A DNA stretch of 51,352 nucleotides, taken from contig JAURLI010000063.1 of NCBI GenBank assembly GCA_030831315.1, positions 1-51,352 on the forward strand, read 5' to 3'. Positions 1-51,352 of the stretch are shown piece by piece (the stretch's first letter is position 1; the number at the start of each line of letters is the position of its first letter). The DNA is from Alphaproteobacteria bacterium (GTDB lineage: Bacteria; Pseudomonadota; Alphaproteobacteria; SMXQ01). Both the position numbers and the translations under genes were made by a program. A model generated the notes under the pieces. That model was not told the DNA's origin. It saw only the letters and a program-made list of their open reading frames with translations, and did no database searches.

Positions 1-183
1 CCATAACCGGGATAAGCATGAAAACGAGCATAAAACTTAGTGGGCCTACTTTCATCCGCTCATGATGGCGGATTATCTTCACGAGTTCAAATCCCTACTT
101 GGTCAATAAATGTACGTGGGAACTATAGCGCTGCGAAAACATGTTCGGTGGTAGCCCCGAGGTAGCCTTGAATAACCGAGGGG

Positions 184-330
184 TTAGGTGATCAGCAGCA
201 GGCCGGGATGGGTTCCGCTTAACTCCTTGGCCGGATTAACAGGAAGCTGGCTATCGAGGGAGAAGTAGTCGAGGTCAGCAATAGGGCGCTGCCGCCATTC
301 TGAAAATTTTGTTCTTCCGAGGAATAACTT
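184..330 (-). pseudogene. Possible C-terminal gene remnant
   Basis: The first 585 bases hold no convincing complete gene. On the minus strand one frame is open for 48 codons and ends in TAA at 184-186. Its translation has a protein-like composition (for example IADLDYFSLDSQLP, then PAKELSGTHPGLLLIT) and codon use like the chromosome. It has no start codon and no recognisable family, and a stop in the same frame lies just upstream at 331-333. I read it as a possible decayed 3' end of a gene. The other short frames here look like noise. Confidence 0.22.
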
Positions 331-585
331 TCAAAATAGTCTTATTTCTATTTTCCGTGAGGGCTTTTTCGATCACCGCTTTAAACCTGATAAAGAGCCA
401 TCGACAAGCTAATCGCGCGGCCGTGTATGGAGGGAAATTTAGTAAAATAGACAATGGGCCTAACCTCTTTTTCATCAGTTACTTTAATCAATAGAAAGTC
501 CCAATGCTCTGGCGGCTGACAATGTTAGATTTCCATCATAAAAAGGGCCTTCCAGCCGCAAGTGTTAGATATTGAAGGCGTCACC

Positions 586-1869
586 ATGAGAGACAAAGCG
601 ACCCCGTCCGAGATACCCCCCCTCGAAGAACAGCGCCCTGCACCGGCTGTGCCCCTTGCACCAACACCGGAACAGCTCAAGCTTAAACGACGCTTCCCGA
701 CCTCGATGGACCTTCGCAAAAGGGCGCGCAAGCGTTTGCCGAACTTCGCCTTCGAATACCTCGACGGCGGCGCTGGCGGCGCGGATAACGGCATCGCGCG
801 CAACTGGGGGGCGTTCGACGCGATCGAGATGATCCCGCGCTATGGCAAGGTGATAACCCCGCCGCCCACAGACTGCACCCTGTTCGGCAAGGCCTATTCC
901 GCGCCGGTCGGCGTCTCGCCAATCGGCGGGCCGAGTACCGCCTTCCCCGGGGCCGAGCGCTATCTAGCTGCTGCCGCGCAGACGGCCCGCATCCCTTACA
1001 CGCTGGGCGTCCTATCGGCGATCACAATTGAGGAGGCCGCAAAGATCGCACCTGACGTACTTTGGCTGCAACTTTATCGCTTCGCCAAGAACGAGCACAA
1101 GATCGGGATGGACCTGGTGAAGCGGGCGGCTGCAGCCGGCGTCAACGCGCTGGTGCTGACATGGGACACGCCGGTGCGCACCACCCGGCCGCGCGAGGTG
1201 AAAAGCGGCATAATGAACCCGTTCCGTCTTAACAACCGGCTGCGGCTGGATGCGATCAGTTCTCCGCCTTGGCTGTTGTCCATGATGAAGAACGGCATTC
1301 CGAAATTCGTCAGCCTGCGCCCCTACATGGACGGTAACGCGAGCCTAGCGGAAGCCGCCGCCTTCATGCGGCGCGAACAGGGCGGCGCTTTCACATGGGA
1401 TGAGATCGCGCGCTATCGTGACGCTTGGAATGGGCCGCTGGTGATCAAGGGCGTGTTACATCCCGCAGATGCCGACCGCGCGGTCTCGCTCGGCATCGAT
1501 GGGCTGATGATCACCAACCACGGCGGGCGGCAGATAGACGCTCTACCCGCCTCAATCGACGCCCTGCCGGCCATTGCGCAGCAGGTCGACGGCCGCGTCA
1601 CCATTATCGTGGATTCGGGCGTGCGATCGGGCATCGACGTTGCCCGCTGCCTGGCGCTTGGCGCCGATGCGGCCTTCGCGGGCAAGGCCTTCCTTTGGAG
1701 CCTCGGCGCGCTCGGCGAACGCGGACCGGCCCACATGATCGATTTGTTAAAGGACGAGTTGTCCTCCACCTTAGGCCAGCTGGGCTGCGCCACAATCGAC
1801 GAGCTCCGCAAGGTCAAAGTGCGCCACCCGGGCGCCTACACGCTTGCCGATTTCGTTAGAGAGATGTGA
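586..1869 (+). CDS. FMN-dependent alpha-hydroxy-acid dehydrogenase (L-lactate dehydrogenase type)
   Basis: This 427-residue protein belongs to the FMN-dependent alpha-hydroxy-acid dehydrogenase/oxidase family, which oxidises L-2-hydroxy acids such as lactate to 2-oxo acids. The active-site set is complete: the N-terminal Tyr in FEYLDGGAGG (about residue 58), the flavin-binding SPIGG, WLQLY, LTWDTPV, the Lys in VIKGVLHP, His312 and Arg315 in NHGGRQ, and the phosphate-binding DSGVRSG and GADAAFAGKAF near the C-terminus. I chose ATG 586, eight bases after GAAGG. A GTG at 562 in the same frame would add eight residues. The Pro-rich N-terminal 30 residues exceed the family core. It stands alone in the accessory region with no partner gene such as a permease or cytochrome. 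The exact substrate cannot be told. Confidence 0.9.
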   Translation: MRDKATPSEIPPLEEQRPAPAVPLAPTPEQLKLKRRFPTSMDLRKRARKRLPNFAFEYLDGGAGGADNGIARNWGAFDAIEMIPRYGKVITPPPTDCTLFGKAYSAPVGVSPIGGPSTAFPGAERYLAAAAQTARIPYTLGVLSAITIEEAAKIAPDVLWLQLYRFAKNEHKIGMDLVKRAAAAGVNALVLTWDTPVRTTRPREVKSGIMNPFRLNNRLRLDAISSPPWLLSMMKNGIPKFVSLRPYMDGNASLAEAAAFMRREQGGAFTWDEIARYRDAWNGPLVIKGVLHPADADRAVSLGIDGLMITNHGGRQIDALPASIDALPAIAQQVDGRVTIIVDSGVRSGIDVARCLALGADAAFAGKAFLWSLGALGERGPAHMIDLLKDELSSTLGQLGCATIDELRKVKVRHPGAYTLADFVREM

Positions 1870-1976
1870 AGGGAATATGTGTCTAACATCAACGCCCTTA
1901 GGACACATTGAGGCCTTTGCGTATCCATTGGGCATTACAGCGATATTCTGCTGCAACAAAAGGGCTATCAAAATGA

Positions 1977-2150
1977 CAGCGGGACCTTGTCGCTGATCTC
2001 TACAGCCTCGTCTTCGATCGTTGGCTTGCTATTAATCCGCTTAGGCAACTGGACGAAAGCGTTCAGGGCCTGATCCTGATGTTCGGCCCTGATCGCAATC
2101 TCCTTGAGGACCAGCGGGGCAGCGAGCACTACGCCCCCACCAGCGCCTAA
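1977..2150 (+). pseudogene. Possible gene remnant, 57 codons without a start
   Basis: The 453 bases between the dehydrogenase and the next gene contain a frame that opens after TGA 1974-1976 and runs 57 codons to TAA 2148-2150. It reads like protein (DLYSLVFDRWLAINPLRQ, then LDESVQGLILMFGP) but has no start codon and no family I recognise. A neighbouring frame upstream could once have been joined to it by a frameshift. A repeat tract begins 13 bases after its stop, in the same arrangement seen after the Rep-like gene at 4852. Confidence 0.22.
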
Positions 2151-2162
2151 GTACCCCCCAAA

Positions 2163-2197
2163 AACCGTTGATTACCTTGATTAGCTTGATTACCGTC
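2163..2197 (+). repeat. Tract of three tandem 9-bp repeats, copy A
   Basis: After AACC the sequence reads GTTGATTAC, CTTGATTAG, CTTGATTAC: three 9-bp units in tandem. A diverged copy in the same orientation lies at 4867-4901, with 27 of 35 positions identical. Together they bracket a 2.7-kb segment containing the Rep-like gene. Iterons or element ends are possible readings; the function is inferred only. Confidence 0.55.
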
Positions 2198-2216
2198 TTG
2201 GCAGGACTCAGGGGGA

Positions 2217-2237
2217 TTAGCTTTGTACAAAGACTAA
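2217..2237. repeat. Palindrome around CTTTGTACAAAG
   Basis: CTTTGTACAAAG at 2221-2232 is a perfect 12-bp palindrome. Its flanks extend the symmetry to TTAG and CTAA with one unpaired base. It lies 24 bases beyond the 9-bp repeat tract and about 90 bases before the next gene, so it could be an operator or a recombination core. No known site was matched. Confidence 0.4.
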
Positions 2238-2322
2238 GTCACTCCAAACTGGAGCCTTTGACGAAGAACTCAAAATGAAGCTTTAATTGTGTTGTCTATT
2301 TGCTTTTCTTCGAAAGGACACC

Positions 2323-2604
2323 ATGTTCGAAATGTTACGTTCTTTTCTCTCGAATCCGATCGAATACACCTTCGGTGGTCATAAGCCCAGTGTAGGAGAT
2401 GAGTACCTCAAAGTTTTGCCTAGCTATCCTCGCCATACCTGGAAGCGGTACCGTTTGGAAATGATTACCGCTGACGCTGGCGGTATTTTGATGGCTAGCA
2501 TGATTGAAGTAACGAGTACGGCTAGTCGCCGCCCCATAGCATACGAAATGCTCTACAACGCCAATGAATGGCAGTTAGCTAGTCGAGAATCAGGGGTCGA
2601 ATAA
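2323..2604 (+). CDS. Hypothetical protein, 93 residues
   Basis: This small protein has no family I recognise. ATG 2323 is chosen because an AAAGGA ribosome-binding site stands a few bases upstream; the frame could also extend back to a TTG at 2287. The product is probably soluble. It begins MFEMLRSFLSNPIEY, and its middle (RYRLEMITADAGGILMA) could form beta strands. It ends 19 bases before the exported protein gene on the same strand and may share its transcript. The base composition is much lower in GC than the chromosome to the right, which agrees with an acquired origin. Confidence 0.5.
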   Translation: MFEMLRSFLSNPIEYTFGGHKPSVGDEYLKVLPSYPRHTWKRYRLEMITADAGGILMASMIEVTSTASRRPIAYEMLYNANEWQLASRESGVE

Positions 2605-2623
2605 AAAAGCTATAGACTGAAAA

Positions 2624-3061
2624 ATGCGAAGTTTCTTTTTATCTAGACCATATTGCATTTTTAGAGCTCACCTATTTTTTTGGGGCTCTATATTTTTAGC
2701 GATTTATGGATATGCATCTCCGCTTGCTGCAAAGGAAAAAAATGACTGTGTTCTAAAAGAATTAGAACTTGCTCATGCAATCAAAAACCGCGAGCCAGTT
2801 TCGAAAGCACAAATTTTTAAAGTTTCTGACAAGCGGGTTTACGCTTTTGTTCGCCTTGACTGCCGCAAGTTTGGGGGTGGAGCACAATTAATATTCTACA
2901 AGAATGGTAAGCGTTATCTGGCTCTTTCTGAAAAAGGATACGCATCAGATAATTTTAGAACTTGGGCGTATGTAACAGCCAGGAAAGGTGACTGGAAATT
3001 AGAGTTACGCATTGACGGGAAAGTTTTTGGGGAAAGAATGTTTGTGGTGACGGATGAATAA
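2624..3061 (+). CDS. Exported protein with a DUF2914-like domain
   Basis: This protein of 145 residues begins with an N-terminal hydrophobic stretch (about residues 16-35), followed by SPLAAKE as a possible signal-peptidase site, so it is likely periplasmic or membrane-anchored. The mature part ends with alternating strands, WAYVTARKGDWKLELRIDGK then FGERMFVV. That resembles the small DUF2914 domain, in which a Trp-rich beta sheet ends the chain; the match is by eye only. Two cysteines (CVLKELE and DCRKFGG) could form a disulfide. It is low in GC, has a weak ribosome-binding site, and faces the convergent ClpP-like gene 17 bases away. The function is unknown. Confidence 0.6.
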   Translation: MRSFFLSRPYCIFRAHLFFWGSIFLAIYGYASPLAAKEKNDCVLKELELAHAIKNREPVSKAQIFKVSDKRVYAFVRLDCRKFGGGAQLIFYKNGKRYLALSEKGYASDNFRTWAYVTARKGDWKLELRIDGKVFGERMFVVTDE

Positions 3062-3078
3062 TACCCTAAATATCTTCT

Positions 3079-3717
3079 CTATTTAGTAGATAACCCAGCA
3101 TTTCGCGCATTTCTCTCTCTTATTTCAAAGCACCATACTTTTCTACTTACCTCGCATAACTCTGCTTTATCATTGTAAAAATACATCATTTCTTTGTTTG
3201 TTGGCAGATGTATCCACTGCTCCAAAAGTTTTCGATCGACTGATGGAACATGATCGGTAATCCAAGTTCTTAGCCTATCGGGGGCAGCAACAAGGAGCCG
3301 CCCCTCACGATCATAATTACCATGAAGACCCACCTTTGAGTCGTCGCCATCCAATTCACGATTAACTCCCCCAAGCCACATCCTAGAACAAGAGGAAGCA
3401 CATCTTCCCTGAATGATCGTTGATAAGCCATTTTCGCGGATTAAAGACCCCACACAATATCCAGCATTAGCGTTTCCGCCTAAAGAATCCCTAAGGATCA
3501 CTTCCTTTATTGAATGCTGGCTGAGAATTCTTCTTAATTGATTACATTCATTACCAACTACGCGACCAGACATTATCACCTGATTACTATTTATTTCTAT
3601 ATCCATAGCAAATGACATTGTGGGGATTAGAAGTCCAACACCGCTAGCCAAAAGAACGAGCCACCCGATCGCTTTTATTAATAGGTATCTGAAGCTTGCT
3701 AGCATTTTAAAAATCAT
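3079..3717 (-). CDS. Exported ClpP/crotonase-fold protein, COG3904-like
   Basis: This protein of 212 residues has an N-terminal hydrophobic segment (about residues 12-37) that would export or anchor it. The core has the pattern of periplasmic ClpP-like proteins: DSLGGNANAGYCVG, where the Gly-Gly loop would form the oxyanion hole, followed about 20 residues later by GRCASSCSRMWLGGVNR, where a Ser between two Cys sits at the usual nucleophile position. A later His in VGLHGNY could complete the site. Family members are predicted proteases or esterases, but most are uncharacterised. The ATG is supported by GGAAG upstream. Low GC and isolation from related genes suggest acquired cargo. Confidence 0.65.
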   Translation of the reverse strand: MIFKMLASFRYLLIKAIGWLVLLASGVGLLIPTMSFAMDIEINSNQVIMSGRVVGNECNQLRRILSQHSIKEVILRDSLGGNANAGYCVGSLIRENGLSTIIQGRCASSCSRMWLGGVNRELDGDDSKVGLHGNYDREGRLLVAAPDRLRTWITDHVPSVDRKLLEQWIHLPTNKEMMYFYNDKAELCEVSRKVWCFEIRERNARNAGLSTK

Positions 3718-3827
3718 GATTACTTCCCTTCATCAAGCAACCTCCACACAATTCTCTTAGCTCCTTCAGTAAACTGAGCGGAAAACTCAACGCATCGCTG
3801 CGTGGTTCCCAGCGCGGAGCAACACAC

Positions 3828-3896
3828 ATGAAGCTAACCGTCTCGAAGGCTACTTCCCACAACAAGCCAACGCAATACGCTAAATATACGCGATGA
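3828..3896 (+). CDS. Possible 22-codon leader ORF overlapping the Rep-like frame
   Basis: Between the ClpP-like gene and the Rep-like gene a short frame runs from ATG 3828 to TGA 3894-3896. Its stop overlaps an ATG at 3893 in the Rep frame (ATGA). Such overlaps are typical of translational coupling. The peptide is basic and unrecognised, and no clear ribosome-binding site precedes it. It matters mainly because the coupled ATG is followed two codons later by an in-frame TGA (see the Rep-like entry). The rest of 3718-3901 shows nothing recognisable. Confidence 0.25.
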   Translation: MKLTVSKATSHNKPTQYAKYTR

Positions 3897-4051
3897 GTTG
3901 AACAACAGGCGCGTATAAGGCTGACACATTCAAAGAACTAAAGCGCAAACGCAAAGCTGACTTTAAGCAGCTACGTGAGAATAGTCACTTTAACGTAAAG
4001 ACGCACCGCAAGACTAAGCTGATACAAGCTGGCGTTAGCGACACGCGCACA

Positions 4052-4852
4052 TTGCTGAACGTACAAGTGAGCGCTGACCACGTGAGCAGGCTTGGCGTCG
4101 ATATGGTTAGTTATTGCGTTAGTAACCGCAGACAAAACGATGACTTGAAATTCTTAACGCTACTACATGAAGTTTGTGAACTTAACGTTGAGCGCGTGAT
4201 TGATTCAGCACAGCGTATGAGAGAGCTAATTGAGTTTGCTTGTAAGGAAGTTAAGGTCTTCGCGCTTGGCGTCGTTGAGATTGAGTTGGTGAACTTGACG
4301 CTACTGAAGCGGATACAAGAACAGACTGACGTAGAGAAGCGGAATCTACATGTACTGTGTGACTTGATTCCACCGACGGAACTCGACGGGCTTGTTGTGC
4401 GAAACGCGGAAGGAACGAAGGCGCTTGTACACGCTCACTTGCTTGTTGATGTGCGTGGTAAGGCTGATGAGTTCGAAGCTCAGCTTAAGAAGATTGGTGC
4501 TTGGCGGAAGACTGGATACCAAGTGAGGCTTGAACCGCTACACAGCAACAAGAGCCTGTGGAAGAACCTTGACGGAATAGCCAAGTACGGAACGAAGGGC
4601 GGGAACGAAACATTGAGGTACAAGGCTGGCTTTGGGCGGGACCTGAGCGAAGACTTAGACGCGAAGATGTTCAAAACGGCGAAGCTAGGTAGACGCGACA
4701 GGATTAAGACGGCTGATGATGAGACTGAGCTGACCCTTGAGGATGAGCGTAGCCTGACGGTGGGCGAACTAGCCTTTTTGAACGAAGCCTATGAGCGGCT
4801 GATGACGCTGAGGCGGGATAGGCGCGGATACCTGATACGGGCGGGGAAATGA
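4052..4852 (+). CDS. HUH-endonuclease replication initiator-like protein
   Basis: This protein of 266 residues carries the two core motifs of rolling-circle Rep proteins in the right order and spacing. VHAHLLVDV (His127 and His129) fits the metal-binding HUH motif 2, and IAKYGTKGG (Tyr179, Lys182) fits motif 3, with the Tyr expected to nick DNA. FALGVVEIELV around residue 70 could be motif 1. The start is uncertain. TTG 4052 is the first usual start codon, but the frame is open back to 3902 with a basic, protein-like sequence, and an ATG at 3893 is followed by an in-frame TGA at 3899. The native gene may therefore have begun at 3893 and been broken by one stop, or it may use a rare start. Codon use is unlike the chromosome. 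By family it would initiate replication of a small plasmid or phage; here it is probably integrated or relict. Confidence 0.55.
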   Translation: MLNVQVSADHVSRLGVDMVSYCVSNRRQNDDLKFLTLLHEVCELNVERVIDSAQRMRELIEFACKEVKVFALGVVEIELVNLTLLKRIQEQTDVEKRNLHVLCDLIPPTELDGLVVRNAEGTKALVHAHLLVDVRGKADEFEAQLKKIGAWRKTGYQVRLEPLHSNKSLWKNLDGIAKYGTKGGNETLRYKAGFGRDLSEDLDAKMFKTAKLGRRDRIKTADDETELTLEDERSLTVGELAFLNEAYERLMTLRRDRRGYLIRAGK

Positions 4853-4866
4853 CGGGCGGGCTGAAG

Positions 4867-4901
4867 AACCGTTGACTACGTTGACTACCCTGACTACCGC
4901 T
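4867..4901 (+). repeat. Tract of three tandem 9-bp repeats, copy B
   Basis: After AACC come GTTGACTAC, GTTGACTAC, CCTGACTAC. The tract begins 14 bases after the Rep-like stop codon and is a diverged direct copy of the tract at 2163-2197. The remaining sequence to 5046 has three AGCCC words in a 25-base stretch near 4943-4967 but no gene. Confidence 0.55.
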
Positions 4902-5046
4902 GATGAGTGGATGACTAACTGATACTACAGACCCTCAGCCCAAGCCCTAAAAAGCCCTACTAAAGCCCATACTTATACGCCCCCTACCCGCGCCCGTTTT
5001 GAGGCTAAACTGCGCCGGAGAGTGATCATACCTGATTATAACTTTT

Positions 5047-5078
5047 TCGGGCGGTGACTGTTTTTAGTCACCGCCCGA
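5047..5078. repeat. Perfect 13-bp hairpin with a 6-base loop
   Basis: TCGGGCGGTGACT pairs exactly with AGTCACCGCCCGA around the loop GTTTTT. A T run precedes the stem on the plus strand, but neither strand has a T run after it, so this is not a standard terminator. Its place about 200 bases downstream of the Rep-like gene suggests an origin or single-strand signal; that is inference. Confidence 0.6.
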
Positions 5079-5123
5079 TAAGCACCTGTGTTTACAGGAT
5101 ATTTTGGTGGGGAAATATCGCGA

Positions 5124-5159
5124 ATCGGGGCGGACGTAGACTACCGCCACCGCCCCGAT
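5124..5159. repeat. Second hairpin, 10-bp stem with a 16-base loop
   Basis: ATCGGGGCGG pairs with CCGCCCCGAT. The 3' arm resembles that of the hairpin at 5047-5078 (CACCGCCC followed by CGATA or GATA). A competing stem, GGCGGAC with GTCCGCC just downstream, overlaps it, so the region can refold. No gene lies between here and 5302. Confidence 0.5.
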
Positions 5160-5301
5160 AGTCCGCCATGCGTAGGTCTCGTCGGCGGTGCTGCCCGCGT
5201 CTCCGATTTAGATTCTCGCTATCCAGCATAGGTCAGAGTAGACTTTTCATCGGTCGCCTTCTAAAGTTAGCTTTTAGACTGTCCCGTGGTTTGTTCAAGT
5301 A

Positions 5302-6174
5302 ATGCCATATATGAACAGACATCTGAGCAGATTGATAATTTTGGTCGCCCTTATCGTCGCTGGATTCAAGGCTGGCCAACAAACGCTCATATCCCTCGCT
5401 GCCGCCTTCTTGATTGAAATGTTGTTCGTCGGCTGGGATCGCTGCGCGCTTCGGAAACTGGCATACCCGGACACGACAGTCGTTTCCGACGTGATCATCG
5501 TGATCACCATGTGGATCGGACTTTTTTACTTCGCGGCGCCGAATCTCACGAAACTCCTTCCGATGGCCCAGCTGCGCGACATGTTCGAGCAAGCCGGGCT
5601 GACCATCAAACACCTGCCCGGGCCGGACTGGGCTCGTGCCGCGATCTACATTGTCTTTGCTGATTTCGTGAATTATTGGGCGCATCGTGCCGCGCATAAT
5701 TTCCGACCGTGGTGGGAGGCGCATAAAATCCATCATTCAGCGACGGCGTTCTCTATCCTCACGAGATTCCGGGACCACCCCGTTTATTTGATTTTTTGGC
5801 ATGTGTTCTTTGCCATTCCGCTGATCATCATGTCGAATGTGGAAGTGGCTCTTTGGGTATCCATCGTGTCGAATATCCACCAGTTGATTATCCATTCGGA
5901 TGTTCGCTGGTCCTGGGGGTGGTTTGGGCGTTGGATTGTCGTTCCTCCGATGGTTCACCGTACGCACCATTCCTGCCAGGAAGAGCACTTCAACACCAAC
6001 TACGCCTTTACCTTCATCATTTGGGACCGCTTGTTCGGCACCTATTACAAAGGTCCGGTAGTGCCGGATGCCGTGGGCTTGCAAGGCGGTGAACTCGCCG
6101 ATGCTTCGGCTTTGACGCTGGCCATCGCGCCATTCCGTCCCTTGTTCGAACGATTCGCATCGCGCCAAGGGTGA
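5302..6174 (+). CDS. Fatty acid hydroxylase / sterol desaturase family membrane enzyme
   Basis: This protein of 290 residues is an integral-membrane di-iron hydroxylase of the fatty acid hydroxylase superfamily, which oxidises lipid-like substrates. The three histidine boxes are present: HRAAH at residues 128-132, HKIHH at 141-145 and HRTHH at 219-223. Hydrophobic segments near residues 10-45, 62-80, 112-127 and 160-195 would span the membrane. The substrate cannot be read from the sequence; carotenoids, sterols and fatty alcohols are all possible for the family. It starts at ATG 5302 without a strong ribosome-binding site. No neighbour belongs to a lipid pathway, so it is probably independent cargo of the accessory region. 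Confidence 0.85.
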   Translation: MPYMNRHLSRLIILVALIVAGFKAGQQTLISLAAAFLIEMLFVGWDRCALRKLAYPDTTVVSDVIIVITMWIGLFYFAAPNLTKLLPMAQLRDMFEQAGLTIKHLPGPDWARAAIYIVFADFVNYWAHRAAHNFRPWWEAHKIHHSATAFSILTRFRDHPVYLIFWHVFFAIPLIIMSNVEVALWVSIVSNIHQLIIHSDVRWSWGWFGRWIVVPPMVHRTHHSCQEEHFNTNYAFTFIIWDRLFGTYYKGPVVPDAVGLQGGELADASALTLAIAPFRPLFERFASRQG

Positions 6175-6225
6175 TGGCATGGCAGTTTGCACGGACTCCG
6201 GGGTGCGGATGTGCGATGGGTTCAC

Positions 6226-6262
6226 TAATCAGCGGGACCAAGGTTCGAGTCCCTGTTCGCCC
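6226..6262 (+). other. Orphan tRNA-Lys-like 3' half
   Basis: These 37 bases match the 3' half of the intact tRNA-Lys at 7753-7828 (end of the anticodon loop, variable loop, T arm, acceptor strand) with three differences. The 5' half is absent and no CCA follows. The orientation is opposite to the intact tRNA. Tyrosine integrases often use such 3' tRNA halves as attachment sites, so this may be an att scar or an attP carried by an element. It is not a functional tRNA. Confidence 0.6.
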
Positions 6263-6294
6263 TATACAAATTAAAGCATTTGCTGTCTTTTTTC

Positions 6295-6326
6295 TTGATG
6301 AAAGGACATTATTTGTCCTATATAAC
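6295..6326 (+). promoter_or_regulatory. Promoter with a MerR-type operator in its spacer
   Basis: A -35-like TTGATG (6295-6300) and a -10-like TATATA or TATAAC (6319-6326) are separated by 18 to 20 bases. The spacer holds an inverted repeat, AGGACA-N5-TGTCCT (6303-6319). MerR-family regulators bind dyads placed exactly like this in long spacers. The gene downstream encodes a MerR-like protein, so autoregulation is likely. Confidence 0.5.
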
Positions 6327-6368
6327 CTATATCGCGGTACGGGCGCGATCCGCTAATAGGAAATCGGC

Positions 6369-6854
6369 ATGGGCGACGAAACGTATTCGGTGAAAGGTGT
6401 AGCAGAGCGTATCGCCTATAAGGGCGATGCCGACGAAATTCGGAAGATCATCCGTCAACTCCGCCATTGGACCAATGCCGACCTATTGACGCCACTGGGC
6501 GAGAAACACACCGGCACCGGAGTGAGCCGCCAATACGACGCCGATGAGGTTCGAAAGGCGGCCATTTTGTTAGAGCTATCACGTTACGGGGTGACGGTGG
6601 AAATGTTGGAGGGATTCGATGAATGGACATCCCTTCTTAGAGGCACTGACCGCTGGAAAAAGGCTGCCGAAGGCAAGGGGGAATACTTTCTCCAAATGGC
6701 GTGGGAACCTGGGGACGATGGTGGGTCCGTATGGACGCCGAACCTGACGCACGGTCTTCTGGTGAGCAAAGAAATGAACAGGCGCCGGGATTTCACCTTG
6801 GTGAGCGCGATAATTATCAACGCAACGACGGTCTTTGAGCGCATCAGGTTCTAA
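6369..6854 (+). CDS. MerR-like DNA-binding protein
   Basis: This protein of 161 residues has an N-terminal winged-helix region of MerR type: YSVKGVAERI, IRQLRHWTNADLLTPLG, then a wing with GVSRQYDADEVRKAAIL and a following helix ELSRYGVTVEMLEGF. The C-terminal half (about 85-161) is unrecognised and lacks the usual effector motifs. Family members regulate promoters with long spacers, and the upstream promoter has a matching dyad at 6303-6319. Two small genes follow on the same strand, each next to a GGACA/GTCC dyad, so this protein may control the whole cluster. An alternative is an excisionase-like or replication-control protein of an integrated element. Confidence 0.65.
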   Translation: MGDETYSVKGVAERIAYKGDADEIRKIIRQLRHWTNADLLTPLGEKHTGTGVSRQYDADEVRKAAILLELSRYGVTVEMLEGFDEWTSLLRGTDRWKKAAEGKGEYFLQMAWEPGDDGGSVWTPNLTHGLLVSKEMNRRRDFTLVSAIIINATTVFERIRF

Positions 6855-6868
6855 ATTTTTTAAGGAAC

Positions 6869-6889
6869 AAAGGACAAACAACGTCCTTT
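6869..6889. promoter_or_regulatory. Inverted repeat AAAGGAC-N7-GTCCTTT
   Basis: A 7-bp perfect inverted repeat lies between the MerR-like gene and the next small gene, 17 bases before its ATG. It shares the AGGAC/GTCCT half-sites of the dyad at 6303-6319 with slightly wider spacing. It is a probable operator for the same protein. Confidence 0.5.
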
Positions 6890-6906
6890 TAGAACAAGGG
6901 TAAGGA

Positions 6907-7200
6907 ATGACACACGCGCTTAGCCCAAAAACTTCGAGGGAACAGCCGAAGGTCCTTTTGAGCGGCTTGGACAGACTTTACGTGTCGTTCTTTATGGACG
7001 TATCGGATTGCGGCGAGGCCATCTTCGGCTATGCGAAGCGTTTGGGCATGGTGCGTTATCTCAAGGATGGAAAGAACGAAGTGCCCGGCCTGCCAAAGGT
7101 CCTTTCGTCTCTTCCCCGCTTACTGAAAGAATTCTACGACGAGAACGATTGGCACGACGCGGTGAAAGATCGCGTCAAAGCCTACAGGTTGGGCCAATGA
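6907..7200 (+). CDS. Hypothetical protein, 97 residues
   Basis: No family is recognised. The protein looks soluble and mostly helical. The N-terminal part reads LLSGLDRLYVSFFMDVSD, and the C-terminal third is charged (FYDENDWHDAVKDRVKAYR). AAGGG with AAGGA directly before the ATG serves as a ribosome-binding site. Its stop overlaps the start of the next gene (ATGA), so the two are translationally coupled. It lies downstream of the MerR-like gene and a probable operator. It could be a control or replication protein of a small element; nothing in the sequence proves that. Confidence 0.5.
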   Translation: MTHALSPKTSREQPKVLLSGLDRLYVSFFMDVSDCGEAIFGYAKRLGMVRYLKDGKNEVPGLPKVLSSLPRLLKEFYDENDWHDAVKDRVKAYRLGQ

Positions 7201-7403
7201 GCGATATCAAGACGATCCTTGAACTTGCTCAGCGGAGGGTCTGGCGGCTTGAGTGCGCCAAGCGTGGTCTGGGTGGGGCCGATGATCCGAACAGCCAGCG
7301 CAAGGCCTTCCGGCGCGCCTATGACAGACTAATCCAGACACACATTGATGTTCGCTCCGGAAGGATAGCCTTACGGGACAAAACGACTTTGTCCGGTGAA
7401 TAA
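7197..7403 (+). CDS. Small basic hypothetical protein, 68 residues
   Basis: The protein begins at ATG 7197, overlapping the previous stop by ATGA. It is rich in Arg and Lys (ELAQRRVWRLECAKRG, QRKAFRRAYDRLIQTH) and may bind nucleic acid, but no family is recognised. An inverted repeat GGACAAA-N5-TTTGTCC overlaps its last codons, and a dense array of GGACA words follows. The coupling suggests it works with the 97-residue protein. Confidence 0.5.
   Translation: MSDIKTILELAQRRVWRLECAKRGLGGADDPNSQRKAFRRAYDRLIQTHIDVRSGRIALRDKTTLSGE
7376..7394. promoter_or_regulatory. Inverted repeat GGACAAA-N5-TTTGTCC
   Basis: A 7-bp perfect dyad with a 5-base spacer overlaps the 3' end of the 68-residue gene. 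Half-sites and spacing match the promoter dyad at 6303-6319, so it is a probable third binding site for the same regulator. Confidence 0.5.
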
Positions 7404-7423
7404 GAGATGGCGAGACAAAGGCG

Positions 7424-7548
7424 GGACAAGATGGGACAAGTGGCAGCGGCCAGCCAGCTCAAAGGCGCGGATTTCTGCGGTTTCTGCCGGACAACGAGCG
7501 GACAAGTCGGGACAAACGAGTTACGCGGACACCGGACAGACAGGGACA
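7424..7548 (+). repeat. Array of nine GGACA words in 125 bases
   Basis: GGACA occurs on the plus strand at 7424, 7434, 7489, 7500, 7510, 7527, 7534, 7544 and, one strand turn later, as TGTCC at 7561. Several are preceded by G and followed by AG or AA (GGGACAAG). The first two are 10 bases apart, as are 7500 and 7510, 7534 and 7544. The stretch codes for nothing. It looks like an iteron array or a cooperative binding region for the protein that uses the dyads upstream. Confidence 0.5.
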
Positions 7549-7570
7549 ACACCCTAGGGGTGTCCTTTTC
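7549..7570 (+). terminator. Possible terminator of the MerR-like cluster
   Basis: ACACCC, loop TAG, GGGTGT form a 6-bp stem, followed by CCTTTTC. The stem is short and the T run modest. The outer GGACA and TGTCC words (7544-7565) extend the symmetry, so it may be another protein-binding dyad instead. Confidence 0.3.
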
Positions 7571-7695
7571 TCCTGTCTGACAGAGGGTCGGCCACGAAAC
7601 GTTTTGGGGTGCCGATTAAAGCCGCGATCCGCTTGCTCGGATGGAGGCACTACGCGCGCGTTAGCATGTGCACATCCTGTGCATAGAGCGCAGAA

Positions 7696-7733
7696 AACAA
7701 AAAAGACACCTGCGGGGTAAATCCACAAGTGTC
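7696..7733 (-). terminator. Rho-independent terminator of tRNA-Lys
   Basis: Read on the minus strand, GACACTTG and CAGGTGTC form an 8-bp stem with one G-T pair, followed by TTTTTTGTTTT. It lies 20 bases after the tRNA 3' end and probably ends its transcript. Confidence 0.75.
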
Positions 7734-7752
7734 TGATTTGTAATCTAAAATT

Positions 7753-7828
<76 letters not shown>

Positions 7829-7864
7829 CGAAAGCGGCGCCGGAGGCGCCCGCGAGGAGGCATG

Positions 7865-7893
7865 GATATAGCAAGCAAGGGTCGCTTTGTCGA
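7865..7893 (-). promoter_or_regulatory. Promoter of tRNA-Lys
   Basis: On the minus strand TCGACA (7888-7893) and TATATC (7865-7870) are separated by exactly 17 bases, about 37 bases before the mature tRNA 5' end. Confidence 0.6.
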
Positions 7894-7967
7894 GGCTCGG
7901 AAACACTTTTCCGCGAACCGTCCCGGGGCCTGAAAATCGGCGGATTTCAGAGGGTTTGAAGACCCCC

Positions 7968-9116
7968 TCAGGGGCCGTCCATGCGCGGCGAGCGGCCGAT
8001 CACCATGTCGCGGTGGACATTGACGCCGATCAGGATGCCGAAACCGATCAGCAGCGTCAGCATCGAGGTGCCGCCGTAGGAGATCAGCGGCAGCGGCACG
8101 CCAACCACCGGCACCAGCCCCATGACCATGGCGATGTTGATGAAGACGTAAAGGAAGAAGGTCGCGGTCATGCCGAGCGCCAGCAGGCGGCCGAAGTGGC
8201 TCTGGGCTCGGATGGCGATGGAAAAACCGTAGACCAGCACGAGGCCGTAAAGACCCAAAAGAGCTAACCCGCCGGTCAGGCCAAATTCCTCGGCCAGCAT
8301 GGTGAAAATGAAGTCGGTCTGCTTTTCGGGCAGGAAATTGAGATGCGCCTGGCTACCCTGCAGGAAGCCCTTGCCGAAGACACCACCCGATCCCAGCGCG
8401 ATCTTCGACTGCAGGATGTGATAACCGGCGCCGAGCGGATCCGATTCGGGGTCAAGGAAGGTCAGGATGCGGTTCTTCTGGTAATCGCGCAGGAAATGCC
8501 AGGCGACGGGAATGGCTGCCAGTACCCCGCCGATAGCCACCGCAAACTTCCACAGCCTGACCCCCGCCATGAAGAAGATCGCGCCGGTGACCATGAGCAG
8601 CATGAGCGCCGTGCCGAGGTCGGGCTGGCGCATCACCAGGGCTGCCGGCGCAAGTGCCAGCAACGCCGGCCACAAGAGGTAGCGGAGCTTGCCTTCGGCT
8701 TCCTCGGGCAGGGAATGGAAATAGCGCGCCAGCACGATGATCAGGGCGATCTTCATGACCTCGGACGGCTGCAGGTTGATGATGCCGAGGTTGATCCAGC
8801 GCTGCGCCCCCATGCCGATGTCGCCGGCGATCTCGACGACGACCAACAGGAAAAGCGCAACGCCGTATATGACATAGGCGTAGCGCAGCCAGAACCGGAT
8901 ATCGACGAGCGCAAGGGCGATCAGGATCGAAATGCCCATGGCGAAACGCAGCATCTGACGCAATGCCCAGGGATGGAACGACCCGTTGCCCGCCGAATAC
9001 AGCATGACGAAACCGATCGAGGAGATCAGCGTCAGCAAGGCGACGAGGCCCCAGTTCATCTCGGCCAACTTCTGGCCAATGGTCATTTCAGGTTGCTTGT
9101 AGAATCCCGACAGCAT
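7968..9116 (-). CDS. rodA: Rod shape-determining protein RodA (SEDS glycosyltransferase)
   Basis: This protein of 382 residues polymerises lipid II into glycan strands during cell elongation, working with PBP2. About ten membrane helices are visible. The SEDS signature PEKQTDFIFTMLAEEFG includes the catalytic Asp, and the C-terminal VPLPLISYGGTSML is conserved. I chose ATG 9116, which lies one base after the PBP2 stop codon; the frame itself opens further upstream inside mrdA. It is the last gene of mreB-mreC-mreD-mrdA-rodA, the usual elongasome order. No strong terminator with a T run follows; an imperfect CTGAAA hairpin lies at about 7931-7951. Confidence 0.95.
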   Translation of the reverse strand: MLSGFYKQPEMTIGQKLAEMNWGLVALLTLISSIGFVMLYSAGNGSFHPWALRQMLRFAMGISILIALALVDIRFWLRYAYVIYGVALFLLVVVEIAGDIGMGAQRWINLGIINLQPSEVMKIALIIVLARYFHSLPEEAEGKLRYLLWPALLALAPAALVMRQPDLGTALMLLMVTGAIFFMAGVRLWKFAVAIGGVLAAIPVAWHFLRDYQKNRILTFLDPESDPLGAGYHILQSKIALGSGGVFGKGFLQGSQAHLNFLPEKQTDFIFTMLAEEFGLTGGLALLGLYGLVLVYGFSIAIRAQSHFGRLLALGMTATFFLYVFINIAMVMGLVPVVGVPLPLISYGGTSMLTLLIGFGILIGVNVHRDMVIGRSPRMDGP

Positions 9117-9117
9117 G

Positions 9118-11025
9118 TCAGTCGCCCCGCGATTCCGTGGTCCCGGCCCGCGCCTCGCGCACCAGCCTGCGGCCGCCCGACGCCGGGTCGCGCTTGAGGG
9201 TTTCCAGCATGACGTCGCGCGCAATCGGCGCCGCCACGGCGGAACCGCCGCCGCCGTGCTCGACGATTACGGCGATGGCATATTTCGGCGCATGGGCCGG
9301 CGCATAGGCGACGAACAGCGCGTGATCGCGCTCTTTCCAGGGCAGATCTTCGTTCTTGCGCACACCGGTTTCGCGCTCGGCCAGTGTGATGCGGCGCACC
9401 TGGCTGGTGCCGGTCTTGCCGGCGATTTCCCAGCCTTTTTCGCGTATGCGGGCGCGGAAGGCCGTGCCCCGCGGGTCGTTGGACACGGCAAACATGCCGC
9501 GGCGCAAGACATCGAGGTGTTCGGGCGCAATTTTCAATTCGGCGAAGGCATTGGCCGGGGCGGCTTCTTCGCCTTCGGCGATGACGGCCTGATCCTCCTG
9601 GGGCTCGACGCGCGTCAGGCGCGGAGTGATGGCATAGCCGCCGTTGGCAATACGCGCCGCCATCGTTGCAAGTTGCAACGGGGTCGACAGCACGAAGCCC
9701 TGCCCGATCCCGGCAATCAGCGTTTCGCCCGGATGCCAGGGCTGATTGAGAACGGCGCGCTTCCAGTCCCGGTTCGGGATCACACCGGGCTTCTCGCCCG
9801 GCAAATCGAGGCCCAGAACCTGTCCGAGGCCGAGCCGCTTCGCCATTTCGGCGATGCGGTCAACGCCGATACGGCGTGCAATGTCATAGAAGAAAATATC
9901 GCACGAATGCTGGATCGCGCCTTCCATGTTGAGCCGCCCATGGCCGCCCTTCTTCCAGCAATGGAAGCGCACGTTGCCGAGCTGCAGATGGCCAATACAG
10001 AAGGTCGTGTGATCCGGGGACACCAATCCCGATTCGAGCGCCGCCAGCGATACCGCCAGCTTGAAGGTCGACCCCGGCGCGTACTGGCCGGCGATCGCCT
10101 TGTTGGTGAGCGGCGCCCGCTCGTTTTTCATCAGTTCCTGCCAGTAGTCGCGGCTGATGCCCTTGTTGAAGGCATTGGGATCAAAACCGGGAGTGGACGC
10201 CAGCGCCAGGACCTCGCCCGTATGGACGTCCATCACCACGACGGCGCCCGATTCCTCACCAAGGCGCTTGTGCGCCATGGCCTGTACATCCATGTCGATG
10301 GACAGGCGCACTTCGTCGCCGGGCTGCCCCTCGCGGCGCGAAAGTTCGCGGATGACGCGCCCCAGAGCATTGACCTCGACCTCGGAACGGCCGGCCCGGC
10401 CACGCAGGCGCAGATCATGGATCTTCTCGACACCGTTCTTACCGATGCGGAAAGACGGCAAGTCGAGCAAGGGATCGCCGGTCTGCTCCTTGGCCGATAC
10501 CACGCCGACGTAGCCGATCAGGTGCGCCGCCGCATGGCCGTAGGGGTAAAAACGCGTCTGGCCGACCTCGATATGCACGCCCGGCAGATCGGGGGTGTTG
10601 ATTTCGACCCGCGCGACTTCCTCCCACTCCAGATTCTCGCGAACCGTGACGGGCACGAAACCGCGCTGGCGGCGCACGTCGCGCAGGACGCGCCGGCGGT
10701 CGTGCTCACCAAGCTCTATCAGCTGGGACAGGCGGTCGAGAGTCGTCTCGATGTTCGGGGCGCGCTCGGTGATGATGATCAGTCGGTAATTGCGCTGGTT
10801 GGCCGCGATCTCCAGGCTGTTGCGGTCGAGAATCCGACCGCGCGGCGGCGCCAGCAGGCGCAGGTTGATGCGATTGTCCTCGGCGAGCGTGCGGTAGCGC
10901 TCGGACTCGATGACCTGCAGGTAATACATTCGGGCCGCCAGCGTCGAAAACAGCGCGAGCTTGCCACCCGCCAGTAGAAGGGCGCGGCGGCTGAACTGTC
11001 GAAAACGGTCCTGATCGCGGATCAT
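9118..11025 (-). CDS. mrdA: Penicillin-binding protein 2 (peptidoglycan transpeptidase)
   Basis: PBP2 of 635 residues cross-links peptidoglycan in the elongasome. It has a short cytoplasmic N-terminus, one membrane anchor (about residues 15-35), a PBP dimerisation domain, and a transpeptidase domain. The three active-site motifs are intact: PGSTFK with nucleophile Ser319, the SxN-type motif as HSCD, and KTGT with Lys537. The SxN position holds Asp rather than Asn, as in other PBP2 proteins. Its start is one base after the mreD stop, and rodA follows after one base, so these genes are translated from one message. Confidence 0.96.
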   Translation of the reverse strand: MIRDQDRFRQFSRRALLLAGGKLALFSTLAARMYYLQVIESERYRTLAEDNRINLRLLAPPRGRILDRNSLEIAANQRNYRLIIITERAPNIETTLDRLSQLIELGEHDRRRVLRDVRRQRGFVPVTVRENLEWEEVARVEINTPDLPGVHIEVGQTRFYPYGHAAAHLIGYVGVVSAKEQTGDPLLDLPSFRIGKNGVEKIHDLRLRGRAGRSEVEVNALGRVIRELSRREGQPGDEVRLSIDMDVQAMAHKRLGEESGAVVVMDVHTGEVLALASTPGFDPNAFNKGISRDYWQELMKNERAPLTNKAIAGQYAPGSTFKLAVSLAALESGLVSPDHTTFCIGHLQLGNVRFHCWKKGGHGRLNMEGAIQHSCDIFFYDIARRIGVDRIAEMAKRLGLGQVLGLDLPGEKPGVIPNRDWKRAVLNQPWHPGETLIAGIGQGFVLSTPLQLATMAARIANGGYAITPRLTRVEPQEDQAVIAEGEEAAPANAFAELKIAPEHLDVLRRGMFAVSNDPRGTAFRARIREKGWEIAGKTGTSQVRRITLAERETGVRKNEDLPWKERDHALFVAYAPAHAPKYAIAVIVEHGGGGSAVAAPIARDVMLETLKRDPASGGRRLVREARAGTTESRGD

Positions 11026-11026
11026 C

Positions 11027-11542
11027 TCACGCCTCCGACGGCGTCAGACGCTGGGCACCATGGAGCAGCCAGGTCACCAGCGGATAGACCGCGACGGTCA
11101 GGAGATACTGGAAGAGAGCGGCGCGCGACGGCACGAACAGGCCGACGTTAGCCGCCGTCAGCAACCAGCCGAGCACGGCGGCGGCGGCGGCAACAACCAT
11201 GAACCCGACCCAGACCTGGATGAAGGAACGGTTGTGAAAGAACCGCCGCTGGGAAACCGTCACGCCATAGGCGAGCAGTACGACTACAGCGCCCGCCCCC
11301 ATCGGCGCGCCCGACAGCGCATCCTGGGCGAGGCCGATAGCAAAGACAACCACGGGGGGCAACAAGGAGGGCTGATGGATCGCCCAGAAAAACACGGAAG
11401 CCAGCACCAGCATCGGCACGATCGACGAATAGCCGGGAATGGGCAAGGGTAGCGCTGCGAGAAGAACGAAAAACAGGCTGAGACCCGCCGGAACCATGCG
11501 GCGGGCCAAGAGATCGAGCCGCCGCCAGAACGCGCCCTTCAC
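11027..11542 (-). CDS. mreD: Rod shape-determining protein MreD
   Basis: This integral membrane protein of 171 residues has about five hydrophobic helices. It links MreC to the RodA-PBP2 machinery. Sequence conservation in this family is low; the call rests on size, hydrophobicity and its place between mreC and mrdA. Its start overlaps the end of mreC by four bases, so the two are coupled. Confidence 0.9.
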   Translation of the reverse strand: MKGAFWRRLDLLARRMVPAGLSLFFVLLAALPLPIPGYSSIVPMLVLASVFFWAIHQPSLLPPVVVFAIGLAQDALSGAPMGAGAVVVLLAYGVTVSQRRFFHNRSFIQVWVGFMVVAAAAAVLGWLLTAANVGLFVPSRAALFQYLLTVAVYPLVTWLLHGAQRLTPSEA

Positions 11543-12465
11543 CGGTCTTCCTGCCCGCTCGGGGCCGCCGCCGGGCGGGGCGCGAACGCACCACGCGAGC
11601 GCGAAGTGGGCGACGACAAGGGCACCGCCTCGATTTCGTAATCGATGATCTGGGTGTATTCGAGCCGTTCCCAGTCGACGAAGGGACGCACCCGTACCGA
11701 GCCGTTGTCGTCCACCGAACTGACGACGCCGACGGGAATGCCGTGCGGCAAGGCGCCGCCGTGACCCGAGGTGACGATGCGCTGGCCCGGCCGCAGCTTG
11801 GTGCCCTGAGGCAGGAAGACAAGCTGGGGCCGTTCGGAGTTGTCGCCCGCGAGGATCGCGCGCGCGCGGTTTTCCTCGACCAGAACGGGGATGCGGGAGT
11901 TGAGGTCGGTGATCATCAGGATGCGCGCGGAACGTTCGCCGAGCTCGGTCACGCGCCCGACGAGGCCGAGCTGGGTCACCGCCGCCTGGCCTTTTTCGAT
12001 GCCGTCGCGCGAGCCGATATTGACCAGCTTGCTCTTGACGAAGGGCCCGTGACCGTCGGCAACGACGCGGGCTGACACGAAGGTATTGCGGTCGGGTCCG
12101 CGATAATTGAGGATTTCGCGGAGGGACTTGTTTTCCGCATCGAGCCGCAGCGCCGCCGCATGCCAGCTCCTGAGGCGCTGGTTCTCCTCGCGCAGGCGCG
12201 CATTCTCTTCGCGGAGCACCGCCAGCTCGCCGAGATAGGCGATGGTGCGGTTGACAGCCGCGACGGGCTGGGCCATCGCCTCGAGGATCGGCGTGGCAAC
12301 ATCGGTCACCGCCGTGCGCATGCGCTCGACGAAATGCGTGTCCGACTTGCCGAGGAACATCAGGCCGAAGGCCGCAAGCAGCAGGAAGCCGAGAGCAAAA
12401 CGCTGCGCCGCGCCCCGAAGGGGGGCGGCAACCCGCGCCATGAAACTCGGTCCCCTGAAATTCAC
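11539..12465 (-). CDS. mreC: Rod shape-determining protein MreC
   Basis: This protein of 308 residues is the periplasmic scaffold of the elongasome. It has a membrane anchor at about residues 25-42, a coiled coil (LREENARLREENQRLRSW, about residues 83-100), and a beta-barrel domain with GSRDGIEKGQAAVTQLGLVG and RIVTSGHGGALPHGIPVG. The last 30 residues are rich in Ser, Pro and Arg and probably disordered. It lies 35 bases downstream of mreB. Confidence 0.95.
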   Translation of the reverse strand: MNFRGPSFMARVAAPLRGAAQRFALGFLLLAAFGLMFLGKSDTHFVERMRTAVTDVATPILEAMAQPVAAVNRTIAYLGELAVLREENARLREENQRLRSWHAAALRLDAENKSLREILNYRGPDRNTFVSARVVADGHGPFVKSKLVNIGSRDGIEKGQAAVTQLGLVGRVTELGERSARILMITDLNSRIPVLVEENRARAILAGDNSERPQLVFLPQGTKLRPGQRIVTSGHGGALPHGIPVGVVSSVDDNGSVRVRPFVDWERLEYTQIIDYEIEAVPLSSPTSRSRGAFAPRPAAAPSGQEDR

Positions 12466-12500
12466 CCGCGATACTCCGTTCCGGTTTCCCTAGGCCTCGC

Positions 12501-13550
<1,050 letters not shown>

Positions 13551-13569
13551 TCACTTGATGTCCTGATAC

Positions 13570-13589
13570 GGGGCGGCCGCGGCCGCCCC
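13570..13589. repeat. Perfect 20-bp GC palindrome
   Basis: GGGGCGGCCG is followed at once by its reverse complement in the gap between leuA and mreB. No T run follows on either strand, so it is at best a weak terminator of leuA or a transcript-stabilising hairpin. Confidence 0.45.
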
Positions 13590-13621
13590 CGTCCCCTTGG
13601 TGAATACCTACCGGCCGCGCC

Positions 13622-15172
13622 CTACGCGGACATGGCCGAAACCGATTTCTCTCGTTTCACGAGAAGTTTGTTGAGTGCATTGACGTAGGCCCGGGCCGAC
13701 GCGACCAGCGTGTCGGTATCCGCGCCCTGCCCATGCACGGTGCGTCCCTGTTCTTCCAGCCGGACCGTCACCTCGGCTTGCGCGTCGGTGCCACCAGTCA
13801 CGGCATGAACCTGATAGAGCTGGAGCCTCGCCTCGTGGGGGAACAGCTCGCGGATGGCGCGGAAGGTCGCGTCGACCGGACCATCGCCCGTGGCCGTGGT
13901 CGAGCGGCTTTCACCATCAACCGAAAGGGTCAGTTCCGCCGTCTGCGGGCCTTCGGTGCCGCAGGCGATCATCAGCTTTTCGACCCGGATGCGGTCGTTT
14001 TCGCGCGCCACGGTATCGTCAACCAGCGCGACGATATCCTCGTCGAAGACTTCCTTCTTCTTGTCGGCCAGGTCCTTGAAGCGCTTGAAGGCACCGTCGA
14101 GCGCCTCGTTGTCCAGCTCGAAACCCAGTTCCGACAACTTCTGGCGGAAGGCATGGCGACCCGAATGCTTGCCCATGACCAGCTTGGACTTGGTCAGGCC
14201 GATATCCTCGGGCTTCATGATTTCGTACGTCTCGGCGTGCTTCAGCATGCCGTGCTGGTGAATGCCCGATTCGTGGGCGAAGGCGTTGGCGCCGACAATC
14301 GCCTTGTTGGGCTGCACGACGAAGCCGCTGACCGCCGACACCAGCCGCGAGGCCTTGGTGATCGTCTTCGTATTGATGCCCGTTTCGAACGGCAGCAGGT
14401 CCTTGCGGGTGCGCAGCGCCATGACGATTTCCTCGAGCGCGGCATTGCCCGCCCGTTCGCCGAGGCCGTTGACCGTGCATTCGACCTGGCGCGCGCCGGC
14501 CTTGACCGCGGCCAGGGAATTGGCGACCCCGAGGCCCAGATCGTTGTGGCAATGGACCGAGATGATGGCCTTGTCGATATTGGGCACCCGGTTCATCAGC
14601 ATCGTGATCAGCGCGCCGAATTCCTCCGGCACGGCATAGCCCACGGTATCTGGAACGTTGATCGTGGTCGCCCCCGCCGCGATCGCGCCTTCGACGCAGC
14701 GGCAGAGGAAGTCGTGCTCGGTGCGCGAGCCGTCTTCGGGGCTCCATTCCACGTCGTCGGTGTACTGGCGGGCCCGCTTGATCGACGACACCATGGCGTC
14801 ATAGACGGCAGCCGGCTCCATCTGCAGCTTGTATTTCATGTGCAGCGGCGAAGTGGAAATAAAGGTGTGAATGCGCTTGCGCTTCGCCGACTGCAACGCC
14901 TCGGCGGCACGGTCGATATCGTTGTTATGCGCCCGCGCCAGTCCGCAAATGATCGCGTTCTTCGTATTGCGCGCGATGGCGGAGACGGATTCGAAATCGC
15001 CGTTGGAGGCGATCGGGAATCCCGCTTCGATGACATCGACGCCGAGTTCGTCGAGCACCTCGGCCACGCGCAGCTTTTCATTCAGCGTCATGGACGCGCC
15101 GGGCGACTGCTCGCCGTCGCGCAACGTGGTGTCGAAGATTCTGACGTAGTTGGATTCGTTACTCTTGCTCAT
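13622..15172 (-). CDS. leuA: 2-isopropylmalate synthase
   Basis: LeuA of 516 residues condenses acetyl-CoA with 2-oxoisovalerate, the first step of leucine synthesis. The TIM-barrel catalytic domain shows FDTTLRDGEQSPG with metal-binding Asp near the start, SVHCHNDLGLGVANSLAA with the HxH metal site, and GLGERAGNAALEE. The C-terminal regulatory domain (after about residue 390), where leucine binds, is present, so feedback control is expected. It lies downstream of ilvC on the same strand but is separated by 555 bases with a probable ilvC terminator, so it probably has its own promoter. Confidence 0.97.
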   Translation of the reverse strand: MSKSNESNYVRIFDTTLRDGEQSPGASMTLNEKLRVAEVLDELGVDVIEAGFPIASNGDFESVSAIARNTKNAIICGLARAHNNDIDRAAEALQSAKRKRIHTFISTSPLHMKYKLQMEPAAVYDAMVSSIKRARQYTDDVEWSPEDGSRTEHDFLCRCVEGAIAAGATTINVPDTVGYAVPEEFGALITMLMNRVPNIDKAIISVHCHNDLGLGVANSLAAVKAGARQVECTVNGLGERAGNAALEEIVMALRTRKDLLPFETGINTKTITKASRLVSAVSGFVVQPNKAIVGANAFAHESGIHQHGMLKHAETYEIMKPEDIGLTKSKLVMGKHSGRHAFRQKLSELGFELDNEALDGAFKRFKDLADKKKEVFDEDIVALVDDTVARENDRIRVEKLMIACGTEGPQTAELTLSVDGESRSTTATGDGPVDATFRAIRELFPHEARLQLYQVHAVTGGTDAQAEVTVRLEEQGRTVHGQGADTDTLVASARAYVNALNKLLVKREKSVSAMSA

Positions 15173-15281
15173 GGGTCATTCCTTGCAACTCGAGGCCTTG
15201 CGATTTTTGGCCTTGCGCGTCCGCACCGGGCGGCGACAAGACCTGCTGGACATCCTGAACGGCAGCACCGGCGTGCGCGGT

Positions 15282-15410
15282 TCAGGCGTTCCTAAGTCGC
15301 AGCCCCACCCCAAGGGCACAGAGTTTGCGAGCGGCTTGCACATGCGCACGCGCGATCATCGGCAAAACACCGACGACAGCTGAATCGAACATGGCTACGC
15401 CCTGGCTCAT
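15282..15410 (-). CDS. Possible 42-residue ORF in the leuA leader
   Basis: The 555 bases between leuA and ilvC hold one frame worth noting. ATG 15410 follows AGGAAAAACTT, a plausible ribosome-binding site, and runs 42 codons to a stop at 15282, about 110 bases before leuA. The peptide (MSQGVAMFDSAVVGVLPM, then ARAHVQAARKLCALGVGLRL) has five Leu residues but no run of Leu codons, so a classical attenuator peptide is not supported. It may be a small protein or chance. The sequence from 15500 to 15560 is AT-rich with two GTTAAC words and may hold a leuA promoter. Confidence 0.3.
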   Translation of the reverse strand: MSQGVAMFDSAVVGVLPMIARAHVQAARKLCALGVGLRLRNA

Positions 15411-15675
15411 AAGTTTTTCCTGCCGGATGGGAAACATCCCCGACGCCGGCCCGCCCCAAGTCGAATAAACGCATACACCAAAACGACTTATCAAAGTTAT
15501 CGCCGATGGCGTTAACAATTGATAAAGCCGTTAAGAAAACTGGTTAACACATTCTTTTTAAGCCTCTTTCACGCCCTTCCGCAACACGCGAATAGGTGAA
15601 ATGGGCATTTTTCGGGGCTTTTCGAGGGGACGGCGAAAATTCCCCGGACCGGCCCGAAGGCAGGCCCAAAAGCGA

Positions 15676-15702
15676 AAAGGGCGACCGATGGGGCCGCCCT
15701 TT
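15676..15702 (-). terminator. Terminator downstream of ilvC
   Basis: On the minus strand AAAGGGCGGCC, loop CCATC, GGTCGCCCTTT form an 11-bp stem with one G-T pair, followed by TCGCTTTT. It lies 26 bases after the ilvC stop codon. Confidence 0.55.
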
Positions 15703-15727
15703 CCACGAAAAAACCGGAAAAAACAGC

Positions 15728-17325
<1,598 letters not shown>

Positions 17326-17351
17326 GTTTTTCCTCGACGTTGGGCGCCGGC

Positions 17352-19115
17352 CTAGACCAGCACCATGCCTTCTTCGGAGATCGGCTTCGCCGCCTTGTCT
17401 GCGGGGCCGAGCAGCATTTCATAATGGGCCGCGCCCGACGGGATCATCGGGAAGCAGTTTTCCGACTGATCGACGCGGATGTCGGCGATGACGAAGCGGT
17501 CGATCTTCATCATTTCGCGGATCACGTCGTCCACCTCGGACGGCTTTTCCGCAATCAGGCCGACGCCCTGGAAACTGTCGGCAAGCTTCACGAAGTCCGG
17601 CAGGCTCGCCATGTAGCTTTCCGAGTAGCGCCCGCCATGCAGCAGTTCCTGCCACTGGCGCACCATCCCCATGTACTGGTTGTTGAGGATGAAGATCTTG
17701 ACCGGCAGCCGGTACTGGGCAGCTGTCGACAGTTCCTGGATGTTCATCAGGATCGACGCCTCGCCCGCCACGTCGACGACGAGGGATTTCGGATGCGCCA
17801 CCTGCACGCCGATGGCCGCCGGCAGGCCGTAGCCCATGGTGCCGAGGCCGCCAGAGGTCAGCCAGCGGTTGGGCTTGTTGAACTTCAGGAACTGGGCCGC
17901 CCACATCTGGTGCTGACCCACTTCGGTGGTGAAGTAGACGTCCTTGCCTTCGGTCAACGCCTGCAGGCGTTCAAGTGCGTACTGCGGCTTGATGATCTTG
18001 CTGGTTTTTTCGTAGGCAAGGCAGTTGCGCCCGCGCCAGCCGTCGATGTCCTTCCACCACTTGGCCAGCGCCTTGCCGTCCGTCTTGTACTTCTTTTCGT
18101 CCCAGCGCTTCATCATCTGCGCGAGCACGGTCGCGCAATCGCCGACGATGGGAATGTCCACCAGCACGTTCTTGTTGATCGAACTGGGGTCGATGTCGAT
18201 GTGGATCTTCTTCGACTTCGGCGCGAATTCCGTAATCTTGCCCGTCACGCGGTCGTCAAAACGCGCGCCGACGCACACCATGACGTCGCAATTGTACATG
18301 GCGAGATTGGCTTCATAGGTACCGTGCATGCCGAGCATGCCGACGAACTGCTTGTCGGATGCCGGATAGGCGCCGAGCCCCATCAGCGTGTTGGTGATCG
18401 GCACGCCGGTCTTGCGCACGAATTCGGTCAGCAGCTTCGATGCGCGCGGACCGGAATTGATGACGCCGCCGCCGGTGTAGAAAATCGGCCGCTTGGCACC
18501 CGCCAGCAGATCAACCGCGCGGTTGACGGCATCGGTGTCGCCGCGCACCTGCGGGTTGTAGCTCTTGTGCTCCTGCTTCTTCGGCGCCGGCGCATAGCCG
18601 GCAAGGCCCTGCAGCACGTCCTTCGGCAGGTCGATCACCACCGGGCCGGGACGGCCGGAGCGGGCGACGTAGAACGCCTCGCGCAGCACGCGGGCAAGGT
18701 CGTTGACGTCCTTCACCAGGTAATTGTGCTTGGTGCAGGGCCGGGTGATGCCGGTGGTATCGGCTTCCTGGAAGGCATCGTTGCCGATCAGGTGGGTGGG
18801 CACCTGACCGGTCAGGCAGACGATGGGAATGCTGTCCATCAGCGCATCGGTCAGGCCGGTCACGGCATTGGTGGCGCCGGGGCCCGACGTCACCAGCACC
18901 ACGCCCACCTTCCCGGTCGAGCGCGCGTAGCCTTCCGCCGCGTGCACGGCGCCGCCTTCCTGGCGCACCAGCACGTGGCGCACCGCCTTCTGCTTGAACA
19001 GCGCGTCGTAGATCGGCAGCACCGCGCCGCCGGGATAGCCGAAGACGACCTCGGTCCCCTCCTCGGTCAGCACCTTGAGCAGGATTTCAGAGCCGGTCAG
19101 CTTGCCATTCGCCAT
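17352..19115 (-). CDS. ilvB: Acetolactate synthase large (catalytic) subunit
   Basis: This thiamine-diphosphate enzyme of 587 residues makes 2-acetolactate or 2-aceto-2-hydroxybutyrate from pyruvate. The three domains are visible: the N-terminal Pyr domain with VFGYPGGAVLP and the catalytic Glu in RQEGGAVHAAEGYARS, the central FAD domain, and the C-terminal PP domain. The usual ThDP-binding GDxS motif reads AGEASILMN, so Glu replaces Asp; the downstream NNQYMGMVRQWQ is intact. By family the enzyme should still be active. It is followed by ilvN in the same operon; miaA ends 107 bases upstream. Confidence 0.97.
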   Translation of the reverse strand: MANGKLTGSEILLKVLTEEGTEVVFGYPGGAVLPIYDALFKQKAVRHVLVRQEGGAVHAAEGYARSTGKVGVVLVTSGPGATNAVTGLTDALMDSIPIVCLTGQVPTHLIGNDAFQEADTTGITRPCTKHNYLVKDVNDLARVLREAFYVARSGRPGPVVIDLPKDVLQGLAGYAPAPKKQEHKSYNPQVRGDTDAVNRAVDLLAGAKRPIFYTGGGVINSGPRASKLLTEFVRKTGVPITNTLMGLGAYPASDKQFVGMLGMHGTYEANLAMYNCDVMVCVGARFDDRVTGKITEFAPKSKKIHIDIDPSSINKNVLVDIPIVGDCATVLAQMMKRWDEKKYKTDGKALAKWWKDIDGWRGRNCLAYEKTSKIIKPQYALERLQALTEGKDVYFTTEVGQHQMWAAQFLKFNKPNRWLTSGGLGTMGYGLPAAIGVQVAHPKSLVVDVAGEASILMNIQELSTAAQYRLPVKIFILNNQYMGMVRQWQELLHGGRYSESYMASLPDFVKLADSFQGVGLIAEKPSEVDDVIREMMKIDRFVIADIRVDQSENCFPMIPSGAAHYEMLLGPADKAAKPISEEGMVLV

Positions 19116-19222
19116 GACGTCATTCCTTCGAAAACGGTTCCGGGCCCGAATACCGCAGAAATCCGCGGTTTCGCGCCAAGGAGGCGCAAACTAAGGGCGG
19201 GAAACCCTCCGGTCAAGAAAAA

Positions 19223-20155
19223 TCATAGAATTTCTGATAAGATTTTTTCGCAAAGACTTTCTGAAAATTTCTCTTGGTAAGAAAAATCGGCAATTAACTG
19301 CCGCCTGAACCAGGTCACCTGGCGCTTGGCGTAGTTACGGCTGAGGGTCACGGCCCGCATAACTGCATATTCAAGCCCGATGTCCCCCGCCGCGGCCCGG
19401 GCCAGTTCCGACACCCCCAAGGCCTTCATCGCGGGCGATCCGGGATCGACCCCGCGCGCCACCAGGGCGGCTGCTTCAGCGAGCGCACCGGCAGTGACCA
19501 TGCGGCGAAAGCGCGCCTCGATGGCCTCATAAAGATCGGCGCGCGGCGGATCGAGCAGCACGGTGCGGAAGGCCATGCCTGCGGGTGGCCCCTCGCCGGG
19601 CAGGGCGCGCCAGCGCGCAAGCGGCAGGCCGGTCGCCTCCAGCACCTCCATGGCGCGCATCATGCGCAAGGGATCGCTCGCGCGAACCCCTGCGGCGGTT
19701 TCGGGATCGCGGGCGGCGAGCTCGGCATGGAAGGCCGCATTGCCGAGTGCTGCGTGGCGGGCGCGCACGGCGGCGCGAACATCGGCGGGAATCGTCGGCA
19801 CCGGCGCGATACCCTGCATCAGTGCGCGCAGGTAAAGCCCGCTACCGCCGCACAGCACCGGCACCCTGCCCGCGCCGCGCACTTCGGCAATGGCCTTGAG
19901 GGCCAACTCGCGCCAGCGTCCGGCCGAGCAGACGTCGACCGGATCGAGAATGCCGTACAGAAGATGGGGGATGATGGCGCGCTCCGACGCCGTCGGCTGC
20001 GCCGAGAGGATTTCGAGGCCGCGATAGACCTGCATCGAATCGGCGTTGACGATGCCGCCATTGATGCGCTGGGCCAATGCCAGCGCCAGCGCCGACTTGC
20101 CCGATGCGGTCGGCCCGCAAACGACGAAAACGGTGTCGGGTGCGGGCCTGTTCAC
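19223..20155 (-). CDS. miaA: tRNA dimethylallyltransferase
   Basis: MiaA of 310 residues adds a dimethylallyl group to A37 of tRNAs that read codons starting with U. The P-loop GPTASGKSALA is at the N-terminus. NADSMQVYRGLEILSAQPT carries the catalytic Asp, and the C-terminal ALGVSELARAAAGD and QVTWFRRQ are typical. The start is GTG, seven bases after the stop of the DUF1015 gene, so the two are cotranscribed. The last 20 residues are AT-rich in codon use compared with the rest. Confidence 0.95.
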   Translation of the reverse strand: MNRPAPDTVFVVCGPTASGKSALALALAQRINGGIVNADSMQVYRGLEILSAQPTASERAIIPHLLYGILDPVDVCSAGRWRELALKAIAEVRGAGRVPVLCGGSGLYLRALMQGIAPVPTIPADVRAAVRARHAALGNAAFHAELAARDPETAAGVRASDPLRMMRAMEVLEATGLPLARWRALPGEGPPAGMAFRTVLLDPPRADLYEAIEARFRRMVTAGALAEAAALVARGVDPGSPAMKALGVSELARAAAGDIGLEYAVMRAVTLSRNYAKRQVTWFRRQLIADFSYQEKFSESLCEKILSEIL

Positions 20156-20162
20156 GACAGGT

Positions 20163-21413
20163 CTAATCGAGCATGAGCGAGGCCATGCCGTCGGCCAGCT
20201 TCGGCTCGAACCACGTGGATTTGGGCGGCATGACCTGGTTGTCGTCGGCCACCGCCATCAGGTCGGCGATCGACGTCGGATAAAGGGCAAAGGCGACGGC
20301 CCAGCCTTCGCGTACGCGCTTTTCGAGCCCGCCGAGGCCGCGAATGCCGCCGACGAAATCGATACGCTTGTCGGTACGCGGATCACCGATGCCGAGCACC
20401 GGCGCAAGCAGACGGTCCTGCAGCAGGCTGACGTCGAGACGCGACACCGGCGACACATCGGCGCCGGGCGGATTGCGCAGGGCAAGGCGATACCACTTGC
20501 CCGAAATGAACATGCCGAACTCGTTGGCGCGGGCGGGCTTCGCTTCGCCCGCCGATGGCGTGACCTCGAACACGGCGGCGAGCTTTTCCATGAACTCGGC
20601 CTCGCTCAGGCCGTTCAGGTCCTTGACCACGCGGTTGTAGTCGTAGATGCGCACTTCATCGGCGGGAAAGCTGACCAGCAGGAAATAATCATAGGGGCGA
20701 TTGCCGTCGGCCTTGGCATCCTTCGCAGCACAGGACTTGGCGACGCGCGAGGCGGCGGCCGAACGGTGATGGCCGTCGGCGATATAGATCACCTTCATCG
20801 CATCGAAAGCGGCCGAGATCGCTGCGATGTCGGCGTCCGTATCCACCACCCACAGCGTATGGCTGACGCCGTTCAGCTCCAGCGCATAAGCCGGCTTTTC
20901 GGCGGTCTTGCGGGCGACGATGGCAGCCAGCGCCTTGTCCTGATGGTGGACGGTGAAGACCGGGCCGGTCTGGGCACCGGTCGTCTCGATCTGGCGAACG
21001 CGATCGTCTTCCTTGTCGGGGCGGGTGAATTCGTGGCGGCGAATGCGGTTCTCGTCATAGGCCGCGACAGAGCCGCCGCCGACGATGCCGGTCTGGGTGC
21101 GCCCGCCCATGACGAGGCGATAGACGTAGTAGCAGGGCTTCCCGTCGCGCCGCAGCACGCCGTCCTTTACCAGCTTGGCAAGATTGTCGGCGGCTTTCTG
21201 GTAGACCGCGGGCGAATAGGGATCCGTGCCCGCCGGCAGGTCGATCTCGGCCTTGGAGATATGCAGGAACGACAGCGGGCGTCCCGCCGCCATTTCGCGC
21301 GCCTCGTCGCTCGACAGCACGTCGTAGGGCGGCGCCGCAACCTGGGCGGCGAATTCCGGCGCCGGACGGAGCGCGGCAAAGGGGCGAAGAAGGGGCTTGG
21401 GGGTGGCGGACAC
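20163..21413 (-). CDS. DUF1015 family protein
   Basis: This protein of 416 residues belongs to DUF1015, whose biochemical role is not established. Typical segments are AAPPYDVLSSDEAREMA and PLSFLHISKAEIDLP near the N-terminus, and IYIADGHHRSAAASRVA in the middle, where the His-His-Arg is conserved. It starts at GTG with a good GAGGAG site upstream. In many alphaproteobacteria such genes stand near serine-biosynthesis genes; here the partner is miaA, seven bases downstream. Confidence 0.9.
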   Translation of the reverse strand: MSATPKPLLRPFAALRPAPEFAAQVAAPPYDVLSSDEAREMAAGRPLSFLHISKAEIDLPAGTDPYSPAVYQKAADNLAKLVKDGVLRRDGKPCYYVYRLVMGGRTQTGIVGGGSVAAYDENRIRRHEFTRPDKEDDRVRQIETTGAQTGPVFTVHHQDKALAAIVARKTAEKPAYALELNGVSHTLWVVDTDADIAAISAAFDAMKVIYIADGHHRSAAASRVAKSCAAKDAKADGNRPYDYFLLVSFPADEVRIYDYNRVVKDLNGLSEAEFMEKLAAVFEVTPSAGEAKPARANEFGMFISGKWYRLALRNPPGADVSPVSRLDVSLLQDRLLAPVLGIGDPRTDKRIDFVGGIRGLGGLEKRVREGWAVAFALYPTSIADLMAVADDNQVMPPKSTWFEPKLADGMASLMLD

Positions 21414-21496
21414 GGCTACTCCTCTCGGGAAAGATGCGGGCCATTACTAGCGAATGGCGCCCGCCATTTCCAGCCCGCCGAGGGGCGAAAACGAAA

Positions 21497-21526
21497 CGGG
21501 GGCGGCGCGCCGGGCGCCCGCCCCCG
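21497..21526 (-). terminator. Terminator downstream of degP
   Basis: CGGGGGCGG and CCGCCCCCG form a 9-bp GC stem with a 12-base loop. On the minus strand it is followed by TTTCGTTTT. It lies 25 bases after the degP stop codon. Confidence 0.6.
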
Positions 21527-21550
21527 AATCATGGCCTTTTCCGTCGGGGC

Positions 21551-23020
21551 TCAGGACACCGGCAGGACGATGAACTGGCGGACCTTCTTGCGTTCGGTCA
21601 GCAGCAGCACCGTCTTGCGCTTGGCTTCCTTGGCCTTGTCGACCTTGTCCTTGAATTCCTGGGGATTGGCAACCGTATCGGGCGCCACCTCGAGGATCAG
21701 GTCACCGGGTTGGAGTCCCGCCTTCTTTCCGGCGCTGCCTTCCTTGACGTCGGTGACCAGCACGCCCTTGGCGCGGCTGTCGAGCTTGTAGGTCTCGAGC
21801 AGGGCATCGTTCAGCGGCGTCAGCGTCAGGCCCAGCATCTGAAGCGAGGACTTGTCCTCGACCCCCGATGACTTGCGCTCCTTCACGTCTTCCGGCAATT
21901 CGCCGACCCTGACCTTGACCTCGACCGGCTTGCCGTTGCGGATGACCTTTACCGCCACCGGCTTGTCGATGGGCGTTTCCGCGACGACACGGGGCAGGTC
22001 TCGCATTTCCTCGATCGGCTTTCCGTCGAAGGACACGATGACGTCGCCCGATTTAATCCCGCCCTTCTCGGCAGGTCCGGCTTCAGTCACGCCGGCAACC
22101 AGGGCACCACGCGCCTTGCCCATTTCAAGGCTTTCGGCGATCTGGTCGGTAACCGTCTGGATGCGCACACCGAGCCAGCCGCGCTTGGTGCGGCCGAACT
22201 GGCGCAGCTGGTCGATGACGAGCTTGGCCTGGGTCGCGGGGATGGCGAAGCCGATGCCGATCGACCCGCCCGAGGGCGAATAGATCGCGGTGTTTACGCC
22301 GATCACCTCGCCCTTCAGGCTGAACATGGGGCCGCCCGAGTTGCCGCGGTTGATCGAGGCGTCGGTCTGCAGGTAGCTGTCGTAGGGGCCGGAATTGATG
22401 TCGCGCTTGAGCGCGGAAATGATGCCGGCCGTCACCGTGCCGCCGAGGCCGAAGGGATTGCCGATGGCGACGATCCAGTCGCCGACGCGCACCTTGTCGG
22501 AATCGCCCCACGGCACCGCGGTCAGCGGCTTCTTGGGCTCTACCTTGAGCAGCGCGAGATCGGTCTTGGTATCGCGGCCGACGATTTTGGCCTTCAGGTT
22601 CGTGTCGTCATGCAGGATGACCGTCACCTCGTCGGCGTCCTCGATGACGTGATGGTTGGTGACGATGTAGCCGCTGGCATCGATGATGAAGCCGGAACCG
22701 AGCGAGGTCGACTTGCGCGGCGGTCCGTCGGGCCGGTTGCGGTCGAAGAAGTCCTTGAAGAATTCCTCGAACGGAGATCCCGGCGGAAACTGCGGAACTT
22801 CCGGGCCGCGCTCGCGCTTCTTGGTCACCTGGGTAGTCGAAATATTGACCACCGAAGGCAGCAGCTTTTCGGCAAGATCGGCAAAGCCGTCAGGTGCCGG
22901 GCGCGCCGCGGCGGGGAATGCGATGACGGCAGCCAGGGCGGCCGTCGCGATCACTTTCGAAATGCTGCGCAGGTTCACGTGAAAGGGCTTAACGTCAGGA
23001 ATATTCGCCTGAGTCTTCAT
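21551..23020 (-). CDS. degP: Do/DegP-family periplasmic serine protease
   Basis: This protein of 489 residues degrades or holds misfolded envelope proteins. A signal peptide (about residues 20-40, ending AAARPA) exports it. The trypsin-like domain has the complete triad: His in VTNHHVIED, Asp in TKTDLALLK and Ser in GNSGGPMF. Two PDZ domains follow (GVRIQTV onward, and GLTLTPL onward). It stands at the end of hflK-hflC-DUF2065-degP, an arrangement that groups membrane and envelope protein quality control. It may respond to envelope stress, but I see no clear promoter motif. Confidence 0.95.
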   Translation of the reverse strand: MKTQANIPDVKPFHVNLRSISKVIATAALAAVIAFPAAARPAPDGFADLAEKLLPSVVNISTTQVTKKRERGPEVPQFPPGSPFEEFFKDFFDRNRPDGPPRKSTSLGSGFIIDASGYIVTNHHVIEDADEVTVILHDDTNLKAKIVGRDTKTDLALLKVEPKKPLTAVPWGDSDKVRVGDWIVAIGNPFGLGGTVTAGIISALKRDINSGPYDSYLQTDASINRGNSGGPMFSLKGEVIGVNTAIYSPSGGSIGIGFAIPATQAKLVIDQLRQFGRTKRGWLGVRIQTVTDQIAESLEMGKARGALVAGVTEAGPAEKGGIKSGDVIVSFDGKPIEEMRDLPRVVAETPIDKPVAVKVIRNGKPVEVKVRVGELPEDVKERKSSGVEDKSSLQMLGLTLTPLNDALLETYKLDSRAKGVLVTDVKEGSAGKKAGLQPGDLILEVAPDTVANPQEFKDKVDKAKEAKRKTVLLLTERKKVRQFIVLPVS

Positions 23021-23202
23021 GTTCTCCGTTCCTTTTGCGACTGCGCCGAAGCCCAGAGCGGGTCACGGCACATGGACGCCCCTCCTCGTCCAGAGTATCC
23101 GGCGGTCGGCCCAAGCCCCCGCCGGGGTCCATGTGTAAGCCAGACGGATAGAGGAGGAATATGGTTCAAATATGGCATCTGGCCGGGCCGGGAGCCACCC
23201 TC

Positions 23203-23236
23203 GAAGTAGCGGGGCTGGCGAAGTAGCGGGGCTGGC
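23203..23236 (-). repeat. Two exact tandem 17-bp repeats
   Basis: GAAGTAGCGGGGCTGGC occurs twice in a row, ending at the base before the stop codon of the DUF2065 gene. GGGGCTGGCTTAAGCCCC at the junction could form a weak hairpin. No function is evident. Confidence 0.7.
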
Positions 23237-23494
23237 TTAAGCCCCTAGCCCGAAGGCCCCACGCAGTCGCGGAAAGGCGAAGGCCAGCCCGCCGCCGTCC
23301 GAGGCCAGCAGGGCAAGGAGCGCCAGCGCCAGAACGCCCGCGACAAGCGCCATGACGCCGACCATGCGCAGGCGTTCGGGCGGCCAGTTCGCCATTTCAC
23401 GCAGGCTGCGCGAGACGATGCCGGGCAACAGGGCAAAAAGAACGCCCTCGAGTACGAGCCCGAGGGCGAGGAATGTCAGGATTTCGACGGCCAC
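23237..23494 (-). CDS. DUF2065 family small membrane protein
   Basis: This protein of 85 residues has two hydrophobic helices (about 5-25 and 44-66) joined by the loop REMANWPPERLRMVGV, the pattern of DUF2065. Such genes often lie next to hflC. It follows hflC by 18 bases on the same strand and probably works with or near the HflKC complex; this is inferred from neighbourhood. Confidence 0.85.
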   Translation of the reverse strand: MAVEILTFLALGLVLEGVLFALLPGIVSRSLREMANWPPERLRMVGVMALVAGVLALALLALLASDGGGLAFAFPRLRGAFGLGA

Positions 23495-23512
23495 GGCGGC
23501 TGTCCGAAGGCG

Positions 23513-24403
23513 CTAACGGCGCGCCTTCGGGATCCGGCCACTGGGCAGTTCGTTGAAGAAACGGAAGAACTCGCTGTCGGGCGACAGCACAAGGCTGGAA
23601 TCGCCCGAGGCGAAGGTTTCCCGGAAGGCCTGCATGCGGCGATAGAATTCATAGAATTCCGTCGCTTCGCCGCCGTAGGCGGCGTTGTAGATGGCCTGCG
23701 CTTCACCGTCACCTTCACCGCGCAGTTCCTCGGCGCGCCTTTGCGCCTCGGCCAGCAGCACGGTGCGGTCACGGTCGGCTTCGGCGCGGATGCGCTGGCC
23801 GATTTCGGCGCCTTGTGCACGGGCTTCCTTCGCATCGCGTTCGCGTTCGGCCTTCATGCGATTGTAGATCGCTTCCGAGTTTTCCTTCGGCAGGTCGGCG
23901 CGGCGGATGCGGACATCGACCACGGTGATGCCGAACTGCTTGGCCTCGTTGTTCACGCGGCTCTGGATTTCGGCCAGGATCTTCACGCGCTGTTCGGTCA
24001 AAAGCGCCGCCAGCGTGTAATTACCGATCACCGAACGCATCGAGGCGTTGATGACGCGGCCAAGGCGCTGACGCAACCCCTGTTCCGTTCCGACCGCCTG
24101 ATAGAACTTCAGGGGATCGGTGATGCGGTAACGCGCGTAGGAATCGGCGACGATGCGTTTCTTGTCGGCAGCGATCATTTCTTCCGCCGCCGGGTCAAGG
24201 TCGAGAACGCGCCGGTCGTAACTGACGACATTCTGCATGAACGGCACCTTGAACTTTAGGCCCGGTTCCGTCACCACGCGCTTGGGTTCGCCGAATTGCA
24301 GGACGAGCGCCTGTCCGGTCTGATGCACGATGAAGATGGATGAAAATCCGACGACGGCGATCGCGATGACGATGACGCCGAAGAAAGTTGCAACCCGGTT
24401 CAT
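23513..24403 (-). CDS. hflC: HflC, SPFH-domain subunit of the FtsH-modulating complex
   Basis: HflC of 296 residues has one N-terminal membrane segment (about residues 7-28) and a periplasmic SPFH/band-7 domain, followed by a long helical region (RMKAERERDAKEARAQGAEI). With HflK it forms a cage around FtsH and modulates its proteolysis of membrane proteins. Its start overlaps the hflK stop by four bases. Confidence 0.95.
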   Translation of the reverse strand: MNRVATFFGVIVIAIAVVGFSSIFIVHQTGQALVLQFGEPKRVVTEPGLKFKVPFMQNVVSYDRRVLDLDPAAEEMIAADKKRIVADSYARYRITDPLKFYQAVGTEQGLRQRLGRVINASMRSVIGNYTLAALLTEQRVKILAEIQSRVNNEAKQFGITVVDVRIRRADLPKENSEAIYNRMKAERERDAKEARAQGAEIGQRIRAEADRDRTVLLAEAQRRAEELRGEGDGEAQAIYNAAYGGEATEFYEFYRRMQAFRETFASGDSSLVLSPDSEFFRFFNELPSGRIPKARR

Positions 24404-25617
24404 TTCGCACCTCCCTGGGCAGGAGCAGACTGTCTCTTCTGCAATTCAGGCAAGGCCAGGTAAGGCACGACGCCCGGCCCACCCTGGCTGCGGTCGATCA
24501 GGATCTTCGGATTCTTGGAGAGGATTTCTTCCATCGTTTCCAGATAGAGCCGCTGGCGCGTGACCTGTGGCGACTTGCGGTACTGCTCATACAACGCCTT
24601 GAAACGGCTGGAATCGCCCTGTGCCTTGGACACGGTCTGCTTCTTGTAGCCTTCGGCCTCCTGGGTGATCTTGGCCGCCTCGCCGCGGGCGCGCGGCAGG
24701 ATGTCGTTGCGGTAGGCCTGGGCCTCGTTGCGCAGACGTTCCTTGTCGGCTTCGGCACGTTGCACGTCGCGAAAAGCGTCGATGACCTGGGCCGGCGGCT
24801 CGACGTTCTGCATCTGGATCTGGGTGATCTGGATGCCCGAACCGTAGTCGTCGAGAACACGCTGGAGCAGCTTCTGACTTTCCTGTTCCACCTCGCGGCG
24901 GCCGCGTTCGAGAATGTCGCGGATCATGATGCCCTGCACCGCCTGCTTGGGCGCGGCACCGCCATCGGTGGCCTTTTCTTCCTCGCGCTGGATCGCCGAA
25001 CGGCCGACGATTTCACGCATGGCACTTTCGGCGGCGGCTTTTACGGTGCCTTCGGGGTTGCGGATATTGAAAAGGTACTTGCCCGCGTCGGTGATGACCC
25101 AGAACACGGTGAACTGCACGTCGATGATGTTTTCATCGCCGGTCAGCATCAGGCCTTCTTCCGGCACCGAACCCCGGCCCACAGAAGTGGAAGTGGCCCC
25201 TGTGGAGCGAAAGCCGACGTCGACGCGGTTGACGCGCGTCACCGACGGCGTCAGCGCCGTCTCGATGGGCGCGGGCAGATGATAATTGAGGCCCGGCTGC
25301 GTCGTGCGGTGGACGGCGCCGAAGCGCAGCACCACGCCCTGTTCGTCGGGCTGCACGCGGTAGAAGCCCGACGCAAGCCACACGGCCACAGCAATCAGCA
25401 GAACCAGAATGATGCCGCGCGACGATCCGACGCCGCCCGGCATGATCGAACGCAGCCGCTCCTGGCCACGGCGCAGCATGTCCTCAAGATCAGGGGGACG
25501 GGGTCCACCCCCGCCGCCGCCGCTTCCGCCGCCGGAGCCCCAAGGCCCCTGGCCGCGGTTGCCGCCGCCTCCTGATCCCCAGGGGCTACCGCCCCCACCT
25601 TGACTGTTCCAGGGCAT
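24400..25617 (-). CDS. hflK: HflK, SPFH-domain subunit of the FtsH-modulating complex
   Basis: HflK of 405 residues begins with a cytoplasmic Gly-rich tail (GGGGSPWGSGGGG, about residues 7-40), then one membrane helix (IILVLLIAVAVWLASGFY) and an SPFH domain (VQPDEQGVVLRFGAVHRT). AAAGGA precedes the ATG. It is the first gene of the hflK-hflC-DUF2065-degP cluster and diverges from mrp across 186 bases that should hold both promoters. Confidence 0.95.
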   Translation of the reverse strand: MPWNSQGGGGSPWGSGGGGNRGQGPWGSGGGSGGGGGGPRPPDLEDMLRRGQERLRSIMPGGVGSSRGIILVLLIAVAVWLASGFYRVQPDEQGVVLRFGAVHRTTQPGLNYHLPAPIETALTPSVTRVNRVDVGFRSTGATSTSVGRGSVPEEGLMLTGDENIIDVQFTVFWVITDAGKYLFNIRNPEGTVKAAAESAMREIVGRSAIQREEEKATDGGAAPKQAVQGIMIRDILERGRREVEQESQKLLQRVLDDYGSGIQITQIQMQNVEPPAQVIDAFRDVQRAEADKERLRNEAQAYRNDILPRARGEAAKITQEAEGYKKQTVSKAQGDSSRFKALYEQYRKSPQVTRQRLYLETMEEILSKNPKILIDRSQGGPGVVPYLALPELQKRQSAPAQGGAK

Positions 25618-25803
25618 GTCGATGTCCTTTCGTCGGAACTGCGTTCAATTGATGGATTTGACCCTTCGCGGCGTTTTTTCGGCTGATGCCTTTGACTTAT
25701 CGCTCGCGTCGTCTATATCCAGCCTTATAAGGCAGGCAGCCCGGGGGCGCAACGCGGCTGGTCCCCGTATTTTCCCGTAATTGGCCCGAAAGGCGCAGTT
25801 TTC

Positions 25804-26937
25804 ATGGATGCAAAGCGAACCACGGCGACCGAGGCGGATGTACGCAGGGCGCTTGCCGCCGTCATCGACCCCGATCAGGGCAAGGACATCGTCAGCCTGG
25901 GACGCGTCAGCGGCCTTGTCGTGCGCGAAGGCAACGTCGGCTTCGCCATCGAGGTCGAGGCCGAGCGCGGCCCCCGCCTTGAGCCCCTCCGCAAGGCGGC
26001 GGAAGCCGCCGTCATGGCGCTGCCCGGGGTGGTATCGGTGACGGCGGTGCTTACCGCCGAACGCGCCGCGGCGCCGCAGCCGGCCGCACAGCCCCATTCT
26101 CATTCCCACGGGCCGCAGCAGGCTCCGGCGGCCTCGCTGATGCCCGGCGTGCGCCACGTGATCGCCGTCGCCTCGGGCAAGGGCGGCGTCGGCAAATCGA
26201 CAGTCGCGGCGAATCTGGCACTCGCACTCGCCGCCGAAGGCCATTCGGTCGGCATGCTCGATGCCGACATCTACGGACCATCGATGCCGCGCATGCTTGG
26301 CATCACCGGGCGCCCGCAGTCGAAGGACGGCAAAATTCTTGAGCCGATGCAGAACTACGGCGTCAAGGCCATGTCGATCGGCTTCCTCATCAAGGAAGAC
26401 ACGCCGATGATCTGGCGCGGCCCGATGGTGATCGGCGCGCTCGAACAGATGATGCGCGACGTCAACTGGGGCGATCTCGACGTGCTGGTGGTCGACATGC
26501 CGCCGGGCACGGGCGATGCGCAGCTGACGCTGGCCCAGCGCGTGCCGCTGGCAGGCGCGGTGATCGTCTCCACCCCCCAGGACATCGCACTGCTCGATGC
26601 GCGCAAGGGCCTCGCCATGTTCCGCAAGGTCAACGTGCCGGTGCTCGGCATCGTCGAGAACATGTCCACCTTCGTCTGCCCCAATTGCGGCCATGAAAGC
26701 CACATCTTCAGCCACGGCGGCGCAAAAGCCTGCGCGGCGGAACTGGGCGTGCCGTTCCTTGGCGAGATTCCACTCGACATCGAGATCCGTGAAACGTCCG
26801 ATGGCGGCGCGCCGATCACCGTGTCCAACCCGGGATCGGAGAACGCCGAACGCTTCCGCGACATCGCCCGCAAGGTCTGGGCCGCGGTCGAGGCGGGGAA
26901 AAGCGGTCGCGCCGGACCGCGCATCGTGGTCGAATAG
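25804..26937 (+). CDS. mrp: Mrp/NBP35-family iron-sulfur carrier ATPase
   Basis: This protein of 377 residues binds and transfers Fe-S clusters. An N-terminal DUF59-type domain (about 1-85) is followed by a His-rich linker (HSHSHGPQQ) and the P-loop ATPase domain with ASGKGGVGKSTVAANLAL. The cluster-binding FVCPNCGHES (CxxC) is present. It diverges from hflK. Confidence 0.95.
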   Translation: MDAKRTTATEADVRRALAAVIDPDQGKDIVSLGRVSGLVVREGNVGFAIEVEAERGPRLEPLRKAAEAAVMALPGVVSVTAVLTAERAAAPQPAAQPHSHSHGPQQAPAASLMPGVRHVIAVASGKGGVGKSTVAANLALALAAEGHSVGMLDADIYGPSMPRMLGITGRPQSKDGKILEPMQNYGVKAMSIGFLIKEDTPMIWRGPMVIGALEQMMRDVNWGDLDVLVVDMPPGTGDAQLTLAQRVPLAGAVIVSTPQDIALLDARKGLAMFRKVNVPVLGIVENMSTFVCPNCGHESHIFSHGGAKACAAELGVPFLGEIPLDIEIRETSDGGAPITVSNPGSENAERFRDIARKVWAAVEAGKSGRAGPRIVVE

Positions 26938-27000
26938 GCTCGTTTACCTTTCGTTATCCACGCGCACCGTATCTCTTGCACCGCACCGGAACGGGGGATC

Positions 27001-27486
27001 ATGAGCAACACGGGCATCGCACAAGGCAAGTCAGGCGCTTTCGCGTCCGAAGACACGGCACGGCGCCATCGCGTCGCCCGCGAGCTTCTGGCCGAGGCCG
27101 ACGCCATCGCGTCGCTGCTCGCCAACAACGATACGGCGCTCGGCAGCGACGAGGTGAAGTTCCTGTCGCGGCTGCGCGATTCGCTGATCGCACGGGCGGG
27201 CGACCTCTGCGACGTGCAGGCGACAATGCCGACGCGGCCCGGCACCGGCACCGCAACGTCTGCCGCTCCGGCGGCCGGCGGGGACGGCACGGGGGGCCTC
27301 GATCTCGCGCGCACGGTTGTGGTCTGCTACCTGATGTTCCTGTTCGCGTTTCTCGGCTACCTGTTCGCGAAAAGCCACCTGATGCGCGTCGACGTGACCG
27401 GCGACATCGTCGAGATGTTCAAGGTCTTCCTGCTGCCGACGGTGATGCTGGTGCTGGGCTTCTTCTTCGGGGCGTCCCGCCGCTAG
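27001..27486 (+). CDS. Hypothetical membrane protein, two helices
   Basis: This protein of 161 residues is of unknown family. The N-terminal 70 residues are charged and helical (DTARRHRVARELLAEADA, FLSRLRDSLIARAGDL). A low-complexity Gly/Ala/Thr linker (about 77-100) joins it to two membrane helices (VVCYLMFLFAFLGYLFA and VFLLPTVMLVLGFFFG). ATG 27001 is preceded by GGGG. It lies 63 bases after mrp and may share its transcript. It converges with the enolase-superfamily gene 21 bases away. Confidence 0.6.
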   Translation: MSNTGIAQGKSGAFASEDTARRHRVARELLAEADAIASLLANNDTALGSDEVKFLSRLRDSLIARAGDLCDVQATMPTRPGTGTATSAAPAAGGDGTGGLDLARTVVVCYLMFLFAFLGYLFAKSHLMRVDVTGDIVEMFKVFLLPTVMLVLGFFFGASRR

Positions 27487-27507
27487 GCGGGCAACGAATG
27501 AGTGCCG

Positions 27508-28644
27508 CTAGGCGACGGCGAATTCGCCGATAGCGCCATCCCTGATTTCGAAGCCAAGGCCCGGCCGGTCGGTCATCTCGAGATGGCCGTCGCGAAATTC
27601 GGGCAGACCATCGAAAATCTTTTCCGCTGCCCGCGCCGAACTCAGCTGATGCTCGATGCCGCTCGCCTGGGCGAGGCCCGCGTGCAGATGCGCATTGTGA
27701 TAGGTGGCGCCGCCGCCGTGAAAGACGCGCAGGCCCGCCGCCGAGGCCATCTGCGCCGCGCGCGCGGCCCCCGTGAACCCGCCGCCGACGATGACGTTGG
27801 GCTGGACGATGTCGATGGCATGGGCGGCGATCATGTCGCGGAAGCGCGATACCTGGCCCTCGCTCTGGCCGCAGGCGATCTTCATCTGGGGCACGCGCTG
27901 GCGCAGCGCCGCCATGGCGGGAATGTCGTTGGCGATGATCGGCTCTTCATAAAAGGCGACGCCGAGATCGGCGGCACGGGCAGCAAGATCGGCAGCGTGA
28001 TCGAGATCGAGCCGCGCGGCGCCGTCGATGGCGATTTCCACGCCTTCGCCCCCCGCATCGCGCAAAGCGCGGATGCGCGCGATGTCCTCGCCGATCATCT
28101 TGTCGAGATCGACCACATCCTCGCGGGCGTCCAGCCCCGGCCGTCCCACCTGCATCTTGAGCGACTCATAGCCACGCGCACACATCAGCCGCCCGGCCTC
28201 GGCCAGCTGGTCGCGGTCGAAGAACGAAAAGCCGCAAGTGGCATAGGCCGGGATCCTCCGGCGGGCGCCGCCGACCAGCACCCAGACGGGGCGACCCGCA
28301 AGCTTGCCCTTGATGTCCCAGAGCGCGATGTCGATGGCCGAAAGCGCGTTGCAACCGATCCCCGTCTGCCCCGGCGCGGTCAGCGCCCACAGGGCCACGT
28401 TCCAGGCGTGCTCGTGTCCGGTGGCATCGAGGCCGAGGATCGCCGGCCGCGCCACGTGGTTGATCGCGGCCGCGACCACGGGTGCGGGTGCAAGCGCGGT
28501 CATCCCGTGACCGACCTGGCCGGAAGCGGTTTCGACCTCGACATAAGTCAGCGAGGCTTGGCGCCGGGTATCGGAGCCCGCCCATTTGAAATCGACGGGA
28601 ACTTCCAGCGCGTAAGCTTCGACGCGGGTGATGGTGTGGTTCAT
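27508..28644 (-). CDS. Mandelate racemase / muconate lactonizing enzyme family protein
   Basis: This enolase-superfamily protein of 378 residues abstracts a proton next to a carboxylate. It has the N-terminal capping domain, then a barrel with metal ligands likely in AIDGAARLD, YEEP and CGQSEGQ. An Asp in DIVQPNV and a His in RVFHGGGA fit the His-Asp dyad of the mandelate racemase group. The usual KxK motif reads SLKMQVG, with Gln in place of the second Lys, so the reaction may be of a special type. ATG 28644 follows GAGAGGGG. The substrate is unknown; a sugar acid is possible. Confidence 0.85.
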   Translation of the reverse strand: MNHTITRVEAYALEVPVDFKWAGSDTRRQASLTYVEVETASGQVGHGMTALAPAPVVAAAINHVARPAILGLDATGHEHAWNVALWALTAPGQTGIGCNALSAIDIALWDIKGKLAGRPVWVLVGGARRRIPAYATCGFSFFDRDQLAEAGRLMCARGYESLKMQVGRPGLDAREDVVDLDKMIGEDIARIRALRDAGGEGVEIAIDGAARLDLDHAADLAARAADLGVAFYEEPIIANDIPAMAALRQRVPQMKIACGQSEGQVSRFRDMIAAHAIDIVQPNVIVGGGFTGAARAAQMASAAGLRVFHGGGATYHNAHLHAGLAQASGIEHQLSSARAAEKIFDGLPEFRDGHLEMTDRPGLGFEIRDGAIGEFAVA

Positions 28645-28684
28645 GTCTTTCCCCTCTCGCCCGCGCCGCTCAATGGTGGAACGG

Positions 28685-29023
28685 TCAGGACCGTGGCCGG
28701 ATCTGGTATTTTTCCAGTTCGGCACCGAGCCGCCCGATACAGGCGAGCCCCGTCATGCGGAAATCGGAAATCAGCGACCATCCGGGATAGGTGAAGGTCG
28801 CGGGCTTGTTGTGCTCGATGAAGAAGTGCGACACCCAGGCGAACAGGTAGAGCGACGGCAGGGTGAACACCAGCGTCCACCATTCGCCGCTGCGCCATGC
28901 ATAGGCGATGACGACGCCGATCATCGCGGTCCCGACATAGTGGAAGACCCGCGTCGCGCGTTTCGAATGTTCGCCGAGGTAGAACGGCCAGAAGTCGGCG
29001 TAAGTCGTGATCTTTCCGGCCAT
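28685..29023 (-). CDS. Mpo1-like (DUF962) small membrane protein
   Basis: This protein of 112 residues has the DUF962/Mpo1 pattern: FWPFYLGEHSKRATRVFHYVG, two membrane helices, and FFIEHNKPATFTYPGWSLI. The yeast relative Mpo1 is an Fe(II)-dependent dioxygenase of lipid metabolism; the bacterial members are mostly untested. The conserved His residues (GEHS, VFHY, SHFFIEHN) are present. It lies 14 bases after thyX and 40 bases before the enolase-family gene, on the same strand. Confidence 0.8.
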   Translation of the reverse strand: MAGKITTYADFWPFYLGEHSKRATRVFHYVGTAMIGVVIAYAWRSGEWWTLVFTLPSLYLFAWVSHFFIEHNKPATFTYPGWSLISDFRMTGLACIGRLGAELEKYQIRPRS

Positions 29024-29037
29024 GTGCTTCTCCGCCC

Positions 29038-29976
29038 CTAGGGTTCGCGGCCCAGCGCGTCCATCATCTCGCGCCATTCGCGTGCCGACAGGCCCGATGA
29101 TTTCTGATCGACCTTTTCACCCGCAAGCAGCCGCTTGACCGCATCGAGCCCCTTGGCCGACAGGTGGAAGCCGCCCATGCGGTACTGGCAGAAGGCTTCA
29201 TAGGTGATCGGCACCCAGCGCTTGAGGGTGTCGAGCATGACATCGGCATAAACGCGGATCTCAAACTGGGCATGCGGATCGGCGCGCAAGCTGAGGAAAT
29301 GCAGAAGATTGTGCAGATCCGTCTTCCAGTACCACTGGGTATAGAAGTTGAGCGTCAGGTTCATGCGCGCGAGCTCGCGCGCGAGGCCCTGGCGGCCTGG
29401 ATCGCGCGGCTGGCCGTCGGGACCTTCGTTCAGCATTTCCTCGTAATGGGCATAGGTCTGCTCGGAATCTTCCTTGAGCAGCTCCATCACGCGCTTGGCT
29501 TCCGCGCCCGTCAGCGCGTCGCCCCGGCCCTGCCGGTTGGAGGACGACTGCACGCCGAGGTTTTCCGCCGACGGCAGGTAAAACTCGTTGTCGAGGATCG
29601 AGTAGCGGGCCGAGTATTCGTTGACGTTGGCGGTGCGATGGCGGATCCACTGGCGCGCCACGAAGATGGGCAGCTTCACGTGGTACTTGATCTCGCACAT
29701 CTCGAAGGGCGTCGTGTGCCGGTGGCGCATCAGGTAATTGATGAGCCCGGCATCCTCGCTCACCCGGCGCGTACCCTTGCCGTAGGACACCCGCGCCGCC
29801 TGCACGACGGCGGCATCGTCACCCATGTAATCGACGACGCGCACGAAGCCGTGGTCGAGGACGGGCAGGGCCTCATAGAGGATTTCCTCCAGCCCCGGAA
29901 CGGTGGGGCGGCGGGTCTGGCTCGACTGCGCGCGGGCGCTTTCGATTTCGGCTTTTTGTTCTGGGCTGAGCGGCAT
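29038..29976 (-). CDS. thyX: FAD-dependent thymidylate synthase ThyX
   Basis: ThyX of 312 residues methylates dUMP to dTMP with methylenetetrahydrofolate and reduced FAD. The signature [14 protein letters not shown] fits the RHRxxxxxExSxRY motif exactly. No thyA is in the window. The 30-residue N-terminal tail and the C-terminal 40 residues extend the core. It diverges from the tmRNA gene. Confidence 0.97.
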
Positions 29977-30091
29977 CGGCGGGAAATGGCTGATTTCGTG
30001 GGTTTTTTATCGGACTTGCCGCACTTTACCGGCTTCGGGGGCCAAGGGGAAGCGCGCGCCCGCGGCCCTTTAAAAAGAAGCGGCAAATCCC

Positions 30092-30097
30092 TATATT
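30092..30097 (+). promoter_or_regulatory. Probable -10 element of ssrA
   Basis: TATATT stands about seven bases before the likely transcript start. The -35 position reads TTTAAA or similar, a weak match. The first transcribed bases would form the stable hairpin GCCGC-TTCG-GCGGC. Confidence 0.4.
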
Positions 30098-30103
30098 CGT
30101 GGT

Positions 30104-30375
30104 GCCGCTTCGGCGGCTATGGCGATAAACGTCTTGTGGAATAAGCGTTGCGGACCCGGGGGCAGTACCCGGCGCCTCCACCAATTCCGTTCGGCCCGCC
30201 CGCAAGGGCGTGGTCCATCCGACGGGGGCGAACCAGGATCGACGCGCGTGGTAAAGACATGATTTTTGCCCGGCATGATACCGCCGTTATCGGGTCAATC
30301 TCTAAGTGCGAACGATAACGAGTACGCACTCGCTGCTTAAATAAGCAAGCGCGGCCCGGGGGGCGCCGGGCAACA
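30104..30375 (+). ncRNA. ssrA: Permuted two-piece tmRNA gene
   Basis: The tRNA-like 3' part is encoded first and ends CGCCTCC-A-CCA (30173-30183). A 40-base spacer follows. The 5' part starts GGGGGCG at 30224, so the mature RNA would have two pieces, as in alphaproteobacteria. The two strands form the 7-bp acceptor stem with G3-U70, the identity pair for alanyl-tRNA synthetase. The T stem CCGGG/CCCGG encloses the loop GGCAGTA. The tag frame at 30308-30340 reads ANDNEYALAA then TAA, with the expected ALAA end recognised by ClpX and SspB. tmRNA rescues stalled ribosomes. The outer ends are approximate; a GC hairpin at about 30352-30374 is near the 3' end of the coding piece. Confidence 0.93.
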
Positions 30376-30467
30376 GAAGCCCCCCACCTTATCCTTGCCC
30401 TCCACACCTTCCCCCCCGCTTTTCTCCCGAGTATAGTGTGGCCCGACCAGCGCGACGGACCGGTGAC

Positions 30468-30953
30468 GTGAGCGACGAAGACCTTTTCAATTACGACATG
30501 ATGGTGGAAGACGCGATGCGCGGCCTCGTACGCGAGGCGCTGCACAAGGCGGCGGCGCACGGCCTTCCCGGCGGCCATCATTTCTACATTTCCTTCCGCA
30601 CCGACGCCGAAGGCGTCGGCATGCCGGCACCGCTGCGCGCGCAATACCCGAAGGAAATCACCGTGGTGCTGCAGCACCAGTTCTGGAACCTCGATGTGGG
30701 CGAGGACGGATTCTCGGTCGAGCTCGCCTTCGCGGGCAGACGCGAGCGCCTCGACGTACCCTATGCCGCGCTGTCGGGCTTTGCCGACCCGTCCGCCCAG
30801 TTCGGGCTCAAGTTCGGCGCCGAACAGAAGGCCTCGGCCACCGCCGGCGCACCGGCGAAAGCCAAGGGCGACAACGCCCCCGCGGCCAAGCCCGAGGCCG
30901 AAGCGACACCGGGCGAAAAAGTCATATCGCTCGACCAGTTCCGCAAGAAGTAA
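30468..30953 (+). CDS. sspB: SspB, ClpXP adaptor for ssrA-tagged proteins
   Basis: This protein of 161 residues is of the alpha-type SspB family, which binds the ssrA tag and delivers tagged proteins to ClpXP. The core pattern is [18 protein letters not shown], then [11 protein letters not shown] and [15 protein letters not shown], then [14 protein letters not shown] disordered Ala/Pro/Lys linker leads to the C-terminal ClpX-binding tail [13 protein letters not shown] chose GTG 30468, which gives the usual short N-terminus; an upstream GTG at 30438 is in frame. It lies directly downstream of the tmRNA gene that makes the tag. Confidence 0.93.
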
Positions 30954-30991
30954 GCGACGTCTTTCACCATCCGACCACGGAAACGGAGATC

Positions 30992-32618
<1,627 letters not shown>

Positions 32619-32644
<26 letters not shown>

Positions 32645-33257
32645 TCTCCTGATCGACGGACCGGCGCGAGCACCGCTGACGGTGGTGCTGGCGCACGGCG
32701 CCGGCGCGGGCATGGAGCATCCGTTCATGGCGGCGGTCGCGCGCGGACTTGCCGATGGCGGCATGCGTGTCGCGCGGTTCGAGTTTCCTTACATGGCGGC
32801 GCGCCGGGTGGACGGCAGGAAACGCCCGCCCGACCGCGCGCCGGTGCTGGAAGATGCCTTTCGCGACGCCATCGCGGCGACAAAGGCGCGCAACGTCGTG
32901 CTGGCGGGCAAATCCATGGGGGCGCGCATCGCGGCGTCTCTTGCCGGTGAGCTGGGGGCGCGCGGACTGATCTGCCTCGGCTATCCTTTTCACGCGCCGG
33001 GCAAGCCGGTCGGCAATCGCGCCGATGCGCTCAAGTCCATGACGGTGCCGACCCTGATCCTGCAAGGCAGCCGCGATGCCTTCGGCACGCGGGCCGAAGT
33101 TTCCCGCTATCGTCTCGCGCCTAGGGTGCGGGTGCATTACCTCGAAGACGGCGACCACTCGCTGAAGCCCCGCAAGGCGTCAGGCCGCACCGAGGAGCAG
33201 AACATCGCCGAAGCGGTGACCGAGGCGCTTGCCTTCCTTGGGGGACTTGCACGGTGA
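32619..33257 (+). CDS. Alpha/beta hydrolase, KANL3/Tex30-like family
   Basis: This protein of 212 residues has an alpha/beta-hydrolase fold of the dienelactone-hydrolase-like type. [16 protein letters not shown] forms the oxyanion region, [11 protein letters not shown] holds the nucleophile Ser, [10 protein letters not shown] the acid Asp, and [11 protein letters not shown] the His. The substrate is unknown. Its start lies inside the 3' end of the fumarase gene and its stop overlaps the next start, so the three genes are coupled. Confidence 0.85.
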
Positions 33258-33484
33258 CGCTCAAGCGCCATTCCTTGAGCCTCGGCGGGCACCGCACCTC
33301 GGTCGCCATCGAAGATGCCTTCTGGCGCGAAATCCAGCGCATCGCGCAAGAGCGCAACATCAGCGTTGCCCGGCTTGTCGCCGAAGTCGATGAGGCCCGC
33401 GCTGGCGAAGACCCGCCGCCCAATCTCGGCAGCGCGCTCAGGCTGTTCGTGCTGGCGGAGCTGAAAGCCCGCACGCGGGGCTGA
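33254..33484 (+). CDS. Ribbon-helix-helix domain protein
   Basis: This protein of 76 residues has the RHH_4 pattern found in alphaproteobacteria: RHSLSLGGHRTSVAIEDAFW forms the strand and first helix, and ISVARLVAEVDEARA the second. Such proteins may bind DNA as dimers; their targets are not known. The GTG start overlaps the preceding stop by four bases. In related genomes this gene often sits with DUF4169 near fumarase and sspB. Confidence 0.85.
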   Translation: MTLKRHSLSLGGHRTSVAIEDAFWREIQRIAQERNISVARLVAEVDEARAGEDPPPNLGSALRLFVLAELKARTRG

Positions 33485-33495
33485 TCGGCCGGAAA

Positions 33496-36400
33496 TTACT
33501 TCTTCTGAAGAAGGTCGAAGATGCCGCGAATGAATTCGTCGGCTTTCGGCGGCGCGGGCTGGCTCGGCTGCGGCGCGGGCTGCGCCTGACCGGGCTGCGG
33601 CGTCACCTGCGGTGCGGTTTGCGGTGTCGTGCCCTTCTTGCGGTTGATCATCTGCTGCAGCAGTCCGCCCGCGGCGCGGCTGAACAGCCATGACTGCAAT
33701 TCGTTGACGTTGAAGATGCGCCGCGGCTGATCGAGCGGCCCCTTGAGCGCCATGCGGAAAGGCGGCGCGTCACGATGGCCCGACAGGCGGAACAGCCCGT
33801 TGGCATCGATCGTCCAGCGCGGCAGGTCGGCCGTCACCGTGGCACTGCCGCTGCCGCCATCGGCGGCGAGCGCGATATCGCTGGAGCGCAGCACGCCCTT
33901 GTCGATCTTGAAGGTGCCGGCAAGGCGCGAAAACTTCGTGGTGCCGCCTGACATCGCCGTTTGCAGCAGCGACAGGATCGCCGTCGGCTGGTCGAGGTTC
34001 TTGAGCCGCTCGTTGACGCGCCCGAGATCGAAGCCGGTGACGGCGCCGTCCACCGCCTCGATAGTACCGGTGCCGCCCAGCGACGATACCAGCGCCCGGC
34101 TCGATGCGCCCTTGCCCGCGACGTTCATGCGAAACGTCACGGTGCCCTTGGCGATGTCGAGATCCGTCGCGTTGAACATCGCCTTGGAAAGATCGGCGCG
34201 GGAAACGTCGATGTCGGCGCGCAGGTCCGCCGTCTCGCCCGGCTTTGCAGGTGCAGCGAGCGAGCCGGTCGCGGCGAAACTGCCGCCCACCGTGCGCCCG
34301 GAAATGCGACGCACGTCGAAACGCCCGCCTGCCAGCGTGATGTCGATGCGCGGATCGTTGACCTGCCAGGCCCGCCAGTCGAGGCGCTTGCCCTCGATCT
34401 TCACATCGGCATCGAAATCGCGCAGCGTCTTGAGATCGAGCGGCGCATCGGACCACGGTGCCGCACCCGCAGGGGGCACGCCCGCGCCACGGCGGCCGGT
34501 TTCGGCCGGAGCCACCGATACGGATGCCGGGATGAAATGATCGGCGACGATGACGCCCGCCTTGAAATCCGCCGTCATCTTGGGCCGCACCGCGGCAAGG
34601 GCGAAAGTTACGTTGCCCGTCATCTCGGCCTCGCCGAAGCGGGCGGCGACATTGGCGAGCTTGAGATCGAGCCCCGCCCCGTCGGCACGTGCGGCAAGCG
34701 AGAACGGCCCCTTGCCGGCGACGCGCGGCGTGTAGTCTGGCAGGAACAGGCGCAGGAATTCGACATAGTTCGGATGATCGGCCTTGAGGTCGAGGCCGAG
34801 CCGCGGCGCCGTCGCGAGATCGGCGAGGCTGCCCTTCAGGGCCACCCGCAGGGCACCCGCCGCAAGGCTGGCATCGATATTGGTGGACTTGGCATCCGAG
34901 CGCATCACGCCATCGAAAGCAAAGGGCCGCAATTTTGCCGCGGGCAACCCGTCGCCGAGCCCGACAAGCGCCGCCAGCTTTTCCGGCGCGCCGGTGGAAA
35001 GGGAGAACCTGAGATCAGGCAGCGGCGCCTTGTCGAGATCGGCAATCTTTCCCGAGAGCGCCAATTTGCCGCCCGCGAAATCGGCAATATTGAACGACTT
35101 GATCGCGAGATCGCCGCCGACCAGCGTGCCGTCGAGGGTGACACCTTTGAGCGCCATGCCCTTCACGGTCAGCGCATCGGCGCGGGCGCGGATATTGGCA
35201 TCAAATGCGGCAAACCCGCCCCCGGCCGCAGCGGGCTTGGCCGCGGGTTTTGCCGCGGGCGCGCCTGCGCCGGCCTTGGCCTTCGCCAGATAGGCGTCGA
35301 GGTTCAACTGATCGATGCTGATGTTGGCACCGAGCGCCAGGCGTTCGCGCAGGGCGACGACGATACCGCCGCCGATCCGTGTCGAATCGAAGCGCAGGTC
35401 GATATCGCGCAGTTCCAGCCTTTCGGGCGCATAACCGACGCCCGTGCGCAGCGACACGCGGTGCAGCCGGTCGGGCGCGATGGCCGAATGATCGATGCCG
35501 GCCCAGTCGAGAAGTGCGCGCGCATCAGCCGTGGTGACGTCGAACCTGCCGTCGAAATGGGGGGCACCATCGCGCGCGGTCAGCCTGCCGCTGGCCGAGG
35601 CTTCGGAACCGCCCGGCAGTTCCGCCGCAAAACGCGCGAGGGACAGTGTCCCGCGGTCGAGCTGGCCCTGAAGCGCCACGTTGCGCATGGCGCCCTTGCG
35701 CCAGGTCACGCCGCCGATGCGGGCATCGAAGGCAAGCTTGAGATCGCGCGGCAGTGCGAAAGGTGCCGCCTTTGCGGCCGGCTTGGGGGACACCTCAGGA
35801 GCGCCCGTTGATGCGGGCGCGGCGCCAAGCCAGGTGTCGAGATCGAGGGTATTTGCGGCAAAGGTAGCGTCGACCGAAGTCACGGTGCCGAGCCTCGCGC
35901 TGACAGCACCCGAAAAGCGCGCGCCATTGACGGCAAGGTCGATATCGTTGACAGAAACGGTGCGCTCGTCGGCGGCCAGGGCCGCACGCAGGGTAAACTT
36001 GCGCGCGAGCGCCACAGGCCCGCCGTCGCCCTGGGTCAGCGCGCCGATCAGAGCCGAAAGATTATCGCCGCCGGCATCGAGCTTGACCTCCACCCGCGGC
36101 GCGTCACCGAGCGCAATGCGCCCCGTGATATCGGCATGGGCCTTGGCGCCGGGAACCTCGATGCGGCCCGAAAGCGCCGCCGGCTGGGCGCCGTTGAAGC
36201 GGCCTGTCTTTCCTTCGATCGCAACAGGCACGCCGCGCAGTTTCGCACGCCCGCGCAGCACGAAAGGCCCGGCGAGTGTTTCAGCGGCGAGGCGCGCTTC
36301 GATGTCTTCGATCTTCTCGATGCTGTTGCTGCGCGAATCGCGGTAGGTCACGCGCCCGCGCGAAATCACCACCTGTTCGAGGCGCACCGCGTCCGTGGCA

Positions 36401-36846
36401 GCCGAATCCGCGCCAGCGCCCGCCCCTTTCGCAGTGTCAGGCTTTTTGCCCGCGCCGAAATCCCAGTTCACGCGCCCGTCGGCAAGGGACTCCAGCTCGA
36501 TATCGGCACCGCGCAATATGACGGAGGACACCTCGACCTTGCCCGACAGGAGCGGCCAAAACGCAATGCGCACGTCGAGCGCATCGAGCTTCGCCATCTC
36601 GGGCGCCTGCGCGCCCTCCAGGTTGGCGAGCCGGACCTTGGCAACGGAAAGCTGCGGCGCGGGCAGAAGAGCGACGGAAATATTGCCGTCGATCGTCAGC
36701 CTGCGGCCGGTGGCCTTGCGCACCTCGGTCGCGATCTCGGCCCGGTAGGCATTCCAGTCGATGAAGCCGGGCGCGACCAGCGCCGCGCCAACCGCAAGAC
36801 CGATGATCGCAAAAAGGCCGATCAGGGCTTTTTTCAAGAAACGCAC
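33496..36846 (-). CDS. AsmA-family inner-membrane/periplasmic protein
   Basis: This protein of 1116 residues has an N-terminal membrane helix (KALIGLFAIIGLAVGAALVA) and a long periplasmic region of repeated beta strands. It begins with VRKATGRRLTIDG and ends with the AsmA C-terminal domain (VSSLGGTGTIEAVDGAVTGF, LAGTFKIDKGVLRSSDIAL). AsmA-like proteins are thought to act as lipid-transfer bridges between inner and outer membranes. A Gln/Pro-rich tail (about residues 1070-1100) precedes the last helix. It stands on the opposite strand between the RHH gene and DUF4169. Confidence 0.92.
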   Translation of the reverse strand: MRFLKKALIGLFAIIGLAVGAALVAPGFIDWNAYRAEIATEVRKATGRRLTIDGNISVALLPAPQLSVAKVRLANLEGAQAPEMAKLDALDVRIAFWPLLSGKVEVSSVILRGADIELESLADGRVNWDFGAGKKPDTAKGAGAGADSAATDAVRLEQVVISRGRVTYRDSRSNSIEKIEDIEARLAAETLAGPFVLRGRAKLRGVPVAIEGKTGRFNGAQPAALSGRIEVPGAKAHADITGRIALGDAPRVEVKLDAGGDNLSALIGALTQGDGGPVALARKFTLRAALAADERTVSVNDIDLAVNGARFSGAVSARLGTVTSVDATFAANTLDLDTWLGAAPASTGAPEVSPKPAAKAAPFALPRDLKLAFDARIGGVTWRKGAMRNVALQGQLDRGTLSLARFAAELPGGSEASASGRLTARDGAPHFDGRFDVTTADARALLDWAGIDHSAIAPDRLHRVSLRTGVGYAPERLELRDIDLRFDSTRIGGGIVVALRERLALGANISIDQLNLDAYLAKAKAGAGAPAAKPAAKPAAAGGGFAAFDANIRARADALTVKGMALKGVTLDGTLVGGDLAIKSFNIADFAGGKLALSGKIADLDKAPLPDLRFSLSTGAPEKLAALVGLGDGLPAAKLRPFAFDGVMRSDAKSTNIDASLAAGALRVALKGSLADLATAPRLGLDLKADHPNYVEFLRLFLPDYTPRVAGKGPFSLAARADGAGLDLKLANVAARFGEAEMTGNVTFALAAVRPKMTADFKAGVIVADHFIPASVSVAPAETGRRGAGVPPAGAAPWSDAPLDLKTLRDFDADVKIEGKRLDWRAWQVNDPRIDITLAGGRFDVRRISGRTVGGSFAATGSLAAPAKPGETADLRADIDVSRADLSKAMFNATDLDIAKGTVTFRMNVAGKGASSRALVSSLGGTGTIEAVDGAVTGFDLGRVNERLKNLDQPTAILSLLQTAMSGGTTKFSRLAGTFKIDKGVLRSSDIALAADGGSGSATVTADLPRWTIDANGLFRLSGHRDAPPFRMALKGPLDQPRRIFNVNELQSWLFSRAAGGLLQQMINRKKGTTPQTAPQVTPQPGQAQPAPQPSQPAPPKADEFIRGIFDLLQKK

Positions 36847-37021
36847 TCCATGGACGATTGCCGGTTAACTGCGTTTTCTACCATATCAAATGTGGCACCA
36901 TCATGGTGCCTTGCTGGAAACCGGGCGCTTGGCTCTGGACGGCGGCCGCATTTTTTGCGTTAATTGAAGCGTCAAATTTGGCGGTGTCGTCGGGCGCCGC
37001 CGCAGACCCGGCAGGCACTTC

Positions 37022-37246
37022 ATGGGCGACATCATCAACCTGAACAAGTTCCGAAAAGAGCGGCAGCGCGAAGCCGAAAAAAAGGCCGCACGCGACAATC
37101 GCGTTCGCTTTGGCCGCACCGGTGCCGAAAAAGCCTCCGAGCGTGCAACAGCCGAAAAGGCAGAAGCCGAATTGTCCGGCAAGATGCGCGATGCGCGCCG
37201 GGATGAAGACGGCGCGCCGGATGCGCCGGAGCCCAAGGCGCGCTAG
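37022..37246 (+). CDS. DUF4169 family protein
   Basis: This small basic protein of 74 residues has the DUF4169 hallmark INLNKFRKERQREAEKKAA, followed by RVRFGRTGAEK. The function is unknown. ATG 37022 follows GGCAGG. It converges with the 5-oxoprolinase gene, three bases away. In relatives it usually adjoins the ribbon-helix-helix gene; here AsmA lies between them. Confidence 0.88.
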   Translation: MGDIINLNKFRKERQREAEKKAARDNRVRFGRTGAEKASERATAEKAEAELSGKMRDARRDEDGAPDAPEPKAR

Positions 37247-37249
37247 ACG

Positions 37250-40200
37250 CTAGCCCTCGTCGGGCTTTCCCCAGCCGCCGCCGCCCGGCGTTTCGATCAC
37301 CAATACATCCCCCGCGCCGACCGCGATTTCCGCGGTCGGACCCAGGTTTTCGACGCTGCCGTCCGCGCGCTCGACGCGGTTGACGCCGCTCGCGCCCGCT
37401 TCACCGCCCGCCATGCCGAAGGGCTGCGTCAGCCGCCTGCCCGACAGGACCGCTGCCGTCATCGGCGCAAGGAACCGGATGCGCCGCACGACGCCGTCAC
37501 CACCCGGCCACTGCCCTGCCCCGCCGGAACCCGACCGGATGGCGAAACTTTCGAGCAGCACCGGGTAGCGCCATTCCAGCACTTCTGGATCGGTCAGGCG
37601 CGAATTGGTCATGTGGCTGTGCACCGCGCTTTGTCCAGCGAAGCCGGGACCGGCGCCGGTACCGCCGCACAGTGTTTCGTAATACTGGGTGCGCGCATCG
37701 CCGAACGTCAGGTTGTTCATGGTGCCCTGGCTGGCGGCAAGACGTCTGGCCGCGGCAAGAATGGCATCGACGATCAACTGCGAGGTTTCGACGTTGCCGG
37801 CAACAACTGCAGCGGGCGGATGCGGATCGAGCAGCGAATTTTCCGGCACGATCATGCGGAGCGGGCGCAGGCAGCCGTCGTTCATCGGCACGGCCTCCGT
37901 CACCAGCGCCCGGAAGGCGTAAATAACGGCGGCCCGCACCACCGCGCGGGGTGCGTTGAAATTTGCGGGAGACGGACCTGAGGTCCCGGTGAAATCTATG
38001 GTCGCCGCGCGCGCCGCGCGATCGACCCGGATGGCGACATTGATCCGCCCACCGTGATCGGCGGCGACGCTGAAGCTGCCGTCTTCCAGCCGGTCGATGA
38101 CGCTTCGCACGGCTTCTTCGGCGTTGTCCTGCACGTGGCCCATGTAGGCGATCACGACATCGAGGCCGAAGGTGGCGACCATGCGACGCAACTCCTCGAC
38201 GCCGCGCACACAAGCCGCAACCTGGGCGCGCAGGTCGGCGACGTTCTGGTCGGGATTGCGGGCGGGCCAGCGCCCTTCGCCGAGGCGCGCGCGCAGGTCC
38301 TCTTCGCGGAAGCGCCCGCCGCGCATCAGCAATTCGCCCGAAAAGACGATGCCCTCGTCCTCGATCGATGTGGACAGCGGCGGCATGGAACCGGGATGGC
38401 TGCCGCCGATGTCGGAATGGTGGCCGCGCGCGGCAAGAAAGAAAACCGGACGCCCGTCACCGGCGCCCCCGCCGACATCCGGGGCAAAGACCGGGCGAAT
38501 GACCGTGATGTCGGGCAGATGAGTGCCGCCGTCATAAGGCGCGTTGTGGATATAGACCTGCCCCGGCGCGAGCGCACCTTCATGGCGGCGCAGGATGGAG
38601 CGCACCGCATCGCCCATCGAACCCAGATGCACCGGCACGTGCGGCGCATTGGCGATCAAGGCGCCCGCGCCATCGAAGAGCGCACAGGAAAAGTCGAGGC
38701 GTTCCTTGATATTGACCGACTGGGCGGTATTGGCGAGGGCAACGCCCATGTCCTCGGCAACCGACATAAACAGGTTGGAAAACACCTCAAGCAGCACGGG
38801 ATCAACCGCCCCGCCGACCCGCACCGCGGCCGATGACGCCGCCGTACGCGTCATGACCAGATGCCCGCGCGGGGTCACTTCGGCCCGCCAGTCCGGCTCC
38901 ACCACGGTCGTGGCACCTTCCTCGACGACGATGGCGGGACCATCGACACGCGCCCCCGCCGCCATGCGCGCACGCAGAAACACAGGCGCAGGCTGCCGCG
39001 CGCCATCGATGTAAACCGTCGCATTGCCAACGCCGGCGGCTTCACCCGATTGCGGCGCGCGGGCGGGATCGTCGGCGCCAGCACGGCCCGTGGCCTCCAC
39101 CGACAGCGCCTCGACGACGATGGGCGTTCCGTCCATCACGAAGCCGAAGCGGTCACGATGGGCATCGAGGAACGCGTTCTGCATTTCCCCATTGGCGCCC
39201 ATGGGGACCAGCAGCGGCGAATCGGTGCCGCGGTAGCGCAGTGCCGCGCGCGCGCCGATAGCGATATCGGCGGCATCCATTCCCTGAACGAGCAGGGCCT
39301 CCCTCGCCTCCTCCGCAAGACGCGCAACGCGCCCGGCAAGTTCCTGCTCCAGATCAGGCGCAAGGTCGCGCTCGACGGCTTCCTCGCGCAACTCGATGAG
39401 ATCGGCCAACCCCATGCCGAGCGCCGACAGAACGCCTGCCATCGGGTGAACGAAAACCGTTTTCATGCCCAGCGCATCAGCCACCCGGCAGGCATGCTGC
39501 CCGCCCGCCCCGCCGAAAGACACGAGCGCATAGGCGGTGACGTCATGGCCGCGGGCGATGGAAATTTTCTTGATGGCAGCGGCCATGTTGTCGACGGCGA
39601 TGCCAAGGAACCCTTCCGCCGCTTCCTCGGCGGTCATGGCGCGGCCGGTTTCCGCCGTCACCTTAGCGGCAATGGCGGCGAGCGCGCGGTGCGAGGCCTC
39701 GGCATCGAGGGGCTGGTCGGCCGCAGGGCCGAAGACAGCGGGGAAATGCTCGGGCCGGATGCGGCCGAGCACGATATTCGCGTCGGTCACGGTGGCGGGA
39801 CCGCCCTTGCGGTAGCAGGCGGGCCCCGGATCGGCGCCCGCGGACGCAGGCCCCACCTGAAAGCGTCCTGCATCGAAGCGCAGGATGGAGCCGCCCCCGG
39901 CGGCGACGGTATGGATCTTCATCATCGGTGCGCGCAGGCGCACGCCCGCGACTTCCGTCTCGAAGGCGCGCTCGAAAGCGCCGTCGAGGCGGCTTGCATC
40001 GTAATGGGCGACGTCGGTTGATGTGCCGCCCATGTCGAAGGTGATCAGCCGGTCGAAGCCCGCTCCGCGCGCCGTGCGCACGGCACCGACGATGCCGCCC
40101 GCTGGACCGGACAGGATGGCGTCGCGGCCCTGAAAGCGCGACGCTTCGGTCAGGCCGCCCGAAGATTGCATGAACATGAGACGCGCGCCGCCTAAAGTGC

Positions 40201-40888
40201 CTGCCACGCGATCGACATAGGCCCGCAGTCCGGGCGAGAGATAAGCGTCCGCCACGGTGGTGTCGCCGCGCGGCACCAGGCGCATGAGGGGACTGACTTC
40301 ATGGGATGCCGAAACCTGCGCGAAGCCCGACGCCCGCGCGATCTCGGCAAGGCGCCGCTCATGGCCGGGAAACCGCCAGGCATGCATGAGGACGATGGCG
40401 CAGGCGGAAATCCCTTCGGCGCGCGCGGCCGCCAGCGCTTCGCGCGCCGCGTCCTCGTCGAGCGGTTCCAGTTCCGCCCCGTCGGCGCCGATGCGGCCCG
40501 CTACCTCGATGACTTTTTCATGCAGGAGATCTGGCAGACGGATATCGAGGGCAAAAAGATCGGGCCGGGCCTGGGTGCCGATACGCAAGGCATCGGCGAG
40601 CCCGCGCGTCGTCAGCAGAACGGTGCGCGCCCCCCGGCGCTCCAGCAGGGCATTGGTGGCAACCGTGGTGCCCATGCGCACGGCACCGATACGCTCGGCC
40701 GGGACCGGATCACCCGGGCCGATCCCAAGGGCGCGCCGTATGCCTTCTACTGCGGCGTCGGCATATTGAGCGGGATTTTCCGACAGCAGCTTGCGGACCG
40801 TCAAACGGCCGTCCGGCGCGCGGGCGATCACGTCGGTGAACGTGCCGCCGCGGTCGATCCAGAAGTGCCAGCGCTGTCCGTCACTCAT
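37250..40888 (-). CDS. Fused 5-oxoprolinase / hydantoinase (HyuA-HyuB)
   Basis: This enzyme of 1212 residues fuses both subunits of the hydantoinase/oxoprolinase family. HyuA (about residues 1-690) begins [13 protein letters not shown], has [16 protein letters not shown] and the ATP-binding [16 protein letters not shown]. HyuB (about 700-1210) begins [20 protein letters not shown], with HVPVHLGSM and a C-terminal TPGGGGWG. The family hydrolyses cyclic amides such as 5-oxo-L-proline with ATP. A single fused chain of this length resembles eukaryotic-type oxoprolinases. It diverges from the TPR gene across 82 bases. Confidence 0.95.
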
Positions 40889-40970
40889 TCCACGCGCCTT
40901 TTGAAAATGTCCTCGTCCCCATCGCGTCGTTTCTAATCTTCACAAAAATCGGTTACAAGGTCTCACCTAC

Positions 40971-42719
40971 ATGACGTTGGAGCGCGGGCAAGCGCAAGAC
41001 CCGGGTCGCCGGATGGCACAGGATATTTTTCAGGCAGCGCTGGACCTCCATCGCAATGGCCGTCTACCGGAGGCCGAGGTGCTCTATCGCCGCATTCTTG
41101 CGGCGACGCCGCGCCATTTCGATGCCCTGCACATGCTGGGCGTCGTCGCCCTGCAGACCAACCGGCCCGCCGACGCGGTCGATCTAATCGGCAAGGCGAT
41201 CCGGTCCAACAGCAACATTGCCGCGGCGCATTTCAACCTCGGCAACGCGCTGCGCGCAGAAAAACGCTTCGAAGACGCGGCAAAGGCTTTTGCGCGCTCC
41301 ATCGCATTGCGCCCCGATCATGCCGAATCCCACAACAATCGTGCACTGGCGCTCGAAGACTGCGGCCGCTTTGCCGATGCCGTCACGGGTTTCGCAAAAG
41401 CGCTCGCGCTGCGCCCCGATTGGGCCGAGGCTTATTACAATCGCGCCAACGCGCTGCGCAAACTGGCCGCTGGTACCCGCGGCAAACCGGGGCACGCTTT
41501 GGAATTGTCGGAACGAGCACTCGCCGATTACGGCCGTGCCATTGAACTTGCCCCCACTTTCGTCGCTGCGCACCTCAACCGTGGCAACGTCTTGCAGGAA
41601 TTGCAGCGCGATGAAGAGGCAATCGCCAGTTACGACCGGGCCATCAAACTTGCCCCTGAACTGGCAACGCTTCACAACAATCGCGGCAATGCCCTGATGC
41701 ATATCGGACGCGACGGCGAAGCCGAACAAAGTTTTCGCAAGGCGATCGAGATCGACCCCGACGACAGCGCCGGCTTCTACAATCTGAGTTTCCTGCTGCT
41801 GCAAAGGGGCGAGTTCGCGGAAGGGCTGAAGTTCTACGAGCGCCGACATATGTTCGCGCGCAGCCAGGGACGGCGTGATTATCCCCAGCCGCAATGGCTC
41901 GATCCGGCCAAGGATCCGATCGCGGGCAAGACCCTGTTAGTCTATTGGGAACAGGGGTTCGGAGACAGCATCCAGTTCTGCCGCTTCATGCGGCCCGCCG
42001 CCGAACTAGGCGCGACCGTCGTTTTCGAGGCGCAAAAACCCCTGCGGCGGTTGCTGTCATCTTTCGATGACGCCATCAGGATCGTGGCCGAAGATGAACG
42101 CCCCACGCAGTTCGACTATCACTGTCCACTGATGAGCCTGCCGATGGTTCTCGGCGCGACGGCCGCCACCATTCCGGCCGCGGTTCCTTATCTGAAATCT
42201 GAGCCCGCCCACCGACGGCGGTGGGCGGAGCGCATCGGCAGCGACGGTTTCCGGATCGGCGTTGCCTGGCAGGGCGCCACGGCAAACGGCAATCTTTTCC
42301 GCTCTTTCGCGCTGCGCGAGATGGAGTGCCTCTCCCGCATTCCCGGCGTGCGCCTTATCAGCCTGCAAAAGGGTTACGGCACGGAGCAATTGCAGACCCT
42401 GCCCGAGGGCATGAAGGTGGAAACGCTCGGCGATGATTTCGACGCCGGCCCGGATGCCTTCGTCGATACTGCGGCCGTTATGGACAATCTCGACCTGGTG
42501 ATCTCCTGCGATACTTCCATCGCGCATCTGGCAGGCGCCCTGGGGCGCCCGGCATGGATCGCGCTCAAGAAAGTTCCCGAATGGCGGTGGATGGCGGCGA
42601 GCGATACGACGCCGTGGTACCCGACGCTCCGCCTGTTCCGCCAGCACGCGGTGGGGGATTGGGGAAGCGTCTTCGGAGACATGGGCGAGGCCTTGCTCGA
42701 TACCCTGCGAAACCGCTGA
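40971..42719 (+). CDS. TPR protein with a glycosyltransferase-9-like C-terminal domain
   Basis: This protein of 582 residues begins with about seven TPR repeats (residues 20-285; for example AAAHFNLGNALRAEKRFEDA and LATLHNNRGNALMHIGRDGE). The C-terminal half resembles glycosyltransferase family 9 proteins: LLVYWEQGFGDSIQFCRF, FRIGVAWQG and VISCDTSIAHLAGALGRPAW. Such fusions occur in alphaproteobacteria and may act in glycan or O-linked protein modification; the activity here is inferred. An internal ATG at 41013 is an alternative start. Confidence 0.85.
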   Translation: MTLERGQAQDPGRRMAQDIFQAALDLHRNGRLPEAEVLYRRILAATPRHFDALHMLGVVALQTNRPADAVDLIGKAIRSNSNIAAAHFNLGNALRAEKRFEDAAKAFARSIALRPDHAESHNNRALALEDCGRFADAVTGFAKALALRPDWAEAYYNRANALRKLAAGTRGKPGHALELSERALADYGRAIELAPTFVAAHLNRGNVLQELQRDEEAIASYDRAIKLAPELATLHNNRGNALMHIGRDGEAEQSFRKAIEIDPDDSAGFYNLSFLLLQRGEFAEGLKFYERRHMFARSQGRRDYPQPQWLDPAKDPIAGKTLLVYWEQGFGDSIQFCRFMRPAAELGATVVFEAQKPLRRLLSSFDDAIRIVAEDERPTQFDYHCPLMSLPMVLGATAATIPAAVPYLKSEPAHRRRWAERIGSDGFRIGVAWQGATANGNLFRSFALREMECLSRIPGVRLISLQKGYGTEQLQTLPEGMKVETLGDDFDAGPDAFVDTAAVMDNLDLVISCDTSIAHLAGALGRPAWIALKKVPEWRWMAASDTTPWYPTLRLFRQHAVGDWGSVFGDMGEALLDTLRNR

Positions 42720-42845
42720 AACCGGCTTTTACGGCCCGTGCCGGGGACTGTTCCTTAGGCACAAAAGGGCCTATAGTGGCCGTCAAGGGAGCGGCGCCCG
42801 GTCCGGGCGCGTTCACGTGTCTGTGTCGGAATAGGGAGAAATGTC

Positions 42846-43916
42846 ATGACAATGACCATGGAAGACATGTCGGCGCGCTACGCGACCGACGAAATGAAGA
42901 AGGCCGGCGAGAAAGTCAGCAAGTTCATCGTATCCTGCGACGGTCACGTGGACGAGCCGCCCAACATGTTCGACAAGCTGCCGTCGGAAATCCGCGACAG
43001 GATCAAGCGCCCGAAGATCATGCTGGAAACCCGCCCGAAGGGCGGCGTCGACCCGGCGGTTCGTGTCAAGGACATGGCGCTCGATGGTCTCGTCGGCGAA
43101 GTTCTCTATCCGACTTTCACCCTCGGCCTTTTCGCCCAGGAACAGACCGAACAGGAAGCCGCCTTCCGCGTCTATAACGACTGGATCGCAGAATTCTGCT
43201 CCTACGCGCCGGACAAGCTGTGGGCCGTGCCGTGCCTCGCCGCCTACGACATCGACAATGCGATCAAGGAACTCCATCGCTGCGCCGACATGGGCCTCAA
43301 AGGCGGCATGATCTGGCAGGTGCCTCACCCGGACCTTCCGCTGTCCTCGCCGCACTATGAAAAGCTGTGGGCCGCCTGCGCCGAACTGGGCCAGCCGATC
43401 CATTTCCACATCCTCACCGGTTTCAACTACTTCCGCTTCAAGCGCGAAGGCATGGAAAAGGTCAGAGGTTCGGTCAACATCAAGGTCTCGGAGATCGTCA
43501 CTACGGCCTTTGACCTCGTGTGGTCAGGTGTGTTCGAGCGCCATCCTACGCTCAAGGCCGCCATCGTCGAAGGCGAAATCGGCTGGGCACCGTTCATTCT
43601 TCAACAGTGGGATTACTATTATAAGCGCAACACCAAGCCGGGCCACCCAAACACCGAGTTCAAGATAAATCGCCTGCCGAGTGAGATTTTCAATGAGCAC
43701 ATCTGGCTAACCTTCATGGACGACGTTGCCGGTGGCCATACCCTCGAGTACTGGGGTGAAGACCGCTGCATGTGGTCGAGTGACTACCCGCATCCGAACA
43801 TGACCTGGCCGAACAGCCGCGCCTTCATCGCGCGTCAGGTCGGCCAGTTGTCGAAGGAAGCACAGCACAAGGTCCTAGCCCAGAACTGTATCGATCTCTA
43901 TAAGCTGCCGCTGTAA
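42846..43916 (+). CDS. Amidohydrolase family protein (ACMSD-like)
   Basis: This protein of 356 residues is of the amidohydrolase_2 type, related to aminocarboxymuconate-semialdehyde decarboxylase. CDGHVDEPP carries a first metal site in DxHxxE style (here DGHVDEP), PIHFHILTG a central His pair, and MWSSDYPHPNMTWP the conserved Asp. The family decarboxylates or hydrolyses ring-derived acids with zinc. AGGGAG precedes the ATG by several bases. A strong terminator follows. Confidence 0.88.
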   Translation: MTMTMEDMSARYATDEMKKAGEKVSKFIVSCDGHVDEPPNMFDKLPSEIRDRIKRPKIMLETRPKGGVDPAVRVKDMALDGLVGEVLYPTFTLGLFAQEQTEQEAAFRVYNDWIAEFCSYAPDKLWAVPCLAAYDIDNAIKELHRCADMGLKGGMIWQVPHPDLPLSSPHYEKLWAACAELGQPIHFHILTGFNYFRFKREGMEKVRGSVNIKVSEIVTTAFDLVWSGVFERHPTLKAAIVEGEIGWAPFILQQWDYYYKRNTKPGHPNTEFKINRLPSEIFNEHIWLTFMDDVAGGHTLEYWGEDRCMWSSDYPHPNMTWPNSRAFIARQVGQLSKEAQHKVLAQNCIDLYKLPL

Positions 43917-43931
43917 ACCGATGAAAGTTCT

Positions 43932-43963
43932 AAAAAAGGCCGGGCGATTGCCTGGCCTTTTTT
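43932..43963. terminator. Bidirectional terminator
   Basis: AAAAAAGGCCGGGC and GCCTGGCCTTTTTT form a 14-bp stem around GATT. The A and T runs serve both the amidohydrolase gene (plus) and the convergent TctC gene (minus). Confidence 0.88.
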
Positions 43964-43986
43964 ATTCGTCTCGCCACTCGAGACGA

Positions 43987-45024
43987 TCAGTTCCCAATCG
44001 CTGCCTTTGCTTTGGCTTTCGTTTCAGCCGGCATCGCAACTAGCTTCGCCATAAGGCGCGCGGTCTCGGTGCCGCCATAGGGCGAAATGTCGATCTTCGA
44101 CTTCTTCGCTTCAGCCAGCAGCTTTTCATCCTTCATGGAAGCATCGAAGGCCTTGCGCAGGATCTCCACGCGCTCCTTGATCGTGCCCGGCGCCAATGCG
44201 TAGGTCCGCGCGATCGCCATCTGGCTGAAGATGGCCTCGAGGATGTCCTTCTGTTCCTGGGTCTTGGCAAAAGACTGTGTCAGCGGGACGTTCTTGAGGG
44301 CCGGATAGGGTTCGACGCCGGACTGGATGACGGCGATGATCTTGCCCTGCTGCAGCAACTGTCCGTAGCTCGACGCGATGGTCGAGGCGTTGATGCCGCA
44401 GTTGCCCTGCAACTCGCCGCGCTCGATGGCGAGGATACGGTCAGCGGCGCCCTTGTAGCCCAGGATGATCTTGAACTTGGTTCCGAGCACGCGGTTCATC
44501 GCGTTGGGGAACGAATAAGCCTGCGCACCCTTGCCCGAGGCACCGACAAGCACTTCCTTCTTCATCAGGTCATCGAAGGTCTTGACGCCTGCCGTATGCC
44601 AGAAGCTGCAAACGTCCGTGTCGGCCGCCATCGAACCGATCCATTCGTATTTCGTCGGATCGATCTCCTTGCCGCGGATGCCGAGGATGGAATCGAGCAT
44701 GTTGCTCGCGCGGATATTGCCGAGAACCGTGCCGTCTTTCGGCGCAGCCTTGTAGGTGAACTGGGCTGCGCGCAGGCCGCCGCCGCCCGGCATGTTCTGG
44801 ATGATGATCGTGGGCTTGCCCGGGATATAGCGATCCATGTGATGGCCGAGCACGCGCGAATAGGTGTCGTAACCGCCGCCGGTGTCGGAACTGACGACGA
44901 TCTTGAGCTGCTTGCCCGCGTAAAAATCCGCCGCCATTGCCGGCGCGGCAGTCGCCAGTACGCCGCCGAACGCAACGGCAGCAAAACGGTACACGCATGA
45001 ACTTGCCGGAGATAACCTGGACAT
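43987..45024 (-). CDS. TctC-family (Bug-type) periplasmic binding protein
   Basis: This protein of 345 residues has a signal peptide (about residues 10-32, ending APAMAADF). The binding domain shows the tripartite-tricarboxylate-transporter pattern: YAGKQLKIVVSSDTGGGYDT, IIIQNMPGGGGLRAAQ and GYKGAADRILAIERGELQG. The family binds carboxylates. No tctA or tctB membrane genes lie in the window, so it is an orphan receptor, as is common. ATG 45024 follows AGGGAG. Confidence 0.9.
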   Translation of the reverse strand: MSRLSPASSCVYRFAAVAFGGVLATAAPAMAADFYAGKQLKIVVSSDTGGGYDTYSRVLGHHMDRYIPGKPTIIIQNMPGGGGLRAAQFTYKAAPKDGTVLGNIRASNMLDSILGIRGKEIDPTKYEWIGSMAADTDVCSFWHTAGVKTFDDLMKKEVLVGASGKGAQAYSFPNAMNRVLGTKFKIILGYKGAADRILAIERGELQGNCGINASTIASSYGQLLQQGKIIAVIQSGVEPYPALKNVPLTQSFAKTQEQKDILEAIFSQMAIARTYALAPGTIKERVEILRKAFDASMKDEKLLAEAKKSKIDISPYGGTETARLMAKLVAMPAETKAKAKAAIGN

Positions 45025-45186
45025 CGAAGACTCCCTGAATAGGCCGCAGCCGGTTGTTATGGGCAAATTCTGCCCCACGGCCGTCAATCTGTCATCAGCG
45101 GCAACGACGCGGATTCCGGGCCTTTTATGCAAAAGGGCGTCGCCAATGCGCTTTCCCGGGATTATCCTGCGGACGGATCACACGTC

Positions 45187-45897
45187 ATGGCAGCATCGAT
45201 TTTAAGCCACCCGTCCCCCAATTTCGGCGAGCGTCTTCACGGACCCGTCGATCTTCTGGTCATTCATTACACCGGCATGTGGACGGGCGAAGACGCGCTG
45301 TGCCGGCTTTGCGACCCCGACGCCAGGGTCAGCGCCCATTACCTGATCGAGGAAAACGGCACGACCCATGCCCTCGTCGCCGAGGACAAGCGCGCCTGGC
45401 ACGCCGGAGTATCGTTCTGGGCCGGGGAAACCGACGTCAATTCGCGCTCGATCGGCATCGAACTGGTCAACAAGGGCCACGACCTCGGCTATCACGATTT
45501 TCCCGACGCCCAGATGGAGGCGCTGATCGACCTCGCCCAAGGCGTCATCGCCCGCCATCGCATTCCGGCCTACCGGGTGCTCGCCCATTCGGACGTGGCG
45601 CCCACCCGCAAGGTCGATCCCGGCGAGAAATTCGACTGGCAACGCCTCGCCCTGGCGGGAGTCGGGCTCTACCCGCCCGAAGGCGTCCCCAAACCGCCCG
45701 AAAAACCGGACCGCGCCCGATTTCTCGAAAAACTGGCCCGCTACGGCTACGGCATCGGCAGCGACGCCGAAGCCGGGGCCGCCGCCATCGAGGCCTTCCG
45801 GCGCCACTATCACGCTCATGCGCTCGGCAATCCGCTCGGCATCGGCGATGCCGGACGGCTCGACTGGCTGATCGCGCACCTGCCGCCCGACGCCTGA
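45187..45897 (+). CDS. N-acetylmuramoyl-L-alanine amidase, AmpD-like
   Basis: This protein of 236 residues has an amidase_2 domain. The zinc ligands are likely the first His in LLVIHYTGM, the His in VLAHSDVAPTRKVDPGEKFDW, and the Asp there. SIGIELVNKGHD is a conserved segment. A C-terminal peptidoglycan-binding-like domain (after about residue 170; AIEAFRRHYHAHALG) follows. No signal peptide is seen, so it may recycle anhydro-muropeptides in the cytoplasm. ATG 45187 is chosen; an in-frame ATG at 45127 would add 20 residues. Confidence 0.88.
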   Translation: MAASILSHPSPNFGERLHGPVDLLVIHYTGMWTGEDALCRLCDPDARVSAHYLIEENGTTHALVAEDKRAWHAGVSFWAGETDVNSRSIGIELVNKGHDLGYHDFPDAQMEALIDLAQGVIARHRIPAYRVLAHSDVAPTRKVDPGEKFDWQRLALAGVGLYPPEGVPKPPEKPDRARFLEKLARYGYGIGSDAEAGAAAIEAFRRHYHAHALGNPLGIGDAGRLDWLIAHLPPDA

Positions 45898-45909
45898 ACC
45901 CTGCCGCGC

Positions 45910-45938
45910 TTGACCCGCCCGCGCGCCGCCCCCACATT
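45910..45938 (+). promoter_or_regulatory. Promoter of rnpB
   Basis: TTGACC (45910-45915) and CACATT (45933-45938) are separated by 17 bases and end six bases before the RNA 5' end. Confidence 0.6.
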
Positions 45939-45944
45939 GGCGCC

Positions 45945-46322
<378 letters not shown>

Positions 46323-46674
46323 TATAAATCAGCCCATATCCGGCATTTTTACCGGAAAAACCCGTATTTTCTCCGGATTTTTCCTCTATTTTTTCGAAAA
46401 TTGCCTGATTTCGCCAAAAAACTCCCGAAATTAGGGATGATTTTCGGATTTCAGGGCGTTTTAGCGCGGAACCGGGGTACTCGCCTCGAGCCCCAGGGAC
46501 GGCAGGTATGCCTCCAAGGCCGACGACACGATTGCCGCCAAATCCCCAAATAAAGAACATAAAGCGAACAAATTGTCGCCCGACCTGTCGGCAACATTGC
46601 CGCCACCGTGACCTGAACCGCACCAAATAAATCGCCAAATCGAGGCGTCATTAACGTCTTGTTTACCAAGGAAA
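46323..46674 (+). other. AT-rich gap between rnpB and the mraZ control region
   Basis: This stretch codes for nothing recognisable. Just after rnpB the words TCCGG and CCGGA form a weak hairpin (46338-46356) with T-rich flanks that may end rnpB transcription. Repeated CGAAA and TTTTCGG words occur to about 46450. Confidence 0.35.
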
Positions 46675-46730
46675 TACTATGGATTCCCGTTGACGCCCAT
46701 GAAATCCCATGTTAACCCATTTTATCCCAT
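46651..46730 (+). promoter_or_regulatory. mraZ promoter region and MraZ operator
   Basis: CCCAT occurs at 46696, 46706, 46716 and 46726, exactly 10 bases apart. On the other strand this is ATGGG, which fits the TGGG direct repeats with 5-base spacers known for MraZ autoregulation in E. coli. A possible promoter lies just upstream: TTAACG (46651-46656), 18 bases, TACTAT (46675-46680). That would put the repeats just after the transcript start, a blocking position. The promoter assignment is tentative. Confidence 0.7.
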
Positions 46731-46827
46731 CGGGCGTCTGAAACGGCCAGGGATGATGCGTCCATGAACCGGGGGCTTCGGAACCCGGCCAGGGCGCATC
46801 CGGGAGAGGTTCCCCAAGGGGGCGGTG

Positions 46828-47292
46828 ATGGCATTGTTCATCTCCACGTTCATCAACAAGGTTGACCGAAAGGGCCGCGTCTCGGTCCCGGCGACCTTTC
46901 GCGCTGCCCTCAAGGGACAAACCTTCAACGGCATCGTCGCATTCCGCAGCTATCGCGGCGCCACCATCGAGGCCTGCGCCATCGACCGCATGGAAGAACT
47001 TTCACGCAGCCTCGACGCCCTCGACCAGTTTTCCGCCGAGCAGGACGCACTCGCCTCCACCATCTTTGCCGATGCCCACCAGTTGCCGATCGACGGCGAC
47101 GGCCGCGTGACGCTGCCGCCGGTGCTGGCCGAACATGCGGGCATCAACGATGCCGCCGCCTTCGTCGGCCGCGGCGCCACCTTCCAGATCTGGGCGCCCG
47201 ATACCTTTTCGCGCCATCAGGCCGATGCCCGCAAGAACGCCGCCGAACGCGGCGCGACCCTGCGCCTCGTTCCCCGCCCGAAGGGCGAGTGA
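46828..47292 (+). CDS. mraZ: MraZ, transcriptional regulator of the dcw cluster
   Basis: MraZ of 154 residues has the two SpoVT-AbrB-like halves: [20 protein letters not shown] near the N-terminus and [20 protein letters not shown] in the middle. It forms rings that bind repeated TGGG sites and represses its own operon. I chose ATG 46828, with AAGGGGG upstream; GTG 46825 adds one residue. It heads mraZ-rsmH-ftsL-ftsI-murE. Confidence 0.95.
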
Positions 47293-47299
47293 GGCCGCC

Positions 47300-48310
47300 A
47301 TGGCCGCGCATCGCCCCGACACCCGATCCGAAACCGGCCGGTGTCATGTCCCTGTCATGCTGTCGGAAGTGCTCGACGCGCTCGCGCCGCGCGACGGCGA
47401 GGTTTACCTGGACGGCACCTTCGGCGGCGGCGGCTATACGCGCGCCATTCTCGATGCCGCCGACTGCACCGTATGGGCCGTCGACCGCGACCCCGAAGCG
47501 ATCGAGCGCGGACGCGCGCTGGAACGCGAATACGCGGGCCGGCTGACGGTGCTGGCCGGACGCTTCGGCGAGATGGACCGCCTGCTCGCCGCGCGCGGCA
47601 TCAATCATGTCGATGGCGTCGTGCTTGATCTCGGCGTGTCCTCGTTCCAGATCGACGATGCGGCACGCGGATTTTCCTTCCAGGCCGACGGGCCGCTCGA
47701 CATGCGCATGGGCGAAGACGGCCCGAGTGCCGCAGACGTCGTCAACAGCATGAGCGAGGAAGACCTCGCCGACATCATCTACGAATACGGCGAAGAACGC
47801 TTCGCGCGCTCGGTTGCCCGCGCCATCGCGCGCGCGCGCGCGGAAGCGCCGATCCGCACCACCGGCGCGCTCGCCGACATCGTGCGCCGCGCCGTGCGCG
47901 GCCGCCGCCCCGGTTCTGCCCGCGACAAGATCGATCCGGCGACGCGCACGTTCCAGGCGCTTCGCATTCACGTCAACGACGAGCTTGGCGAGATCAACCG
48001 CGGCCTCGCCGCCGCCGAACGCATCCTGCGTCCTGGCGGACGTCTCGTCGTCGTCGCTTTCCATTCCCTTGAGGACCGCAGCGTCAAATCGTTCTTTTCC
48101 GTTCGCTGCGGTTCCCGGGCGCGGCCTTCGCGTCACCAGCCGTCCCTTTCCTCCCGGGGGACCGTGAACGAGGCCGCGCCCACTTTTCACCTGCTCCACC
48201 GCGGCGCGGTCAAGCCGCGCGCGGCGGAAGCCGACGCCAACCCGCGGGCCCGTTCCGCCAGACTGCGCGCCGCAAGGCGCACCGATGCCCCCATAGGGGC
48301 CGCAGCATGA
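47300..48310 (+). CDS. rsmH: 16S rRNA (cytosine1402-N4)-methyltransferase
   Basis: RsmH of 336 residues methylates C1402 in the ribosomal P site. [13 protein letters not shown] and [16 protein letters not shown] form the SAM-binding part. [19 protein letters not shown] and [13 protein letters not shown] are family signatures. ATG 47300 lies eight bases after the mraZ stop; the frame is open further upstream inside mraZ. Its stop overlaps ftsL by ATGA. Confidence 0.96.
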
Positions 48311-48663
48311 AGGGCCGGGCGACACTTTTCTGCATCTGCCTCGCCGTTGCGGTGGGCTTCGGACTGTTCCACGTCAAATACAAGGTTCAGGCGCTGGAAG
48401 AAGAACTCGCGCGCCTCAATGGCCAGATCGTCCACGAGCAGGAGCAGCTGCACGTTCTGCGCGCCGAATGGGCCTACCTCAACCGGCCCGAGCGGCTCGA
48501 AGATTTGAACGGCCGCTTCCTCGGCCTCGCCCCGGTGATGCCCGCCCAGCTCGGCCGCCTGACCGACCTGCCGACGCGCCCGGTCGAGGAAACCGAACAG
48601 GGTGAGAACGAGGAAACGACGAAACCCGCCATCGGTGCGATCAAGACGGGGGCCGCGCGATGA
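48307..48663 (+). CDS. ftsL: Cell division protein FtsL
   Basis: FtsL of 118 residues has a membrane helix (about residues 5-22) and a leucine-zipper-like coiled coil ([20 protein letters not shown]). It joins FtsB and FtsQ to activate FtsWI at the septum. The call rests on topology and position between rsmH and ftsI; sequence conservation is low. It overlaps both neighbours by four bases. Confidence 0.9.
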
Positions 48664-50399
48664 GCATTCTCTTCGGTACCCGCCACACCCGCACCAACAT
48701 CGACGGCATTGCCAAACAGGCGCTGGAAACCGGACGCACGCGCATCCTGGTTGCCGGCGCGCTTTTCTCGCTCGCCTTCCTTGCCATCGGCCTGCGTCTT
48801 GCCGACGTCACGATCGTCAAGCCCACGGGCGAGCCTCGCCTCGCCACCAACAAGCGCACACCCGCCTTTGCCGCCGGCCGCGCCGACATCGTCGATCGCA
48901 ACGGCGTGTTGCTTGCGACCTCGCTCAACACCGCATCGCTCTACGCCAATCCGCGCCAGATCCTCGATGCGCGCGAGGCCGCCGACAAGCTCGCCCGCGT
49001 CCTGCCCGGCATCACCGCGGGCGAAGCGATGAGCAAGCTGTCGTCCGACCGCTCCTTCGTCTGGCTCAAGCGCCACCTGACGCCGCGCCAGCAATACGCG
49101 GTCAACGCGCTCGGCATTCCCGGCCTCTATTTCCAGCGCGAAGAGCGCCGCGTTTATCCGCAGGGCAAACTCTTCGCCCACGTTCTTGGCTTTGCCGGAA
49201 CGGACGGTACGGGCCTGACCGGCATCGAAAAAACTTTCGACGACACTCTGCGGTCCGGCGCTGCCCCCGTCAGGCTGTCGGTCGATGCCCGCGTGCAGCA
49301 CATCCTGCACCAGGAACTTCAGGCCGCCGTGACGGCTTTCCGCGCCGACGGCGCCGCGGCAATGGTGATGGATGCGAAGAGCGGCGAAATCATCGCGCTG
49401 GTGTCCCTGCCCGATTTCGATCCGAACCTTCCCAATGCGATCCCGCAGAAAGCCGCCTTCAATCGCACCACCCTCGGCGTCTACGAGATGGGATCGACCT
49501 TCAAGATCTTCACGACAGCGATGGCGCTCGACAGCGGCGCATCGAAAATGGCGAGCAGCTACGACGCCTCCAAGCCGATCCGCATCGCGCGCTTCGTCAT
49601 CACCGATTACCACGGCAAGAACCGCTGGCTGACGGTGCCGGAAATCTTCATCTACTCGTCCAACATCGGCACGGTGAAGATGGCGCTCGAAGTCGGCACG
49701 AAGCGCCAGCAGGACTACCTGCGCCGCCTCGGCCTGCTTGCACCCGCGGCCATCGAACTGCCCGAAGTCGGCTCGCCGCTGATGCCTTCGCCCTGGCGCG
49801 AGATCAACACCATGACCATCTCGTTTGGCCACGGCGTCGCGGTGACGCCGGTGCAGCTTGCCCAGGCGACGGCCGCCGTGGTCAACGGCGGCATCCTGCC
49901 GAAAGCGACGCTGCTGAAGCCCGCCAAGGATGCCGCGATCCCCGGCACGCGCGTCCTCAAGCCGCAGACCTCGCGCGACATGCGCAGGCTCATGCGCCTC
50001 GTCGTCACCGACGGCACCGGCACCAAGGCCGAAGCCAAGGGTTATTTCGTCGGCGGCAAGACCGGCACCGCCGAAAAGATAGGTGCGCGCGGCTACCGCG
50101 CCAAGGCACTGGTGTCGTCTTTCGCCGGCGCCTTCCCGATCGACGACCCGCGCTATGTCGTGCTCGCCATCGTCGACGAACCGCACGGAAACAAGCAGTC
50201 CTTCGGCTATGCCACCGGCGGCTGGGTGGCCGCGCCGGTGATCAAGCGCTTCGTCGAACGCGCGGCGCCCCTGCTCGGTATCGCGCCGCGCGCATCAGAT
50301 TCACCGGAGGTCGCGCGCATTCTCGACCTCAAGCTTCCCGTGGCCGCCAAGTCCAAGACCAAGGACCGGCAAGGGAGCGACCAAAATGCGTCTTATTGA
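48660..50399 (+). CDS. ftsI: Septal peptidoglycan transpeptidase FtsI (PBP3)
   Basis: FtsI of 579 residues cross-links peptidoglycan at the division site. It has an N-terminal membrane anchor (about 32-55), a PBP dimerisation domain, and the transpeptidase domain with MGSTFK (Ser279), SSN in IYSSNIGT, and KTGT (Lys467). The C-terminal tail is Lys-rich. Its 3' end overlaps murE by 14 bases. Confidence 0.96.
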   Translation: MSILFGTRHTRTNIDGIAKQALETGRTRILVAGALFSLAFLAIGLRLADVTIVKPTGEPRLATNKRTPAFAAGRADIVDRNGVLLATSLNTASLYANPRQILDAREAADKLARVLPGITAGEAMSKLSSDRSFVWLKRHLTPRQQYAVNALGIPGLYFQREERRVYPQGKLFAHVLGFAGTDGTGLTGIEKTFDDTLRSGAAPVRLSVDARVQHILHQELQAAVTAFRADGAAAMVMDAKSGEIIALVSLPDFDPNLPNAIPQKAAFNRTTLGVYEMGSTFKIFTTAMALDSGASKMASSYDASKPIRIARFVITDYHGKNRWLTVPEIFIYSSNIGTVKMALEVGTKRQQDYLRRLGLLAPAAIELPEVGSPLMPSPWREINTMTISFGHGVAVTPVQLAQATAAVVNGGILPKATLLKPAKDAAIPGTRVLKPQTSRDMRRLMRLVVTDGTGTKAEAKGYFVGGKTGTAEKIGARGYRAKALVSSFAGAFPIDDPRYVVLAIVDEPHGNKQSFGYATGGWVAAPVIKRFVERAAPLLGIAPRASDSPEVARILDLKLPVAAKSKTKDRQGSDQNASY

Positions 50400-51352
50400 C
50401 CTGATCGGAAAAGAAGGAATCCTTTTGGCGAAGAACGAGGCAGCACGGACCATCGACATTACCGGGATCGCGTCTGATTCGCGCGAGGTCCGCCCGGGCT
50501 GCCTGTTTGCCGCCCTGCCCGGCCATGCCCGCGACGGCCGCGCCTTCGTCAAGGATGCCGTCTCTCGCGGCGCCGTCGCGCTGCTGGCGCCGGCCGGCAC
50601 GAAGGCGCTTCTCGATTCGGGCGAATATGCCGATCTCGCCGATCTGCCCGTCGTCGAAGATGCGGAACCGCGCCGCCGCTTCGCCCTGATGGCGGCACGT
50701 TTCTACGACGCCCAGCCCGAGGTGACCGCTGCCGTCACCGGCACCAACGGCAAGACCTCGGTCGCGAGCTTTACCCGCCAGATCTGGGCGCACATGGGCA
50801 TTCCTGCCGCCTCTCTCGGCACGCTTGGGGTTTCGTCTCCCGGCTTCGAGGAGCCGGGCGCCCTGACCACGCCCGATCCCGCGCGCCTGCACGCCACGCT
50901 CGCGCGTCTTGCGCGCGACGGCGTCAGCCACCTGTGCATGGAAGCCTCCTCGCACGGCATCGAGCAATTCCGTCTCGACGGCGTGAAGCTCGTCGCCGCA
51001 GCCTTCACCAACCTGACGCGCGATCATCTCGATTATCACGGCACCGAGGAAAACTACTTCGCCGCCAAGGCGCGCCTGTTTACCGACCTGCTGCCCATCG
51101 ACGGCATCGCCGTACTCAATGCCGACATTCCGCAATACGCGGCGCTGTCGGGAATCGCCGCGCGCCGCGGCCATCGCGTGCTGGCCTACGGCCTGCATGG
51201 CCACGACATCGGCATCCGCCGCGCGCGCCCGAACGGGCTCGGCCAGCTCGCGTCCCTCGATATCGCGGGACGCTCCCATGACGTCCATGTTCCGCTCGTC
51301 GGCGGCTTCCAGTTGCACAACGTCGCCTGCGCGCTCGGCCTGGCGCTTGCCA
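50386..51352 (+). CDS. murE: UDP-MurNAc-tripeptide synthetase MurE (partial, runs off the right edge)
   Basis: MurE adds the third residue (normally meso-diaminopimelate in this group) to UDP-MurNAc-L-Ala-D-Glu. The first 322 residues are present. They include the N-terminal domain with GIASDSREVRPGCLFAALPG, the ATP-binding VTGTNGKTS, and MEASSHGIEQ and FTNLTRDHLDYHGT with metal and substrate ligands. AAGGGAG precedes ATG 50386, which lies inside the end of ftsI. The DNPR motif that shows the diaminopimelate preference would lie beyond the window. Confidence 0.95.
   Translation, partial: MRLIDLIGKEGILLAKNEAARTIDITGIASDSREVRPGCLFAALPGHARDGRAFVKDAVSRGAVALLAPAGTKALLDSGEYADLADLPVVEDAEPRRRFALMAARFYDAQPEVTAAVTGTNGKTSVASFTRQIWAHMGIPAASLGTLGVSSPGFEEPGALTTPDPARLHATLARLARDGVSHLCMEASSHGIEQFRLDGVKLVAAAFTNLTRDHLDYHGTEENYFAAKARLFTDLLPIDGIAVLNADIPQYAALSGIAARRGHRVLAYGLHGHDIGIRRARPNGLGQLASLDIAGRSHDVHVPLVGGFQLHNVACALGLALA

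Follow-up and report, generated by a model that had tools for sequence, protein, structure and literature searches.

Two tracts of 9-bp direct repeats, which frame a gene for a HUH Rep-like protein in the alphaproteobacterial contig analyzed here, form a real pair that is private to its source genome within the collections searched, and the locus is a plausible decayed rolling-circle origin. For the specific reading that tract 2 was the initiator-binding array of a rolling-circle-type origin of the upstream Rep, that tract 1 was a second related array and that the whole has decayed, we regard the chances as about even. The window, i.e., the whole stretch of DNA that was analyzed (51,352 nucleotides), is one whole contig, and the tracts and the reading frames between them are located in it as follows.

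2163..2197, + strand: tract 1, AACCGTTGATTACCTTGATTAGCTTGATTACCGTC, consisting of AACCG, then the units TTGATTACC, TTGATTAGC and TTGATTACC, then G.
2323..2604, + strand: small ORF, 93 aa, no family match.
2624..3061, + strand: small ORF, 145 aa, hydrophobic N-terminus, no family match.
3079..3717, - strand: ClpP-like ORF, 212 aa, N-terminus hydrophobic, with weak relatives that are located mainly on large plasmids.
3902..4852, + strand: HUH Rep-like frame, 316 codons, recognized by motifs, coding signal and hhalign.
4867..4901, + strand: tract 2, AACCGTTGACTACGTTGACTACCCTGACTACCGCT, consisting of AACCG, then the units TTGACTACG, TTGACTACC and CTGACTACC; candidate Rep-binding (bind/iteron) array.

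As described by the sequence-only reading, both tracts contain three 9-bp units in the same orientation and are identical in 27 of 35 positions, and both start soon after a stop codon, i.e., the TAA at 2148-2150 before tract 1 and the TGA of the Rep-like frame at 4850-4852 before tract 2, which begins 14 bases 3' of this stop. Tandem Repeats Finder (TRF) reports a period of 9 with approximately three copies for tract 1 and tract 2 alike, and no other 27-mer of the 51-kb window reaches 15 of 18 period-9 matches. In 100 dinucleotide-preserving shuffles of the window, the mean number of such period-9 positions was 0.07 and a matching pair was never obtained (0/100). The similarity between the tracts is confined to 35 bp with no homology past the tract edges; AACCG and ACCG at the edges are common to both, and the sites are self-contained with a length of 31–35 bp. 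The spacing of the 9-bp repeats is less than one helical turn. No ORF of at least 60 aa spans tract 1, which is non-coding, and tract 2 is likewise located outside any such ORF. The TAA before tract 1 closes a 57-codon frame without family match, and no Rep remnant was recognized upstream of tract 1. All three units of tract 1 contain GATTA and all three units of tract 2 contain GACTA. Such agreement of unit letters within, and difference between, arrays is common for the iterons of related replicons. Uniform GAT in one tract and uniform GAC in the other is suggestive of a separate homogenization of two arrays, which would fit better than one duplicated end, because a duplicated end that drifted is not expected to be uniform and hybrids would result if a crossover had occurred within the tract.

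The tract was looked for in genomes of the class, in species genomes and in IMG/VR, in line with the search of relatives proposed by the earlier reading, and no relative carrying it was found. The 2.7-Mb genome contains no further full tract site; a two-unit pattern with at most one mismatch has a single match beyond the tracts (3538-3553, antisense in the ClpP-like ORF), and with two mismatches it has three matches, all on other contigs. At 3538-3555 the sequence TTGATTACATTCATTAC resembles two units of the tract in degenerate form and is probably there by chance. Allowing three mismatches, the full tract is absent from all other of the 289 class genomes. Among 84,980 species genomes (GTDB), exact scanning gave one match, in Calothrix, which was rejected as a relative because it sits in an apparent NQ-repeat coding stretch. 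Tract matches on 66 contigs of IMG/VR were rejected as relatives because nearly all are collagen-like GNQ (Gly-Asn-Gln) coding repeats, and four matches to a stricter pattern in IMG/VR, all of them coding, were rejected as well. Moreover, in other genomes the Rep loci L132-L140 are without tandem tracts of this kind, and no description of comparable 9-bp arrays was found in the literature.

The label of the gene in front of tract 2 as HUH Rep-like is borne out by its motifs and by a weak profile match. The frame carries VHAHLL at residue 176 as motif II and KYGTK, with the Tyr at residue 229, as motif III; this order corresponds to HUH motif II followed by the YxxK motif III, and the pattern was present in none of 20,000 shuffles. 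An hhalign comparison with an alignment of REP_ORF2-G2P-like Reps resulted in a P value of 8e-5 and a probability of 61, and ten shuffles and the reversed sequence all stayed at or below 0.8. This match gives moderate support, because the template is a small set of five alphaproteobacterial Reps chosen for the same motifs. With motif II and the catalytic tyrosine of motif III both present, the assignment as HUH Rep holds at moderate strength, with no curated HMM match. The frame shares with REP_ORF2-G2P (PF23343) the order HxH then YxxK and the hhalign similarity to alphaproteobacterial members, but it differs in having no Pfam match, the cut-off of PF23343 included, and in having a long unique N-terminal region, and the loci of the family members are without tandem tracts. 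A search for PF23343 gave no match in the own genome. No relatives by sequence were detected in plasmids, phages, IMG/VR, 385 class genomes, 398 phylum genomes and the species-genome scan. Three candidate matches to the frame were rejected: a tblastn match in Microvirga runs antisense to an oxidoreductase-like ORF, one in G183 lies within a dihydroorotate dehydrogenase-like frame, and one in G721 contains stops. The AlphaFold prediction, done without an alignment, has a pLDDT of 33. Codon-position bias extends along the entire frame. The gene looks 5'-disrupted because no start codon occurs before TTG 4052, yet the coding signal begins at 3902 and an in-frame TGA is located upstream; the sequence ATG AGT TGA at 3893-3901 is in frame with the ORF and places this TGA (3899-3901) two codons past the ATG at 3893. 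An intact, expressible rep gene is not present.

Downstream of tract 2 two hairpins were found.

5048..5077, no strand assigned: perfect 12-bp inverted repeat with GTTTTT at its center and without a T tail; may represent a nic-type or single-strand-origin hairpin.
5123..5160, no strand assigned: second GC-rich hairpin, stem of about 10 bp, loop holding GACTACCGC.

The first of them, approximately 150 bp past tract 2, is the only exact match to its pattern in the genome, folds much more stably than shuffled sequences (z -8.4) and is absent from the terminator list. The GACTACCGC in the loop of the second equals the nine letters closing tract 2 and has only these two copies in the 51-kb window, which is mildly unusual as 6 of 100 shuffles give at least two. 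Of the constituents of a double-strand origin, i.e., Rep-binding repeats and a nick hairpin, candidate repeats and candidate hairpins are both present.

From the motifs, the repeats and the hairpins we infer how the origin might have worked. The Rep would recognize tract 2 by binding to its three 9-bp direct repeats and would nick in or near one GC-rich hairpin 150–250 bp downstream, and the nick would start single-strand replication; one of the two hairpins may be the nick site or a single-strand origin. Tract 1, whose unit has GAT where that of tract 2 has GAC, would be another such array, most likely derived from a related element or from an origin duplicated long ago. Rep binding, nicking, former replication and the source of tract 1 all belong to this putative scheme. 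An iteron-like role of the tracts, as it was suggested from the sequence alone, is plausible and has some support from the HUH motifs, the origin-like hairpin downstream and the half-unit of the repeat in a hairpin loop. It draws no support from conservation, because no relative of the Rep, of the tract or of the layout was found.

The closest known arrangement is the pMV158-type double-strand origin with its bind and nic loci, which combines three tandem direct repeats of approximately 10 bp, a hairpin nearby and a HUH Rep gene (PMC9943647). The locus described here also has three tandem direct repeats, a nearby hairpin and a HUH Rep-like gene. However, its units measure 9 bp compared to 11 bp in pMV158, its array is located 3' of the rep gene with the hairpins 150–250 bp away, its Rep is without HMM-level match to known families, its gene is disrupted, and its nicking is putative.

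Against this origin reading stands the proposal that the segment 2163-4901 is an integrated small replicon or a transposable unit whose ends are duplicated iterons or recombination sites, which we consider unlikely. The close similarity and same orientation of the tracts, the presence of the Rep-like gene and of small exported-type genes between the two and a drop in GC to about 40% just inside tract 1 would agree with such a unit. However, the homology is confined to the 35 bp, the units have GAT throughout one tract and GAC throughout the other without any hybrid, no edge in composition accompanies tract 2, the Rep frame is 5'-disrupted, the likely origin hairpins (5048-5160) are located outside the proposed unit, and neither a second copy nor a relative was found. 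With respect to a recombinase or transposase, no integrase is among the families matched by the ORFs; the HUH protein might take this role in principle, although its frame is disrupted. As for an empty site, no relative carries the tract, and for the flanking genes, encoding an FMN-dependent dehydrogenase and a fatty-acid hydroxylase, close homologues were found in none of the relatives. The bounded replicon of the earlier reading is hence not supported, and there is no evidence for the tracts as ends of a mobile unit. Its gene labels fared unevenly: the DUF2914-like label is backed by no HMM match, and the ClpP-like label retains weak matches, i.e., weak support. For the ClpP-like ORF a match on a 7.3-kb E. 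coli plasmid was rejected because this is a MOBP/Rop-type plasmid without a similar layout. The L126 match was rejected too, as it covers 24 residues of a different protein.

Equally doubtful is the view that the tracts share no function and lie near unrelated genes, either as two short tandem arrays that slippage produced from a similar octamer or as remains of tails coding for VDY/LDY. Reading both in one frame gives VDYVDYPDYR and VDYLD*LDYR, whereby the GAT/GAC difference would become synonymous, and the look-alikes in IMG/VR are nearly all coding repeats; but tract 1 has a stop in that very frame, both tracts follow stop codons outside any ORF of at least 60 aa, and their joint origin by chance is rare, as the shuffles show. 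That the tracts are sites for a regulator or recombinase, of host or phage, that has nothing to do with the Rep is very improbable: their self-contained length and shared AACCG and ACCG edges would suit such sites, but the 2.7-Mb genome has no other full site, which would be unusual for a host regulator, and no recombinase was found nearby. An unreported HUH Rep family with 9-bp triple-repeat arrays at both ends, which would move or amplify through the action of the Rep on both arrays and of which the locus would be a decayed copy, is likewise a long shot.

As to the genomic setting, the low-GC stretch extends from approximately 2.2 kb to a tRNA-Lys gene.

7753..7828, - strand: tRNA-Lys (ctt), adjoining rodA, at the right edge of the low-GC region.

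The tracts are thereby located in a mosaic low-GC region beside tRNA-Lys, which is likely a genomic-island remnant. In relatives, variation or an assembly break is seen at the tRNA-Lys next to rodA: the G001, G010 and G008 contigs stop at this gene or no more than approximately 170 bp from it, G002 has genes of P4-like primase and helicase type in this place (their names come from the sequence, not from an HMM), and other relatives have unrelated genes. A 37-nt inverted copy of the 3' part of tRNA-Lys with 92% identity (6226-6262 vs 7757-7793) is located 1.5 kb from the tRNA gene and resembles an old attachment-site fragment in inverted orientation. An ORF at 6369-6854 in the same low-GC region has a weak MerR-type HTH match and faintly resembles an ORF that G002 has in the corresponding position.

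A decayed single copy settles little alone. If the origin reading is true, the locus keeps the origin and the initiator of a rolling-circle replicon lineage that is absent from the searched collections, and the different spelling of its two repeat arrays could be informative on joint changes of a Rep and its repeats.
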